Assembly: GCF_900182935.1 (NCBI RefSeq)
Contig: NZ_FXUE01000001.1
Coordinates: 992,001 to 1,056,000, forward strand
From: Fibrobacter sp. UWB10
GTDB lineage: Bacteria; Fibrobacterota; Fibrobacteria; Fibrobacterales; Fibrobacteraceae
Direction of reading: 5' to 3'
Length of the DNA stretch: 64,000 bases
This document shows, in pieces, positions 1-64,000 of the stretch; position 1 is the stretch's first letter, and each line of letters begins with the position of its first letter. The notes beneath the pieces were generated by a model. That model was given only the letters and a program-made list of their open reading frames with translations. It was not told the origin of the DNA and did not search any database. A program made the translations under genes and the position numbers.

Positions 1-119
1 AATACCTGGACATCCTTCACGCACTTTTCAATCGTAGCGCGGTCATAAATCCAAAGCGGGGTGCCGTACTGTTCGGCAGCCTTCACAAAAACGTCTTGAG
101 GAATAGAATAGTTTGCCAT
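1..119 (-). CDS. lysA: Diaminopimelate decarboxylase, N-terminal part (runs off the window)
   Basis: Only the first 39 codons are present, reading leftward from an ATG at 119-117. The start of the protein reads MANYSIPQDVFVKAAEQYG and continues TPLWIYDRATIEKCVKDV. A YGTPL.(V/I)YD motif close to the N-terminus is typical of fold-type III PLP decarboxylases, above all LysA, which makes L-lysine from meso-diaminopimelate in the cytoplasm. No Shine-Dalgarno sequence is visible. A TAAATTTA box at 128-135 lies 16 nt before the ATG, so the message may have a very short leader. The active-site lysine and the C-terminal barrel are outside the window, so a related decarboxylase (for example carboxynorspermidine decarboxylase) is not formally excluded. 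Confidence 0.72.
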   Translation of the reverse strand, partial: MANYSIPQDVFVKAAEQYGTPLWIYDRATIEKCVKDVQV

Positions 120-246
120 ACGGGGGTTAAATTTAGAAAATGAGTATGAGGTATGAGGTCGCACTGACGTGCTTTGAGGTCGCTTCGCTTTGGGGAAAGA
201 GAATTGGGTGGCGTGGGATTTGTGCCGACTTTACACAAAATGAAAA

Positions 247-269
247 ACGCCGAGCGATTTGCCCGGCGT
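247..269 (-). terminator. Rho-independent terminator of the H1-like/CBM48 gene
   Basis: The arms ACGCCGGG and CTCGGCGT (minus strand, one G-T pair) enclose a 7-nt loop and are followed by TTTTTC. The hairpin sits 24 nt after the stop codon of the minus-strand gene ending at 293. Confidence 0.8.
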
Positions 270-292
270 CATTTCAATTGCTATAAAAGCGA

Positions 293-742
293 TTAGACGT
301 GTTTGACCTTGTTGTCGCCTTCGTCCCAGTACTGGCCATCGCAAACGAACTTGTATTCGTAATCGCCAGAATCGAGGGTGATCTTGCCAGTCCAAAGACC
401 AGTCTTCTTGTCCTTCTTGAGCATGTCCTTGTCAACAGCCCAGTTGTTGAAGGAGCCTGCAACGGACACGGTGGTGGCCAGCGGGCAGTTGGCTTCGAAC
501 ACAACCGTCACCTTCTTGGGAGCCTTAGCAGCGGCCTTCTTTTCAGCAGCAGCCTTCGGGGCGGCCTTCTTAGCAGCCGGCTTAGCGGCAACAGCTTTCT
601 TTTCTGCAGCCGGCTTTGCAGCGGTCTTGCAGGCAGCCTTCTTGGCCGGGGCCTTCTTTTCGGCGACAGCCTTCGGAGCAGCCTTAGCGGCAACCTTCTT
701 GGCAGCGGCCTTGGCAACTACAGTTTTTGTTCCTTTAGACAT
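293..742 (-). CDS. Histone H1-like Lys/Ala-rich tail fused to a CBM48/AMPK-type glycogen-binding domain
   Basis: This is a 149-aa protein in two parts. Residues about 1-77 are almost only Lys, Ala and Pro in imperfect repeats (KAAPKAAAEKK, APAKKAACK), like bacterial histone H1-type or AlgP-type tails that bind nucleic acid. Residues about 78-149 form a compact beta domain with VSVAGSFNNW, GLWTGKITL and YEYKFVCDGQYW, the hallmarks of the CBM48/AMPK-beta glycogen-binding fold. The start at 742 is preferred over an in-frame ATG at 769 because AAGGAG lies just before it, while the upstream ATG sits inside the promoter box. It is a monocistronic unit with its own promoter box (769-776) and terminator. 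Stand-alone CBM48 domains usually bind alpha-glucans and Fibrobacter stores glycogen, so a role at glycogen is an inference; what the basic tail binds is unknown. Confidence 0.8.
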   Translation of the reverse strand: MSKGTKTVVAKAAAKKVAAKAAPKAVAEKKAPAKKAACKTAAKPAAEKKAVAAKPAAKKAAPKAAAEKKAAAKAPKKVTVVFEANCPLATTVSVAGSFNNWAVDKDMLKKDKKTGLWTGKITLDSGDYEYKFVCDGQYWDEGDNKVKHV

Positions 743-768
743 ACTTATCTCCTTGCTTTGTTTGTGCA

Positions 769-776
769 CAAAGATA
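769..776 (-). promoter_or_regulatory. -10-type box TATCTTTG upstream of the H1-like/CBM48 gene
   Basis: A TATCTTTG box (TAnnTTTG pattern) lies 26 nt before the ATG, with an AAGGAG ribosome binding site in between. No convincing -35 is visible. The same octamer precedes lon and tRNA-Leu in this window. Confidence 0.55.
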
Positions 777-806
777 GTAAAAAAAAATCAACTTGTCTAA
801 TTTTTC

Positions 807-814
807 TATATTTG
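807..814 (+). promoter_or_regulatory. -10-type box TATATTTG directly in front of rpe
   Basis: TATATTTG ends only 4 nt before the rpe ATG, so transcription starting about 5-7 nt after the box would begin at the start codon. There is no Shine-Dalgarno sequence and no clear -35. Confidence 0.55.
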
Positions 815-818
815 GACT

Positions 819-1469
819 ATGCTCAAGCAAATTATCGCCCCTAGCGTTTTAAACGCAAACTTCCTCGAACTCGGCAACGGTCTTAAGGCTATCGAAAACG
901 GTGGCGCAGGCCTTGTTCACCTCGACATCATGGACGGACACTTTGTCCCAAATATCAGCTTCGGCCCGGGAATTTCTGCCTGCGTGGGCAAGGGCACTAA
1001 GCTCCCGCTCGATTGCCACCTGATGATTGAAAATCCTGAAAACTACGTGGGTGAATTTGCAAAGGCCGGCGCAAGCCTCATCAGCGTGCATGCAGAAACC
1101 ACGAATCACCTCGACCGCCTGCTGCACCAGATTAAGGAACTCGGTGTCAAGCCCGCAGTGGCCATTAATCCGGCAACTCCGCTCGAAAGCATCAAGTACG
1201 TGCTCGATATCGTAGACATGGTTTTGGTGATGTCAGTGAACCCGGGATTCGGCGGCCAGAGCCTGATTCCTTACTGCCTCGACAAGATTCGCGAACTTCG
1301 CCAGATTAAGCCGGAACTCGACATCCAAATTGATGGCGGCGTGAAGCTCGATAACATTCTCGCCTGCAAGGAAGCCGGAGCAAACGTGTTCGTGGTCGGT
1401 TCCGCGATTTTCGGCAAGCCCGATCCTGAAGCCGTTTGCCGCGAGTTCGTGAAGCTCGTTAACGGCTAG
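819..1469 (+). CDS. rpe: Ribulose-phosphate 3-epimerase
   Basis: The 216-aa product has the full length of the family and interconverts D-ribulose 5-phosphate and D-xylulose 5-phosphate in the pentose phosphate pathway. Family signatures are intact: IAPSVLNANF at the N-terminus (phosphate site and Ser), HLDIMDGHFVPNISFG (metal-binding His and the catalytic Asp), CHLMIENP, VMSVNPGFGGQ and the late IDGGV with the second catalytic Asp. It is a TIM-barrel, metal-dependent cytoplasmic enzyme. The ATG at 819 has no ribosome binding site and lies 12 nt after the first base of a TATATTTG box, which suggests a leaderless mRNA. The last 11 nt overlap the convergent gene ending at 1459, and no separate terminator is visible. 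Confidence 0.96.
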   Translation: MLKQIIAPSVLNANFLELGNGLKAIENGGAGLVHLDIMDGHFVPNISFGPGISACVGKGTKLPLDCHLMIENPENYVGEFAKAGASLISVHAETTNHLDRLLHQIKELGVKPAVAINPATPLESIKYVLDIVDMVLVMSVNPGFGGQSLIPYCLDKIRELRQIKPELDIQIDGGVKLDNILACKEAGANVFVVGSAIFGKPDPEAVCREFVKLVNG

Positions 1470-3138
1470 TTGCACCATTGGCGCGGTAGCGTTTTTCGCC
1501 ATCGCGGATAATCGCATTGTGGCGCTCCCTCTGAACGAAGGGGGCGTTTTTCTTTTGTGCTGCAGCTGGGAGGGCACGCGGAATCGATGATTTGACATTT
1601 TCGTCATAGTAGATTTTGCCCAAATAGGCGGCAGGCTGCTCGTCGCCACATGTTCCGCCACCCACACGCTTACTGTTGGCAAATTGAACCTCGCCCACCT
1701 TCAAGAACACTTGGTAACGTCCTTTGCCTCGTATATTTAATTTGGTCAAAATTTCAATTTCGTTATTTCCGTCGAACGTCATCACAGTATCGCCACCTGC
1801 AATCGATATAGTTCGGCTATGGATATCACGGGAATCAATGTCCGGCAGGTCGTAATAAGTCGGCATAGGGCACTCCAACAAACCGGTACCTTCCAGGTCT
1901 GTTAAAATGGCAAGCCTTACCGGAGCGTTCCATGTCAAATTGCCAAAGCCCACGTTCTGAATGCGGAGTTTCGCACGTAAAATTCCGTCGTCCCCTACGG
2001 TATCGCTCATCCACGATTCGCGCAGTACAAAACGATAGCCCAAGTGGTCATTGATGTACTTGAAACCCGAAAGCGAATCAACACGCGCTGGATCGTAATC
2101 AAAATCTTTCTGCTTAAACGGGGTCTTTTTCCAACTGTCAATCAGCTTGTTGTTCCACTGAATGTTCAGGTAACTTGTATGTGTGCGGAAGCCTTCGTAT
2201 GCCAAGAACTCTGGTGTATTGATGACCTGATAATTTTCTGCTGTCGTAAGCGCCTCGCCGCCGTAAGGCGTGTTGATGCTGTACTTTTCGAGCCAGGCCA
2301 CCCCTTCTTCGCGGCAGATAGACGTCGCACAATCCGCGCCCCAAGTGCCATAATCGTACTGCGTTCCTAAATAGCCGTCGTTGAACATTCCCACGCGATA
2401 CATGGTGTCGCCCTTCGCCTTCGCGATTTCTTTGAATTTATCGCCGTCGATATTAAAATCAACACCCCAGTTGTCAAAGCCCAAAACCTTCGCCGAATAG
2501 TTACCCGTGCGCGTAAGAATTTTGAGTTCGGTGGGAGTGTTACGGAGCATCAAGTTTACCGCCTCGGCCACACGGTCATAGGTGATATTCGTATCAGAGT
2601 GCATTTCACCGTAGGCGCCATGCATGCCCATTTCGAGAGCAACGATTACATCGGTATTTTTCGAAAGCACCGGCGCAAGCTGTTTCACATGCTTAAGCAC
2701 CCATTCATGATCCGGCGTCACATTGCTACGGCCATTGTACCACGGGTCGTAACAGATACGCACAATCACGTGTCCACTATTCTTGCGGATATTGTCAAAG
2801 GTCTCCTGCAAAACATTCAGAGCATCTTCAGTCAAATCTTGGTTCTTGCCCCAGGTGGTATCCTTCTTGCCTCCGGTTGTGTCGATTCCTAACCAAGCGT
2901 GGCTACTGAATTCCGAAATTTCAGCTCGCAAGTGCAGCAATTTGCTATAGGGATTTTCAATCGGCTTACCGCCCGAAGGCTTGAGGTGCAACACCTGCGG
3001 TGTATAGAATCCGCGATCGAAATTTTCAAGAGTCGCCATCGCATCAGTCGTGTCAATGTTCCGCTTCACAAGACCTGCCGCAAAAAGCGGCGTATGCAAA
3101 AGTACCGCAGCAATCGCCCAAATAACAAACTTCTTCAT
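1459..3138 (-). CDS. Secreted DUF4874/DUF4832 protein
   Basis: The 559-aa protein begins with a signal peptide (MKKFVIWAIAAVLLHTPLFA). The rest resembles proteins carrying the DUF4874 and DUF4832 pair: an N-terminal half with a barrel-like pattern (LLHLRAEISEF, VIVRICYDPWYNGRS, VALEMGMHGAYGEMHSD) and a C-terminal half ending in a beta-rich domain (RLRIQNVGFGNL-like segment). These proteins are exported and often sit near polysaccharide-degrading or exopolysaccharide genes; no activity is established that I can cite. The start at 3138 follows AGGGGG; an upstream in-frame ATG at 3174 would spoil the signal peptide. A TATATTAC box lies at 3184-3191. The gene follows the GH9 endoglucanase on the same strand, with a 123-nt gap, so a role in plant wall attack is a reasonable guess. 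Its 3' end overlaps rpe by 11 nt. Confidence 0.72.
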   Translation of the reverse strand: MKKFVIWAIAAVLLHTPLFAAGLVKRNIDTTDAMATLENFDRGFYTPQVLHLKPSGGKPIENPYSKLLHLRAEISEFSSHAWLGIDTTGGKKDTTWGKNQDLTEDALNVLQETFDNIRKNSGHVIVRICYDPWYNGRSNVTPDHEWVLKHVKQLAPVLSKNTDVIVALEMGMHGAYGEMHSDTNITYDRVAEAVNLMLRNTPTELKILTRTGNYSAKVLGFDNWGVDFNIDGDKFKEIAKAKGDTMYRVGMFNDGYLGTQYDYGTWGADCATSICREEGVAWLEKYSINTPYGGEALTTAENYQVINTPEFLAYEGFRTHTSYLNIQWNNKLIDSWKKTPFKQKDFDYDPARVDSLSGFKYINDHLGYRFVLRESWMSDTVGDDGILRAKLRIQNVGFGNLTWNAPVRLAILTDLEGTGLLECPMPTYYDLPDIDSRDIHSRTISIAGGDTVMTFDGNNEIEILTKLNIRGKGRYQVFLKVGEVQFANSKRVGGGTCGDEQPAAYLGKIYYDENVKSSIPRALPAAAQKKNAPFVQRERHNAIIRDGEKRYRANGATSR

Positions 3139-3183
3139 GGAGCCCCCTTCACAAAAAAACGGATACGGCATCAAGCCATATCC

Positions 3184-3191
3184 GTAATATA
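3184..3191 (-). promoter_or_regulatory. -10-type box TATATTAC upstream of the DUF4832 gene
   Basis: TATATTAC lies about 46 nt before the chosen ATG at 3138, in an AT-rich stretch. It is the same sequence class as the box in front of the ABC importer operon (12591-12598). No clear -35. Confidence 0.4.
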
Positions 3192-3261
3192 TATTATTCG
3201 GGGGTCAGGTTTAAGAAATCAATGAAAAAAACTAAAACCTGTGACCAATGAAACTCAAAAA

Positions 3262-4998
3262 CTACTTGTTATAAATCGCTTCGAGAGCGGCTGCAAGGTA
3301 AGCGAGGGGTGCGTTCCAGTTGATGGCCACTTCATTGGTCGCATAGCTGCAGCGGTCATCAATATAAGCAAGGGCCGGCTTGTCGGCAGCAGCATAATTC
3401 GGGCATTTCCAATTTTCCTTGCCGTCCAGGTTAATGTCCTGCTTGCCGAGGTGCGGACCACCCACAAGCATTCCCGGCACCGGATCGTCCACCATATCCG
3501 ATTCGCTCGGGCGGTGGTGCGGATTGCGCGGGCTCCTGTAACCGAAACCGGTCACGTAGGTAATGTCCTGCGGGTTCTTGCCGAGCAAATAGTCGAGGCA
3601 CTGTTGTGCGCCATCCAAATAGCTCTTGTCACCGGTGAGCAAATAAGCGTGAACCAGCACCATGCCGTTATTTGCCATGGCACTATTGCTACCCCAGTTC
3701 CAGCTCCATGGGAATGCAGGCAGGCGGTAGGCACTCGTGTCGCCCACAGCACGGAGGTTATTCGCTTCGTTAAGCACAGTCTTCTTGGCAGCGGCCACCA
3801 CATCCTTATCGAAGTCGGCAGAGTCAAGAGCCACGCGGAAGGCGGCAAGCATATTCACGTTGCCCCACCAAGCGCCATCGGGCGTGAAGAGGTTGTTCTT
3901 GAGATCTTCCTGATAATAGGGCTTCTTGGTCGCGCGGAAAAGTTCTGCAGCAGCCCAACGGAATTCATCCTTACCGTCTTCGCCGTCATGCATGTAGTTA
4001 CCCGTCTGCACGTCAGCAGGCTGCTTGTAGAACTGCTGCGGGTGCATCTTGGCCCAAGCATAAGCGCTTTCGGCGGCCTTGAGCATCTTATCGGAATAAG
4101 CCTTGTCCACATTCTTGTAAACGACACTTGCCTGCGCCATTACAGCAGCAAAGTCAAGCGTTGCCGTTACATTCTTGAGAATGGCGTAACGCGGAGCGTC
4201 ATCCTTTTCAGGGAGCACGCTACCACCGAACTTGAGAGTCGTCACCTTGTGATAAACGGCGCCATCCTTGTCTTGCATGGAAAGCATCCAATCCAAGTTG
4301 TAACGCACTTCTTCAAGAATTTCAGGATACTTTGCAAATTCGCGCGGAATATTCCATGTCAGCGAATCCAAATACTTCGGGAAGTTTTCATAAGCCTGCA
4401 ACAGCGTGAACACGGTAATGCCCGAATTCACAATGTACTTGCCATAGTCACCGGCATCGTACCAGCCGCGATCGGACTTGATAGTCTTTCCATTGCCCTT
4501 GCCGCCAGTCACCTTGTCAGAACCATAAATAATGACCTTGTCATCTTTATGGCCTGCGGCGCGAGCCCACTTGCCCGCATACTGCGGTTCGAGCGGCATA
4601 CTGGCACGCTGGTAGTAGAACCACTTGAGGCTAGCCTTCACCAAATCGTTATAGACATTCTTGCCCACGACAATCGGGGTGCCTACATATTCACCGCCGC
4701 GGAACAAGCGATAAGTTCCCGGAGTTTTCAAAGCAGAAATATCGAAAGTCTGAACTTCTTCGCCACTGTATTCCCAATCATAGACCATGGGGGCCTTCAG
4801 CTTCAGAACCGTTTTACCCTTGAGGTCGCGGACTTCGAGCCCGTTGGCATCGCTACCGGGGTAAACGACCGTCTTTTCGGCATTGGGGGCAAAACCCAGC
4901 TGGTTTACAAGGGGGCCTGCCACAGCGCCTGCTGCCGACAATGAAACAGTTGCCGAAGCAACAAGGAATTTCCCGAAAAAAGCTCTTTTTGTTTTCAT
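3262..4998 (-). CDS. Glycoside hydrolase family 9 endoglucanase with N-terminal Ig-like domain
   Basis: The 578-aa protein has a signal peptide (about residues 1-27), an N-terminal Ig-like CelD_N domain (about 28-112, with VNQLGFAPNAEKTVVYPG) and a GH9 (alpha/alpha)6 barrel. The catalytic base region is intact (GWYDAGDYGKY, D181 and D184), as are the conserved His pair (NPHHRPSESD, H494/H495) and the acid (NEVAINWNAPL, E556). GH9 enzymes of this layout cut beta-1,4-glucan with inversion, usually as endoglucanases, outside the cytoplasm. The protein stops right after the catalytic domain, with no SSSS linker, CBM or type IX-like tail, unlike the GH26 and PL1 proteins here. The ATG at 4998 is 12 nt from the first base of a TATATTCT box; AGG is too close to act as a ribosome site, so the mRNA may be leaderless. 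Exact substrate is not predictable from sequence alone. Confidence 0.93.
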   Translation of the reverse strand: MKTKRAFFGKFLVASATVSLSAAGAVAGPLVNQLGFAPNAEKTVVYPGSDANGLEVRDLKGKTVLKLKAPMVYDWEYSGEEVQTFDISALKTPGTYRLFRGGEYVGTPIVVGKNVYNDLVKASLKWFYYQRASMPLEPQYAGKWARAAGHKDDKVIIYGSDKVTGGKGNGKTIKSDRGWYDAGDYGKYIVNSGITVFTLLQAYENFPKYLDSLTWNIPREFAKYPEILEEVRYNLDWMLSMQDKDGAVYHKVTTLKFGGSVLPEKDDAPRYAILKNVTATLDFAAVMAQASVVYKNVDKAYSDKMLKAAESAYAWAKMHPQQFYKQPADVQTGNYMHDGEDGKDEFRWAAAELFRATKKPYYQEDLKNNLFTPDGAWWGNVNMLAAFRVALDSADFDKDVVAAAKKTVLNEANNLRAVGDTSAYRLPAFPWSWNWGSNSAMANNGMVLVHAYLLTGDKSYLDGAQQCLDYLLGKNPQDITYVTGFGYRSPRNPHHRPSESDMVDDPVPGMLVGGPHLGKQDINLDGKENWKCPNYAAADKPALAYIDDRCSYATNEVAINWNAPLAYLAAALEAIYNK

Positions 4999-5002
4999 AC
5001 CT

Positions 5003-5010
5003 AGAATATA
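5003..5010 (-). promoter_or_regulatory. -10-type box TATATTCT directly in front of the GH9 gene
   Basis: The box ends 4 nt before the ATG, the same geometry as rpe and the thioesterase gene. It lies right after the terminator hairpin of the upstream unit (5016-5039), so the GH9 gene is probably its own transcription unit. Confidence 0.5.
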
Positions 5011-5015
5011 CTTAA

Positions 5016-5039
5016 AAACGGGCTCCTTGAAGCCCGTTT
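5016..5039 (-). terminator. Rho-independent terminator after the amidase/coiled-coil unit
   Basis: A perfect 9-bp stem (AAACGGGCT / AGCCCGTTT) with a 6-nt loop is followed by a T-rich tract on the minus strand. It lies 34 nt after the stop at 5073. Confidence 0.8.
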
Positions 5040-5072
5040 AATCGTTTTTTCCGTTTTCAGCGGGAAACAGCC

Positions 5073-5501
5073 CTATTCCTTGTCCTTGTCGCCCACGGAA
5101 AGCTTTGTATCGCCCTTCGAAATCGAGAATCCCTTCTTGAGGGCAATTGCCGTGATAGCAATAATCAGAACAATCAGAACAGCGCAACCGCTCGGCGATG
5201 CAAGAGCAGCAACAGGAGACTGCTGCTTGATTGCTTCCTGCAATTCGGTCTGCAACTTCGCTATATCAGTGTTCAACGAATCATTTACGCCCTGCAGATG
5301 TTGCACGTCCAATTTCAATTGAGCAACCTGTGTAGAGCAAATCTGCAAATCCTTTGAGAGTGTCAAAGAATCCCTCTGCAAGCCCAAAATGGTCTTGTTC
5401 ACACTGTCCCTATGCTGCTTGAATTTCTTCATCAGCTCCATTTTGTTGAGTTTGGCGTTTGCATTGTCGGTAGAATCCGTTGCTTTAGTTACTTGAGGCA
5501 T
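5073..5501 (-). CDS. Small coiled-coil protein with one C-terminal membrane segment
   Basis: I do not recognise a family for this 142-aa protein. Residues about 35-98 show a heptad-like pattern rich in Leu, Gln, Asp and Lys, consistent with a coiled coil. Residues about 102-122 (CAVLIVLIIAITAIALKKG) form a single hydrophobic helix followed by a short charged tail. A typical Sec signal peptide is absent, so it may be a tail-anchored protein with the coiled coil in the cytoplasm, but topology cannot be fixed from sequence. AGGAAG precedes the ATG. It starts 23 nt after the stop of the amidase gene and shares one terminator with it, so the two are almost certainly co-transcribed. The pairing recalls endolysin plus holin- or spanin-like helper pairs of phages, but there is no other phage gene nearby. 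Confidence 0.72.
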   Translation of the reverse strand: MPQVTKATDSTDNANAKLNKMELMKKFKQHRDSVNKTILGLQRDSLTLSKDLQICSTQVAQLKLDVQHLQGVNDSLNTDIAKLQTELQEAIKQQSPVAALASPSGCAVLIVLIIAITAIALKKGFSISKGDTKLSVGDKDKE

Positions 5502-5524
5502 GTTTTCTTCTTCCTATTTGGGGG

Positions 5525-6520
5525 TTAATGCTTCTTGTTGACGAACAATTGAATAATCAGGGAAATAACGCTTTCAAAAAGCGATTTAGATTTTTTGGCA
5601 GGCGCCATTCTAGGAACCACCTTGACCGCAGGCTTTGCTGCAGGTTTCACTGCCGCAGGAGTCTCCGCCGAAGATGTATTTTCGGATGCAGGGGTTTGCG
5701 GCTTTGGCGCATCTGTTTTCGGAGTTTCGGGCGTAGTCGTTTCGACCTTAGTTGCGTCGGCCTTCGCTTCGGTCTGGGGCGGATTCGAGCTAGAACACTT
5801 TGCAATTATGGCCTTGAGCGACGGCGTAAACGGCCAGTCAAACTTGTCCTTGCGCACGTTCGTATGGTAGAACACTCCCTTAAAAGAGATAGCCTCTGCA
5901 TTATTTGCAAACGGGGCGTCATCGCTCTTGAAATTCATCGGAATATCATGAGTTCGACCAAGGTACTTGATTAAAGCGGAAACTGCATCTATCTGGACAT
6001 CCGTCATAGAGGCGAAATAATCGTAGCCCCTGTAATTCTGTTTGTCGTAAAATTGGTTTTCAGACACATTGCAGTAAACACTGCCGTAGGCATCGACAAG
6101 ATTTTCACCAGAAAGTTTTAATTGGCCGTAGTTTGAAATTTCGATACCAATAGACTGCTTTGACATGCTGCCGTTACCGCCAATGGCGCCACTTCCTAAA
6201 TGGTAGCTCCATTCGGCATCAGGGAACATCTCATAAATACGGCCCGAGCGGTCAACCAAGTACGAAACAGACACAAAATTGTCCTTGGTTGAAAGAGCGG
6301 TCACATCGGACTTGATATAGCCTACGGTAAAGTGCAGGCAAATGCTTTTCTTGACAGTCTTGGTCTTGTAGTAATAGGAATTGTAATTCGGACGAATTGA
6401 ATAAATCTTGACGCCGTTCCCGATATCAGTTGTCGTGGTCAACTTGTACTTGACCCCAGCCGAATTTGTCAGGTCTTTAAAGAAATCATCTTCTTTTTTC
6501 TGGATGCTTTCCGGCCTCAT
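5525..6520 (-). CDS. N-acetylmuramoyl-L-alanine amidase (amidase_2/PGRP fold) with a long Ala/Pro/Lys-rich tail
   Basis: The 331-aa protein has a zinc amidase domain at about residues 55-235. Candidate metal ligands are H63 (CLHFTVGY) and H219 (GVFYHTNVRKDKFDWP); the segments VSYLVDRSGRIYEMFPDAEWSYHLG and SIGIEISNYG are typical of amidase_2/PGRP enzymes that cut the bond between MurNAc and L-Ala of peptidoglycan. In the canonical family the second half of the metal site is H...K.DPG; here it is KFDWP, a variation that deserves attention. After residue about 245 there is a low-complexity Thr/Pro/Ala/Lys linker, then a short hydrophobic stretch near the C-terminus (SLFESVISLIIQLFV) that may touch a membrane. 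There is no classical signal peptide, as in many endolysins. AGAAGG precedes the ATG, and a TATATTGT box lies at 6549-6556. Confidence 0.85.
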   Translation of the reverse strand: MRPESIQKKEDDFFKDLTNSAGVKYKLTTTTDIGNGVKIYSIRPNYNSYYYKTKTVKKSICLHFTVGYIKSDVTALSTKDNFVSVSYLVDRSGRIYEMFPDAEWSYHLGSGAIGGNGSMSKQSIGIEISNYGQLKLSGENLVDAYGSVYCNVSENQFYDKQNYRGYDYFASMTDVQIDAVSALIKYLGRTHDIPMNFKSDDAPFANNAEAISFKGVFYHTNVRKDKFDWPFTPSLKAIIAKCSSSNPPQTEAKADATKVETTTPETPKTDAPKPQTPASENTSSAETPAAVKPAAKPAVKVVPRMAPAKKSKSLFESVISLIIQLFVNKKH

Positions 6521-6548
6521 AATTTATTTTCCTTCTTATAGATAAAGT

Positions 6549-6556
6549 ACAATATA
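6549..6556 (-). promoter_or_regulatory. -10-type box TATATTGT upstream of the amidase unit
   Basis: TATATTGT lies 28 nt before the amidase ATG, with the ribosome binding site in between. The identical octamer precedes the lipoprotein gene at 31791. No clear -35. Confidence 0.45.
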
Positions 6557-6613
6557 GATTTTTTATCTTGTTTTCATTATTCAAGAACAAACTTTTACAT
6601 ACAAAAACAAAAA

Positions 6614-6636
6614 ACCGCAGCGGGTCTCGCTGCGGC
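6614..6636 (-). terminator. Rho-independent terminator of the Opp/Dpp-type operon
   Basis: An 8-bp stem (CCGCAGCG / CGCTGCGG) with a 5-nt loop is followed by TTTTTTG on the minus strand, 25 nt after the last gene of the ABC importer operon. Confidence 0.88.
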
Positions 6637-6661
6637 TTTTCGTTTTAAAGGGTGTAAGCTA

Positions 6662-7474
6662 TTAGCCCTTCTTGCTTCTGTGGCTGTTCTTGATCCATTC
6701 GGTCTTGTGGACTTCCGGGATATCGTCGAGCAGCTTGAGCGTGTGCGGTTCATTCGTGTTGTCGAGCACTTCAGCAGGAGTACCCTGGTTCACAATCTTA
6801 CCGTCGTGCATAATGAAGATACGGTCAGAAACGTAGTTTGCAAGACCGATATCGTGGGTCACGAACACCACGGTCATCTTCAGCTCGTCTTTCAACTTGC
6901 GGAGGTAATCGAGGATGTTTGCACGCACGCAGGCGTCCACCATGGAGGTGGCTTCGTCAGCAATCAAGACCTTCGGACGGAGCGCGAAGATACGAGCCAA
7001 AAGCATACGCTGCATCTGACCACCGGAAAGTTCGAACGGATACTTGCCTTCGATGTCTTCGGGCTTCACGTTCACAGCCATCAGGCCTTCGTCCACGCGG
7101 CGGCGGACTTCTTCCTTGGAGGGCTTGTCCTTGAGGATGTTCAGGGCGTCTTCCAGCTGGCTACGAATCGTAAAGAACTGGTTGAAGCAGCCGAACGGAT
7201 CCTGGAATACGGACTGCACTTCGTTCCAGTGAGCCTTCAGGTTCTTGATGGGCTTGTCGCGATACAGGAACTGGCCACGAGTCGGCTTGTAAAGACCGAG
7301 CATGATCTTTGCGAGCACGGACTTACCGCAACCCGAACCACCCACGATCGAGATGAATTCTTCGTCATAAATGTCGAAGGACACGTCCTTCACGGCGGTC
7401 TTCAGGGTCTTACCGGCACCAAAGTCCTTGCTGATGCGCTTAGCGGAAAATACAATGGGTTTATCAGACAGCAT
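6662..7474 (-). CDS. Opp/Dpp-type ABC importer ATPase (F subunit)
   Basis: The 270-aa cytoplasmic ATPase has Walker A GGSGCGKS, a Q-loop (VFQDPFG), the ABC signature LSGGQMQR, Walker B (VLIADEATS) and the switch His (VFVTHDIG). It resembles OppF/DppF but lacks the usual C-terminal oligopeptide-transporter extension with its cysteine cluster, which the partner subunit has. It is the last gene of a five-gene operon. Its ATG lies inside the last codons of the preceding ATPase gene (11-nt overlap), which points to translational coupling and a heterodimeric ATPase. Confidence 0.92.
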   Translation of the reverse strand: MLSDKPIVFSAKRISKDFGAGKTLKTAVKDVSFDIYDEEFISIVGGSGCGKSVLAKIMLGLYKPTRGQFLYRDKPIKNLKAHWNEVQSVFQDPFGCFNQFFTIRSQLEDALNILKDKPSKEEVRRRVDEGLMAVNVKPEDIEGKYPFELSGGQMQRMLLARIFALRPKVLIADEATSMVDACVRANILDYLRKLKDELKMTVVFVTHDIGLANYVSDRIFIMHDGKIVNQGTPAEVLDNTNEPHTLKLLDDIPEVHKTEWIKNSHRSKKG

Positions 7475-8462
7475 AATCGCACCTCACTTGACGGTCGCCT
7501 ACAATGCGGATGTTCTGGGTATTCTTCTTGCAGTCGGGGCATGCCTTCTTGCAACGGGGTGCAAAGCGGCAACCCACGATCTTGTTCTTGAGGCTCGGAG
7601 GAGCACCTTCGATAGCCACCGGATGACGGGTACGCTGAGAAGCTTCGGTAGAAAGCATAGCGCCCATCAAAGCCTGCGTATAGGGGTGACGCGGGTCCTT
7701 AACAACCTGGTCAGCCGTACCGTATTCCACGATTTCGCCGGCGTACATGATGGCGATATTGTCAGCCACATGGTACAGAAGCGGAAGTTCGTGGGTAATG
7801 AAGATCATGGTAGAGAAGATGCCCTTGTCAAGAAGATCAAAAATCATCTTGATCACTTCCTTCTGGGTAGAAACGTCCAGAGCGGAAGTCGGTTCGTCAG
7901 CAATCACCATCTGCGGGTTGAGAAGCGTAGAAATACCAATCACGGAACGCTGGCGTTCACCGGCGGTGAGCTGAATCGGATAAGAGTTCAGCACGCGCTT
8001 GGTGTCCATACCGAACAAGTCGAAACGTTCGCAAAGACGGTCGTAGATTTCCTTGCTGTCGAGTTTCTTGCCCGGCTGCTGGTGAGCGGCGATCACGTCG
8101 GCTGCGATGTCCTTGATTTTACGAACCGGGTTCAGGGCGTTGAATGCACCCTGCGGGATCATGGAAACCTGCTGAGCCAAAACGTTGGCGCGCACGTCTT
8201 CGAGCTTGCGGTGCATCAGGGATTCCATGTGGTCGCCCACGCGCACACGCACGTCACCCTTTTCAGGATAAAGCGGCGGAATGCACATGCCCATAAGGCC
8301 AGACACCAAGGTGGACTTACCGCAACCAGATTCACCTGCGATACCAAGGATTTCACCCTTCTTCATGGAGAAGGACACATCCGTCACGGCATGAGTCTTG
8401 TCGCCGAAACGGCCAAGGTAATAGAGGCCGAGATTTTCTACTTCAAATACATTTTCAGACAT
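7464..8462 (-). CDS. Opp/Dpp-type ABC importer ATPase (D subunit)
   Basis: The 332-aa ATPase has Walker A (GESGCGKST), a degenerate signature LTAGERQR in place of LSGGxxQR, Walker B (MVIADEPTSALD) and the switch His (IFITHELPL). The C-terminal region has the oligopeptide/dipeptide transporter extension with Cys residues (CRFAPRCKKACPDC), which in relatives can hold an Fe-S cluster. With the neighbouring ATPase it should power uptake through the two permeases. The gene follows the C permease after an 11-nt gap and overlaps the F subunit gene by 11 nt. Confidence 0.92.
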   Translation of the reverse strand: MSENVFEVENLGLYYLGRFGDKTHAVTDVSFSMKKGEILGIAGESGCGKSTLVSGLMGMCIPPLYPEKGDVRVRVGDHMESLMHRKLEDVRANVLAQQVSMIPQGAFNALNPVRKIKDIAADVIAAHQQPGKKLDSKEIYDRLCERFDLFGMDTKRVLNSYPIQLTAGERQRSVIGISTLLNPQMVIADEPTSALDVSTQKEVIKMIFDLLDKGIFSTMIFITHELPLLYHVADNIAIMYAGEIVEYGTADQVVKDPRHPYTQALMGAMLSTEASQRTRHPVAIEGAPPSLKNKIVGCRFAPRCKKACPDCKKNTQNIRIVGDRQVRCDYAV

Positions 8463-8473
8463 TTCGTTACCTC

Positions 8474-9319
8474 TTATTTGCGCAGACGCGGGTTAAAGAC
8501 GCCTTCCATAGAAGTATTGATGAGGTAAAGGGCAAACACCGTAAGGGTCACCACGAGGGTTGCTGGAATGAAGGCAATCCAGATGGAGTCGGCCAGAGCG
8601 CCGTTGTCCTTTGCCTGGTTCAAGATGATACCGAGGCTAGTCGTATCGACAGGGCCAAGGCCGATCATGGAGATAGAAGCTTCGGAAAGAATACCCGAAC
8701 CCACCTGCATGATGAACACCATGAACACATAAGAGAGCAAGTACGGAAGCACATGCTTGATCACGATCGTGAGCGTGGATGCACCATTGATGCGAGCGAG
8801 TGCGATATGGTCGCGGCTACGCAGAGAAGATGCCTGGGCACGCACGGCACGAGCAGACCAGCTCCATGCGGTAAGACCGATGATGAGGCCGATCAAGGTG
8901 AGGGAACGACCGTCCTTCACGGCAGAGCTGATGAGCACGAGAATCACGAACTGCGGAATCACGATGAAGAGGTTCGTGAACATGTTCAGCACTTCGTCAA
9001 TCCAACCGCCGCGGAAACCACCGAACAGACCGATAAGCACACCGATCGTCGTTGCGATGATACCAGCCACAAAGCCCACATAGAGAGAACTGCGGAGGCC
9101 AGCGATCAACAGAGACACATAGTCACGACCAAGGTGGTCAGTACCGAGCAAGTGTTCAGAAGAAGAACCTGCATACGGACCAGCGAGAATGTCACGGGCG
9201 TGAGTATCGACACTGTAGAAGAGAGGTCCAAAAAGCGCGATCAGGAGCGTGAGCACGAAGATCGAGATACCGATGACGAACATCGGGGACTTGAGAAGGT
9301 TTCTTAAGAGTTTCAACAT
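8474..9319 (-). CDS. Opp/Dpp-type ABC importer permease (C subunit)
   Basis: The 281-aa inner-membrane protein has an N-terminal helix (FVIGISIFVLTLLIALFGPLF), then the short region before the core (HLLGTDHLGRDYVS, the classic OppC_N motif), and five further helices in a BPD_transp_1 domain with the EAA-like loop (ARINGASTLTIVIKHVLPYL). It forms the channel together with the B subunit. AGGTAAG, supplied by the end of the preceding gene, serves as ribosome site; the two genes are only 2 nt apart. Confidence 0.93.
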   Translation of the reverse strand: MLKLLRNLLKSPMFVIGISIFVLTLLIALFGPLFYSVDTHARDILAGPYAGSSSEHLLGTDHLGRDYVSLLIAGLRSSLYVGFVAGIIATTIGVLIGLFGGFRGGWIDEVLNMFTNLFIVIPQFVILVLISSAVKDGRSLTLIGLIIGLTAWSWSARAVRAQASSLRSRDHIALARINGASTLTIVIKHVLPYLLSYVFMVFIMQVGSGILSEASISMIGLGPVDTTSLGIILNQAKDNGALADSIWIAFIPATLVVTLTVFALYLINTSMEGVFNPRLRK

Positions 9320-9321
9320 AA

Positions 9322-10698
9322 TTACTTACCTCCCATTTGGAGACCGGCCTTCACGCGCGGATCGAACACGGCGATGAGCACGTCAACGGCGTAGTTGGCG
9401 ACGAGCACGCAGGTCGAAATCATGAGCGTACAACCCTGAATCGTTGCGTAGTCGTTCTTCTGGATGGCGTTAAGCATAGCCATACCGAGGCCCGGATAAG
9501 AGAAGATCATTTCGGTAATGAGTGCGCCACCCACCATGGCACCCAGAGACTGAGCAAGACCGGTGAGCTGCGGGAGCATTGCGTTACGGAACACGTAGCT
9601 GATGATCTTGCCTTCGCGAAGACCAAGCCACTTGGCATACTTCATGTAGTCAGTACCGAGTTCATAAATCGACATGGAACGCATACCCGTTGCCTGACCC
9701 GAAAGAAGAATCGGGAAGCAGCTGAAGAACGGGAGGATGTAGTACCAAGCGACGCTCTTGATGCAAGTCCAGGAGAAGGTGAGTTCCGGAATGTCGGAGC
9801 TGTAAGCACCCATAGCCGGGAACCAGCCGAGCGTAATGGAGAACATAGCCACCAAAAGCATACCGAACACGAAGTACGGCACACCGTTCAAGAACATAGC
9901 GCAGGGGAAGAATACCTTGTCAAAGATGCCGCGCTTGTAAGCAGCGAAAGCACCGAGCAAGTTACCGATAATCCAGCCGAGCAAAATAGTCGGAGCCTGG
10001 ATAAGGAGCGTCCACGGGAGGGACTTCTTAATCACGTTGGTCACCGGTTCGTTGTTCTGGTAAGAGAGACCAAGGTCACCCTTGAACACGTTGGCAATGT
10101 AACGGAGGAACTGAGAGAAAGCGGAGCTGAGCTTCGGGTCGGTCTTGAGGACGACTTCGTCAACCATCACGGTGTCCTGACGTTCGGCCTGAACCTGTTC
10201 CATAACAGCAACCTGTTCGATCTTCTGGACCTTCTTCTTGCCCTTCTTTTCCATCACGGGCTTGCCCTTGGCATCAACCACAGGCTTTTCTTCGAAGACC
10301 AGCTTGCCGTCGGCGTCAACCTTCTGGCGGTCCACCATCTTCGGGGTACCGTCTTCGTTGACTTCCTTCACGGTCACGAGTACCGGATTGCCAGCGTCGT
10401 CAAGCTTGGGAACCTTGCGGGTAACCATCTGACCATTTTCGTCGACTTCCGGTTCATAAATCACGTTGCCCTGATCGTCGAGTTCGGCCATACCGAAGGA
10501 CACCAGGAGTTCGGCTTTCTTCTTCTGAGCTTCAGTCGGAGAAAGACCCTTACCGGCTTGACCCATGATAATGTCGACCGGGTTATTATCGCCAAGACGC
10601 GGCAAGGCGAAGTTCAATGCCACTGCAAAAACGAAGGTCAGGAGATACCAGAACCCCTTCTGCAGGACATAGCGTAGCATAGGATATTGTTTAAGCAT
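9322..10698 (-). CDS. Opp/Dpp-type ABC importer permease (B subunit) with a repeat insertion in the first periplasmic loop
   Basis: The 458-aa permease is about 120-140 residues longer than usual OppB/DppB proteins (roughly 310-340). The N-terminal helix (about 12-32), the GDNNPVDIIMGQ segment and the C-terminal channel domain (about 210-458, with EGKIISYVFRNAMLPQLTGLAQSLG as the coupling loop) are normal. The extra part, residues about 71-180, is hydrophilic and contains tandem units of the form D.xxG.xxV with Gly at 77, 89, 103, 117, 131 and 145, a period of exactly 14 from 89 on. By analogy with OppB the loop after helix 1 faces the periplasm, so the insertion could contact the binding protein or cell wall. 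The reading frame is intact and the gene sits in the operon order A-B-C-D-F. Confidence 0.92.
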   Translation of the reverse strand: MLKQYPMLRYVLQKGFWYLLTFVFAVALNFALPRLGDNNPVDIIMGQAGKGLSPTEAQKKKAELLVSFGMAELDDQGNVIYEPEVDENGQMVTRKVPKLDDAGNPVLVTVKEVNEDGTPKMVDRQKVDADGKLVFEEKPVVDAKGKPVMEKKGKKKVQKIEQVAVMEQVQAERQDTVMVDEVVLKTDPKLSSAFSQFLRYIANVFKGDLGLSYQNNEPVTNVIKKSLPWTLLIQAPTILLGWIIGNLLGAFAAYKRGIFDKVFFPCAMFLNGVPYFVFGMLLVAMFSITLGWFPAMGAYSSDIPELTFSWTCIKSVAWYYILPFFSCFPILLSGQATGMRSMSIYELGTDYMKYAKWLGLREGKIISYVFRNAMLPQLTGLAQSLGAMVGGALITEMIFSYPGLGMAMLNAIQKNDYATIQGCTLMISTCVLVANYAVDVLIAVFDPRVKAGLQMGGK

Positions 10699-10715
10699 TT
10701 GTATTCCTTTAACCT

Positions 10716-12539
10716 TTATTTAGCAAGCTTTAAGTTCCAGAGGATCTTGGTGCCCGAAGCCACCCACGGCAGCTGTGCCGGAGCGTACGGGTTTTCAGCG
10801 GTGGGCCAGTTCGTCCACACGCGGTCGCTGAATTCGTAGAACTGTTCAGGCAGGTAAACCAGCGGAATAGAGGGCTGGTCTTCCATGAAGATCTTGTTGA
10901 GTTCGCGGTAAGCCTTTGCGATTTCCACAGAATCCGTCATCAGAGGAATAGCGGAAAGGAACTGGTCCACTTCAGGGCGGAAGCCTTCGGTACCCGGCTG
11001 GTTGTAACGGCCGATGTTCACGCCGGCCCAAGCGCCAAGCGGCTGCCAGTCGCGGCTTGCCATGATTTCGTTGAAGCGGCTCCACGGAAGAGACGGAGTC
11101 ACGTCTGCAACCGGCTTGTGCATCACGAGGTCAAAGTTGCCAAGACCCATAGCCGGCCAGTAAGAACCGCCGTCCACGAAGCCTTCGCGAATATCGATAC
11201 CAGCCTTGCGCATACCTTCGACAGCGATGGTCACCATGGCTTCCCAGTCAGTCCAGCCGTTCGGGCTAGTGATGTAGAGAGTCGGGAGCTTTTCGCCCTT
11301 GGCATTTTCCATGTGGTCCAGGGTACCGTCGTCGTTGAACACGGACTTGAAGCCAGCTTCGGAAAGAATCTGCTTCACGGCGGCGAGGCGTTCGGCTTCG
11401 TCGCTGATGCCGAGGTTCACGCCATACTTGTCGAGGTCTTCGTCGACAATGTACTTGCCTTCGAGGTCCGTCGGCATGATGAGGCCGGCCTTCAGGGTAG
11501 AGGTGTAGTTAGAAACAGCGAACTGACGCAGAGCGTTGTAGTCGATTGCCGTAGCGAGGGCGCGACGGAAACGCTTGTCGTTCAAGGGTTCCTTAAGGGT
11601 GTTGATCACGAGCATCGGCATTGCACCCGGGCGGAAGTAAGGCGGTTCGTTCCACCAGGTGTGGACGCCGGCCGAAGCCTTACGGGCAATACGCGGAATG
11701 AAGCTCTGGGAGGCATCGAGGTTGCCTTCACGCATAGCAATCGTGTTGTGTTCGTTGTTCTTGTAAATCGGGTGAACAATGAACTTCGGAGCCGGGAGCT
11801 GGCCGTTATGGAGGGCGGCGTTGCCCCAGTAGTCGTCGCGGCGTTCAAGAATAATCTTGTTCGGGTCAGCACTACGCAGGTTGTACGGACCGGAAACCAC
11901 CGGATTCTGATCCATCGGGAGCTTCTTCGTTTCGTCGAGGCCCTTTTCCTTAATCAGCGGTTCAAACACGTGAGACGGAGCGATACGCGTTGCCTGCAAC
12001 ATGTCGCGCACGGTCAACGGGTTGTTACGCTTGTCTTTTGCAACCATGAACGAAAGACGTTCGGTAATGACGCCATCGGCACCCTTCAGGGAGTCGATAT
12101 GGATTGCAGAAATCTGTTCGGTAGAGTTGATGGAACCGCGCAGGAACATGAAGGTCACGTCCACAGAGGTCACCGGCTTGCCATCGCTCCACTTGGCGGC
12201 GGGGTTCAAGTCCACAACGATAGAGTCGTTATTGGAGAGTTCCTCGACCAAGGTACCCAGAAGGGGTTCAATCTTACCATTCAGGGAGTTGTACGTAATG
12301 AGCGGTTCGTACATCAGGTTGAAACGTCCGCCCACCGGCCAGGAAGCCATCCAGCTTTCGGCTAGCGGGTTAAAGGAACCCGGAGCGTCGTTCTGCTGGC
12401 CCGACAAGTATAGCGTCTGTTGACGGGGAAGCGCTCCACCCAGATCACCTTCCGAAGAAGCGTCGCCGCAACCCGAAAGGAGTGCACCGGATGCCGAGAG
12501 CGCGAGCGCCGTCCTGGCAATCGATTTAAGTCCAATCAT
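10716..12539 (-). CDS. Opp/Dpp-family (SBP_bac_5) substrate-binding lipoprotein
   Basis: The 607-aa protein has a lipoprotein signal with lipobox LLSGC (Cys24), so it should be anchored in a membrane facing the periplasm. The rest has the SBP_bac_5 fold: MYEPLITYN, WSDGKPVTSVDVTFMFLRG, YRALATAIDY-type segment (RRALATAIDYNALRQ) and a late FELxDR-like part. It is the first gene of the importer operon, followed by the B permease after 17 nt. Family 5 proteins bind peptides, but in several fibre degraders they bind cello- or other oligosaccharides. The segments NGWTDW and WTNWPTAENPYAPAQLPW resemble what I remember from the sugar-binding branch; this is an inference. A TATATTAC box lies at 12591-12598, giving a leader of about 45 nt. 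Confidence 0.9.
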   Translation of the reverse strand: MIGLKSIARTALALSASGALLSGCGDASSEGDLGGALPRQQTLYLSGQQNDAPGSFNPLAESWMASWPVGGRFNLMYEPLITYNSLNGKIEPLLGTLVEELSNNDSIVVDLNPAAKWSDGKPVTSVDVTFMFLRGSINSTEQISAIHIDSLKGADGVITERLSFMVAKDKRNNPLTVRDMLQATRIAPSHVFEPLIKEKGLDETKKLPMDQNPVVSGPYNLRSADPNKIILERRDDYWGNAALHNGQLPAPKFIVHPIYKNNEHNTIAMREGNLDASQSFIPRIARKASAGVHTWWNEPPYFRPGAMPMLVINTLKEPLNDKRFRRALATAIDYNALRQFAVSNYTSTLKAGLIMPTDLEGKYIVDEDLDKYGVNLGISDEAERLAAVKQILSEAGFKSVFNDDGTLDHMENAKGEKLPTLYITSPNGWTDWEAMVTIAVEGMRKAGIDIREGFVDGGSYWPAMGLGNFDLVMHKPVADVTPSLPWSRFNEIMASRDWQPLGAWAGVNIGRYNQPGTEGFRPEVDQFLSAIPLMTDSVEIAKAYRELNKIFMEDQPSIPLVYLPEQFYEFSDRVWTNWPTAENPYAPAQLPWVASGTKILWNLKLAK

Positions 12540-12590
12540 GTGTGTCCTCTTTTATGAGCTGTAATAAGCTTTATGTGAAAAAATTCAATC

Positions 12591-12598
12591 GTAATATA
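12591..12598 (-). promoter_or_regulatory. -10-type box TATATTAC upstream of the importer operon
   Basis: TATATTAC stands in an AT-rich stretch about 52 nt before the ATG of the binding-protein gene. No good -35 is seen. It is the only promoter candidate found in front of the five-gene operon. Confidence 0.45.
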
Positions 12599-12772
12599 GA
12601 TTTAAAAAAAAATTTTGTTCCTGCGATTTTCAAAAATAGTGTTTACAAAGGGCGTTTTCCACATCGTCGGCTTCCCTAGGCACCGCCGCTGTTTATAGAA
12701 GTTTACACAGTACGTACCTACATGGCGCCACACCACATTTTGCACAAATTAATTATCATTGCATACAAAAGA
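12599..12772. other. Intergenic stretch without recognised feature
   Basis: Between the importer promoter and the terminator at 12774 I see no start codon with a ribosome site, no hairpin of note and no known RNA motif. Base composition is mixed. It is part of a 404-nt gap between the importer operon and enolase, the longest gene-free stretch in the window. Confidence 0.4.
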
Positions 12773-12773
12773 A

Positions 12774-12805
12774 AAACCGCCCCAGTCGTTAACCAGGAAC
12801 GGTTT
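12774..12805 (-). terminator. Second, degenerate copy of the enolase terminator
   Basis: The minus strand reads AAACCGTTCC, a loop region GGTTAACGACT, then GGGGCGGTTT and a T-rich tract (TTTTTCTTTT). The core resembles the enolase terminator at 12896-12917 at 16 of 22 positions, so the two probably arose by duplication. Confidence 0.7.
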
Positions 12806-12833
12806 CTCTTAGTAACTCTATTGTTTTAAGAAA

Positions 12834-12881
12834 TTACTTTTTGCAGCCCTTTTTGCAAGCCTTCTTAGCAGGAGCGGCCTT
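12834..12881 (-). pseudogene. 3' remnant coding a Cys/Lys-rich tail like the end of enolase
   Basis: In one minus-strand frame this stretch reads KAAPAKKACKKGCKK and a stop. There is no start codon; going upstream the frame soon meets a stop (12906-12908), so it is a gene fragment. The peptide closely matches the C-terminal tail of the enolase encoded just upstream ([13 protein letters not shown]), and the remnant is followed by a terminator related to the enolase terminator. It looks like a decayed tandem copy of the enolase 3' end, or of another gene with the same type of tail. Confidence 0.6.
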
Positions 12882-12895
12882 CCGTGAACAACAAA

Positions 12896-12917
12896 GCCCC
12901 TGGTATTAACCAGGGGC
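12896..12917 (-). terminator. Rho-independent terminator of enolase
   Basis: The stem GCCCCTGG / CCAGGGGC (8 bp) with loop TTAATA is followed by TTTGTTGTT on the minus strand. A second small hairpin with a GCAA tetraloop (AGAGC-GCAA-GCTCT, 12927-12940) stands between it and the stop codon. Confidence 0.85.
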
Positions 12918-12943
12918 GGTTGCGAGAGCTTGCGCTCTAGAGA

Positions 12944-14344
12944 CTACTTCTTCTTGCAGGATTTCTTGCAAGCGCAAGCGGTCTTAGTAGCCTTGCGCGG
13001 GTCACCGGCGTAGACAGCAGCCTTGCCGAGTTCTTCTTCGATGCGGAGCAAGCGGTTGTACTTGCAAACGCGGTCCGTACGGGAGAGAGAACCGGTCTTG
13101 ATCTGGCCAGCGGCGGTACCGACGGCGAGGTCAGCAATGAAGGTGTCTTCGGTTTCGCCAGAGCGGTGAGAAACGATCGGAGCATAGCCTTCGTTCTGAG
13201 CGCGCTTGATAGCAGCGAGAGTTTCGGACACAGAACCCACCTGGTTCACCTTGATGAGGATAGCGTTGGCGATGCCAGCCTTGATGCCTTCGTCGAAGAT
13301 GGTCGGGTTGGTAACGAACAGGTCGTCACCCACGAGGTTGATCTTGCCACCGAGCTTGTCGGTCATGACCTTCCAGCCAGCCCAGTCAGCTTCGTCGAGA
13401 CCGTCTTCAATGGAGAAGATGGAGTACTTGTCGATGAGCTTTTCGTAGAGCTTCACCATGTCGGCAGACTTGACAGTCTTCTTGGTGCTCTTCTTGAAGG
13501 TGTAGGTTTCCGGCTTGCCAGCCTTGGTGTTCTTGTCGCAGAATTCAGAGGAAGCAACGTCAAGAGCGATCTTGATGTCAGTGCCGAACTTGTAACCGGC
13601 ATTGGTGGTTGCAGCCTTCAAAGCGTCGAGAGCCTTTTCGAGGGTCATCACGCCAGTGATTTCGTAACCGAACTTATTCTTAGCCGGCTTGATAGAAACG
13701 CCAGGAGCGAAGCCACCTTCGTCACCAACGGTGGTGTCGAAGCCGGCCTTCTTCAGCACAGCCTTGAGGGCGTGGAAGATTTCGGTGACCATCTGGAGGC
13801 CCTTGGAGAAGGTCTTTGCGCCAACCGGAGCGATCATGAATTCCTGGAAGTCGATCGGAGCGGAGGAGTGAGCACCGCCGTTGATCACGTTGCACATCGG
13901 GCACGGGAGCGTGAGCTTCTTGGTGCCATGGAGCTTGGCGATGTACTGGTAAAGCGGAAGGCCAGCGTCCTTAGCAGCAGCAACGCAAACAGCCATGGAA
14001 ACGCCGAGGATAGCGTTTGCACCGAGCTTGTTCTTGAGCATGCGGTTGCCGTCGAGAGCGATCATGGCGTCGTCAACTTCAGTCTGCTTGGACGGATCCA
14101 TGCCGATGATCTTCTTAGCAATCTTGGTGTTCACGTTCTTCACAGCAGTGAGCGTGCCCTTACCGCAGTAAGTCTTCTTGTCACCGTCGCGGAGTTCGCA
14201 AGCTTCGCGTTCGCCGGTGGAAGCGCCGCTCGGAACAGCAGCGTGACCAACGATACCGTTGTCAAGAGTAACATCGACTTCGAGAGACGGATTGCCACGG
14301 GAATCCAGGATCTGACGAGCCCAAACTTTAGCGATTTTAGCCAT
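12944..14344 (-). CDS. eno: Enolase with a Cys/Lys-rich C-terminal tail
   Basis: The 466-aa enzyme interconverts 2-phosphoglycerate and phosphoenolpyruvate in glycolysis. Conserved parts include [66 protein letters not shown] and [17 protein letters not shown]. It is longer than the usual 420-435 aa: there is a Lys/Thr-rich insertion ([20 protein letters not shown], about residues 280-300) and a C-terminal tail ending [13 protein letters not shown]. Cys/Lys tails are not part of the standard enolase fold; metal binding or an interaction role is only a guess. The gene is monocistronic, with a TATATTTA box at 14385-14392 and its own terminator. A decayed copy of the tail and terminator lies just downstream. 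Confidence 0.95.
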
Positions 14345-14384
14345 TTTATTAACCTTCTGTTAAAGTGAAAAAATTTTTGTGCTG

Positions 14385-14392
14385 TAAATATA
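14385..14392 (-). promoter_or_regulatory. -10-type box TATATTTA upstream of enolase
   Basis: TATATTTA lies about 40 nt before the enolase ATG. Immediately upstream are 7-nt direct repeats of GTAGGAA (plus strand, about 14399-14414). No strong -35. Confidence 0.45.
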
Positions 14393-14516
14393 AAAAAGTA
14401 GGAAGTAGGAAGTAGACAGTCGGAAGAAAAAATGTGAAGATTTAGTGATTAATGGTTAGCAGAAAAAACCGTCATTTTTCCACGACATGCCCCGAAAGCT
14501 CCCTAAAATCGTCTTT

Positions 14517-14792
14517 TTATACAAAGTAACACCAGGGGATACTAGGCGGAATCTCTTTCACCAGCTTAAGCAAAATACGGTTAAAAAGTTCATGCGCCCC
14601 CTTCTCCTGCATAAAATCAAAATGGCTCGCATCGGTCGCTTCGATTACCTCGAGCCCCACCGCGCGCCCCGGGAAATCACCAAAAGCCAAATTGAAGAAC
14701 GCGTAGCGCTTTTCTTTTTTTAACGCGCGGGGAATGTCGTACAGCGGGTGTTCCAAGCGTTCTATCCACTTGCAAAATTCATCGACAGTCAT
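14517..14792 (-). CDS. Small hypothetical protein
   Basis: I do not recognise this 91-aa protein. It has no signal peptide or membrane helix; the sequence is mixed charged and aromatic (FCKWIERLEHPLYDIPRALK, HFDFMQEKGAHELFNRILLK). It is accepted as a gene because a strong GGAGG stands 5 nt before the ATG and a TATATTAA box lies at 14822-14829. It is transcribed away from the GH26 gene that starts at 14925, so the two share a divergent promoter region. The fold looks like a small globular cytoplasmic protein; no function is proposed. Confidence 0.7.
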   Translation of the reverse strand: MTVDEFCKWIERLEHPLYDIPRALKKEKRYAFFNLAFGDFPGRAVGLEVIEATDASHFDFMQEKGAHELFNRILLKLVKEIPPSIPWCYFV

Positions 14793-14898
14793 GGAGCCTC
14801 CGTTATAACACTAGATACACTTTAATATAAATATAAACAATTAGATCGTCTTCCATAAATTCCCGAACATATCTTTAAAAACGTAAAACAACATCACC

Positions 14899-14911
14899 GG
14901 CGTTTAACGCC
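14899..14911 (+). promoter_or_regulatory. Palindrome just upstream of the GH26 ribosome binding site
   Basis: A perfect 6-bp inverted repeat with a 1-nt centre (GGCGTTTAACGCC) ends 13 nt before the GH26 ATG. It could be an operator or part of a leader hairpin near the weak GGGG ribosome site. A promoter-like AT run (TATAAATATAAAC) lies at about 14826-14838. Confidence 0.35.
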
Positions 14912-14924
14912 AATCGGGGTTTAT

Positions 14925-16073
14925 ATGAACAAGAAACTATTCCTCTCCATGTGTATCGCTCCCGTAGCGGCCATGGCTTTCCAGGTCGGCGCATGGGTCG
15001 GTGGCCCGGGTCAGTATCCGCAGCCCACGCAAGAAAACGTGCAGGCATTCCAGGATTTGCAGGGCACGCACCTCGACCTTATCAGCTACTTCGCGCTCTT
15101 CAACATTAACGACTGGAACGCAACCGAAGAATACGCCAATGTCGCCAAGAACAACGGCTCCACGCTGGTGGTCACCTGGATGGCTAACGGGTACGGCGCC
15201 CAGGATCTGGTCGACGGCAAGGCCGACGAATACATCCGCGACTACGCCAAGGGAGTCAAGAACTACGGCGAAGAAATCTGGCTCAGGCCTCTCCACGAAG
15301 CAAACGGAGACTGGTACGACTGGGGCGTGGGTAAAGAAGGCGCCGGCAATACCGACGCAAATGTGGCCGAGGCATTCCGGCACATCGTAAAAATCTTCCG
15401 CGAAGAAAATGTCGAAAACGTCAAGTGGGTCTGGACCACTAACGCCTCGAACGCAGGAAAGGGCTCCACGCTCACCGGCAACTACCCCGGCGACGAATAC
15501 GTCGACTACATCTCCATCGACGGCTACAACTGGGGCAAATGCCAGAGCTGGTCCAGCTGGCAGACGTTCACGCAGGTATTCAAGAAGGCCTACAACGCTC
15601 TCGCGAATATCGATAAGCCACTCTTCATCGCCGAAATTTCGAGCTCCGAACTAGGCGGCAACAAGGCCGAATGGATTACCGACATGTTCGAGCACTTCGC
15701 CACCGACTTCTCCCGCGTATTTGCGGTGATGTGGTTCAGCCAGAGCAAGGAAGCCAACGAAGGCGACTGGGCGCTCAACACCTCGCAGGCCGCCGTTGAC
15801 GCCTGGAAGGCCGGCATCGCCAAAATGAAAGCTTTGGAGAGTAACACGGCTATCAAGCCTACCGGGAGGGCCGCCGGCAACTCCTTTCGCCTGCAAGACG
15901 GCAAACTCTACATGCAAACCGACAAAGCATTAAAGGCAAGCGTCGTGCAGTTCGACTACCAGGGGCGCATTTTGTGGCAGAGCGCCGTACAGCACTTCAC
16001 CCCGGGCGTACACGCTATCGACGCACCCGAGGCAAACTCACGGAGCATTTACAAACTTTCTATTAAACAATAA
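14925..16073 (+). CDS. Secreted glycoside hydrolase family 26 (beta-mannanase type)
   Basis: The 382-aa protein has a signal peptide (about 1-18, cut near AMAFQ) followed by a GH26 TIM barrel. The acid/base lies in RPLHEANGDWYDWG (E125, preceded by the conserved His124) and the nucleophile in KPLFIAEISS (E237). WTTNAS and YPGDEYVDYISIDGYNW are also typical. GH26 enzymes are retaining and mostly endo-beta-1,4-mannanases; a few are mixed-linkage glucanases. After residue about 310 there is a C-terminal part of roughly 65 residues (VVQFDYQGRILW..., ending in YKLSIKQ) that resembles the beta-sandwich sorting tail of type IX secreted proteins. The gene stands alone with its own terminator. Confidence 0.9.
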   Translation: MNKKLFLSMCIAPVAAMAFQVGAWVGGPGQYPQPTQENVQAFQDLQGTHLDLISYFALFNINDWNATEEYANVAKNNGSTLVVTWMANGYGAQDLVDGKADEYIRDYAKGVKNYGEEIWLRPLHEANGDWYDWGVGKEGAGNTDANVAEAFRHIVKIFREENVENVKWVWTTNASNAGKGSTLTGNYPGDEYVDYISIDGYNWGKCQSWSSWQTFTQVFKKAYNALANIDKPLFIAEISSSELGGNKAEWITDMFEHFATDFSRVFAVMWFSQSKEANEGDWALNTSQAAVDAWKAGIAKMKALESNTAIKPTGRAAGNSFRLQDGKLYMQTDKALKASVVQFDYQGRILWQSAVQHFTPGVHAIDAPEANSRSIYKLSIKQ

Positions 16074-16101
16074 TCATCACTCCAACCCAAACAACCAAAA
16101 A

Positions 16102-16125
16102 TCCCGGAAGGTTTTCCTTTCGGGA
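16102..16125 (+). terminator. Rho-independent terminator of the GH26 gene
   Basis: The arms TCCCGGAAGG and CCTTTCGGGA around a TTTT loop are followed by CTTTTTGTCTT, 28 nt after the stop codon. Confidence 0.85.
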
Positions 16126-16148
16126 CTTTTTGTCTTAAAAAAAGAAAA

Positions 16149-16170
16149 GGCTCGCTGTTTACAGCGAGCC
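16149..16170 (-). terminator. Rho-independent terminator of rpsL-rpsG
   Basis: A perfect stem (GGCTCGCTG / CAGCGAGCC) with a short loop is followed by TTTTCTTTTTTT on the minus strand, 34 nt after the rpsG stop. It faces the GH26 terminator 23 nt away. Confidence 0.9.
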
Positions 16171-16204
16171 CTTCCTCTAGGATAATTCTGTGCTAATGCA
16201 AGAA

Positions 16205-16681
16205 TTAGAAACGGAAGTGGGCGAAAGCCTTGTTGGCTTCGGCCATCTTGTGCGTGTCGTTCTTCTTGCGGACAGCGTTGCCTTCACCGTTCTTGGCAGC
16301 AACGAGTTCGGCAGCAAGGCGGTCAGCCATGTTCGGTTCGTTGCGGTTACGGGCGGCATCAAGGAGCCAGCGGAGAGCGAGAGCCTTGGCGCGGTCCGGT
16401 GCAACTTCCATAGGAACCTGGTAGTTAGCACCACCGATACGGCGGGACTTCACTTCAAGACGCGGCTTGATGTTTTCGAGGCAGAGTTCGAACTTTTCGA
16501 GCGGGGATTCCGGGCCTTCGAGCTTCTGGCCGAGGTTTTCGAGAGCAGTGTAGACGATCTGTTCAGCGATGGTCTTCTTGCCCTGCTTCAGCACGACACC
16601 GACGAGTTCGGTGACGAGCACAGACTTGTAACGCGGATCCGGGAGGATGGAGCGATGGAGAGCCTTTCTTCTTCTAGACAT
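16205..16681 (-). CDS. rpsG: 30S ribosomal protein S7
   Basis: The 158-aa protein shows the S7 pattern (MSRRRKALHRSILPDPRYKS, GKKTIAEQIVYTALE, RRIGGANYQVPMEV, LRWLLDAARNR). S7 nucleates the 3' domain of 16S rRNA. It follows rpsL by 16 nt. In most bacteria fusA and tuf come next; here a terminator and then an unrelated GH26 gene follow. Confidence 0.97.
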   Translation of the reverse strand: MSRRRKALHRSILPDPRYKSVLVTELVGVVLKQGKKTIAEQIVYTALENLGQKLEGPESPLEKFELCLENIKPRLEVKSRRIGGANYQVPMEVAPDRAKALALRWLLDAARNRNEPNMADRLAAELVAAKNGEGNAVRKKNDTHKMAEANKAFAHFRF

Positions 16682-16697
16682 AGATTACTTCCTTTCC

Positions 16698-17087
16698 TTA
16701 CTTCTTGGCCGGAGCGGCACCTTTCTTCTTAACACCGTACTTGGAGCGGCCGTTCTGGCGACCGTTCACAGCCTGGGTATCCAAAGTACCACGGATGATG
16801 TGGTAACGAACACCGGGGACGTCCTTCACACGACCACCGCGGATGAGCACGATGGAGTGTTCCTGGAGGTTGTGGCCTTCACCAGGAATGTATGCGGTCA
16901 CTTCCATCTTGTTGGAAAGACGCACACGGGCGATCTTACGAAGAGCAGAGTTCGGCTTCTTCGGGGTGCTGGTGTACACGCGGGTGCAAACGCCGCGCTT
17001 CTGGGGGCAGGACTTCAAGGCCACGGAAGCGGTCTTGTTGCTGATCTGTTCACGTCCGTTACGGACGAGCTGTTGAATAGTTGGCAC
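16698..17087 (-). CDS. rpsL: 30S ribosomal protein S12
   Basis: The 129-aa decoding-centre protein begins [14 protein letters not shown] and contains [11 protein letters not shown] and the conserved [13 protein letters not shown] loop. The start is GTG, preceded by AGGAG at a good distance. A clear promoter (17113-17143) stands between rpoC and rpsL, so rpsL-rpsG can be made apart from rpoBC. The two Lys positions whose changes give streptomycin resistance in other species are both Lys (TPKKPNS and GRVKDVPGV). Confidence 0.97.
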
Positions 17088-17112
17088 TGTTAATCTCCTA
17101 GATTTTGGAGTG

Positions 17113-17143
17113 CAAATATAGTTTCTTTTCCAATTTTTTTCAA
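17113..17143 (-). promoter_or_regulatory. Promoter of rpsL-rpsG
   Basis: Minus-strand TTGAAA (17138-17143), a 17-nt spacer and TATATTTG (17113-17120). This is the best textbook-like spacing in the window apart from rarA and the tRNA/tuf promoter. It lies in the 66-nt gap after rpoC. Confidence 0.7.
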
Positions 17144-17153
17144 GTATCTCGGG

Positions 17154-20100
17154 TTAATTATCCGAATCTTCCTCGTCATTGATACCGATTTCGTTATCCA
17201 GCATCTGGATTGCGCTATCGTCGGATTCGGTGTAATCGCCCTGGATACCCATAGGCCGAGCCGCGGCATCCAGTTCGGCATCGGCATCCACCACCTGGAC
17301 GTTCCTCAGGTGGCGTGCGCCAGTACCGCACGGAATAAGACGACCCATAATCACGTTTTCCTTAAGACCCAGGAGCGGGTCAACGCTACCTTCGATGGAA
17401 GCGCGGGTAAGGATCTTGGTGGTCTCCTGGAACGAGCAGGCAGAAATGAAGCTGTCTGTCGCCAAGGATGCCTTCGTGATACCAAGGAGCATCGGCGTGA
17501 AGGTCGCCGGAGTCTTGCCGAGTGCGACCAAGCGGTCGTTCTCTGCGCGGAGACGGGCCTTGGAAATTTCTTCGCCCGGAAGCAGTTCGGAGTCTCCGGA
17601 ATCCTTGACCTTCACCTTACGCATCATCTGACGAACGATACATTCGATGTGCTTATCTGCGATAGCCACACCCTGCAGGCGGTACACCGCCTGGATTTCG
17701 TTCACCAAGTGACGCTGGACCTCTTCAGGACCAAGGACGTCGAGGATATCGTGGGGATCCACGCTGCCTTCACTGATCTTCTGACCAATGTGGACACGGT
17801 CACCTTCGTTGACCGCCAGATGGACGCCGCGGGGAACCAGCACTTTCTCTTCCTGGTCATCCATCTTAATATAAACTACCTGGTTGTTGCGGACTTCTTC
17901 GATCTTTTCGACGAGACCGTCGATCGGAGCGATGAATGCCTTGTTCTTCGGAACGCGAGCTTCGAAGAGTTCGGCCACGCGCGGAAGACCACCCGTAATA
18001 TCGCGGGTCTTACCGGCAGCGCGCGGAAGTTTTGCAACAGTCTGACCGATGGTCACCATGTCGCCAGCCTTAACGGTAAGGATAGCGCCGTCCGGAAGCA
18101 TGTAGTTACCGATCTTCGTGTTAGAAGAATCGACGATGGTAACTGCCGGGTGGAGGTCCTTCTTGCCGTGCTGCTTGTCGCTAATCACGGTCCAGGTTTC
18201 CACGCCCGTCACTTCGTCAGTTTCGGAACGGTAGGTGCGGTTTTCAACCATGTCCGTAAGAACAACCTTACCAGAAACGTTACTGATAATCGGGCTGTTA
18301 TACGGATCCCATTCGAACATTACCTGGCCAGCTGTAACAGTGGCGCCGTTTTCGACATGGAGGATAGAGCCGTACGGAATCTGGTAACGACCCTTGTTGA
18401 TGCCGGTCTTGTCAAAGATAACGAGTTCAGCCATGCGGCTGGTAACGACCTTCTGGCCTTCGTGTTCGACAGTTTCGACCTGTTCGAGTTCGATGTGGCC
18501 GTCGACGGTTGCCTTCTTGTCACTTTCGACAGTAAGACGAGAAGAAGCACCACCGATGTGGAAGGTACGGAGGGTAAGCTGCGTACCCGGTTCGCCGATG
18601 GACTGTGCAGCGAGCACGCCAACAGCTTCGCCCAGGTCAACCGGGCGACCGGATGCAAGCATACGGCCATAGCACTTGGAGCAGACACCATTGCGGGAAT
18701 CGCAAGTAAGCACGGAACGCATCTTGATGTGTTCGAGACCCGTAGCGGAAATCTTCGGAAGATCACGTTCGGTCACGAGTTCGCCGGCCTTGACGATCAC
18801 TTCGCCAGTCACCGGGTGCTTGATGTCGTCCACCGGTGCACGACCGAGGAGACGTTCTTCAAGAGCGATCACGGTATCGTCGCCGTCCTTGAATGCGGAC
18901 ACTTCGATGCCGTTCGTGGTACCGCAGTCTTCTTCGGTAATCACGAGGTCCTGGCCCACGTCAACGAGACGACGGGTAAGGTAACCAGCGTCAGCCGTCT
19001 TAAGAGCGGTATCTGCCAAACCCTTACGAGCACCGTGAGACGAGATGAAGTATTCCATCACGTTCAAGCCTTCACGGAAGCAAGACTTAATCGGGTTTTC
19101 AATAACTTCCTGACCACCGAGCTGCTTGATCGGCTTCTGCATCAAACCACGCATACCGGACAGCTGCTTAATCTGTTCACGGCTACCACGAGCGCCAGAG
19201 TCGGCCATCATGTAAACCGGGTTGAAGCCGTCGCGGTCGCTGGAGAGCAAGTCCCACTGCTTGGCAGCGACTTCGGACGTGGTCTTGGACCACACGTCAA
19301 TGGTCTGGTTATAACGTTCACCGTCGGTAATCACACCGTCTTCGTAAAGGCCGCGGATGCGGGAAACCTGTTCGGCAGCCTTGTCGAGCATTTCCTGCTT
19401 TTCCTTCGGAATCACCATTTCGGCGATAGCCACAGAAGAACCGGCGCGAGTTGCCCACTTATAACCGTTAGCCTTCAAGTCATCCAGGTAATCCACGGTC
19501 ACGCGGTTACCGGTGCGGCGGTACAGGTCATCAATGGACTTGGCGATCACCTTCTTGCCGAAGGTTTCGTTGGCGTAGCCAAGTTCCTTCGGAACGAATT
19601 CGTTGAAGATGATACGACCGACGGTCGTCTTGATAACATTGTCTTCCTTAAGGGTAAGGAACTTAATCTTTTCACCGGCCTTCACAGCCTGTTCGATGTT
19701 GCCGTTATCGTCGGCAGCTTCGCGGAGGCACACGGCATCCTTTTCGAGGGCGCCCATGTAGATCTTCTTGCCGGCCTTGAGCTTCAAGTAAACGATTGCG
19801 TTCAGGTCAACAACACCGTTTTCGTAAGCGCGCACAGCTTCAGCGGAATCGAAGAAGTGCATGCCTTCACCCTTACGAGCCGGACGCGGCTTAGTCAGGT
19901 AGTACAGACCGAGCACGATGTCCTGGCCCGGCACAGCGATCGGCTGACCGGAAGCCGGGTGAAGAATGTTGTTGGAAGAAAGCATGAGCACGCGGCATTC
20001 GAGCTGCGTTTCGAAAGACAGCGGAAGGTGGCATGCCATCTGGTCACCGTCGAAGTCTGCGTTAAATGCAGTACAAACGAGCGGGTGGAGGCGGATTGCG

Positions 20101-21599
20101 TTACCTTCGATCAGGCGCGGGTAGAAGGCCTGAATACCCAGACGGTGAAGCGTCGGAGCACGGTTCAGCATCACCGGGTGGTCTTCGATAATTTCTTCGA
20201 GGATGTCCCAAACTTCCGGACGTTCGGCGTCCACGTACTTCTTAGCAGACTTGAGGGTATAAACGATACCTTCTTCTTCCAAGCGGTGGATAATGAACGG
20301 CTTGTAAAGTTCGAGAGCCATGCGCTTCGGGAGACCGCACTGATGCATGCGAAGTTCCGGGCCCACCACGATCACGGAACGACCGGAGTAGTCCACGCGC
20401 TTACCGAGCAAGTTCATACGGAAGCGGCCCTGCTTACCCTTCAAGAGTTCGGCGAGGCTCTTCATCGGACGTGCAGAACCCGTACGGGCAGTGCGACGGC
20501 CGCTGTCGAACAGCTGGTCAACGGCTTCCTGCAACATACGCTTTTCGTTGCAGAGAATCACGTTCGGTGCACGGAGGTCGATCAACTTCTTCAAACGGTT
20601 ATTACGGTTGATGACACGGCGATAAAGTTCGTTCAAGTCAGACGTTGCGAAACGGCCGCCTTCGAGCGGAACGAGCGGACGAAGATCAGGCGGAATCACC
20701 GGAAGCACATCGAGGATCATCCAAGACGGCTGGTTTGCAAGAAGACGAGCTTCGCTCGGGTACATCTTGCGGAATTCTTCGTAAGCGTCGGCCACGACAA
20801 AGTTGTCGTGCTTGGTTTCGTAGTTAGCCTTGAATTCTGCAACGGCTTCGGCGAGACCACGGAGCCAGGGCTGCTGGCTGTCGGCCTTCATGGCCTTGAC
20901 CGGATCTTCGTAGTAGCTACGGAAGCTGTCGCGCTGAGACTTGAGGAAGGAATCCACGACCTTGAGGCGCTTGAGAGCGTCTTCCTGCTTGGTCTTGGAC
21001 TTGGACATAGCCTGAGTGCGGAGTTCTGCAGAAAGGGCGGTGAGGTCAACGCGGTCAAGCAACTGCTTGATAGCGGAAGCACCCATCTTGGCATCGAACG
21101 TACGGCCTTCGTTGGTGAGGTCCTGATACTGGGCTTCATCGATCAAGGCATTCGGTTCGAGGTCAGCGTCACCCGGATCAATCACAACATACTTTTCGTA
21201 GTAGATGATGTTGTCGAGATCCTTGGTGGAAAGGTTCAACAGAGCACCAATGACGCACGGCTGGTTACGAACGAACCAAGTGTGAGTCAGAGGAATAGCA
21301 AGTTCAATGTGGCCCATGTACTTACGGCGCACGTTGGAGTGAGTCACTTCCACGCCGCAACGGTCGCAAACGACACCCTTGTAACGGATACGCTTGAACT
21401 TACCGCAGTTACATTCCCAGTTCTTCACCGGTCCAAAAATCTTTTCGCAGAAAAGACCATCCTTTTCAGGCTTGAAGGAACGGTAGTTGATGGTTTCGGG
21501 CTTGGTCACTTCACCATGAGACCAGCTACGGATCATTTCCGGAGCGGCGAGGTGAATCGAAATATCGCCAGAATTGTCGCGTTCAATTTCTTCGACCAT
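17154..21599 (-). CDS. rpoC: RNA polymerase beta' subunit
   Basis: The 1481-aa subunit carries the N-terminal zinc site ([22 protein letters not shown]), the catalytic [10 protein letters not shown] with three Asp residues, the bridge-helix region ([19 protein letters not shown]) and the second zinc site ([16 protein letters not shown]). The start is set at 21599, four nucleotides after the rpoB stop begins, because GGAGATAAGTAAT stands right before it; an in-frame ATG at 21614 lies inside rpoB and has no ribosome site. The C-terminus has an acidic extension ([20 protein letters not shown]). It is co-transcribed with rpoB. Confidence 0.98.
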
Positions 21600-21600
21600 A

Positions 21601-25872
<4,272 letters not shown>

Positions 25873-25948
25873 TTGAAATACCTCATCCGGTGAAGAGCTT
25901 TTTTATCTAAAAATAGCAAAAAATATTGACAAACATTATACACCAAAA

Positions 25949-25969
25949 GCCCGCACATATAGTGCAGGC
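25949..25969 (-). terminator. Attenuator-like hairpin between rplL and rpoB
   Basis: The minus strand shows GCCTGCAC, loop TATAT, GTGCGGGC (8 bp, one T-G pair) followed by only TTTT. This fits a leaky terminator such as the known rplL-rpoB attenuator of enterobacteria. A perfect TATAAT (25935-25940) follows 8 nt later but has no -35 at the right distance. Confidence 0.6.
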
Positions 25970-26003
25970 AGTTGGCATATAATAAGTCAATGAAGTGAAA
26001 GCA

Positions 26004-26375
26004 TTACTTCAGAGCGACCTTTGCTCCGAGATCTTCCAGGTCCTTCTTGAGCTTTTCAGCGTCGGCCTTCGGCATTGCTTCCTTAACCACGCTGTTGGCC
26101 TTTTCGACCAGGTCCTTAGCTTCCTTGAGGCCCAGACCGGTGATAGCGCGAACGGCCTTGAGGACGTCCATCTTCTTAGCGCCGCATTCGACGAGGATCA
26201 CGTCGAATTCAGTCTTTTCTTCAGCAGGAGCGGCAGCAGCGGCGGCCATTACGACGGCGCCACCGGCAGCAGCTTCGATGCCGTGGGTTTCTTTAAGGTA
26301 GTCAGCCAAAGCCTTGGCTTCGAGAAGGGTAAGACCAACGATTTGATCGCCCAGTGCCTTGATATCAGTTGCCAT
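26004..26375 (-). CDS. rplL: 50S ribosomal protein L7/L12
   Basis: The 123-aa stalk protein has the N-terminal dimer region, an Ala/Gly-rich hinge ([20 protein letters not shown]) and the C-terminal factor-binding domain ([38 protein letters not shown] in family order). It follows rplJ after 51 nt, as in most bacteria. Confidence 0.97.
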
Positions 26376-26426
26376 GATGTGTTTCTCCGATTATTCCGTT
26401 TAAATTTTTTGGTTTGTGGTTTGTTG

Positions 26427-26963
26427 TTAAGCTTCCGCAGCGGCTTCGGGAGCAGCTTCGGAGCCCGATTCTTTTTCCAGCTTTTCCTGGAGTGTCTTGA
26501 TTTGACCGGCGATCGTGGAGCCAGGTCCGAGAGCGATGGAGACGATCTGAGCGATCATACCCTTACGATCCGGGATCTTGGAGAGGTTCACGACTTCGGA
26601 GCCAGGCATCGCCTTGCCATCAAGGTACACGCTCTTGGCAACCAAGAAATCGGGGTTTGCTTTGTGGAATGCTTCAATTTCGCGAGCAGGCAGAAGCGGA
26701 TCTTCTTCGAAGCCGACCATCACAGAAGTTGCGCCGGTCAGCAAATCGTCGAGACCTTCGACCTTAAGAGCAGCGAGCACGCGCTTGAGAAGAGTGTTCT
26801 TCACAGCGTGGTACTTCACACCCTTAGATGCGAGTGCCTTGCGAAGGGCATTGTCCTTTTCTACGGTCATGCCTTGATAATTGAGCAGATAAACGGCGGT
26901 AGCGCCATTGAAGGACTCGACGAGCGCGTCCACAGTCTGTTGTTTTTTAACTACAGCTTTCAT
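26427..26963 (-). CDS. rplJ: 50S ribosomal protein L10
   Basis: The 178-aa stalk base protein starts MKAVVKKQQTVDALVE and contains NYQGMTVEKDNALRKAL and YHAVKNTLLKRVL. The C-terminal helix that carries L7/L12 dimers is Ala/Glu-rich (SGSEAAPEAAAEA). It lies 8 nt after rplA. In other bacteria L10-L12 can repress this operon by binding the leader. Confidence 0.96.
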   Translation of the reverse strand: MKAVVKKQQTVDALVESFNGATAVYLLNYQGMTVEKDNALRKALASKGVKYHAVKNTLLKRVLAALKVEGLDDLLTGATSVMVGFEEDPLLPAREIEAFHKANPDFLVAKSVYLDGKAMPGSEVVNLSKIPDRKGMIAQIVSIALGPGSTIAGQIKTLQEKLEKESGSEAAPEAAAEA

Positions 26964-26971
26964 GGTGTCTC

Positions 26972-27658
26972 CTATCGCGTCAGTGCCATATCAAGTTTGA
27001 TGCCCGGAGCCATCGTTGCAGACAACGTAAGGCTCTTAATGTAGGTGCCCTTAGAAGATTGAGGCTTGTTCTTGACGACGGAATCGATCACAGCCTTGGT
27101 GTTTTCAACCAGCTGTTCGACGCCGAAGGAGAGCTTGCCTACGGGGGCATGGACGTTGGCGCCCTTGTCAACGCGGTACTGAATCTTACCAGCCTTGAGT
27201 TCCTTAACCGTCTGGGCCACGTTAACCGTAACCGTGCCGGCCTTCGGAGAAGGCATCAAACCGCGAGGACCGAGGACCTTAGCGACCTTACTAATCACCG
27301 GCATCATGTCGGGAGTAGCAACGACGGAATCAAAGTCCAGCCAGCCTTCCTGAATCTTCTGAACCAAGTCAGCACCACCAGCGTAGTCTGCGCCTGCGTT
27401 CTTTGCAACTTCAAGATTATTGTCCTTGCAGAAAACCAAGACGCGGACCTGACGACCGGTACCATGCGGCAGCACGACAGTGCCACGAACCACTTGGTCG
27501 GAATGTTTTGGGTCCACACCGAGATTGAAGTGGATTTCGACCGTCTGGTCGAACTTCAATTCGGACTTTTTAAGGATTTGGACTGCTTCGGCAAGATCGT
27601 AAGCCTTGTTACGGTCGATGCTTTCAGCAATCTTCTTGTATTTTTTTCCTCTGAACAT
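26972..27658 (-). CDS. rplA: 50S ribosomal protein L1
   Basis: The 228-aa protein has the L1 marks: [43 protein letters not shown]-type segment ([32 protein letters not shown] split over the domain). It binds 23S rRNA at the mobile L1 stalk and in many bacteria represses rplKA translation. It follows rplK by 39 nt. Confidence 0.97.
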
Positions 27659-27697
27659 GGTGTTTCCTGTCAGATACGTAACGGTGAATTACCTGCC

Positions 27698-28123
27698 TCA
27701 GTCAACCACTTCAACGCCCATGGAGCGAGCAGTACCCGCGACCATGCGCATAGCGGCTTCGAGGTCGATTGTGTTTAGATCCGGCATCTTCTTTTGGGCG
27801 ATATCCTGGACCTGGGCCTTGGTGAGCTTACCAACTTTCTTACGGTTGGGTTCGCCAGAGCCGCTTTCAATGCCGGCAGCCTTCTTGATGAGGGCCGGAA
27901 CCGGCGATACCTTCGTGATGAAGGTAAAGCTCTTATCGGCATAGACCGTGATAACGACCGGGATAATCATGCCCTTGTCGTTCTGGGTCTTAGCGTTGAA
28001 CTGCTTGCAGAATTCCATGATGTTCACACCCTTCTGACCAAGGGCGGGACCCACCGGAGGAGCCGGGTTTGCGGCGCCTGCAGGAATCTGGAGCTTAATA
28101 TAACCTGTGATTTTCTTTGCCAC
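27698..28123 (-). CDS. rplK: 50S ribosomal protein L11
   Basis: The 141-aa protein shows [35 protein letters not shown] and the C-terminal rRNA-binding part ([19 protein letters not shown]). The start is GTG after CGGAG. L11 forms the GTPase-associated centre with the stalk. It lies 29 nt after nusG. Confidence 0.97.
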
Positions 28124-28152
28124 TGTGTTATCTCCGTTTCAAAACCGTAGTC

Positions 28153-28692
28153 TTAAGCGATGTCGGACTCAACCTGGTTGTAGGAAAGTTCGACAGGCGT
28201 AGAACGACCGAAGACAGTCACCATGACCTTGATCTTGGTCTTGTCTTCCATGATTTCGTCTACGACGCCCACAAAGTCCTTGAAAGGACCTTCCTTGATG
28301 CGGACATTTTCGCCAATTGTGTACGGATTTTGGATCTCGCCTTCCGCGGAGCCACTAGGATCAACTCCAAGAAGACGATCGACCTCGCTCTGTTGTAAAG
28401 GAATAGCCACCCTCTTGGTGGGTGTCATTCCTAAGAAATGGGTGACGCCATTGATGTTCATCACCAAATGCTGGGTGAGCTCGTCCAGCACCATTTCGAT
28501 GAAAACGTAAGTGGGCATTGCGTTCTGCACCGATACATGACGACGACCGCGAACGGTGGAAACCACTTCGCGGGTCGGAACAATGATACGGCCGAACTTT
28601 TCCTGAACGCCTTCGCGTTCAATCATCTGCTCGATACGTTTCTTAATGTTATTTTCTTGACCGGAAAAGGTGTGAATGGCATACCAAAGCAT
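28153..28692 (-). CDS. nusG: Transcription termination/antitermination factor NusG
   Basis: The 179-aa protein has the NGN domain (WYAIHTFSGQENNIKKRIEQ) and the C-terminal KOW domain (GENVRIKEGPFKDFVGVVDEI). It binds RNA polymerase clamp and links it to Rho or the ribosome. It starts 5 nt after secE, with AAGAGG as ribosome site. Confidence 0.97.
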   Translation of the reverse strand: MLWYAIHTFSGQENNIKKRIEQMIEREGVQEKFGRIIVPTREVVSTVRGRRHVSVQNAMPTYVFIEMVLDELTQHLVMNINGVTHFLGMTPTKRVAIPLQQSEVDRLLGVDPSGSAEGEIQNPYTIGENVRIKEGPFKDFVGVVDEIMEDKTKIKVMVTVFGRSTPVELSYNQVESDIA

Positions 28693-28697
28693 ACTAG

Positions 28698-28886
28698 TTA
28701 ACCTCTTCCCATAATCTTGTCAATGATCCAAGAGAAACCAACGTCGAGTCCGGCAATGTACAGACCCATAATGACGCTAAAGAGCATCACTACCAAAGTC
28801 GAACCCTTAAGTTCTTCCCAAGTAGGCCAAGTAACTTTCTTCAGTTCCTCGATGGATTCCTTGACATATTGCTGGATCTTGCGCAT
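28698..28886 (-). CDS. secE: Preprotein translocase subunit SecE
   Basis: The 62-aa protein is the short, single-helix form of SecE: an amphipathic part (YVKESIEELKKVTWPTWEEL) with the conserved KVTWP motif, then one membrane helix (STLVVMLFSVIMGLYIAGLD). It pairs with SecY, encoded at 60149-61510. It stands between tRNA-Trp and nusG, as in many bacteria. Confidence 0.95.
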   Translation of the reverse strand: MRKIQQYVKESIEELKKVTWPTWEELKGSTLVVMLFSVIMGLYIAGLDVGFSWIIDKIMGRG

Positions 28887-28905
28887 AATGACTCCAGGAA
28901 GTGAG

Positions 28906-28978
28906 CAGGTCGGGAGGGACTCGAACCCCCAACCAACGGTTTTGGAGACCGTGACTCTACCAATTGAGCTACCGACCT
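28906..28978 (-). tRNA. tRNA-Trp (anticodon CCA)
   Basis: A 73-nt cloverleaf with acceptor AGGTCGG/CCGACCT, D arm GCTC...GAGT, anticodon stem ACGGT/ACCGT with loop CTCCAAA, and the T arm GGGGGTTCGAGTCCCTC. CCA is not encoded. It stands between rpmG and secE, a placing seen in many bacteria. Confidence 0.96.
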
Positions 28979-28990
28979 ATTCGGACTTCC

Positions 28991-29143
28991 TTACTTGGTT
29001 TCCTTGTGAACAGTATGCTTGCGGCAGAACGGGCAGTACTTCTTGTACTCCACGCGGGAGGGGTGAAGACGCTTGTTCTTGTCGCAGTCATAGTTGCGCT
29101 GATTGCATTCGGTGCATTCGAGCGTGATGAGTTCTCTGGGCAT
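28991..29143 (-). CDS. rpmG: 50S ribosomal protein L33
   Basis: This 50-aa gene starts [19 protein letters not shown] and ends HTVHKETK. It has two CxxC pairs (CTEC and CPFC), so it is the zinc-binding form of L33. It lies 12 nt after tuf and 12 nt before tRNA-Trp in the same operon. Confidence 0.95.
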
Positions 29144-29155
29144 TTTATTATCCGA

Positions 29156-30340
29156 TTACTTGATGATTTCGGTTACGGAGCCAGCGCCAACGGTACGGCC
29201 ACCTTCGCGGATTGCGAAGCGGAGCTGCTTTTCCATTGCCACCGGGGCGATCAGGTTCACGTGAATGGTCACGGTGTCACCCGGAGTCACCATTTCAACA
29301 CCTTCCGGCAGCTGGATCGTGCCAGTCACGTCGGTGGTGCGGAAGTAGAACTGAGGACGGTAGCCGTTCATGAACGGAGTGTGGCGGCCACCTTCGTCCT
29401 TCGTGAGGACGTAGATTTCTGCCTTGAATTCGGCGTGCGGAGTCACGGACTTCGGAGCTGCGAGCACCTGGCCGCGGCTGATGTCCTTCTTTTCTGCGCC
29501 GCGGAGGAGCAAACCGACGTTGTCGCCAGCCTGGGCGTCGTCGAGGAGCTTGCGGAACATTTCAACGCCGGTAACCACGTATTCGGCGGTTTCGCCGAGA
29601 CCAACGCGTTCGACCTTGTCGTTCAGGTGAACAACGCCGCGTTCGATACGACCGGTAGCGACAGTGCCACGACCAGTGATGGTGAACACGTCTTCGATCG
29701 GCATCAGGAACGGCTTTTCGGTTTCACGGGCCGGAAGCGGGATGTAGGTGTCGCAGGCGTCCATGAGTTCCATGATCTTGTCCTGGTAGGCAGGGTCGCC
29801 TTCGAGGGCCTTGAGGGCGGAACCGCGGATGATCGGGGTGTTGTCGCCGTCAAATTCGTACTTGGACAGAAGGTCACGAACTTCCATTTCCACGAGGTCG
29901 AGGAGTTCTTCGTCGTCCACCATGTCGACCTTGTTCATGAACACGACGATCTTCGGCACGCCCACCTGGTGAGCGAGGAGGATGTGTTCACGGGTCTGCG
30001 GCATCGGGCCGTCGGTAGCTGCAACAACGAGGATAGCGCCGTCCATCTGGGCAGCACCGGTCACCATGTTCTTGACGTAGTCGGCGTGCCCCGGGCAGTC
30101 GACGTGAGCGTAGTGACGGTTTGCAGTGGTGTATTCCACGTGGGAGGTGTTGATCGTGATACCGCGGGCCTTTTCTTCGGGAGCGTTGTCGATTTCGTCG
30201 AAACGCTTGGCGGCGGCGAGACCGCGTGCAGCGAGAGTCGTGCAGATTGCGGCGGTCAGAGTGGTTTTGCCGTGGTCAACGTGGCCGATGGTGCCGATGT
30301 TGCAGTGCGGCTTGCTTCTGTCAAAATGTTCTTTTGCCAT
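29156..30340 (-). CDS. tuf: Elongation factor Tu
   Basis: The 394-aa GTPase starts [27 protein letters not shown]-like (split for length) and has GHVDHGKTT (G1), RGITI (G2), DCPGHADY (G3) and NKVD (G4). It brings aminoacyl-tRNA to the ribosome. It is placed after three tRNA genes, as in the E. coli tufB locus, and not in the str operon with rpsL-rpsG. No second tuf copy is in the window. Confidence 0.98.
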
Positions 30341-30362
30341 GATTCTATCTCCAATTAGTGAG

Positions 30363-30434
<72 letters not shown>

Positions 30435-30439
30435 TTAAT

Positions 30440-30476
30440 AGCCTGCTGAAGCGCTCTCTGCTTCAGCAGGCTTTTT
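30440..30476 (+). terminator. 13-bp hairpin with a plus-strand T-run between tRNA-Tyr and tRNA-Thr(GGT)
   Basis: Perfect 13-bp arms (AGCCTGCTGAAGC, 30440-30452, and its complement, 30460-30472) enclose a 7-nt loop. The T-run (TTTTT) lies on the plus strand, so as a terminator it would stop transcripts running against the tRNA/tuf operon. In the sense transcript the same hairpin would separate two pre-tRNAs and could be a processing site. Confidence 0.65.
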
Positions 30477-30480
30477 ATCG

Positions 30481-30563
30481 TGGGCCGTCGTGGTTTCGAA
30501 CCACGGTAGGCGTAAGCCAACGGATTTACAGTCCGTCCCCTTTAACCACTCGGGCAACGACCC
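30481..30563 (-). tRNA. tRNA-Tyr (anticodon GTA)
   Basis: An 83-nt class II tRNA with acceptor GGGTCGT/ACGGCCC, anticodon stem ACGGA/TCCGT with loop CTGTAAA, a long variable arm and T arm CGTGGTTCGAAACCACG. Discriminator A as expected for tRNA-Tyr. Confidence 0.96.
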
Positions 30564-30573
30564 ATTATGTCTA

Positions 30574-30646
30574 AGCCAAAGATAGGAATCGAACCTACGA
30601 CCGGCTGATTACAAATCAGCTGCTCTACCAGCTGAGCTACTTTGGC
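30574..30646 (-). tRNA. tRNA-Thr (anticodon TGT)
   Basis: A 73-nt cloverleaf with acceptor GCCAAAG/CTTTGGC, anticodon stem GCTGA/TCAGC with loop TTTGTAA and T arm with GGTTCGATTCC. It is the first gene of the tRNA-tuf operon, about 36 nt after the promoter -10. Confidence 0.96.
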
Positions 30647-30681
30647 ACTGTCTAAATTCATTACTGAACATAGAAGTGTGC

Positions 30682-30713
30682 CAAATTTAATAAGATTTAA
30701 CCCGACTTGTCAA
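30682..30713 (-). promoter_or_regulatory. Promoter of the tRNA-tuf-rpmG-secE-nusG-rpl-rpoBC run
   Basis: Minus strand: a perfect TTGACA (30708-30713), an 18-nt spacer and TAAATTTG (30682-30689). Read as a sigma70 -10 the hexamer TTAAAT gives a 17-nt spacer. It is followed about 36 nt later by the first tRNA. Confidence 0.75.
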
Positions 30714-30824
30714 CGAAAAACGTCAAAAAAAGCAAAAATTTTTCATTTTTTTCAAGAAACCTGTCTACATCATAGATAAAAGAGTGTGAATAAATTGTGA
30801 ATAGTTTTAAAAAGTCAAAAAAGA

Positions 30825-30848
30825 ACCCCTTTTCGGCGGAAAAGGGGT
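30825..30848 (-). terminator. Rho-independent terminator of the lipoprotein gene at 30883
   Basis: The arms ACCCCTTTTC and GAAAAGGGGT with a 4-nt loop are followed by TCTTTTTTG on the minus strand. Confidence 0.88.
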
Positions 30849-30882
30849 CTAAATTATTCAACCACAATTAGTTATAAATTGA

Positions 30883-31791
30883 TTAATACCACAAGTCTTC
30901 CATACCGAGAGACCCGTCCAAAAAGCCCGCGCAAACGTCCTTTTTCAGGTACACGGCCATATCTTCCAGGGTCAAGGTCTTACCATCCTGCGTTTCGGGG
31001 ACCAAATAGGTTATAGTCGAGCCATCACAATACACGCCAGAAACGTCGGATTCTCGACGATAAGCGCTGCAAACATTCGCAAGCGTATCCAAAGACACTC
31101 CGGTATAGGCTTCTGCTATATAGAACGATCCTGTTGGCACACCAGCAAAGTCATATTTCATAACTAGCATGGACATGGCCTTCGTTGGAAATACCGCAGT
31201 CATAATAACGGTATCGGCAGTAAGATTGACATCGCAACTCAGGGCCGGTTCGCTAGATTCAGCATTGCCATAGATCCATTTCCCGGGTATTTCGGACATC
31301 ATATCCTTATAGGTATCATAAAAGTCGTCGCACTGGCTCTTAAAACTCGGGACCATGTTGCCAAGCATCAGCGATTTCGAGAATTCGTTCACAGAACCAA
31401 GTTCCGCCTTGCCTCTAACACGAGAGTTAGAACAAGACGTTTCTATACCTTCTATAGACTCCTGTATACTTTCACAAGCATCTTGTGACTCACCCTGAAA
31501 AACGCCTGTCATCATGACATCGACATAGTAATACGAAGGATCTCCCGCTTCGACATCGTATATCACATTCAGGTTGGCGTCATACATCGCCAAGTCATAA
31601 ATCATTTCCAAAGTCACATGATCACCCTGAGAATACACATAGCAATCAAATGATGCGTTGGAGCCCTTTTTCAAATGACGTTCGTGCAAGGGCGTGCCAT
31701 AGTCATCGGAGCGTTCTAGCCATCCAGATTCTTCCGTTGTACAAGCTGCAAATACAAATGGCAAGAGCAAAGCACCCAAAACATATTTCAT
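30883..31791 (-). CDS. Hypothetical lipoprotein
   Basis: The 302-aa protein has a lipoprotein signal (MKYVLGALLLPFVFAAC; Cys17) and no domain I know. The mature part is rich in acidic residues and has several Cys (DACESIQESIEGIETSC, CDVNLTADT, NVCSAYRRES), which may form disulfides outside the cytoplasm. AAGGAG lies before the ATG and a TATATTGT box at 31815-31822; it is a single-gene unit with a strong terminator. Lipoproteins of this type without assigned function are common in Fibrobacter. It is divergent from the thioesterase gene. Confidence 0.8.
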   Translation of the reverse strand: MKYVLGALLLPFVFAACTTEESGWLERSDDYGTPLHERHLKKGSNASFDCYVYSQGDHVTLEMIYDLAMYDANLNVIYDVEAGDPSYYYVDVMMTGVFQGESQDACESIQESIEGIETSCSNSRVRGKAELGSVNEFSKSLMLGNMVPSFKSQCDDFYDTYKDMMSEIPGKWIYGNAESSEPALSCDVNLTADTVIMTAVFPTKAMSMLVMKYDFAGVPTGSFYIAEAYTGVSLDTLANVCSAYRRESDVSGVYCDGSTITYLVPETQDGKTLTLEDMAVYLKKDVCAGFLDGSLGMEDLWY

Positions 31792-31814
31792 AATTTCTCC
31801 TTATTGGTCGTTGT

Positions 31815-31822
31815 ACAATATA
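31815..31822 (-). promoter_or_regulatory. -10-type box TATATTGT upstream of the lipoprotein gene
   Basis: TATATTGT lies 23 nt before the ATG, with the AAGGAG site in between. The same octamer precedes the amidase gene (6549-6556). Confidence 0.45.
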
Positions 31823-31867
31823 GTCTTTTTTTTGCGAAATTGGCAACAAGTTAACCAAATGAGTTTT

Positions 31868-31875
31868 TATATTTA
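31868..31875 (+). promoter_or_regulatory. -10-type box TATATTTA directly in front of the thioesterase gene
   Basis: The box ends 4 nt before the ATG at 31880, with no ribosome binding site. The geometry (12 nt from the first T to the A of ATG) is identical to rpe and the GH9 gene. Confidence 0.5.
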
Positions 31876-31879
31876 GGGC

Positions 31880-32287
31880 ATGGAAATTTGTACATATAAA
31901 CACACCGCAAGAATTGAAGTCCGCTACGCAGAGACCGACCAAATGGGCATTGTCCACCACTCCGTTTACGCAGTATGGTTCGAACAAGCCCGCACCGAAT
32001 ACTTCCGCACCGCAGGTGCAAGTTACGCAGACATGGAAGCTGAAGGCTTCGGAGCCCCAGTACTTGAACTCAATATCAAGTTCAAGCAGCCGACCCGCTA
32101 TGGCGAATTCGTAGACATCGAAACCACTATGTACCGCGAAGGCCTCAAGGTGCGGTTTGAATACAAACTATACGTAGACGGCAAGCTCTGCACCCTCGGG
32201 ACCTCGCTCCACTGCATGCTGAAAAACGGCAGACCCACCCGCGAACTACCGAGCAGCTTCAGCAAGTTCGAATTCGTAGAAGCATAG
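31880..32287 (+). CDS. YbgC-like acyl-CoA thioesterase (4HBT hotdog fold)
   Basis: The 135-aa protein has the 4-hydroxybenzoyl-CoA thioesterase signature YAETDQMGIVHHSVYAVWFE, with the catalytic Asp in ETDQMG, and matches YbgC/FadM-type proteins in length. These cytoplasmic enzymes hydrolyse short or medium acyl-CoA; YbgC usually lies with tol-pal genes, which are absent here. The start has no ribosome binding site and follows a TATATTTA box, suggesting a leaderless mRNA. The gene stands alone between two other units and has its own terminator. Physiological substrate is unknown. Confidence 0.88.
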   Translation: MEICTYKHTARIEVRYAETDQMGIVHHSVYAVWFEQARTEYFRTAGASYADMEAEGFGAPVLELNIKFKQPTRYGEFVDIETTMYREGLKVRFEYKLYVDGKLCTLGTSLHCMLKNGRPTRELPSSFSKFEFVEA

Positions 32288-32311
32288 ACTTTTCTCGATA
32301 CTGCATACAGA

Positions 32312-32345
32312 ACGACCGGCTTTTTGTCCGGTCGTATTTCTTTTA
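32312..32345 (+). terminator. Rho-independent terminator of the thioesterase gene
   Basis: The arms ACGACCGG and CCGGTCGT are followed by ATTTCTTTTA, 24 nt after the stop codon. Confidence 0.85.
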
Positions 32346-32383
32346 TAGGATTTGGCTCGATAAGGCGCCAATATGTGACGCAG

Positions 32384-32444
32384 GTATCATAATTTTGACT
32401 TTTTTTATTTTGTATCATTAAAAACTTGTTTGATGATACAAAAT
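32384..32444 (+). promoter_or_regulatory. Likely operator: three GTATCAT half-sites at the TIGR02147 promoter
   Basis: A perfect 12-bp inverted repeat, ATTTTGTATCAT (32407-32418) and its complement ATGATACAAAAT (32433-32444), with a 14-nt spacer, covers the -35 region of the next gene. A third half-site GTATCAT stands at 32384-32390, 28 bp upstream of the first arm. The half-site centres in the palindrome are 21 bp apart, two helical turns. This suits a dimeric DNA-binding protein, most simply the TIGR02147 product itself. Confidence 0.65.
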
Positions 32445-32456
32445 TATCTATATTCA
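32426..32456 (+). promoter_or_regulatory. Promoter of the TIGR02147 regulator/lipoprotein operon
   Basis: TTGTTT (32426-32431), a 17-nt spacer and TATATTCA (32449-32456). The -35 lies inside the spacer of the palindrome at 32407-32444 and the second arm fills most of the -35/-10 gap. Confidence 0.6.
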
Positions 32457-32492
32457 AAATGCGGGGGTAATTCACCCGTGTTAGGAGAATCT

Positions 32493-33317
32493 ATGAAACC
32501 AATAACTGAATATCGTGATTATCGCTGCTGCATGCAGGACTTTTACGATGAACGCAAGAGGACGGGTTCGTTCACTTGGCGAGAGTTTGCCCGCTTGGCG
32601 GGCTTCACATCGCCAACGTACTTGAAGCTTGTGTGCGAAGGGAAAAGCAGCCTCAGCGAACTGGGGATCGAAAGAGTCGCCACGGCCATGAATCTGGGGG
32701 GCTTCGAATACAATTATTTTCGCTATCTGGTGCGGTACAACCAAGCCAAGGATGACGAAACAAAAAAGAACGCCTTCGCAAGCATGAAGGATATCGCGAA
32801 AGCGAACAAGATTCGAGTGGTCGATGCCGACGCCTTCACGTATTTTGAATCTTGGAAAAATCCAGTCCTGCGTGAACTGGCGACCATGATGCCAGGCGCC
32901 ACCCCCGAAGCAGTCGCCGAGATGTGCTGGCAGCCGGTTACAGCAGAAGAAGTTCGCAAGTCACTAGACTTTATGGTGAGCGTCGGAATATTACAGCGCA
33001 AGTCGAAAAACGTCTATGTACAGACAGACAAAGCATTGGTCGGCAATTCCGAAGTGATGCCCCTAGTAGTGCGCTCCATGCTCCGCGAAATGGCCGGCTT
33101 TGGACAGAAGGCTATCGACGAGTTCGACACCAATGAACGCGATGTTTCCGGCGTGACCATGGGAATCGACCGAGAAACCTATGAACAAATTGTGCGGGAA
33201 CTAGAATCCTGCCGCAGAAAAATTGTGGCTATCGCCAACACGAGTAAGGAACCGTGTCAAGTTTACCGCTTAAACTTGCAAATGTTCCCATTGTCAAAGA
33301 ATACACAAAAAAAATAG
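32493..33317 (+). CDS. TIGR02147 family protein (DUF4423), probable transcriptional regulator
   Basis: The 274-aa protein belongs to the TIGR02147 group, a paralogous set best known from Fibrobacter. The first about 70 residues look like a helix-turn-helix (WREFARLAGFTSPTYLKLVCEGKSSLSELGIERVATAM). The middle and end match DUF4423 (FTYFESWKNPVLRELATMMPG, ADEEVRKSLDFMVSVGILQ-like segment, MLREMAGFGQKAIDEFDTNERDVSGVTMGI). The start at 32493 follows TTAGGAGAATCT; earlier in-frame ATGs lie within or next to the -10 region and were rejected. It is 10 nt from the downstream lipoprotein gene, so regulator and target are likely one operon. A palindromic operator overlaps its promoter, which suggests autoregulation. 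The signal sensed is unknown. Confidence 0.85.
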   Translation: MKPITEYRDYRCCMQDFYDERKRTGSFTWREFARLAGFTSPTYLKLVCEGKSSLSELGIERVATAMNLGGFEYNYFRYLVRYNQAKDDETKKNAFASMKDIAKANKIRVVDADAFTYFESWKNPVLRELATMMPGATPEAVAEMCWQPVTAEEVRKSLDFMVSVGILQRKSKNVYVQTDKALVGNSEVMPLVVRSMLREMAGFGQKAIDEFDTNERDVSGVTMGIDRETYEQIVRELESCRRKIVAIANTSKEPCQVYRLNLQMFPLSKNTQKK

Positions 33318-33327
33318 CGAGGAGTAT

Positions 33328-35151
33328 ATGAATAATTACATAAAGACAAACGTTTTATGCTGTGGGTTGTTGGGTGCCCTCGCATTGACGGCCTGTTCAG
33401 ATTCCAGTACCGCCCAAAACTTCGGTACCACCGAAGAGAGGAACGCATTCTGGGATGAATCATCCAATCTTGTAGCATGGAAAGTCATGAAGGGTTCCGA
33501 CATTCAGTTGGAAAACACCAAGAAAGCACTACTCGGTCGCGTTTCGCTGGAAAAATCCGGCGCAAACGGCCTTGCCCGCGCAGGCATTGCCTACGACGTT
33601 TCCAACTCGGATGGTTCTCCTGCAGATCTTTCTGTGGGTAACGACGGCCTTTGCATTGCATACCAGTCTGATTTTGACGTAGAAGTCCGCCTCGATACGG
33701 AAGACTACGCCAGCTCTTCTGTGGACAAGGACGTGCCCTATGTCAGCTTGAGCATGAAGGATGGTGGCAACGAAAGCCATTGCGCTAGCTGGAAAGACTT
33801 TAGGACGAAGGATTCGGACGACAAGGACGGTTCTAAATTCGCCACGAAGGTGCGTTCCGTGCAGTTGGTCTTTGTGGGTGCATCGGGTTCGTCGGGTGAA
33901 TTCAGCATTCAGCGACTGACTCCGTATGTTCGCTCGGACTTGTGGTTTGGCAAATCAGATGGCGCTCATGTAGAGACTGGTTTTGCTAAAGGCGATGAAG
34001 GAACCTCGGGCCAATTGACTTTCTTTGGAGATTCTTCCGAAGCCTATTTCGAATGGGGTTACCCCCACGATGATACGGAACTGGACGAAAAAATCGATAA
34101 CAATGAAGGCATTGATGGCAACGTTGTCTTCGAGGGTTCCAGTCCCAATCCGGATGTCGGTTTTGAATTCCTTGTCGCAGGCAAAACCACTAAAAACGAC
34201 AAGGACTTTATTTACACGGCAAACGTGTCTAACCTGTGGAAAGGCATGTGTCTGGAATACGATTCGCAGATGGATATCGTCATGGAACTCGTTCCCGGAG
34301 ATTCCTCGGCAGGTACCCTTGAAAACGATGTCAAGACAATGACCTTTGCGAAGAACTACGACATGGAAAAGAACTGTGTGGTATTCGCAGACGTTCTGGA
34401 TGGTTCCGACGATATCCTGAAGCATTTGGCAAAGATCCGCGTGAAATTCGCAAAAGAAAACAAGGCTGGAACGGCTGTCGAAATCAGGCGAATCAGCGCC
34501 TTGGTACCGGAAAATCTTTCTGTCAAGGAATCTGGCGAATTAAAGGTAGTGACGCCGACGCAGTCTTCTAACTACAAGTCGGGAACAAGCTTCTTGTGGG
34601 ACGGCTCCGTTGACGGCGACCATGTGGACCTCGGCATTTCCGGTGCAACGGCTGGCGGAGTTTGGACCAATTCTCCCGAAGAAACGGATAGATATACCTT
34701 CGGGTTCCCCAAAAATCTTAAAACTGACGATAACGGATACGTCATTGCGTCCTTGGTAAGCAAGTATCACAAGTTTACTGGATACGTGAAATCTGACGAA
34801 GATGACAACAATATTGCAACGATTAGCCTCAACACCGTGAGCTCGAACTTGGAACCAGCCGACATTAGCGCCTGGAATGGTTTCTGCATCCACTACGAGG
34901 CGGATAGCGAAATCAGAATCACGATTGTCACGGACTCTGCGGCACACAAATACTGGTACGCCGAAGTGCCGTACTCCGACGATATGGTTTGGGGCAAGGT
35001 TTCTTGGGACGCCTTCCAGAATATCGACGAAGAATCCGATGAAAAGATCGAAGATGTCATTGGAGTAGTTTCTCAGGTTCAGCTCCGATTCCCCTACGAT
35101 GGCGGATTTACCGTAGACAAGTTCGGTTCTTACGACCAGTGCGGTAAGTAA
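33328..35151 (+). CDS. Large lipoprotein with three repeated beta domains
   Basis: The 607-aa protein has a lipoprotein signal (lipobox ALTAC, Cys23). The mature part appears to hold three copies of a domain of roughly 150-190 residues. Each has a short stretch of the form G.C..Y.S...(I/V).(I/V) (GLCIAYQSDFDVEVRL, GMCLEYDSQMDIVMEL, GFCIHYEADSEIRITI), a later part starting with (F/V)xxW or a comparable Lys/Asp-rich strand, and an end such as VQLVFVG, IRVKFAK or VQLRFPY. Before each copy there is a segment like LWFGKSDGAHVETG or FLWDGSVDGDHVDLG. The pattern resembles a jelly-roll (galactose-binding-like) fold, which would suit binding of carbohydrate or wall polymers, but I cannot name a family. 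GAGGAG precedes the ATG; it is co-transcribed with the TIGR02147 gene 10 nt upstream. Confidence 0.78.
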   Translation: MNNYIKTNVLCCGLLGALALTACSDSSTAQNFGTTEERNAFWDESSNLVAWKVMKGSDIQLENTKKALLGRVSLEKSGANGLARAGIAYDVSNSDGSPADLSVGNDGLCIAYQSDFDVEVRLDTEDYASSSVDKDVPYVSLSMKDGGNESHCASWKDFRTKDSDDKDGSKFATKVRSVQLVFVGASGSSGEFSIQRLTPYVRSDLWFGKSDGAHVETGFAKGDEGTSGQLTFFGDSSEAYFEWGYPHDDTELDEKIDNNEGIDGNVVFEGSSPNPDVGFEFLVAGKTTKNDKDFIYTANVSNLWKGMCLEYDSQMDIVMELVPGDSSAGTLENDVKTMTFAKNYDMEKNCVVFADVLDGSDDILKHLAKIRVKFAKENKAGTAVEIRRISALVPENLSVKESGELKVVTPTQSSNYKSGTSFLWDGSVDGDHVDLGISGATAGGVWTNSPEETDRYTFGFPKNLKTDDNGYVIASLVSKYHKFTGYVKSDEDDNNIATISLNTVSSNLEPADISAWNGFCIHYEADSEIRITIVTDSAAHKYWYAEVPYSDDMVWGKVSWDAFQNIDEESDEKIEDVIGVVSQVQLRFPYDGGFTVDKFGSYDQCGK

Positions 35152-35173
35152 AAGAAGTTTGGTGGTTAAAGAG

Positions 35174-35203
35174 GAAATAGCCGCGAGAAATCGCGGCTAT
35201 TTC
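35174..35203. terminator. Bidirectional hairpin terminator
   Basis: A 13-bp perfect stem (GAAATAGCCGCGA and its complement) with a GAAA loop lies between two convergent lipoprotein genes. Flanking bases are T-rich or A-rich only in part (TTTCTGTAT on plus, TTTCCTCTTT on minus), so it may act in both directions. Confidence 0.75.
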
Positions 35204-35219
35204 TGTATGATACTTCCAT

Positions 35220-37208
35220 CTAGTTCGCATACCCAGACTTGAGACCGCGAACCGCGACATAGCGGCGATTTCCCTTCTTGTCAATGATAATCGCAACGCC
35301 TGCTAGGTTGTTAATCCACTTGCCGCCATCATATTTCTTAAGTTCAATCTGCAAGTTTGAACAATAAGCCACAAGCGGAACCATCACCTTGTCATGTGAA
35401 CTCAAAAGGACGAACTTTTCTGTCGGGTACTTCTTGAGAAGAACATCCTCGATAAGCTCCACGGAACGTTCGGCGAGATTGTAGTATGCGGCATTATCAC
35501 CCGTCGAATAAGCACCCGTGTAGGCGTACTTAGAAGTCACTTCCCAGCCACCGCCACACTCGCTCTTCGCCTTTTCGAGAGCCTCATTATTCTTGGCATA
35601 CCAATCATCGTTCAGCTGCGGAATCGTATCGCGCTTGTCGTAAGACTGCCCACGCCCCTTCGCAATCGATTCCACCGTCTGATGGGCGCGCAAGAATTCA
35701 GAAGCACCAAGGACAAAGTCCTCGCTGAACTTCGTGAGTCGAGCGCCAAGTTCTTCGGACTGTTTTTTGCCATTATCCGTAAGCGTCCCACCCTTGCTCG
35801 TATCGTCACCACGTTCGGCATGGCGGATCACAAAGATGACGCGTTCATCGTCCTTGATACTTTCATAGACATCCTGGATATCCACAAATTCCTTTGCATC
35901 AGACTCCAAGACAAAATAACGGTCTTTTTCAAGAGCTGTCGCCTCACGCCATTCCTTCTTTGCACCATCGTACGTAAAGAAATTGCCCGAGTACGCACCA
36001 CGACGGACTTCGCCATCTTCGGCGGGTATTGTATCACCAATGAAGTCCTTCAAGCTATCCGGGATGAGCACCCATCCATCCTTTTCATTACAGATAAAGC
36101 GGTAAAGTGAATGTTTCAGATCGTTATACGACTCTGCATAAAAACGACTAGCCTTATTCTTGACAAAGAATATTTCCCCCGCAGAACTGCCATCGCATTC
36201 CGGGAATTCCAATTCCTTCATGGTGAAGTTCGTGAGGAACTTATCAAAGTCTTTATTCTTAGGGAAACGTTCTTTGACGTATTCGCAAGTGAGATCATAA
36301 CCACCAGATATTTTCAATCCAAGAGCATTATCGGCAGCTTTAATCCGAGTCTCTTCGTCGTCCCACTTACCATCCTTTGCGACATCGGCAACTATAGCCT
36401 TAAACGTTCCTACAAAATCGTAATCATCGAATAAAGCAGAACCAGCAGTAATCTGCAACAAGAGCGTTGCCGCCACAAGAGCAGTCCCAGACTTACTAGC
36501 CTTAGAAAGATCAATCGTCTCGGTTTGGTCAAAATCAATAGCATCCAAGTGGAACATATTCCACACATCTTCAGCAGCCTTGCTCTTTGCAGCTTCAAAA
36601 GAAAGCTTGTCCTTCCCTGCCAAAAGTACAAGAGCACGTTCCGTTTCAAGAGTCGTCAAGAGACCCAAGTTGAACTTTTCATTCGAGGAAACATCCCCTA
36701 AGGCAGAGAATGTAATCGGATTAGACTTTCCATCGAAAAGATTTGTAAAGGTTACTTCAGCGGAGACTTGAACAAAAGACTGAATCAAGTTGACATTCTT
36801 GAATTCATAAGCGCCGTCCTCGCCAATTTCTGCCGAGAAAACATTTTCCGTTTCACCATAGTCATCAGCGGAATCCAACTCCACCATTTTGACCTTTTGG
36901 ACACTGGTATAGCTATCCAAATCAACAACACCAGAAACGCCGACACTAGAAACGGAATCAATAACGCCGAGATCTTCGTCAGGATCAACCTCTTTTAAGC
37001 TAGATGAAGAGCCAAGTTCTTCAACGCTACTTGACGAAGATGTCTTTTTTGAGATTGAACTTGATGACTCAACAACATTTTCAGAACTAGACGATTCTAA
37101 TTCGTCTTGAGCATCTTCCTTCTGATTACTGACAGAATCATCTCCACATGCAATCAAAAAAGCTGCTACTAAAGTAGAAAGCGAAATCTGCTTAAAAAAG
37201 GTCCCCAT
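35220..37208 (-). CDS. Surface lipoprotein with serine-rich linker and C-terminal histidine phosphatase domain
   Basis: The 662-aa protein has a lipoprotein signal (lipobox FLIAC, Cys21), a serine-rich linker with SSSS runs (about 38-75), a middle region with a beta-sandwich-like start (about 80-150) and no known family after it, and a C-terminal histidine phosphatase domain (about 450-662). The latter has VIFVIRHAERGDD (R462, H463 phospho-accepting), SEFLRAHQT (R507) and LLSSHDKVMVPL (H605), so the catalytic set looks complete. The branch (phytase-like, phosphoglycerate mutase-like, other) cannot be told from sequence. AGGGGG precedes the ATG. A phosphatase on a lipoprotein with a long linker suggests work at the cell surface or in the periplasm. 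Confidence 0.82.
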   Translation of the reverse strand: MGTFFKQISLSTLVAAFLIACGDDSVSNQKEDAQDELESSSSENVVESSSSISKKTSSSSSVEELGSSSSLKEVDPDEDLGVIDSVSSVGVSGVVDLDSYTSVQKVKMVELDSADDYGETENVFSAEIGEDGAYEFKNVNLIQSFVQVSAEVTFTNLFDGKSNPITFSALGDVSSNEKFNLGLLTTLETERALVLLAGKDKLSFEAAKSKAAEDVWNMFHLDAIDFDQTETIDLSKASKSGTALVAATLLLQITAGSALFDDYDFVGTFKAIVADVAKDGKWDDEETRIKAADNALGLKISGGYDLTCEYVKERFPKNKDFDKFLTNFTMKELEFPECDGSSAGEIFFVKNKASRFYAESYNDLKHSLYRFICNEKDGWVLIPDSLKDFIGDTIPAEDGEVRRGAYSGNFFTYDGAKKEWREATALEKDRYFVLESDAKEFVDIQDVYESIKDDERVIFVIRHAERGDDTSKGGTLTDNGKKQSEELGARLTKFSEDFVLGASEFLRAHQTVESIAKGRGQSYDKRDTIPQLNDDWYAKNNEALEKAKSECGGGWEVTSKYAYTGAYSTGDNAAYYNLAERSVELIEDVLLKKYPTEKFVLLSSHDKVMVPLVAYCSNLQIELKKYDGGKWINNLAGVAIIIDKKGNRRYVAVRGLKSGYAN

Positions 37209-37230
37209 AAATCGTCCCCCTTATCTTCAA

Positions 37231-37249
37231 GTTTTGGTGAACCCAAAAC
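37231..37249 (-). promoter_or_regulatory. Inverted repeat in the leader of the histidine phosphatase lipoprotein
   Basis: Arms GTTTTGG and CCAAAAC (7 bp, 5-nt spacer) lie 23 nt before the ATG. It may be an operator or a leader hairpin; a T-run does not follow, so it is not a terminator. Confidence 0.3.
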
Positions 37250-37305
37250 ACCCATAACAAAATTATATTTTTTTGGGAAATCTTGTTGTAGCGGCCCCAA
37301 AAGGC

Positions 37306-37336
37306 TTGACAGGATTTTCAAAATAGTATACATTTG
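37306..37336 (+). promoter_or_regulatory. Promoter of rarA
   Basis: A perfect TTGACA (37306-37311), a 17-nt spacer and TACATTTG (37329-37336). The leader to the ATG at 37362 is about 20 nt and holds no clear ribosome binding site. Confidence 0.72.
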
Positions 37337-37361
37337 TACACAAAAATAAAGCATTTGGATT

Positions 37362-38651
37362 ATGGATCAGCCGCTCGCCGAAAGATTACGCCCCAGAAAC
37401 TTAGATGAGTTTTTAGGCCAGAACAAGATTCTGGGCGAGCAGAGCTTGTTGCGCAAGAGTCTCGAAAACGACAGCGTGCCGAGCATGATCTTTTGGGGCC
37501 CTCCGGGCTGCGGAAAGACGAGCCTCGCCCACGTGATTCGCCAACATACCAAGAAAGCGTTTGTCGCCCTGTCGGCTGTGGCCAGTGGCGTCAAAGAAGT
37601 CAAGGAAGTCTTAGCAGATGCCCGCAGAATGAAGGGCATGTTCAAGGACACGATTCTTTTTATCGACGAAATCCACCGCTTTAACAAGGGCCAGCAGGAT
37701 GCGCTGTTGGGTGCCGTCGAAGACGGCACGGTGACGCTTATAGGCGCCACCACCGAAAACCCGGGGTTTGAGGTCAACAGCGCTTTACTTAGCCGCTGCC
37801 AGCTGATTCTTTTTGCGCCCTTAAGTAAAGACGACTTGCGCACGCTGATTTTCAGCGCCTTGCGCGATCATCCTCGTGGCTTGCAGCTGAAGGATGTTGA
37901 AGTCGAAGACGCCGTCGTCGATAAACTCATAGCTCAGTCCGACGGTGACGCACGATTCCTGCTGAATCAGATTGAATGGATAGGCAAGAATCTAGGCGAC
38001 AAGAAAGTCATCGACGAAAAACTCCTCGAAGAATTTCAATACAAGAAGCCCCTGCGCTACGACAAAGGCGGCGAAGAGCATTACAATTTAATTTCTGCCT
38101 TGCATAAGTCCGTTCGCGGTTCGGACCCTGATGCCGCCCTCTATTGGCTGCACCGTATGCTGCAAGGTGGCGAAGACCCGCGATTCATTCTGCGCAGACT
38201 CATGCGCATGAGCATGGAAGATATCGGCCTCGCCGACCCGAACGCTTTGTTACTTGCTACGAGCGCCCGCGAAGCCTACGACTTTATGGGAATTCCCGAA
38301 GGCCTGATCGCCCTCGACGAACTTGCGATTTACCTTTCGCTTGCCCCCAAGAGCAACAGCGTGGAACTCGCAGGAATGAAGGCCGACTCAATCGTGAAGC
38401 AGACAGGCACTCTCCCTGTACCACGCGCCTTCCGCAATTCGGTCACGAAGGTCGGCGAAAAATTGGGCTACGGAATCGACTACCAGTACGATCACGACAG
38501 CCCCGGCGCTTACTCCGCTCAAGAACACCTGCCCAAGCAACTCGAAGGCACCGAGATTTACCAGCCCAAGCCCTACGGCAAGGAAAAGCAACTCGGCGAA
38601 AGACTTGCGCAGCTTAAGCAGATTAAGCGAGAGAAGAATAATCAGAAATAA
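37362..38651 (+). CDS. rarA: Replication-associated recombination protein A (AAA+ ATPase)
   Basis: The 429-aa protein is full length for RarA/MgsA, related to clamp-loader ATPases and active at stalled forks. The N-terminus reads QPLAERLRPRNLDEFLGQ; Walker A is WGPPGCGKTS, Walker B LFIDEIHRFNKGQQDALL, sensor 1 LIGATTENPGFEVN and the arginine finger LLSRCQL. The C-terminal tetramer part (PDAALYWLHRMLQGGEDPRFILRRL split over the segment, VELAGMK) is intact. It is transcribed from a good promoter and ends 12 nt before the convergent htpX-like gene; no clear terminator separates them. Confidence 0.95.
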   Translation: MDQPLAERLRPRNLDEFLGQNKILGEQSLLRKSLENDSVPSMIFWGPPGCGKTSLAHVIRQHTKKAFVALSAVASGVKEVKEVLADARRMKGMFKDTILFIDEIHRFNKGQQDALLGAVEDGTVTLIGATTENPGFEVNSALLSRCQLILFAPLSKDDLRTLIFSALRDHPRGLQLKDVEVEDAVVDKLIAQSDGDARFLLNQIEWIGKNLGDKKVIDEKLLEEFQYKKPLRYDKGGEEHYNLISALHKSVRGSDPDAALYWLHRMLQGGEDPRFILRRLMRMSMEDIGLADPNALLLATSAREAYDFMGIPEGLIALDELAIYLSLAPKSNSVELAGMKADSIVKQTGTLPVPRAFRNSVTKVGEKLGYGIDYQYDHDSPGAYSAQEHLPKQLEGTEIYQPKPYGKEKQLGERLAQLKQIKREKNNQK

Positions 38652-38663
38652 AAAGCAATTCCC

Positions 38664-39719
38664 TTAGAACTGCTTCAACAGCCGAATTCTCTCTGGTGTG
38701 TCGGGATGGGTGCAGAACATGATGTTTGCTTTGGCAATCCAGCCCTTGAGTTTCATGTTGTTGTCAAATTCTTCGTCGGGGTGAATAATGTAGAGCTGTG
38801 CCACGTCGCTACGGCGAACGCTATCAAGGCCCGGTTCATCTGAAATCTTCTGCAAGGCAGAGGCTAGCGCCCAAGGGTCGCCACAGAGTTCAGCACCGCC
38901 GGCATCGGCCACGTATTCGCGGGTGCGAGAGATTGCAAGACGCGTAAACCAGCTAAAGATATAACCGACAGTACTCCAAATAATAACCAGCATCAGAATA
39001 AAGATGATAATGACTCCGCCGCCATTGCCCCCACCACGTCTGTTGCGCGGACGCCGACCCGCTCCACGGAGCATTGCCGAAAGCAGCTTTATAGAAATCG
39101 TCTGAAGGGTCGCAAAAATGCCCACGAACACAATGCACACGACCATGAGTCGCGTGTCACGGTTCTTGATATGCGTGAGTTCGTGGCCCACAACAGCAGA
39201 AAGTTCAGCGTCATTCAGTTTTTCAATAAGGCCGGTCGTGAGCGTAATGGTAAACGAGGGCACGTCAATGCCGCTCGCGAATGCGTTCAGGCCAGAGTCC
39301 TCCACAATGTTGATTTGCGGCATTTCGATGCCGCCCGCAATGCAGAGGTTTTCGACAATATTATAGACGCGCAGGTTATCTTTGCGTTCAAGAGGCTTGG
39401 CATGCGTCGTATGGCGAATAATAGCGGTATTTGCGCAATAAGCGATAATGAACCACACACCTACAATCTGGAGTGTATACGGGAGCACAGTCCAAAAGGC
39501 ATCCCACACTTCGGGCCAATGCATTAGGCCGTATTTCATGTGCGTCGTATGGTCAGCAGGACAACCACCCTGCATCAGGGGGCAGAGCGCCCCAAAATAA
39601 TCCATAATGACGATTGTCGCAAAGACCATTCCCAAAATAATAAGGGGGAACATGCACAACAGCAAAACACTGTTGCGGTTGTTCCGCCAAATCTGGGTTT
39701 GAAGGCCTACGTATTTCAT
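38664..39719 (-). CDS. HtpX-like membrane zinc protease (M48)
   Basis: The 351-aa membrane protein has two N-terminal helices (about 17-40 and 72-98), the M48 zinc site GHELTH (H169, E170, H173), two further helices around 178-195 and 220-245, and the third ligand in SRTREYVADAGG. Between the later helices there is a flexible Arg/Gly/Asn stretch (RGAGRRPRNRRGGGNGGG), unusual in length. HtpX-type proteases remove misfolded membrane proteins. It follows lemA after 24 nt, the classic lemA-htpX order. Confidence 0.9.
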   Translation of the reverse strand: MKYVGLQTQIWRNNRNSVLLLCMFPLIILGMVFATIVIMDYFGALCPLMQGGCPADHTTHMKYGLMHWPEVWDAFWTVLPYTLQIVGVWFIIAYCANTAIIRHTTHAKPLERKDNLRVYNIVENLCIAGGIEMPQINIVEDSGLNAFASGIDVPSFTITLTTGLIEKLNDAELSAVVGHELTHIKNRDTRLMVVCIVFVGIFATLQTISIKLLSAMLRGAGRRPRNRRGGGNGGGVIIIFILMLVIIWSTVGYIFSWFTRLAISRTREYVADAGGAELCGDPWALASALQKISDEPGLDSVRRSDVAQLYIIHPDEEFDNNMKLKGWIAKANIMFCTHPDTPERIRLLKQF

Positions 39720-39743
39720 TGAAGGCGTTTGCGCCCCACTGCC

Positions 39744-40304
39744 TTAGAACTTTATTTCGGGAGCTTTGTTGAGCGTTTCGCGGCCTTCGGTAGCTTCGTA
39801 CATGGGTGCACGCTTGAAGCCGAACATGCCTGCTACAATGTTGCTCGGGAATACTTCGCAAGCGTTGTTGAGTTCGCGAGTCGTCGAGTTAAAGAAGCGG
39901 CGTGCGGCAGAGAGCTTGTTTTCGATATCGGCAAGTTCGTTCTGCAACTGCAAGAAGTTCTGGTTGGCCTTAAGTTCAGGGTAAGCTTCAAGCGAAATGC
40001 GGAGCCCGGCAAGCGCACCAGAAAGAGCCTTGTCAGCCTGAACCTTTTCATCAACGGTCGTTGCATTCATAGCAGCGGCACGGGCCGAGGTCACCTTATC
40101 AAGCGTCTCTTTTTCGTGAGTGGCATAACCCTTGACCGTACTCACCAACTGAGGCACCAAATCAAAACGCTGCTTGAGTTGCACATCGATGTTTGCAAAT
40201 GCATTTTCGCGGTTATTGCGGAGTTTCACCAGTCCGTTATACATTCCGATGAACCAGGCGATCAGCACCACCACGACAATGCCGGCAATAATCCCAATAG
40301 TCAT
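39744..40304 (-). CDS. lemA: LemA family protein
   Basis: The 186-aa protein has one N-terminal membrane helix (IGIIAGIVVVVLIAWFIGMY) and the conserved LemA coiled helices (NNRENAFANIDVQLKQRFDLVP, ARRFFNSTTRELNNACEVFPSN). The exact role is not known; the gene is often placed with htpX or TPM-domain genes. AAAGGAG precedes the ATG. Co-transcribed with the M48 protease. Confidence 0.93.
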   Translation of the reverse strand: MTIGIIAGIVVVVLIAWFIGMYNGLVKLRNNRENAFANIDVQLKQRFDLVPQLVSTVKGYATHEKETLDKVTSARAAAMNATTVDEKVQADKALSGALAGLRISLEAYPELKANQNFLQLQNELADIENKLSAARRFFNSTTRELNNACEVFPSNIVAGMFGFKRAPMYEATEGRETLNKAPEIKF

Positions 40305-40352
40305 ATTTTACTCCTTTCTGTTTTCTTAGTTAGAAATGTATATAAAAAAAAG

Positions 40353-40373
40353 ATGCCCGAGCAAGTCGGGCAT
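40353..40373 (-). terminator. Rho-independent terminator of lon-yggS
   Basis: A perfect 8-bp stem (ATGCCCGA / TCGGGCAT) with a 5-nt loop is followed by CTTTTTTTT on the minus strand. Confidence 0.9.
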
Positions 40374-40428
40374 GACAAAAAAGAGTATGAGAATGACTAA
40401 TAATAGCGTAAAAATGACTATTTAAACG

Positions 40429-41184
40429 CTAAACAGGGTCGTTTACCGGCTTGGAATAGTCGCGTTCGCCGAAAAGGGCCGTTCCCACGCGAATCATGGT
40501 GGAACCTTCTTCAATGGCGACTTCCAAGTCACCGGTCATACCCATTGAAAGCTGGTCAAAGTTGGCGAATACACCGCCCTTGGCCAAGAACTTTTGCTGC
40601 AGATTACGGAGGAATGCAAAGCATTCACGGCTATCTTCGGCAACACCGGTATTCTTGCCGATGGTCATGAGCCCACGGAAACGCAAGTGCGGATATGCGG
40701 CACCGCGCGATTCCAAGTCAGCAAGGAAAGCCTCGGCTTCGTGCACATCGAGCCCGCTCTTGGTTTCTTCTTCACCAGCGTTAATCTGAAAGAGAATGTC
40801 CAAAATCTTGTTTTGGGCAGCGCAGACTTTTTCGAGCTTTTCAACCGCTTCGATGCTTGCGATGGAATGAATACAGTCGGCAACAATCGCCGCTTTCTTG
40901 AGCTTGTTACTTTGTACAGGACCAATCACGTGGCAACGCACGCGACTGCCATCTTTTGCAGTTCGCGGCTCAGAGAACTTGAGTTCGGCTTCTTGCACGC
41001 GGTTTTCACCGAAATCGGTGGCACCGAGCGCAATCGCATTCTCCACAGCTTCTGCTGGGTGGAACTTGCTCACCCAAACAAGCTTTACCGAGTCGCGGCT
41101 ACGGCCCGCAATCTTGCAGGCTTCGGCAATCCTTGCTTCGAGAGCAGCAAGGTGCTCACGCATTTCATCAAGTGTGAATTCCAT
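40429..41184 (-). CDS. YggS/PROSC family PLP-binding protein
   Basis: The 251-aa protein has the single-domain alanine racemase-like barrel of YggS: KLVWVSKFHPAEAVENAI with the PLP-binding Lys, LGATDFGENRVQEAELKF, CHVIGPVQSNKLKKA, FQINAGEEETKSGL, FRGLMTIG and SMGMTGDLEVAIEEGSTMIRVG. It helps keep pyridoxal phosphate in balance; no enzyme activity is firmly set. The ATG overlaps the lon stop codon (TAATG), so translation is coupled to lon, an unusual partner. Confidence 0.93.
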   Translation of the reverse strand: MEFTLDEMREHLAALEARIAEACKIAGRSRDSVKLVWVSKFHPAEAVENAIALGATDFGENRVQEAELKFSEPRTAKDGSRVRCHVIGPVQSNKLKKAAIVADCIHSIASIEAVEKLEKVCAAQNKILDILFQINAGEEETKSGLDVHEAEAFLADLESRGAAYPHLRFRGLMTIGKNTGVAEDSRECFAFLRNLQQKFLAKGGVFANFDQLSMGMTGDLEVAIEEGSTMIRVGTALFGERDYSKPVNDPV

Positions 41185-43538
41185 TACTTCTTTTCTTTTT
41201 TCGCAGAGTCTGTTTTCGTTTCCTTGAACAGCACCTTGATAATTTCGTCAATGTGCTTGTGCGTGAAAATCTTGAGGCCTTTCTTTGCAGGCGCCGGAAG
41301 TTCGTTCACGTCCTTCTGGTTCTGCGCCGGGAGTCGCAAGGTCTTTACGCCGGCCTGGAGGGCTGCAAGCGCCTTTTCGTTCAAACCACCAATTGCAAGG
41401 CATGCACCCGTCAAGCTCACTTCGCCAGTGAATGCAATTTCAGGCGAGACAGGCTGCTTGGTAAATGCAGAGAGCAAGCAAAGCGTGAGGGCAATACCGG
41501 CAGAGGGGCCATCCTTGGGCACAGCGCCTTCGGGCACGTGAATATGGATGTCTGTCTTTTTCACGATATTCGGATCGATACCAAAGCGGCTCAGGCGTTC
41601 GCGCACAAGGCTGAGTGCTATCTGTGCCGATTCCTTCATCACGTCGCCGAGCTTACCCGTCATCAAAAGCGTACCCTTGCCAGGCAAGAGCATGCATTCA
41701 ATCGGCAAGATTTCGCCACCGACACTTGTCCATGCAAGGCCAACGATAACACCCGGGCGGCCTGCAGCAGGCAGCTGGTTGTCGAGGTAACGTGGAGCGC
41801 CCAGGTAATCCTGCAAAGTCTTTTCCGTCACTTCGGTCGTGTACTTCTTGCCCATCACCTTGTCTTTTGCACGGTGACGCACTACGTTTTCAAGAGTACG
41901 TTCCAGTTCGCGCACGCCCGCTTCACGCGTCCATTCGCGAATTACCTTCGAAATAATGCCATCTTCAAAAGCGACATCCTTGCCGTTTTCGATACCGGTG
42001 CGTTCGCAAATGCGCGGCACCAAGTACTTGCTTGCAATCTGCAACTTTTCGTGCGGATAATAACCGGGCAGGCGCACCATTTCCAAACGGTCGCGCAAAG
42101 CTTCGGGGATTTCGGCTTCGTTGTTTGCCGTCGCAATAAACAGCACGCGACTAAGGTCGAGGCCCACTTCCATAAAGTGGTCGGTAAAGTCATGGTTCTG
42201 TTCGGGGTCCAAAACTTCGAGCATGGCGCTGGCGGGGTCACCGCGGAAGTCGCTTGCCATCTTGTCGATTTCGTCGAGCAAGATAATCGGGTTCATGCAC
42301 TTGGCACGGCGAAGCGCCTGGATAAAGCGACCCGGCATAGCACCAATGTAAGTGCGGCGGTGGCCACGAATTTCAGCTTCGTCACGCACGCCACCCAGGG
42401 TAATGCGCACAAAGTTACGCTGCATGGCATTCGCAATCGATTCCACAAGCGTCGTCTTACCCACACCCGGAGGACCAACCAAGCAAAGAATCGGAGCACG
42501 GCGTTCAGTACCCGTCAGTTTCAAGACCGCCACGTATTCCATAATGCGTTCCTTGACCTTGTCGAGGCCAAAGTGCTTGGAATCGAGTTCGCTCTTCACC
42601 TTTTTCATGTTGAGCACGGTGTCGGTGTATTCGCCATACGGGAGCGTCAGGAACCAGTCCAAATAGTTACGGCTCACGGCATATTCCGGAGACGTCGGCT
42701 GCATCAGCTTCATGCGACCAATTTCATCTTCAAGCTTTTCTTGAATAGCGGCCGAGAACTTTTTCGCCTTGATTTTCTTGAGCAGCTGATCCGGTTCAGA
42801 TGAATTTCCATTTTCGCCATCGAGCTCATCTTGCAACTGGCGAATCTGTTCCGAAATAAACCATTCCTTCTGCTGCTGGGCCATCTTCTGGCGCACGTTC
42901 TGCTGCACCTTGACCATCATGGTGTCGGTATCGGCAGCCACCTGCATAATTTCAATCAGGCGTTCGGCAAGCTCATCGATTTCACCGATTTCGAGCAAAC
43001 GCTGGCGTTCGTCCATCGAAATCTGCAAGAACGGAATCATGCCATAAAAAGCGTTAATCTGGCTATCCATGGTAAACAGGGCGTCTACCATGCCTTCAGA
43101 AATGTTCCTGTGCAGCGAGTATTCCTTGAACTGCGTGAGCACCGTTTCAAAGCGCGGGCTCTTGTCGGAATTTGTAATCGCAGGCTTGTGTGCCGAAACA
43201 GTCACCATCAAGAAGTTGTCCTTGGTGGTAATGGAACGCAAGTCCACCACGCAGTCGCCATCGAGCACCACCTTCACGCAACCGTTCGGGAAGGGAGTCA
43301 CATTGCTTACATGCGCCAGAATGCCCACCGAGTAAAGGTCGAGCATCGGGTTTTCAATTTCTTCCTGTTCAATATTCTTTTGAGCCGAAAGAATAATCTG
43401 TCCATCGTGCGATTCAGCGTATTCAAGTGCGCGCAAAGAAATATCCCTGCCGACCAAAATGCGGCGGGTCGTGTGCGGAAATACAACAGCATCCCTCAGA
43501 GGGAGCAACGGATACGATTTCGAAGTGTCTAATGCCAT
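41184..43538 (-). CDS. lon: ATP-dependent protease Lon
   Basis: The 784-aa protease has the N-terminal substrate domain (PLLPLRDAVVFPHTTRRI), the AAA+ module (Walker A GPPGVGKTTLV, Walker B PIILLDEIDKM) and the proteolytic domain with the Ser-Lys dyad (PKDGPSAGIAL and a later Lys in GLNEKALAALQAGVKTL). It degrades misfolded and regulatory proteins. A TATCTTTG box ends 6 nt before the ATG and there is no ribosome binding site, so the mRNA may be nearly leaderless. A Lys-rich end (DSAKKEKK) overlaps the yggS start. Confidence 0.97.
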   Translation of the reverse strand: MALDTSKSYPLLPLRDAVVFPHTTRRILVGRDISLRALEYAESHDGQIILSAQKNIEQEEIENPMLDLYSVGILAHVSNVTPFPNGCVKVVLDGDCVVDLRSITTKDNFLMVTVSAHKPAITNSDKSPRFETVLTQFKEYSLHRNISEGMVDALFTMDSQINAFYGMIPFLQISMDERQRLLEIGEIDELAERLIEIMQVAADTDTMMVKVQQNVRQKMAQQQKEWFISEQIRQLQDELDGENGNSSEPDQLLKKIKAKKFSAAIQEKLEDEIGRMKLMQPTSPEYAVSRNYLDWFLTLPYGEYTDTVLNMKKVKSELDSKHFGLDKVKERIMEYVAVLKLTGTERRAPILCLVGPPGVGKTTLVESIANAMQRNFVRITLGGVRDEAEIRGHRRTYIGAMPGRFIQALRRAKCMNPIILLDEIDKMASDFRGDPASAMLEVLDPEQNHDFTDHFMEVGLDLSRVLFIATANNEAEIPEALRDRLEMVRLPGYYPHEKLQIASKYLVPRICERTGIENGKDVAFEDGIISKVIREWTREAGVRELERTLENVVRHRAKDKVMGKKYTTEVTEKTLQDYLGAPRYLDNQLPAAGRPGVIVGLAWTSVGGEILPIECMLLPGKGTLLMTGKLGDVMKESAQIALSLVRERLSRFGIDPNIVKKTDIHIHVPEGAVPKDGPSAGIALTLCLLSAFTKQPVSPEIAFTGEVSLTGACLAIGGLNEKALAALQAGVKTLRLPAQNQKDVNELPAPAKKGLKIFTHKHIDEIIKVLFKETKTDSAKKEKK

Positions 43539-43544
43539 ACGCTA

Positions 43545-43552
43545 CAAAGATA
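43545..43552 (-). promoter_or_regulatory. -10-type box TATCTTTG upstream of lon
   Basis: TATCTTTG lies 14 nt (first T to A of ATG) before lon. The same octamer precedes the H1-like/CBM48 gene and tRNA-Leu. It follows directly after the terminator of the PL1 gene. Confidence 0.5.
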
Positions 43553-43564
43553 GTATCTTTAAAA

Positions 43565-43600
43565 AAAAGCCAGTCTGCATTTAGTTGCAAACTGGCTTTT
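43565..43600 (-). terminator. Rho-independent terminator of the PL1 gene
   Basis: A long stem (AAAAGCCAGTTTGCA against TGCAGACTGGCTTTT, one U-G pair in the RNA) with a 6-nt loop and a T-run of eight on the minus strand. Confidence 0.88.
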
Positions 43601-43618
43601 GGTTTGGTTAGGAGGTCA

Positions 43619-45379
43619 CTATCGAATTCGAACAGTGTGGCTCTCGGAGCCCACGCGCACCAGGTAGCCGCCAGCGCCGGGGAGCGGCACTACCAGCTGA
43701 TTGCCAGTCGCAATGGTCTTGCGAATCAAGCGTCCCTGCATATCGAACACTGTAACAGGCTTTGCGTTTGCGCCTTGAATCAGCAAGTCGCGGCCCGAGA
43801 CAGAAAGGTTAATGCGAGCGGCAGTCACAGCCACAAAGCCAGTCGAAGTCTCGCTGCTCGAAGAAAGTTCTGCAGTCTGCGAGGAACTGGAGGCGACTGT
43901 TTCGCTAGAGCTAGAGGCCACGCTGCTGCTAGACTTCGGCTCAGTATTGCCGGCGCCCGTCACGGTAATCGATCCGCTCTTGGATGCATTCTTGGAAGCG
44001 CCCGTCGTCGTCACGGTGAATTTATATGCGCCCGGTGCAGCTGTAGAAGCGACCGTGCCCGAAATGTAGTAGTCAAGACCCTTGAGCGTACCCGTCACAC
44101 CCTGCGGAAGGCCCGTTACGGTGGCACCTGTTGCGCCTTCAATCGTGTAGTAGAATTCCACGATAGAGGCACCTTGGGCCACTTCCTGATTTGCGCTGCC
44201 CGAGCCGTGCTTGGTGAGGCTAGCCTCGCCCGCGACAGGCGTCTGCGACGAGCTGGACTTGGCAGAAGAACTCGATGCAGGCACAACACTGCTGCTGGAC
44301 TTTGCCTGCGAAGAACTCGACACCACTACGCTAGAAGAAGAAACCGGAGTCACCTGCGAGCTACCCGGAGCCGGGAGCGTTGGGCCAGCGTAAGCCTGGA
44401 TGGAATCACGGAGCGCGTAAGCTTTTGCCTGATTACTCACATCGGTAACGCTCATTTGGTATGGCGGCGTGAACGCAGTTCCTTGGCCTGTTGTGTTGCC
44501 GGAGGTCTTTTCGTAATAGTTGTTAATCATCGAAACTTTGGCATCTTCTTTGGACTGATTGTTGTAATCCAAAGGATTTTTTACACCAATGAACACATTG
44601 CTTTCGACACGGATGTTTGCCTTCATGCCGGCACGAACGCAATAGCTTGCGGCAGAGCTTGTGTAGAGGTTGTTAACCACATGAACCTGGCCAAATCTCA
44701 CGCGGGGCATACGTTCCTTTACACCATCGCCCCACCAGTTATGGTGCACGGTAATCTTCAAGGCGTTAGCATCTGCAGTTTTTGAATCACTATTGCCGAA
44801 AAGATTGGAAAATTGATGGTTCTTGGATTTGGACGTATAGGTGAACTTGCTCCACGAGACTGTAATATAATCAGACTGGTTTACAATGTCCATGTTACCA
44901 TCGTGCCCGTCGTAGACATGAACATGGTCAATCCAAATGTTTTTTGCTTCATGATTTATTTGTAAGCAGTCTTCATCATCTTCATCGACCGCACCAACAC
45001 CTTGCACAGAAATGTTTCGAACAATCACGTTCTTGGAGCCGGAAATCTTGATACCGCTTCCTTTGGACGGCTGAGTGATTGTGACTCCAGGATAGCCGTA
45101 AAGGGTAACGTTGCTACCGACTTCCACGGTACCTGCATAAGTACCAGGCTTGATGTAGATTGTTTTGTTGCCCGCTTTGGCGTAGCTTTTAAGATCGCTG
45201 ACGTTGTCAACGGTGACTGTGCCGTAATTGGCTCCGCCAGTGGTGCTGCCGTTTTGGGTCGCCCAGCCCGTCAGCGGAAAATCAGGTGACGTGGCCGCAA
45301 TCGCGGAAGTTGCGAGGGCTGCGCCCAATGCTGCGCCTACGGCAAGAGTTCTAGACCAGTTTTTCTGTGTTTTAACCAT
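43619..45379 (-). CDS. Secreted pectate lyase (PL1) with Ig-like domain, SSSS linkers and type IX-like tail
   Basis: The 586-aa protein has a signal peptide (up to about residue 29), a PL1 parallel beta-helix (about 30-330) with DEDCLQINHEAKNIWIDH and DGHDGNMDIVNQSDYITVSW (calcium-binding acidic residues) and the catalytic Arg region ERMPRVRFGQVHVVNNLY. After serine-rich linkers come an Ig-like domain (about 390-480) and a C-terminal tail of about 65 residues (VFDMQGRLIRK..., ending YLVRVGSESHTVRIR) that resembles a type IX secretion sorting domain. PL1 enzymes cleave polygalacturonate by beta-elimination. The start at 45379 is preferred to an ATG 9 nt upstream because AAGGG then has proper spacing. 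Confidence 0.9.
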   Translation of the reverse strand: MVKTQKNWSRTLAVGAALGAALATSAIAATSPDFPLTGWATQNGSTTGGANYGTVTVDNVSDLKSYAKAGNKTIYIKPGTYAGTVEVGSNVTLYGYPGVTITQPSKGSGIKISGSKNVIVRNISVQGVGAVDEDDEDCLQINHEAKNIWIDHVHVYDGHDGNMDIVNQSDYITVSWSKFTYTSKSKNHQFSNLFGNSDSKTADANALKITVHHNWWGDGVKERMPRVRFGQVHVVNNLYTSSAASYCVRAGMKANIRVESNVFIGVKNPLDYNNQSKEDAKVSMINNYYEKTSGNTTGQGTAFTPPYQMSVTDVSNQAKAYALRDSIQAYAGPTLPAPGSSQVTPVSSSSVVVSSSSQAKSSSSVVPASSSSAKSSSSQTPVAGEASLTKHGSGSANQEVAQGASIVEFYYTIEGATGATVTGLPQGVTGTLKGLDYYISGTVASTAAPGAYKFTVTTTGASKNASKSGSITVTGAGNTEPKSSSSVASSSSETVASSSSQTAELSSSSETSTGFVAVTAARINLSVSGRDLLIQGANAKPVTVFDMQGRLIRKTIATGNQLVVPLPGAGGYLVRVGSESHTVRIR

Positions 45380-45533
45380 ATCATCCATCCCTTATTTTGT
45401 CATTTCAAGCCACCACGCTCGAAAATGTTCTCAAATTTCTTCTCAAAATTTATATTCAAAAACGACTAAAGTCAATAGGTCCAGATAAGCAAAAATGTAT
45501 TTTTATCCTTATTTTTATGGCAATAAATAAAGA

Positions 45534-45562
45534 AATGGCGAATTTTATTCAAATTCGCCATT
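45534..45562 (-). terminator. Rho-independent terminator of tig-clpP-clpX
   Basis: A perfect 12-bp stem (AATGGCGAATTT and its complement) with a 5-nt loop; the minus strand then continues TTTCTTTATTTATT. It lies 35 nt after the clpX stop. Confidence 0.8.
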
Positions 45563-45597
45563 CATAAAATGTTCTCAAAAATTTATTTTACAATTAA

Positions 45598-46911
45598 CTA
45601 AGATGCCTTTTTGCGACTTTTCTTTGCCGTTTCGGCACCAGCATTAAGAGCAACAGTCTTGTCCGCAGACTTTTTTTCGGGAGCCTTGAGACCGTTCTTC
45701 ACGATTTCAGCGGTCACCACGAATTCCTTGTTGCCAGAACCCGGCATTTCAAACATGGCCTTCTGCAAAGTCTTTTCCATTACGGAGCGGAGCCCGCGGG
45801 CACCTGTCTTGCGGACCATGGTTTCGCGAACAATTTCCTTGAGAGCGTCGTCTTCGAACTTGAGCTCGATTCCGTCCATTTCGAACAAGCTCTTGTACTG
45901 TTTCACAAGGGCATTCTTCGGCTGGGTCAGAATATTCAGGAGCGCAGCCTCATCGAGTTCTTCGAGGGCGACAGCCACAGGCAAGCGGCCCACGATTTCA
46001 GGAATCAAACCGAACTGAATCAGGTCATCGGGTTCCAAGAGCTTGAAGAGTTCGCTGAGCGAGTTTTCTTCGGCGCTACGGATGTCGGCGCCAAAGCCCA
46101 TGCCACCCGTATTCACGCGGCGAGAAATAATCTTGTCCAGCGTTTCGAAGGCGCCACCGCAAATGAACAAGATGTTCTTGGTATTCACCTGCACCAGCGG
46201 CTGTTCCGGATGCTTACGGCCACCCTTCGGCGGAACTGCAGCAACCGTACCTTCCAAAAGCTTCAAAAGACCCTGCTGCACGCCTTCGCCACTTACGTCG
46301 CGAGTAATAGAGGGGTTGGCAGTCTTACGGGCAATTTTATCAATTTCATCGATAAAGATAATACCGCGTTCGGCGCGGGCCACATCGTAATCGGCAGCCT
46401 GCAACAGGCGCACGATAATGCTGTCCACATCTTCGCCCACATAACCAGCTTCAGTCAGCACGGTCGCATCGGCAATAGTAAAGGGCACATCCAAGAAACG
46501 CGCCATGGTCTGAGCCAAGAGCGTCTTACCCGAACCAGTCGGACCCACCAACAGCAAGTTCGATTTTTCGACTTCTTGCGCATCGGGGTGAGCCTGCTTG
46601 TAGCGCAGGCGCTTGTAGTGGTTGTACACCGCCACAGAAAGGGCGGTCTTCGCCTGATCCTGGCCAATCACGTATTCGTCCAGGTGCGCCTTGATTTCGG
46701 TCGGGAGCGGGAGCGGTTTCGAAGAAGCTTCGGCAGCAGCAGATTCCTGCTTGGCGCGCACGCGGTCTTCTTCGATAATGCGGTGACACATCGCAACGCA
46801 GTCGCTACAAATCTGTACGCCTGCGCCCGTAATCATCTTCTCGACGCGTTCTGCGGGCTTGCCGCAAAAACTACACGTAACCGTCGGGTGATTTTTCCCG
46901 CTACGATACAT
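45598..46911 (-). CDS. clpX: ATP-dependent Clp protease ATP-binding subunit ClpX
   Basis: The 437-aa unfoldase has the N-terminal zinc domain ([22 protein letters not shown]), Walker A ([16 protein letters not shown]), Walker B ([13 protein letters not shown]) and the sensor 2 region ([14 protein letters not shown]). It feeds proteins to ClpP. Compared with E. coli ClpX there is a short Ala/Glu stretch after the zinc domain and a Lys/Ala-rich C-terminus ([14 protein letters not shown]). Its ATG overlaps the clpP stop codon (TAATG). Confidence 0.97.
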
Positions 46912-47501
46912 TAAATGCCCTCTTTACGCGGAACAAAAATTTCATCGATGACACCGAAGGCCTTTGCTTCTTCGGGGCCCATATAGAAATCGCGGTCGGT
47001 CTTTTCGCGGACTTCGTCAATCGACTTGCCGGTATGCTTGGCAACGATTTCGGCCAAGGTTTCCTTGGTGCGCACGATTTCTTTTGCGGTAATCTGGATG
47101 TCGGTCGACTGACCGGTAGCAGCGCCAGACGGCTGGTGAAGCATGATGCGGGAGTGCGGGAGCGCGTAACGCTTGCCCTTGGTACCTGCCGCAAGCAACA
47201 CTGCAGCCATCGAAGCGCAGTTACCAATGCAGATGGTCGCAATGTTCGGGCGAACATGCTGCATGGTGTCATAAATGGCAAGCCCTGCCGACACGTAACC
47301 ACCCGGGCTGTTGATGTACAGCGTGATATCCTTTTCCGGATTCTCGTATTCAAGGAAAATCAACTGGGCCATGACGTTGTTCGCCACTTCGTCGTTAATC
47401 GGAGTGCCCAAGAAGATAATACGTTCCTTAAGGAGACGGGAATAGATATCGTAGGCGCGTTCACCGCGTCCGGTGGTCTCAATGACGGTAGGGATGATCA
47501 T
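46911..47501 (-). CDS. clpP: ATP-dependent Clp protease proteolytic subunit ClpP
   Basis: The 196-aa protease has the catalytic Ser in [16 protein letters not shown], His in [13 protein letters not shown] and Asp in [15 protein letters not shown]. It forms a tetradecamer with ClpX. It follows tig by 12 nt and overlaps clpX by a few bases. Confidence 0.97.
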
Positions 47502-47513
47502 TCAGTATACCTC

Positions 47514-48773
47514 TTACTTGTTTTCTTCAGCAGCCGGGCGGATACCAACGATGAAGTCGGCAGCCATCTGAACACGGAGTTCGTCGCGGAGCTGGTTGAT
47601 ACGGCCGGACTGACGGAAGTGGCCCTTGAGGGTTTCGAAGTCCACGTGGTAAGCGTCAGCCATCTGCTTCAGGCGAGCATCGACGTCAGCCTGTGCCGGC
47701 TTGATCTTTTCCTTGGTAGCGATGAAGTCGAGAATGCGGTGCTTCTTGATTTCGCGGATTGCTTCCGGAGTAAGGCCGTTCAGCTGTTCTTCGGTCGGTT
47801 CCACCACGTCCTTTTCGCTCTGGGCATTGCGGTTCAGCGTCCACTTGATGAGGTCATAAACGCGGGCCTTCGGCACTTCGAACGGGTTAGCTTCGATGAT
47901 CTTGTCGATAGCTTCGTTGATAGCCTTGTTCTTGGCGCTGTCCTGCTTCTGGTTAGCGAGGCCTTCGGCGAGGTTGTTCTTCAGGTCTTCGACATCCTTC
48001 ACGCCAATCTGCTTGCAGAATTCTTCGTCCATGGTCGGCGGAACAATTTCGCGCACGTCGGTGACTTCGACCTTGAACTGGGCGGTCTTGCCGCGATAGC
48101 GTTCGTCCTTGTGGTCATCCGGATACTTGAAGTTGATTTCCTTGGTTTCGCCAGCAGAAGCACCCGTGAGGCCTTCGTCGAATCCCGGAGAGGCAGATTC
48201 GCCGAGGAGAGAACGGAATTCCTTGTTTTCCGGGAGTTCCTGCTTTTCGCCGTCGATCACGACTTCGATGTAGTTGCCGACAACCACGTCGCCCTTCTTG
48301 GCAGCGCGGTCCACATGTTCGTCCTTGCTCCACATCTGAATCAAGCGGTCATATTCGGCCTGGACTTCTTCTTCATGAACGGCGGTTTCCGGAACGGTGA
48401 TACCCGTGTCAGCATAGCCCTTGATGTCGATTTCCGGATCCATTTCGACTTCGACCTTCAGTGCGATGTCTTTTTCCTTGTCGTCGTTGAATTCAACGAC
48501 CTTCATCTGGCCAACGGGGATAATATTTGCGTTCTTGAGCGCTTCCTGAACGAGCTTGTTCACGACTTCATCCACAGCTTCCTGACGGATTGCGCCGCCG
48601 AACTGCTTCAGGATCATTGCCTTCGGCACCATGCCCTGGCGGAAACCCTTCATGGAGACCTGCTTCTTGTATTGACCCAGTTTCTTTTCGAAGGGAGCAG
48701 TGAGGTCTGCCTGCGGGATGGTGATTTCGAGGGTGCGCACGGTTGCGCTTGTTTCTTTGATTTCTACGCTCAT
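47514..48773 (-). CDS. tig: Trigger factor
   Basis: The 419-aa ribosome-bound chaperone has the N-terminal ribosome-binding domain with SMKGFRQGMVPKAMILKQFG (family motif GFRxGxxP), a PPIase-like middle domain (about 150-240, GDVVVGNYIEVVIDG) and a helical C-terminal domain. It comes right after tRNA-Leu and before clpP-clpX, so folding and degradation factors share a transcript. Confidence 0.96.
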   Translation of the reverse strand: MSVEIKETSATVRTLEITIPQADLTAPFEKKLGQYKKQVSMKGFRQGMVPKAMILKQFGGAIRQEAVDEVVNKLVQEALKNANIIPVGQMKVVEFNDDKEKDIALKVEVEMDPEIDIKGYADTGITVPETAVHEEEVQAEYDRLIQMWSKDEHVDRAAKKGDVVVGNYIEVVIDGEKQELPENKEFRSLLGESASPGFDEGLTGASAGETKEINFKYPDDHKDERYRGKTAQFKVEVTDVREIVPPTMDEEFCKQIGVKDVEDLKNNLAEGLANQKQDSAKNKAINEAIDKIIEANPFEVPKARVYDLIKWTLNRNAQSEKDVVEPTEEQLNGLTPEAIREIKKHRILDFIATKEKIKPAQADVDARLKQMADAYHVDFETLKGHFRQSGRINQLRDELRVQMAADFIVGIRPAAEENK

Positions 48774-48811
48774 ATGAACTCCGAGAGTCGGTTAAAAAGT
48801 ATTGAAAAACA

Positions 48812-48891
48812 TGCGAGAGGAGGGAGTCGAACCCTCACACCGAAGTGCCAGATCCTAAGTCTGGTGCGTCTGCCAATTCCGCCACTCTCGC
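48812..48891 (-). tRNA. tRNA-Leu (anticodon TAG)
   Basis: An 80-nt class II tRNA with acceptor GCGAGAG/CTCTCGC, anticodon stem CCAGA/TCTGG with loop CTTAGGA, a variable arm and T arm GAGGGTTCGACTCCCTC. A TATCTTTG box lies 12 nt upstream. The trigger factor gene starts 38 nt after it, so tRNA and tig are likely one transcript. Confidence 0.95.
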
Positions 48892-48902
48892 GATTTTGCA
48901 CC

Positions 48903-48910
48903 CAAAGATA
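48903..48910 (-). promoter_or_regulatory. -10-type box TATCTTTG upstream of tRNA-Leu/tig
   Basis: TATCTTTG lies 12 nt before the first base of tRNA-Leu, the distance expected for a transcript starting about 5 nt before the tRNA. No -35 of the TTGACA type is seen. Confidence 0.5.
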
Positions 48911-48986
48911 CAAAATTTTTCATTTCCCGATATCCCCATTTACCTTATTTATCGTTAGGAAGGGCGATTTTGTAAAAGAAAGATGC

Positions 48987-48994
48987 TAATTTTA
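48987..48994 (+). promoter_or_regulatory. -10-type box TAATTTTA directly in front of the acyltransferase gene
   Basis: The first T lies 12 nt before the ATG, as in rpe, the thioesterase gene and the GH9 gene. No ribosome binding site or -35 is seen. Confidence 0.42.
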
Positions 48995-48998
48995 AGTT

Positions 48999-49982
48999 AT
49001 GGAAATCACACCGACCAAAAGACAGCTCTATCCCGATATCGCTTGCGGTTTTCTGATTATCCATATGGTATTCGGCCACATCACGCAACATGCGGGACTA
49101 TGGCAAGGGCAACAAACCCTGTACTCTTTTTGGTGCAGCCTGATATTTTTCATGATGCCCTGGTTTTTCTTTAAAGCCGGAATGTTCTTTCGCGAAAAGC
49201 CCACCCTTGTCGAAATCAAGGCGTCGGCAAAAAGACTCCTAATTCCCTTCGTGCTATTTTCACTCTGCGGTGCATGCCTCGAATATGCTGCCAAAATGAG
49301 CCACGAAGGCTTTACAACCGCCGGATTCATTCGAGATAACCTGCACGCCCTACTTATGGGAGGCGCCCTTGAAAGCAACCCGCCGCTTTGGTTCCTGTTC
49401 AGCCTCTTTTTTGCAAGAATTATTTTCAACATTCTCTTTAAAAAACTGCCCGACTACATCATCGCCATTATCGGACTTGTTGTAGCATGCGTCCTTATGC
49501 AAGTTTCCCTAAACTTGCCCCATTATTTCGGGAATGTATTTGCAGGCCTATTTTTCCTTGCAGCAGCCCATTTCTTAAAAGACAAGCAATTCAAGTTTCC
49601 AATCCTGATTGCCGCCATCGTGACATTCATCGCCGTTTATGCTGTTGACTTTCCTCAAGTCGACATGCACCTCCACAAAATCTTTAGCGGCACCTATCTC
49701 CTATGGCTCCCGGCATCTCTTGCAGGCATCGTTATTCTCGACCATATCGCGAGAATCCGCCTGGTCGAAAAAATAAGACTGCAAGTTATCGGCAAAGATT
49801 CCATGACCTATTACGTGTTGCACTGGCTCGTAATAGTATGCGCCTCAATTGTCGTTAAAAGAATATGGCCCGAGGCATCCCCAGAATTAAAGGTCGCGCT
49901 CTACACAATCGCCTGCGTTATAACGCTCCCCCTCGCAAGCTCAATCTACAAGCGTGCAAGCAAGCGATTCCATAAGGAATAG
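48999..49982 (+). CDS. Membrane acyltransferase (acyltransferase family 3-like)
   Basis: The 327-aa protein has about ten membrane helices and the family 3 layout: RQLYPDIACGFLIIHMVFGHI near the N-terminus with a conserved His region, NPPLWFLFSLFFARI, and a late KDSMTYYVLHWLVIV, which is the common H-W/L-containing last-but-one block. Such proteins move acetyl or other acyl groups onto cell-surface sugars. A TAATTTTA box starts 12 nt before the ATG and there is no ribosome binding site. The 3' end overlaps the convergent second acyltransferase gene by 37 nt. It is the edge of the polysaccharide island. Confidence 0.85.
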   Translation: MEITPTKRQLYPDIACGFLIIHMVFGHITQHAGLWQGQQTLYSFWCSLIFFMMPWFFFKAGMFFREKPTLVEIKASAKRLLIPFVLFSLCGACLEYAAKMSHEGFTTAGFIRDNLHALLMGGALESNPPLWFLFSLFFARIIFNILFKKLPDYIIAIIGLVVACVLMQVSLNLPHYFGNVFAGLFFLAAAHFLKDKQFKFPILIAAIVTFIAVYAVDFPQVDMHLHKIFSGTYLLWLPASLAGIVILDHIARIRLVEKIRLQVIGKDSMTYYVLHWLVIVCASIVVKRIWPEASPELKVALYTIACVITLPLASSIYKRASKRFHKE

Positions 49983-51049
49983 GCTTTTTCCGAAATCCAG
50001 ATTTCAAGCGCCGATACATGCAGCAGCTTGAACAGCAGCCTGCGAACCCATTCCAAAAGAGAACAGCCCAAGTAGACCGATACAACAATCGCTACAAACC
50101 AAGGCGCCGCCTTATAAAGCGGGAGTTCTACCAAGTAGGCAAAAGGAGCTTCACCAAACAAGGTCCAAAGCATCGGCTGCATGTGTATCAGGTACACACC
50201 AAAAGCAAGCGGCGAGAGGAACTTCACAAGAGTCAAAGCGACCTTGCCCAAGTTGATTCGAGAGAACAAAATCAAAAGCATTACCGAAGCTACAATAATC
50301 GTCGGCGAAGTATATTCCAGCAGCACATTGGTATGCGCGTTTTCGGCACCTGTCAAGCGGACCGACAAATAAGCAAGTCCAAATTTCACAATCCAGTTGC
50401 ACGCAATTGCACCGCCAAAAACGGCCACGTAAAAGCGGGCGCACCTATTCTGCAACAACCCATGATGGCGAATCGCCGCCCCGAGAATATACATCACGAT
50501 TAGCCACAAGGCGCTATAACCGTTCATCGTATAGAAAACATCACTATCGACAAGTGTCGGCAAAATCGAAAGCAGCACAAACACAATCGCAAGGAACTTC
50601 ACAACAGTCTCTTTAGAAACGCCAAGCACAAAGCGCTGCATAAACGGCATAAAGAAGAACATCAGGAAATACGCCGAGAAATACCAATACCGCTCAAAAA
50701 GAACCGGAAGCCCCGACTTTAAAATATCGCCAACACCGAATACACCCGGGCACAAGAAATACAACAACAGCGCAATGCCCAAAGAATAGAATTCCACCTG
50801 GAACCAGAGCGCCACAATATTTTTAAGCTTAAAAGTCGAATAGATTCCCACGTAACCCGAAATCAGTGCATAACAGTTGACCGCACAAAGAATCAGGTTT
50901 TCAAGTCCCCACGCCGCATAGTAATTCGGCGAGCCATAGGGAGCATGTCCTAAAATGCCGCCGGCCCCCAGCACATGGAGCATGACGATCATCTGCATCG
51001 AAACAATGCGCAATAAATCAATGCCATAATTCCTTTTGTTTTCAGTCAT
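49946..51049 (-). CDS. Membrane acyltransferase family 3 protein
   Basis: The 367-aa membrane protein starts MTENKRNYGIDLLRIVSMQM and runs through about ten helices, with RYWYFSAYFLMFFFMPF and SPLAFGVYLIHMQPML near the ends. The N-terminal GIDLLRI...H pattern is typical of OafA/WcaH-like O-acyltransferases that decorate lipopolysaccharide or capsule sugars. The frame stays open upstream to 51367 but that part overlaps the divergent GT2 gene, so the start at 51049 is chosen; its ribosome site is weak (AGAAAG). The 3' end overlaps the other acyltransferase by 37 nt in tail-to-tail order. Confidence 0.85.
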   Translation of the reverse strand: MTENKRNYGIDLLRIVSMQMIVMLHVLGAGGILGHAPYGSPNYYAAWGLENLILCAVNCYALISGYVGIYSTFKLKNIVALWFQVEFYSLGIALLLYFLCPGVFGVGDILKSGLPVLFERYWYFSAYFLMFFFMPFMQRFVLGVSKETVVKFLAIVFVLLSILPTLVDSDVFYTMNGYSALWLIVMYILGAAIRHHGLLQNRCARFYVAVFGGAIACNWIVKFGLAYLSVRLTGAENAHTNVLLEYTSPTIIVASVMLLILFSRINLGKVALTLVKFLSPLAFGVYLIHMQPMLWTLFGEAPFAYLVELPLYKAAPWFVAIVVSVYLGCSLLEWVRRLLFKLLHVSALEIWISEKAYSLWNRLLARL

Positions 51050-51112
51050 CGTCAATCTTTCTAGGGGTTTATTTTTGTAAATTGCTTCTATAAATATAAT
51101 AGAAATTTCGCT

Positions 51113-52189
51113 ATGCCTAAAGTCAGTGTCATTGTTCCCGCCTACAATACGTGCGATTCCTTTTTCAGGAAGTGTATTGAAAGTCTTGTAGGCCAGACAC
51201 TCAAGGATATCGAAATCATCGTTATCGATGACGGCTCCACCCCGGAACAAGGTAGCGACGCTCCCTGTGTGAGGCTCGCAAAGCAATACGCAAGCGCCGA
51301 TTCGCGAATCAAGTTTTTGCAGCAAGACCACAAAGGCGTTTCCGAAGCCCGCAACCTGGGCATTCAAAAAGCCACTGGCGAATACACCGTATTCCTCGAT
51401 TCCGACGATTGGTTCGACACAGACGCTCTAGAATCACTCTATAATTTCGCGAGCACGCAAAAATCCGATATCACGATATTTGAAAACTATCGCGACACCG
51501 AAAATTCATGCCAAGCATTCAAGGCATTCGACAGCGACATCAAACTTTTTGAAAACGACAACCTTGCCGAACTCATCAAGAACGCAGTCCAAACAAATCC
51601 CCTGCATTGTGGCATTATCATCGGAGTATGCTGCAAGTTCTACCGCAGCGATTTCCTGAAAAGCAATAATCTGATTTTCCGCAAGGGAATCTCGCTCGGC
51701 GAAGATAGATTGTTCTTCTTAAACGCCTTATGCAAGCGCCCGAGACTTTCGTATCTGTCTAGGCCATTCTACCATTACCGCGAATCCGAAGGCTCTCTGT
51801 CGCAGGCGCTCCGCAAAGATTTCGGCGCCCTTGTAGCCAACAGCGAAAAACTCATTGGCGAGCTCCCCCTCTGCGATATTTACGGTATCGACAGAACCCG
51901 CTACCTTTCGTGGCTATACACGGATATGTCGCGAATCGTATATGCATCGCTCATTCAATATTACTTGAATCCGCAAAACAAGGAATCGTTCTTTGAGTCG
52001 CGCAAGAACTTCCTTGAATTTATAAACCTCGATGCAACCCAAAGGGCCCTCGAAAATTATAATCAGGACGCTTTCACGCAAAGAGACCGTTTCAAGTTCT
52101 TCCTCTGCAAGCATAAACTGTTCTCAGTCCTATACCTATTCAAGGTCAAGCTTTCGCTGCAAAGAAAAATTCTATGCCGTCACAAGTAA
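51113..52189 (+). CDS. Glycosyltransferase family 2
   Basis: The 358-aa cytoplasmic enzyme has a GT-A fold: KVSVIVPAYNTCDSFFRKCIESL, IEIIVIDDGSTPEQGSD (nucleotide binding), GVSEARNLGIQKATGEYTVFLDSDDWFD with the DSD motif for the metal-sugar nucleotide, and GEDRLFFLNA. It transfers a sugar to a growing surface glycan; sugar and linkage are unknown. TATAAT at 51095-51100 is only 12 nt from the ATG and no ribosome site is visible. It overlaps the flippase gene by 16 nt. Confidence 0.92.
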   Translation: MPKVSVIVPAYNTCDSFFRKCIESLVGQTLKDIEIIVIDDGSTPEQGSDAPCVRLAKQYASADSRIKFLQQDHKGVSEARNLGIQKATGEYTVFLDSDDWFDTDALESLYNFASTQKSDITIFENYRDTENSCQAFKAFDSDIKLFENDNLAELIKNAVQTNPLHCGIIIGVCCKFYRSDFLKSNNLIFRKGISLGEDRLFFLNALCKRPRLSYLSRPFYHYRESEGSLSQALRKDFGALVANSEKLIGELPLCDIYGIDRTRYLSWLYTDMSRIVYASLIQYYLNPQNKESFFESRKNFLEFINLDATQRALENYNQDAFTQRDRFKFFLCKHKLFSVLYLFKVKLSLQRKILCRHK

Positions 52190-53706
52190 ACAAACGTATC
52201 GCGAAGAATACCCTGTTTCTTTATATACGCATGGCGTTCACGCTTGTGGTGTCCCTGTACACCTCGAGAATCGTGTTGAAGTACCTGGGTATTTCGGACT
52301 TTGGTATTTTTGAAATTGTCGGAAGCATTACCGCATCGTTTTCGTTCCTGATTGCCTCGATGACACTTGCCACGCAGCGCTACCTGAATTTTACACTCGG
52401 GCAAAATGACAGCGCCAAGGTATCTAAAGTATTTTCGACCGCGCTGAATATCCACATCGGAATTTCTCTCGTGCTTTTGCTGCTCGCCGAAACGGTCGGG
52501 CTCTATTTCTTGAACTATCACTTGAATATTCCCGAAGGGCGAATGACGGCCGCCAATATCGTCTACCAATTCTCAGTCGGCAGCACACTTCTTGGAATCG
52601 TCTTCATTCCCTATAACGCCCTGATTATTGCTCACGAAAAAATGTCCTTTATCGCAGGCATCAGTATCGTGAACGCCATCCTTCGCTTGATTATCGTCTA
52701 CCTGCTTGTTGTCATCGATTCCGATAAACTTACCGCCTACGCCGCCCTCGCATTCGCCGTCGCCATGACGGTGCAGGCCTCGTATGCCTTTTACAGCAGG
52801 CGCCACTTCAAGGAACACTGTACCTATAAATTGGAACGCGACAAGGCGCTCCTCAAAGAAATGGTATCGTTCTCCGGCTGGTGCACTTTCGGTGGCGTCA
52901 CGGCCATCTGCAAGTCGCAGGGCATCAACTTCATCTTGAACATTTTCCACGGCGTCACCTTGAACGCCGCCATGGGTATTGCCAACCGAGTGGCTGAAGC
53001 AACCAACCAGCTTGTCGCAAGTTTCCAGACCGCAAGCAATCCGCAAATTGTCAAGCAATATTCGTGCGGTGAATTCGATTCGCTTTCCACGCTCGTCATC
53101 AGGGTTTCCAAGTTTTCGTATTTCCTGATGCTGCTCGTATCAATCCCCCTGATTCTCAATACCGAATTCATCTTCAAGATTTGGCTTGTCGAAGTTCCCG
53201 AATACGCGCCCGAATTTGTCAAGTGGATGATTCTCTTTGTCTTGACCGATTCGATTGCCGGGCCCCAATGGATGTCCATTCTCGCTACAGGCAAAGTCCG
53301 CAACTACTACCTGATTGAAACCGCAATTACAGCACTCAACATTCCGCTCTGCATTCTGGTGCTATACTTCCACTATTCACCGGTGTACGTTTTCATTGTG
53401 CGCTTTGCCGTGAACCTGGTCGTTCTCTTTTGGCGCGCCGTCTACATGCAAGACAAAATCCAATTGCCCTTCAAGCGCTATCTGAAAAAAGTCATGGCCC
53501 CGATTATCGCCGTCTCTATTTCGGCAGGCGCCATATCGATTGCCGCCTCGAACATTCCTGTTCAAGGCGTTGTCAGGTTCTTCGTTCTTTCGGCAATTTC
53601 AGTTCTTGCGGTCACAGCCGCGACATGGATTCTCGGGCTCGATTCCAACGAACGCAAGTCTTGCAAGTCACTAATTCTGGCTAAGCTCGGGCTCTCTCGC
53701 CAGTAG
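52174..53706 (+). CDS. Polysaccharide flippase (MOP/Wzx-like)
   Basis: The 510-aa protein has 12-14 membrane helices and the MOP pattern (NTLFLYIRMAFTLVVSLYTSRIVLKYLG, ISDFGIFEIVGSI, MTLATQRYLNFTLG). It should carry lipid-linked repeat units across the inner membrane. The start lies inside the last codons of the GT2 gene, so the two are translationally coupled. Its last 36 nt overlap the convergent polymerase gene. Confidence 0.9.
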   Translation: MPSQVNKRIAKNTLFLYIRMAFTLVVSLYTSRIVLKYLGISDFGIFEIVGSITASFSFLIASMTLATQRYLNFTLGQNDSAKVSKVFSTALNIHIGISLVLLLLAETVGLYFLNYHLNIPEGRMTAANIVYQFSVGSTLLGIVFIPYNALIIAHEKMSFIAGISIVNAILRLIIVYLLVVIDSDKLTAYAALAFAVAMTVQASYAFYSRRHFKEHCTYKLERDKALLKEMVSFSGWCTFGGVTAICKSQGINFILNIFHGVTLNAAMGIANRVAEATNQLVASFQTASNPQIVKQYSCGEFDSLSTLVIRVSKFSYFLMLLVSIPLILNTEFIFKIWLVEVPEYAPEFVKWMILFVLTDSIAGPQWMSILATGKVRNYYLIETAITALNIPLCILVLYFHYSPVYVFIVRFAVNLVVLFWRAVYMQDKIQLPFKRYLKKVMAPIIAVSISAGAISIAASNIPVQGVVRFFVLSAISVLAVTAATWILGLDSNERKSCKSLILAKLGLSRQ

Positions 53707-54957
53707 GCGTTTCTTGCAAATCAGTCCCATCATGACAGCGATATAGACCCACAGCCACACGTGGGCAAACTTGAAGCCGGCCGCAAAGAAACTCCAGCCG
53801 ACATAGTAAATCGAAAACGACATCAGCATGAACATCTGCGGCGTGCAACGGCTGCACATTCTTTCGTACAAGAACGACATCAAGAACGATACCGCAAACG
53901 GGAAAAAGATACAGCCTGCCATGCCGAAGTTTTTATAGACTTCCCACAAGTAGCTCACCGTATTATAGCCATACACTTTTTGAATGCGGCTATTGAACAT
54001 ATCGTCCCAGCCGTACGATTTTCTGAACGAAGCCGGAATGCCGGAATATTCAATAAAGACACCCGCCATATCCAGGCCATACGTATATGGGTGAATTTCC
54101 CTATCAGACGGTGGATTGATAGCATAGTCCAAATTCCAGTAGTTGTTCGCTACGTAGTCATAGGGCAATTTCATCATGTATTCCAAGCCCATGCCTTCGA
54201 GTGAATCGTCGGCATACTGTGAACGCATCATGCCCACCACCACAAACGACGACACCGCAAGCAACAGGACCGTTACAACCGCTTTCACGGGAATCTTCTT
54301 TTTCAAATAGTTGAAAAGAATGAAGCTAGAACCCAAGCACAAAAACAGCGAGTTACGGCCCGGGTAAACGCAAACCGAAAGCGTAATTACACCGACAGCC
54401 ATAATAAACGAAAGAATGCGAATCCATTTATAAGGGTTAATCGACTTGAAAGATGCCACCATGAGCGCAACAACCACAATCGGCGAACTTGCATACGAAA
54501 CGTTGGCAAATACAGAAGTTTCAGTATTTGCTTCAAGCGTTTTCTTGCCAATGCTAAACAAGTAAAAACCGCCAATGGCTCGCGCCACAAGAAGCGCACC
54601 CATCACGAATAAAATCGTGAGCAAAATCGATATCGCAAAATGCAGTTTCCAGTTATACGTGGCAGAAATTTCTTGCAAGCGCGACCGTTCTATCTTATGC
54701 CTCTCGGGGCTTACAATGTAGTAGACCGTTGACCCTAAAATAAAGGCAACAAGGGCGCCAAGCCAGACAAACCACGTTACCGCGGTAAAATCAGTCATGG
54801 CACGACTAATCTTGAGGTAAGCAATCCCCAAGGTCATCGATTGACAAAAGACATAGAAAACGGTCGGATGAAAGAGATCCCTCTTGAGTATCCCTACATA
54901 GAGAATGCAGAGCAGCGCAATAGACGCACACGCAATCGAAACTAAATAGTCTTCCAC
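53671..54957 (-). CDS. O-antigen/capsule repeat-unit polymerase (Wzy-like)
   Basis: The 428-aa membrane protein has about 11-12 helices and a large loop with DREIHPYTYGLDMAGVF and YNTVSYLWEVYKNFGMAGC. The segments VCVYPGRNSLFLCLGS and GMMRSQYADDS agree with oligosaccharide repeat unit polymerases (O-antigen ligase/polymerase superfamily). No ATG fits; GTG at 54957 with AAGG 6 nt before it is preferred over TTG at 54963. It is the third gene of a Wza-Wzz-polymerase unit and overlaps the flippase gene tail to tail. Confidence 0.83.
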   Translation of the reverse strand: MEDYLVSIACASIALLCILYVGILKRDLFHPTVFYVFCQSMTLGIAYLKISRAMTDFTAVTWFVWLGALVAFILGSTVYYIVSPERHKIERSRLQEISATYNWKLHFAISILLTILFVMGALLVARAIGGFYLFSIGKKTLEANTETSVFANVSYASSPIVVVALMVASFKSINPYKWIRILSFIMAVGVITLSVCVYPGRNSLFLCLGSSFILFNYLKKKIPVKAVVTVLLLAVSSFVVVGMMRSQYADDSLEGMGLEYMMKLPYDYVANNYWNLDYAINPPSDREIHPYTYGLDMAGVFIEYSGIPASFRKSYGWDDMFNSRIQKVYGYNTVSYLWEVYKNFGMAGCIFFPFAVSFLMSFLYERMCSRCTPQMFMLMSFSIYYVGWSFFAAGFKFAHVWLWVYIAVMMGLICKKRLLAREPELSQN

Positions 54958-54972
54958 CGGCAACCTTGTGGA

Positions 54973-56178
54973 TTACGATTTAAATCTCACTTTCCGGGAA
55001 AACTTCTTCATTTCCACGCCCAAGGAAGATTCCGGATTCACACCGCGGCAAAATTCCAAGAAGCAGCAAAGGAATACTGCGACAATAAAGCTAATAGAGA
55101 ATACAAATATCAGCGTCACGCCTCTCAAGGGCTTAATCTTCTTGTCGTTTTCCCAAGGCGGCTGCAACACAATCAAATTGGACATCAAGTTGCTTTCTTC
55201 AATATACAGGCGTTCGCTTTCCTGTTTCAAAAGCGTATAGATTACGGCCTGCAACTTCAGTTCCTTTTCCATTCTCGCATACTCGGCCGAAAGTTTCGGC
55301 ACCTTGTTCAATGCGACCACACCAATGTTGCTGTGCCTGCCGCCCAGTGTCTGGTGCTTTGCAATATCGATATCCTTCAAGCGATTCTGGAGATCCTGGA
55401 ACTGCCTTGTGTTTTCACCATGCTCTTTACGTTCCTTCGAAAGGGCCATGTAAATCGCATCGCGGTCCACCTGCAATCCAGACAAGTACTTCATCGTACC
55501 TTCGGTCTGAACATTAGGATCGTAGATATGATTGGTCTCTTGGAAGTTCACAAATTCACTTTCCAGAGAATCGATTCTGTGTTCAACTTCGGCCAGACGC
55601 TGATTCATGTAGGTACGGGACTGACGAGCCTGAGTCGTCTTGAAGTTGTTGTACATCGAGTCCACTTGATCCAGCATGAACGTAAGCACCTGCGAGGCAA
55701 GCTTGTAATCTTCGTCTACGAAAACGATATAGAACATGTCTTCATCGTTTTGTTCCAGCGAGAAATTCCTTCGGAACTGCTTGAGCAAATCCGCATGGAA
55801 TTTTCCATCGAACTCGTAGTGTTCGGCCAGATGGAATTTTTCAATAACCTTGTTATGCAATTCCCAAGAATTGAAATAAGTCCAAACGATATTGATGCCT
55901 TCGTCCTTGTTGCCCATAAGCGACGAAAAAGACGACAAGCCGCTGGTACCTTCCAAGAGCTTACCAAGACTGCCAGAAAGGCCGCCACCACTGGCAGGTG
56001 GCGTCACAATCGCTTCGGCCGAATATGTCGGCTTGATGACCCACATGACCATAATAAAAGCCACCAATACCGGAACAAAAATCGTAAGCACAAACAAGCG
56101 CTTGTGAGAAAGACAGCTGTTGACAACCTTCAACAGGCCTTCCAATAAAGTCATATCATGTTGCGTTTCTGAAGCCAT
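54973..56178 (-). CDS. Chain-length determinant/capsule export inner-membrane protein (Wzz-like)
   Basis: The 401-aa protein has two membrane helices (about 28-50 and 353-377) bracketing a large coiled-coil periplasmic part. The start of the mature loop (KPTYSAEAIVTPP) and the C-terminal LQPPWENDKKIKPLRGVTLI with the Pro-rich approach to the second helix are typical of Wzz/KpsE. No tyrosine kinase domain is attached. It sets chain length or helps export of the surface glycan with the polymerase. It begins 1 nt after the Wza gene ends. Confidence 0.9.
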   Translation of the reverse strand: MASETQHDMTLLEGLLKVVNSCLSHKRLFVLTIFVPVLVAFIMVMWVIKPTYSAEAIVTPPASGGGLSGSLGKLLEGTSGLSSFSSLMGNKDEGINIVWTYFNSWELHNKVIEKFHLAEHYEFDGKFHADLLKQFRRNFSLEQNDEDMFYIVFVDEDYKLASQVLTFMLDQVDSMYNNFKTTQARQSRTYMNQRLAEVEHRIDSLESEFVNFQETNHIYDPNVQTEGTMKYLSGLQVDRDAIYMALSKERKEHGENTRQFQDLQNRLKDIDIAKHQTLGGRHSNIGVVALNKVPKLSAEYARMEKELKLQAVIYTLLKQESERLYIEESNLMSNLIVLQPPWENDKKIKPLRGVTLIFVFSISFIVAVFLCCFLEFCRGVNPESSLGVEMKKFSRKVRFKS

Positions 56179-56179
56179 A

Positions 56180-57343
56180 TTACTTGTAGTTCACGTAAAT
56201 AATGAATGCCGAAGAAATCACCGTCAAAAGCGATGCAAGGAACAACGTGAAATCCTTGAAGGATTCGTAGTGACTCTTAGGAACTTCGATATAATCCCCC
56301 GGCAAAATCTGGTCTTCGGTCACGCTCAAGTAAAGCGGTTCGGGCTTTTTGCCACGCCACACCTTAATCTGTCTCCACGTACCCGTAATGGTGTTGATAC
56401 CCGCAGCAGCCGCGTAGTCCAAGGCATGCCACATCGGATCGTAAGGGTAACGGCCAATCATTGCGACGGCGCCACCCACATACACATACATTTCCTGCAC
56501 CGAGAATTCAACCTCGGCATTAGGAGCGACCTTCGTCTGCTTCATTTCAGAAAGGGCAATCCAGCGCGGCGGCACGCCCGGTTCGCGAATGCACACCGTC
56601 TTGTAGCCAAAGTTATGCATGCGAGCGCCACCAGCAAGGTCAAAGTAATCCTGCACAGTACGGCCTTCTTCGTAAGCCACACTCGTTCTGTATCCCGGGA
56701 AAATCAATGCAATATTGTCGCCCATCTCAACAAAGGGAACATAAATCTTGTCACCCTGTTCGAGCATGATATCGTCATCGAACATACCCTGCGAAGACAT
56801 GGCCGTATAGTTCACATGCAACGTATCCTTGCCGCGAATCACCATCACATCTTCGGTATTGGCATTCGGAAGAATTCCACCGATCAAGCGGATAAAATAA
56901 CTCAAACGGGTTTGCGCATCGACCATGTGCTGGCCAACCTGCATCACGGCACCCAAGGCATTCACCTTGAACTTTTTCAATGCGACAAGTTGGACAAAAC
57001 AATATTCACGCTTGTAGCGCTTAGACACAAGGTCCAAAATCATTTCACGTGCTTCGGCAAGCGTATGACCACCCACTGTAACGGCACCGCATTCCTCGAT
57101 AGCAATCATTCCATCAGGAGACACCTGCACCGACAAGTAGTTTTCTTCAAGCATCAAGTCCAAAAAATCACCAGGACCCAGCACATAGCTAGAATCAACC
57201 GCAGATTCGGCAGTTGCCGGCTGCAAGGCAATATTGCTACGCGAAACAATACCGGTATTCTGCGAAAATAACGATGCCTTAACCGCATCATCAGCAAAAA
57301 GGGTAACGCAAAGTAAAGCTATGAATAGTATAAAGTTACGCAT
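56180..57343 (-). CDS. Polysaccharide export protein (Wza-like, Poly_export/SLBB)
   Basis: The 387-aa protein has a signal peptide (MRNFILFIALLCVTLFADD, no lipobox Cys), a Poly_export domain (YVLGPGDFLDLMLEENYLSVQVSPDGMI, about 52-130) and SLBB-like repeats (KFKVNALGAVMQVGQHMVD, GDKIYVPFVE). The last about 20 residues form a hydrophobic segment (FTLFLASLLTVISSAFIIYV). Wza normally is a lipoprotein with a C-terminal helix through the outer membrane; the lack of a lipobox here is notable. It leads the Wza-Wzz-polymerase unit. Confidence 0.88.
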   Translation of the reverse strand: MRNFILFIALLCVTLFADDAVKASLFSQNTGIVSRSNIALQPATAESAVDSSYVLGPGDFLDLMLEENYLSVQVSPDGMIAIEECGAVTVGGHTLAEAREMILDLVSKRYKREYCFVQLVALKKFKVNALGAVMQVGQHMVDAQTRLSYFIRLIGGILPNANTEDVMVIRGKDTLHVNYTAMSSQGMFDDDIMLEQGDKIYVPFVEMGDNIALIFPGYRTSVAYEEGRTVQDYFDLAGGARMHNFGYKTVCIREPGVPPRWIALSEMKQTKVAPNAEVEFSVQEMYVYVGGAVAMIGRYPYDPMWHALDYAAAAGINTITGTWRQIKVWRGKKPEPLYLSVTEDQILPGDYIEVPKSHYESFKDFTLFLASLLTVISSAFIIYVNYK

Positions 57344-57442
57344 GTTTCTATAAAATACAAAAATAACGACAGAAGATTCAAATTGTGAGCTAATTGTAGC
57401 TTGGATTTTTTATCTAAGCCGCCAATGCCCAACTACAAAAAA

Positions 57443-57472
57443 ACAGGGCCCGATTCTCATCGGAACCCTGCT
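57443..57472 (-). terminator. Rho-independent terminator of the spc/alpha ribosomal operon
   Basis: Minus strand: CAGGG-T-TCCGAT, loop GAGA, ATCGGGCCCTG, one bulged T, then TTTTTTTG. It lies 23 nt after the rplQ stop and ends the long ribosomal operon. Confidence 0.88.
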
Positions 57473-57495
57473 TTAATCTTTTGCACAAAGATCAA

Positions 57496-57960
57496 TTATG
57501 CCTTGCTTTCGCCTTCGACCATGCTCACAGCTTCGGACTTGGCAGGTTCGCTAGCCTTCTTGGCCTTCACGACGATTTCGTCTTCGACGAGACCGACAAG
57601 AGCCATTTCGGAAGCGTCACCAGCGCGGTTCGGGCCGAGCTTGATGATGCGGGTATAGCCGCCGTTACGGCCAGCATAGCGCGGACCGATCGTTGCGAAC
57701 AGGTCCTGCACAGCCTTCGGGCTCATCACGAAGCGAGAAGCTTCACGACGTGCAGAAAGGTCACCCTTCTTTGCATAAGTGATCATGCGATCCACGCAGC
57801 TGCGGACGAGCTTAGCCTTGTGGAGAGTAGTGCGCACGTAGCGGTTGCTCTGCTCGGCTTCCATGCCCTTCTCAAGAATAGAAGTGGTAAGAGCGCGGAG
57901 GATGGCACGCTTGTGCTGAGCGTTAACGCCCAATTTCTTGTTTTTTACACCGTGTCTCAT
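57496..57960 (-). CDS. rplQ: 50S ribosomal protein L17
   Basis: The 154-aa protein has the L17 core (MRHGVKNKKLGVNAQHKRAI, ILRALTTSILEKG, RYAGRNGGYTRIIKLGPNRAGDAS split around it). It is longer than the about 120-130 aa of E. coli because of a C-terminal acidic/Lys tail (VKAKKASEPAKSEAVSMVEG). Last gene of the operon, 2 nt after rpoA. Confidence 0.95.
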   Translation of the reverse strand: MRHGVKNKKLGVNAQHKRAILRALTTSILEKGMEAEQSNRYVRTTLHKAKLVRSCVDRMITYAKKGDLSARREASRFVMSPKAVQDLFATIGPRYAGRNGGYTRIIKLGPNRAGDASEMALVGLVEDEIVVKAKKASEPAKSEAVSMVEGESKA

Positions 57961-57962
57961 GT

Positions 57963-58937
57963 TTAATCCTTCAAGTAGTCATCGACGTCCATGCCAAAAG
58001 AGAGGCCCATGGAGGTCAATACCTCGTTAAGTTCCACCAAGGACTTCCGACCGAAGTTCTTGTATTTAAGCATATCGTTTTCCTTGTTGCGCACAAGTTC
58101 GCCAACGGTATGGATGTTAGCCATACGGAGGCAGTTGCTGGAGCGAACGGAGAGTTCCAGATCGTCCACGCGGGTGCGCAGGAGCTGGGCGATACGCTGA
58201 CGTTCTTCATCCATTTCAAGTTCTTCGGGGCTTTCGAGATCGCCTTCGAAGTTGATGAAGATTTCCAAGTGGTCCATGAGGAGCTTTGCAGCGTATGCAA
58301 GAGCGTCTTCCGGATCAATGGAACCGTCAGTCGTGATTTCCAGTTCCAGACGGTTGTAGTCCGTCTTCTGGCCAACGCGGGTATCGCTGATGTGCATCGC
58401 GACTTTCTGCACCGGGTTGAAGTTGGCGTCCATGGCGATCACGCCAATCGGAGCGTCCTTGTCCTTCAATTCGTCGGCAGTGACGTAGCCGCGACCGCTG
58501 GAAATCTTCACTTCCAGGGAGAGCGATGCGTTACCGTTCAAAGTAGCGATATGGACGTCCGGAGTCAAGATGGCGACATTCGGATTGTCCATGAAGTCCT
58601 TGGCCGTGACTTCGCCTTCGCCGGACATGTCCAAGCGGAGCGTTTCGTCGTGGTCAGACAGGAGCTTCACGCGGATGCTCTTGAGATTCAGGATAATGTC
58701 AGTGACATCTTCCTTCACACCCGGAATCGTCGAAAATTCCTTATCGACGCCTTCAATTTTCACGGAGACAATAGCCGCACCCTGCAGAGAGGAAAGGAGC
58801 GAGCGACGGAGGGCGTTACCGAGGGTAATACCCCAGCCACGTTCCAAAGCCTCTACGACAAACTTGGCGTAGCGACCATCTTCGCCGGTTTCCACTTTCT
58901 GGAAGCTGCGCGGCATCTGAAGTGATTTCCACATCAT
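57963..58937 (-). CDS. rpoA: RNA polymerase alpha subunit
   Basis: The 324-aa subunit has the N-terminal dimer domain (RGWGITLGNALRRSLLSSLQGAA) and the C-terminal alpha-CTD (LELSVRSSNCLRMANIHTVGEL, LNEVLTSMGLSFGM) that contacts UP elements and activators. GAGG lies 8 nt before the first of two adjacent ATGs. It directly follows rpsK; rpsD, which usually stands between them, is missing. Confidence 0.97.
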   Translation of the reverse strand: MMWKSLQMPRSFQKVETGEDGRYAKFVVEALERGWGITLGNALRRSLLSSLQGAAIVSVKIEGVDKEFSTIPGVKEDVTDIILNLKSIRVKLLSDHDETLRLDMSGEGEVTAKDFMDNPNVAILTPDVHIATLNGNASLSLEVKISSGRGYVTADELKDKDAPIGVIAMDANFNPVQKVAMHISDTRVGQKTDYNRLELEITTDGSIDPEDALAYAAKLLMDHLEIFINFEGDLESPEELEMDEERQRIAQLLRTRVDDLELSVRSSNCLRMANIHTVGELVRNKENDMLKYKNFGRKSLVELNEVLTSMGLSFGMDVDDYLKD

Positions 58938-58955
58938 TGGCGATACCTCTTTTAA

Positions 58956-59396
58956 TTAGACTCTTCTCTTCTTTTTAGGACGGCAACCATTGTGCGGAAC
59001 GCCCGTCACGTCTCGAATAGAGAGAACTTCGAGGCCCGCATTCTTGATAGCACGGACAGCGGATTCACGACCGCCACCTGCGCCCTTGACGCGGACATCT
59101 ACCTTGCGCATACCGAGGTCGAAAGCCTTGTGGGCAGCGACTTCAGCGGCGAGCTGGGCAGCAAACGGAGTGCTCTTGCGAGAGCCCTTGAAACCGGAGT
59201 TACCCGGAGAGCCCCAAGCGACCACGTTGCCGCGAGCATCGGTGATAGAAACGATTGTATTGTTGAAGGAAGCGAACACGCAGGCGATGCCCTGGATGTC
59301 AATACGCTTCTTGCCCTTCTTGACCTTTTCTTCTGTAGCAGCAGCGACCGGAGCTTCGGCAGCGGCAGCAGTTTCCTTAATTTCTTCTTCAGCCAC
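58956..59396 (-). CDS. rpsK: 30S ribosomal protein S11
   Basis: The 146-aa protein has the S11 signature ([55 protein letters not shown]). It carries an N-terminal extension of about 30 residues rich in Ala, Glu and Lys. The start is GTG after AGGAG. Confidence 0.96.
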
Positions 59397-59407
59397 GATG
59401 AATCTCC

Positions 59408-59776
59408 TTACTTCTTCTTGTTAGCCACAGTCTTCTTGGGGCCCTTACGAGTGCGGGCATTGGTACGGGAGCGCTGACCGCGAACAGGGAGACCCTTGCG
59501 GTGGCGGATGCCGCGATAGCAGCCAATATCCTGCAGACGCTTAATGTTCAAGGTGATTTCTGCGCGGAGCTGACCTTCCACAGAGTATTCGTCTTCGAGG
59601 AGATGACGAATCTTACCTTGTTCTTCTTCAGTCAGGTCGTCACACTTCTTGTTCTTGTCGATGCCCAGCTGAGCACAGACCTTATTAGCGGTGAACAGAC
59701 CGACACCATAGATTGCCGTCAGACCGTATTCAACAGTCTTGTTTTTCGGTAAATCGACACCAGCGATACGTGCCAT
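59408..59776 (-). CDS. rpsM: 30S ribosomal protein S13
   Basis: The 122-aa protein has [23 protein letters not shown] at its start and [25 protein letters not shown] near its end, both typical of S13. It follows rpmJ by 9 nt. Confidence 0.97.
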
Positions 59777-59785
59777 ACGATCTCC

Positions 59786-59902
59786 TTATCCCTGCTTCTG
59801 CTTGTGACGGGGGTTCTTCGAACAGATGATGCGCAATACACCCTTACGGCGGATGATCTTGCAGTTTTCACATCTGGGTTTGATGGAGGCTTTGATTTTC
59901 AT
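59786..59902 (-). CDS. rpmJ: 50S ribosomal protein L36
   Basis: This 38-aa gene begins [20 protein letters not shown] and ends NPRHKQKQG. It has the zinc-binding pattern C..C...C....H ([13 protein letters not shown]), so it is the C+ form. It lies between infA and rpsM. Confidence 0.96.
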
Positions 59903-59930
59903 AGGTTTGACCTTTCTTTGAAAATACCTA

Positions 59931-60149
59931 TTACTTGTAACGGTATGTGATTCGCCCACGATTAAGATCGTAGGGAGAAATCTCTACCAACACTTTGTCG
60001 TCCGGCAAAATTCTAATGAAATGCCGACGCATTTTTCCAGAAACATGAGCGAGAATCTCGTGGCCATTTCCGAGTTGGACACGGAAGAAGGCGTTGGGAA
60101 GTGCTTCCAACACAACACCTTCTACTTGTATTCCTTCTTCTTTAGCCAC
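59931..60149 (-). CDS. infA: Translation initiation factor IF-1
   Basis: The 72-aa OB-fold protein begins [20 protein letters not shown] and has [20 protein letters not shown]. The start is GTG, overlapping the secY stop (TAGTG). The order secY-infA lacks adk and map, which often stand between them. Confidence 0.96.
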
Positions 60150-61510
60150 TAAGACGCCATCCTGCCGCGAATGCGGCCATGCTTGAGGAAACCTTCATAA
60201 TTCTTGGTATGCAACTGGGCTTCGAGTTGACGGAGCGTATCCAGCGCCACACCGACCACGATAAGTACCGAGGTGCCCCCAATATAGAAACTCATATTGA
60301 GTGCGTCTTTGAGATGGAGCGGACCAACACTGATTAAAGCGAGGAAAAGCGATCCAGGCAAAGAAATTCTCGTGAGAACGTGGTCTATGTACTTTGCAGT
60401 TTCGTTACCCGGACGGATTCCCGGAATAAATCCACCACTTCTCTTGAGGTTTTCGGCAATGTCGTTAGGGTTGTACTGGATTGCCGTGTAGAAGTAGGTG
60501 AAGAATATAATCAGGAGAGCGAAGATCACACTATAGGTAATGTGACCCGGGATGAACGCAGCCGCAAAGGACTGCATCGCAGAAACGTTCGGGAACCAGG
60601 AAGCGATCATGGCCGGAATGAACATGATGCAGCTTGCAAAGATCACGGGGATCACGCCAGCGGTATTCACCTTGAAAGGCAGATAGCTGGACTGGCCGCC
60701 CACGACCTTGGAACCTACAGTCCTGCGAGGACTTTGGAGTGGAATGCGACGGTTCGCTTGCTCGACGAATACGATAAAGCCGATAATCAGGATCACGACA
60801 GCGAGAATAAAGATCTCGATGGCGAGAGGCTGGATATCTTCCTTAAACATTTCAATTTCTGCAAGGGCAGCCCGCGGAAGGCCGCCGACGATACCGGCGA
60901 AGATGATAAGAGAAATACCGTTACCCACACCGTGCGAGGTAATCTGCTCGCCCAGGTACATCACGAAGATCGTACCGGCGGTGAAGGTCAGGGTAGCTAG
61001 TAAACGGAAACCGATGTTTCCGGCACCAGAGGAGAAGTCATCAGCCAAGACAGACACTCCGGCACCGGTAGCGGTTGTCACCTTAAGGGACGAAAGCCAC
61101 ACAGAAATGCCCCATCCCTGCAAGGCAGCGAGAGCTACCGTAAAGTAACGGGTATATTGGTTCAGCCTGGCGCGCCCTTCCTGACCTTCCTTCTGAAGCA
61201 TCTGGATAGCGGGAATCACGGAGCCCATCAACTGGATGATAATGCTCGCGCTGATGTACGGCATGATACCCAGGGCAAAGATGGTCGCCTTAGCGAATGC
61301 ACCGCCCGTAAAGGAGTCATACAGACCGAACAAATTATTCGAGTTACGGAAGAACTCCGCCAGAACGGCAGAATTCACTCCGGGGATAGTGATGTGTGCG
61401 CCAAGGCGATAGATAATCAGAACACCAAGCGTAAAAAGAAGCTTTTTACGCAGGTCTTCAATCTTAAACGCATTAGCGAACGCATCAAGGGCTTTCTTGA
61501 GAGCTTCCAT
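60149..61510 (-). CDS. secY: Preprotein translocase subunit SecY
   Basis: The 453-aa channel protein has ten membrane helices, with [12 protein letters not shown] in the first, [16 protein letters not shown], the cytoplasmic loop [13 protein letters not shown] and [22 protein letters not shown] that contacts SecA and the ribosome. It pairs with SecE (28698-28886). The ATG overlaps the rplO stop (TAATG). Confidence 0.97.
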
Positions 61511-61953
61511 TAGACGATCTCGACTTTGCCGCCAGCAGCTTCGATCATGGCCTTAGCCTTTTCGCTGATGGCGTTAACCTTTACATTGATTGCCTTGTCG
61601 ATGGTACCAAAAGCGAGGACCTTGATAGGCAGTTCGATGTTCTTGATGAAACCCTGGTCAAACATTGCCTGGGCGTCGAAGTCCGTCACGCTGCAAGAAG
61701 CGAGCTTCTTGAGGTTAACGATCTGCGTGTCCTTGGCGAAGTGAGACTTGAAGCCACGCTTCGGGATGCGACGGTGGATCGGCATCTGGCCGCCTTCGAA
61801 GGCGACGCGACCGGCCTGTGCACTCTTACGAGCGCCGGCACCCTTCTGGCCACGGCCAGCGGTGGTGCCCCAACCGGAACCCGGACCGCGACCAATGCGC
61901 TTGCGGCTCTTGCCCTTGGCAGCCTTGCCAGGATTGAGAGTATTGAGTTCCAT
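61510..61953 (-). CDS. rplO: 50S ribosomal protein L15
   Basis: The 147-aa protein has KRIGRGPGSGWGTTAGRGQKG and the C-terminal domain (VNLKKLASCSVTDFDAQAM, VNAISEKAKAMIEAAGGKVE). It directly precedes secY in the transcript and starts 1 nt after the rpmD stop. Confidence 0.97.
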   Translation of the reverse strand: MELNTLNPGKAAKGKSRKRIGRGPGSGWGTTAGRGQKGAGARKSAQAGRVAFEGGQMPIHRRIPKRGFKSHFAKDTQIVNLKKLASCSVTDFDAQAMFDQGFIKNIELPIKVLAFGTIDKAINVKVNAISEKAKAMIEAAGGKVEIV

Positions 61954-61954
61954 C

Positions 61955-62134
61955 TTAGATCTCCTCGACCTTCACCATGTCAGCCACGGCATTGATCATG
62001 CCCTGGATGCTGGGGGTCAAAACGTGTTCAACAGACTGTCCGATCTTGCGGAGGCCGAGAGCAGCCACGTTAGCGCGGTGCATCGGGAGACGGCGGACAG
62101 TACCCTTAATCAAAGTAATACGAACTTTCTTCAT
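61955..62134 (-). CDS. rpmD: 50S ribosomal protein L30
   Basis: This 59-aa gene begins MKKVRITLIKGTVRRLPMHR and contains LGLRKIGQSVEHVLTPSIQG, clearly L30. It starts 13 nt after rpsE and ends right before rplO. Confidence 0.94.
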   Translation of the reverse strand: MKKVRITLIKGTVRRLPMHRANVAALGLRKIGQSVEHVLTPSIQGMINAVADMVKVEEI

Positions 62135-62147
62135 CGTGTATTACTCC

Positions 62148-62630
62148 TTAGGCATTGGCACCGCGGAGAGCGGCGCAGTCCTGTTTGTTCTTCTGAGCCA
62201 AGAGACCTTCGAGGCAGGCGCTCACGACAGTGCTCGGGTTGGAAGAACCGTGAATCTTGGTGAGGATGTTGCGCACACCGGCCAGTTCGAGAACGGCACG
62301 GGCAGCGGCACCGGCGATAACACCAGTACCCGGGGCAGCCGGCATCAAGAGGATGCGGGTTGCGCCGCTCTTGACTTCGATGTCGTGGGGAATGGTGCCG
62401 TCGAGGAGCTGCACTTCAACGATGTTACGCTGGGCGGCTTCGGTACCCTTACGGATAGCTTCGGAAACTTCCTTAGCCTTACCGAGACCAACACCGACCT
62501 TGCCGTTCTTGTTGCCAACGACAACGAGAGCGGAGAAGGACATACGGCGACCGCCCTTGACGGTCTTAGCGCAACGGTTGATGTGTACAACCTTGTCTTC
62601 AAATTCAGAAACTTGAGCTTCGCGTTCCAA
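62148..62630 (-). CDS. rpsE: 30S ribosomal protein S5
   Basis: The protein has [40 protein letters not shown], the second domain [20 protein letters not shown] and [17 protein letters not shown]. Two starts compete: GTG at 62642, overlapping the rplR stop, and TTG at 62630. TTG is chosen (160 aa, beginning [11 protein letters not shown]) because GAGG stands 6 nt before it and many S5 proteins begin MER-E. Confidence 0.93.
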
Positions 62631-62641
62631 AGTGTACCTCA

Positions 62642-63013
62642 CTAGAATTTGAGTCCGCCTTCACGAGCTCCCTCAGCGAGAGCCTGAACGCGACCGTGAT
62701 AGATGTAACCGCCGCGGTCAAAGACCACGGATTCAATGCCCTTGGACTTAGCGACTTCAGCAATCTGGATACCGAGCTGCTTGCTCTGTTCCGACTTCGT
62801 CATTTCACCGAACTTTGCCTGGAATTCCTTAGCAGTGGTGGTGAGCTGAACGAGAGACTTGTTGTTTTCGTCGTCGATAATCTGGGCTACCATGTGGGAC
62901 AAGGAACGGCGAACAGCCAAACGAGGGCATTCTGCAGTTCCGACAACAGACTTGCGTACGCGTTCGTGGCGTGCGATTCTGGACTGGATTCTTTTCTTAG
63001 CAATTGCAGTCAT
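62642..63013 (-). CDS. rplR: 50S ribosomal protein L18
   Basis: The 123-aa protein has RIARHERVRKSVVGTAECPRL, VRRSLSHMVAQIIDDENNKS and FDRGGYIYHGRVQALAEGAR. L18 binds 5S rRNA with L5 and L25. It lies between rplF and rpsE. Confidence 0.97.
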   Translation of the reverse strand: MTAIAKKRIQSRIARHERVRKSVVGTAECPRLAVRRSLSHMVAQIIDDENNKSLVQLTTTAKEFQAKFGEMTKSEQSKQLGIQIAEVAKSKGIESVVFDRGGYIYHGRVQALAEGAREGGLKF

Positions 63014-63022
63014 AGTTTACCC

Positions 63023-63562
63023 TTATTTACCTGTCTTCTTACCTTGCTTACGACGGACAATTTCGCCTTCGTACTTGATGCCCTTGCCCTTATACGGTTC
63101 AGGCTTGCGGTACTTGCGGATTTCTGCCGCAGCTTGGCCGACCTTCTGCTTATCGATGCCCTTGATGGAGATCTTCAGCGGGTCAACAGCCTTGAGTTCA
63201 ACGCCTTCCGGGGCCTTGAAGATAACCGGGTGAGAGAAGCCGAGAACCAAGTTGAGGTCCTTGCCCTTCTGTTCGACACGGTAACCAACGCCGACGATTT
63301 CGAGCGTCTTCTGGAAACCCTTGGTCACGCCTTCGACCATGTTGGCAACGAGAGCGCGAGTGGTGCCGTGGATGGCACGGGTGAACTTCTGATCGTCAGG
63401 ACGAGAGAAGGAAAGCTGGTTGCCTTCGAGCTTGATTGCAATCAGTTCATGAACGTCAGTCTCGAGCTTGCCGAGAGGACCTTCAACCTTGATGTTCTGA
63501 CCATTGACGGCGACTTTCACGCCGGCCGGGATATTGATAATAGCTTTACCGATACGGGACAT
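63023..63562 (-). CDS. rplF: 50S ribosomal protein L6
   Basis: The product is 179 aa from the chosen start (MSRIGKAIINIPAGV), the normal L6 beginning, instead of the ATG 9 nt earlier that overlaps the rpsH stop. Further family parts are TRALVANMVEGVTKGFQK and the end YRKPEPYKGKGIKYEGEIVR, the L6 signature. Confidence 0.95.
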   Translation of the reverse strand: MSRIGKAIINIPAGVKVAVNGQNIKVEGPLGKLETDVHELIAIKLEGNQLSFSRPDDQKFTRAIHGTTRALVANMVEGVTKGFQKTLEIVGVGYRVEQKGKDLNLVLGFSHPVIFKAPEGVELKAVDPLKISIKGIDKQKVGQAAAEIRKYRKPEPYKGKGIKYEGEIVRRKQGKKTGK

Positions 63563-63564
63563 CT

Positions 63565-63960
63565 TTACCATACCTTTGCGATGACTTCACCACCCACGTT
63601 TTCCTTGCGGGCTTCGTGGTCGGTCATCACGCCTTTAGATGTGGAGATGATAGCATAGCCAAGGCCATTGCGAACGCGCGGAAGCTTTGCGGCGTCAACG
63701 TAGTGACGGAGACCCGGCGAAGAAATGCGCTGGATGCCCTGGATAGCGGATTCGCCCTTCGTGTAACGGAGGAGGACCTTCAAAACGCCCTGCTTACCGT
63801 CTTCGACGACGACGAACTTTTTAATGAAACCTTTTTCCTGCAACACGCGAGCGATTTCACGCTTCAAGTTGCTGGCAGGAATGTCCACCACGGGGAGCTT
63901 TGCCGAAGCGGCATTGCGGATACGGGTGAGCATATCGGCGATAGGATCTGTCATTGCCAT
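63565..63960 (-). CDS. rpsH: 30S ribosomal protein S8
   Basis: The 131-aa protein begins [17 protein letters not shown] and ends [21 protein letters not shown], typical of S8 (family motif [12 protein letters not shown]). In many bacteria S8 represses the spc operon. AAGGAG precedes the ATG. Confidence 0.97.
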
Positions 63961-63973
63961 GAGTATACTCTCC

Positions 63974-64000
63974 TTACCAAGACGACTTTGTGATACCGGG
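63974..64000 (-). CDS. rpsN: 30S ribosomal protein S14, last codons (runs off the window)
   Basis: Only the final eight codons and the stop are present, reading PGITKSSW. The end matches the S14 C-terminus (PG.TK.SW) and the place just before rpsH is the normal site of rpsN in the spc operon. Whether it is the zinc or zinc-free form cannot be told. Confidence 0.8.

Follow-up and report, generated by a model that had tools for sequence, protein, structure and literature searches.

A probable autoregulatory palindrome before a TIGR02147/DUF4423 regulator gene of Fibrobacter, and a putative residue-to-base code among its paralogues

The window analysed here, a stretch of 64,000 nucleotides, comes from the genome of a Fibrobacter close to F. 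succinogenes and carries a gene for a regulator of the TIGR02147/DUF4423 family; a 99% identical protein is found in the isolate RUG13981. The gene presumably forms one operon with the lipoprotein gene that follows it, and it is preceded by an inverted repeat that is superimposed on a promoter. The features of the locus are listed below, with positions counted within the window.

32312-32345, + strand: hairpin and T-rich stretch ending the upstream thioesterase gene (from sequence and repeat reading)
32384-32390, + strand: third GTATCAT; present, not conserved, probably no part of the operator
32407-32444, no strand: whole inverted repeat with 16-nt arms, 94% complementary
32409-32418, + strand: left half-site TTTGTATCAT, 38 bp ahead of the -10 and termed the "proximal word" of the family; exact in 26/26 orthologues
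32426-32431, + strand: -35 hexamer TTGTTT; TTG invariant in orthologues, often TTGACT
32433-32442, - strand: right half-site, an inverted copy between -35 and -10 (ATGATACAAA on the + strand); exact in 23/26 orthologues, one mismatch in 3/26
32449-32454, + strand: -10 hexamer TATATT, N17 from the -35
32493-33317, + strand: TIGR02147/DUF4423 regulator, 274 aa (TIGR02147, 301 bits)
32613-32636, + strand: codons of residues 41-48 (PTYLKLVC), predicted to form the recognition helix; operator bases 4-6 covary with residues 41, 42 and 46
33328-35151, + strand: gene of a 607-aa lipoprotein, 10 bp after the regulator (sequence reading)

The protein scores 301.4 bits against TIGR02147, a model named Fsuc_second (cut-off 50), and 86.6 bits against PF14394, the DUF4423 model (cut-off 30), and neither family library gives a function for these entries. 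In the open-access literature, to which the search was confined, TIGR02147 appeared in no paper and DUF4423 in a single table, that of a proteome study on Bdellovibrio; within this scope no earlier description of an operator or a code for TIGR02147/DUF4423 was found. The window genome holds 28 TIGR02147 genes, and of the 168 Fibrobacterota genomes searched 156 have the family, frequently with dozens of copies, while all 14 control genomes lack it. In every case with enough downstream flank (237/237) the regulator is followed by a lipoprotein-like ORF, a call made by pattern for 210 of them, while 27 missed the pattern, of which the 25 inspected by eye do show a lipobox-like cysteine. This next ORF usually overlaps the regulator gene or starts within a few bases of it, and encodes a signal peptide and a lipobox-like cysteine. 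The otherwise divergent lipoproteins of the family share a short motif a little way behind the lipidation cysteine, approximately (V)AGGT.E(E/D)(T/A)(N/G), which reads FGTTEERNA in the lipoprotein of the window.

The outer 12 bp of the inverted repeat are perfect, the arms 32407-32418 and 32433-32444 being fully complementary, and an inward extension leads to the longer, nearly complementary arms 32407-32422 and 32429-32444. The core GTATCAT (32412-32418) is matched by ATGATAC (32433-32439) with 21 bp between the centres, the -35 sits between both half-sites, and the right half-site lies within the 17-bp spacer. The inverted repeat, the half-site spacing and the TTGTTT-N17-TATATT promoter all read as the earlier note had described them, with a repeat that is slightly longer. 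The pattern GTATCAT-N12..18-ATGATAC occurs once in the window, in none of 100 shuffles and at a single place in the 3.48-Mb genome. The 10-mer TTTGTATCAT has six copies in that genome, five of them at TIGR02147 promoters, namely two at the window locus and one each before the TIGR02147 genes L016, L014 and L011, about 43-55 bp ahead of the gene starts. The sixth copy is located inside a metallophosphoesterase-like ORF, and non-coding copies occur at TIGR02147 promoters only. A wider regulon was considered and rejected, the exact 10-mer being found elsewhere only within coding sequence (exact matches were scanned).

A search of 80 Fibrobacter genomes yielded 26 orthologues, that of the window included, with 70-100% protein identity. 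Conservation of the palindrome upstream of orthologues was the test set beforehand, and the outcome was positive in all 26: TTTGTATCAT-N14-ATGATACAAA is kept without mismatch in 23 and with one mismatch in three, and all mismatches fall in the right half-site. The gap between the half-sites measures 14 bp in 25 orthologues and N15 in one, neither the left half-site nor the TTG of the -35 changes in any of them, and the -10 is located 38-39 bp from the left word. The 14-bp middle, except for this TTG, varies, the start codon follows the word at anything between 51 and 511 bp, and the flanks are unalignable. All 26 orthologues show what characterises an autoregulatory operator, a site in the regulator's own promoter that is conserved together with the regulator. 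L048, once taken for an orthologue without the palindrome, carries it about 510 bp before its start codon with one mismatch. The region around the repeat is A+T-rich, and a chance palindrome, an RNA hairpin or a terminator might be suspected there. We give almost no credence to these readings: the half-sites have persisted over 26 genomes while the middle, apart from the TTG, and the flanks have changed, the repeat lies upstream of the transcription start expected for its own promoter, and the upstream thioesterase gene has its own terminator-like hairpin, which places the putative operator in an intergenic space of its own.

The third GTATCAT at 32384-32390 was correctly noticed in the earlier note, but the supporting role in binding proposed for it there is not supported. 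It is exact in two of the 26 orthologues, both of the same species, and has one mismatch in two more, and in the remaining 22 it is at about chance level, on which ground it was dismissed as an operator component. A separate element, a G+C-rich hairpin between the operator-promoter region and the regulator gene, was seen in L044, in L046 (5' leader) and in L048 (about 1045-1125); its loop holds repeated copies of GGTTAGGA, and in L044 it consists of GACGGAAGTGACC...GGTCGCTTCCGTC followed by a T-run. This putative leader hairpin of L044, L046 and L048 looks like a leader terminator or attenuator.

When the upstream regions of the 28 genes of the same genome were read, a word of TGT plus five bases was recognised at the promoter and again about 70 bp upstream. 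For the statistics of these repeats 332 regulators were grouped into 92 clusters at 80% identity, and counts were weighted by cluster and compared with dinucleotide shuffles. Exact 8-mer repeats 69-74 bp apart were observed 31.1 times against 2.4 expected (13-fold; 92 clusters), and the next peaks were seen at spacings of 19-23 bp (6.8-fold) and 90-93 bp (4-fold). A word chosen by its promoter position alone has a second copy, differing by no more than one mismatch, at 69-74 bp in 43% of 81 clusters, compared with 1.3% in the upstream regions of other paralogues and 0-2.5% at other offsets. The distal word is half of an inverted pair in 30 of 63 cases, usually 11 bp start to start, and in 14 of the 63 a direct copy is found 19-23 bp before it. 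The automatic rule assigned no word to 13 of the 28 paralogues of this genome. The palindrome is the exception, since most paralogues whose operator can be recognised have two sites 69-74 bp apart. The window locus and its orthologues have no such pair; the starts of their two words are separated by 22 bp, and for lack of that pair the locus is not classed as looped. Outside the family of Fibrobacter, 30 loci of more remote genomes in the phylum were read, and the 69-74 bp arrangement was seen in none. Short palindromes, for example TACACTAAAAGTGTACATTTTTAGTGTA and TGTTTTCCCCAGGAAAACA, are seen upstream of distant TIGR02147 genes (L396, L402, L403, L405, L412 and L419), and at L386, from another genus (G150), two direct copies of TTGTATCGC and not an inverted pair flank the -35.

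The DNA between proximal and distal words is 80% A+T, and in 59 such spacers the A/T tracts follow a period of 10-10.5 bp (z 14-18 against run-shuffles), a periodicity not seen further up, beyond the distal site. Where no pair was recognised, the A/T period of the regulators is weaker, and words may have been missed there. Phased A tracts are also found upstream of strong promoters generally and have other known roles, so that the periodicity is support for a loop and not proof of one.

Measured from the -10, the words stand about 16, 26 or 33-40 (mostly 37-38) bp upstream, and in each register they overlap or abut the core promoter. Start codons and promoters were assigned by rule across the family, and in 36 of 81 clusters the ATG follows the -10 hexamer at 5-9 nt (mode 7), as in L014, the L018 group, L045 and L047; with an ATG so near the -10, many regulator mRNAs are probably leaderless. 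The regulator gene of the window has a 38-nt stretch from the -10 to the ATG, which contains AGGAG.

The covariation between word and protein was examined for 82 representative regulators with 33 distinct words over every protein column (about 270); these words had been selected for a repeat or palindrome, so that the set is enriched for recognisable repeats. Residues 41 and 42 rank first among the roughly 270 columns for base 4 and residue 46 for base 5, residue 42 is first by excess information for base 6, and residues 52, 41, 49 and 46 are among the leading columns for base 7. Since the paralogues are related, mutual information is only partly corrected for descent, and some columns outside the recognition helix score as well. 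In close pairs (at least 60% identity outside the helix) residue 41 is at the top for base 4 and residue 46 third for base 5, while bases 6 and 7 have residues 43 and 55 as their leading columns. In a larger set, leucine at position 46 goes with T at base 5 in 60/60 cases, valine with G in 13/14 and aspartate, threonine or methionine with C in 8/9, and tyrosine is mixed. Proline at position 41 goes with A at base 4, and serine with T, or with G if asparagine occupies position 42. Such a change is found even inside one orthologue group, in which SPSYM accompanies TGTAGCAT and SSSYM accompanies TGTTGCAT.

A code table keyed on residues 41, 42 and 46, and trained within the genus only, was applied to 17 regulators of other genera. 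It gave the exact word for 9/17 and the word with at most one mismatch for 13/17, against 0 and 9.6%, respectively, in 490 upstream regions of regulators with other keys. Together with the covariation of word and recognition helix across the family, the comparison indicates that TIGR02147 proteins read these words. A DNA code can thus be read for the family, to which the earlier note had thought the site a possible entry point. A different DNA-binding protein, not the TIGR02147 product, might recognise the words at these promoters, and the occurrence of one word at four paralogues of the genome would suit it. We consider this very improbable, however, because the word varies among paralogues in step with the recognition helix of the protein encoded next to it, and because the helix-word code predicts words in other genera.

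That each paralogue has a word of its own is ruled out, TGTATCAT being common to four regulators of the window genome, the window protein, L011, L014 and L016. Cross-regulation is thus possible among them; either it takes place, or the geometry (palindrome or distant pair) and flanking bases separate these regulators. Other TIGR02147 subtypes of the same genome (the L002, L003, L009, L013, L020 and L022-L024 types) have different recognition helices, and repeats of TGTGTAAA or TGTTCCCA are seen at some of them, so that these subtypes, too, may follow a code. For the window protein the code predicts a shift towards TGTAGCAT on the exchange L46V, towards TGTATAAT on T42N and towards TGTTTCAT on P41S together with T42G.

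The AlphaFold model of the full-length window protein is poor and unreliable (pLDDT 50.7), while an AlphaFold2 model of the N-terminal part reaches moderate confidence (pLDDT 73.4), with helices at 10-24, 29-36, 41-48, 56-65 and 71-84. Residues 41, 42 and 46 fall into the second helix (41-48) of the predicted helix-turn-helix, a placement of moderate confidence at best. In a possible likeness to Cro/C1 proteins (Xre, HTH_3), the predicted helices 29-36 and 41-48 follow each other in the order of a helix-turn-helix, and the recognition residues are predicted at the start of its second helix. Fold comparison gave weak, non-significant matches to C-proteins and SinR; no match of the model was significant in Foldseek or VIA-align, a result that excludes no fold, and a sequence search of the PDB gave no significant match either. 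Among the Pfam helix-turn-helix models, all below their cut-offs, the window protein reached only HTH_AraC with 15.9 bits (cut-off 26.6), and the paralogue L002 reached HTH_3 with 14.3 bits (cut-off 23). As these cut-offs are not reached, we do not class the window protein as Xre (PF01381 and relatives).

We regard it as very likely that the TIGR02147 protein encoded at 32493 has the palindrome as its operator, and that this site serves autoregulation, probably by repression. The binding claimed in the earlier note gains weight from the conservation in 26/26 orthologues, from the near-exclusive occurrence at TIGR02147 promoters and from the covariation of word and helix, and is deduced from sequence. 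A dimer of the protein would set one recognition helix (41-48) on each TGTATCAT word and would thereby cover the -35 and most of the spacer, so that RNA polymerase would be shut out and the regulator's own operon, with the lipoprotein, would be repressed, a sign of control suggested by the geometry. The C-terminal DUF4423 part would sense a signal. The same module would be used family-wide, each paralogue reading a TGT-plus-five word that residues 41, 42 and 46 would chiefly determine. Where an operator can be recognised, most paralogues combine the promoter word with further words 69-74 bp upstream, and the phased A/T tracts that join them suggest a short repression loop; the orthologue group of the window has two inverted words flanking the -35 instead.

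Repression is favoured because the words overlap or abut the polymerase site, the promoters are mostly strong-looking and the words of the window enclose the -35. It is rather unlikely that the regulator binds the palindrome but mainly activates the operon, or does both, repressing without a signal and activating with one. In most paralogues the proximal word does lie immediately ahead of the -35, at 37-38 bp from the -10, the position of a class II activator, but the -35 and -10 hexamers in this register are mostly near consensus (TTGACT, TATATT), so that such promoters should not need the help of an activator. The 26-bp register, which shows no good -35, would fit activation; against activation stand the L010 group, whose word is placed within the spacer at 16 bp from the -10, and the group of the window, which has its second word between -35 and -10 and the -35 enclosed by the two words. 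With repression as the preferred reading, activation is possible for those paralogues whose sole promoter-proximal word is upstream of the -35.

On balance we judge it likely that the TIGR02147/DUF4423 proteins form a hitherto unrecognised family of DNA-binding autoregulators, whose approximately 30 regulator-lipoprotein modules per Fibrobacter genome would be kept largely apart by a code (residues 41, 42 and 46 against bases 4-6 of the TGTNNNNN word) and by operator geometry, that is, pairs 69-74 bp apart on probably curved DNA or a compact palindrome. The family would provide a naturally occurring collection of regulator-operator pairs, largely orthogonal to each other, and an example of numerous paralogues acting on short, probably curved, two-site operators.

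The logic followed here is that of earlier work on the MerR family, in which aligned factor residues were compared with aligned operator bases (PMC5045206), and on the LacI family, for which factor-specific operators were searched family-wide (PMC2329647). Those families were known, however, whereas TIGR02147 had no assigned DNA target; its proteins now gain a probable molecular role, an assignment of DNA words and predictions that link one residue to one base. A close mechanistic parallel is RcoLS20 of plasmid pLS20, an Xre-type autoregulator with two operators 75 bp apart, one of which overlaps promoters, with an 8-bp motif repeated in each operator and with a spacer of periodic A/T tracts for which a static bend has been demonstrated, looping being backed by experiment (PMC4207663). 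The probably looped paralogues resemble it in the spacing of the two sites (69-74 against 75 bp) and in the phased A/T spacer. RcoLS20 differs in being a single regulator of a plasmid conjugation switch with divergent promoters, as opposed to about 30 paralogues, and in having several motifs per operator; the likeness to TIGR02147 drawn here is one of probable mechanism. An operator pair at about 75 bp is found in many paralogues and not at the window locus, where the operator is, unlike that of RcoLS20, a short palindrome without the 69-74 bp arrangement. The window probably presents a compact palindromic variant of a design that is usually two-site and probably looped.
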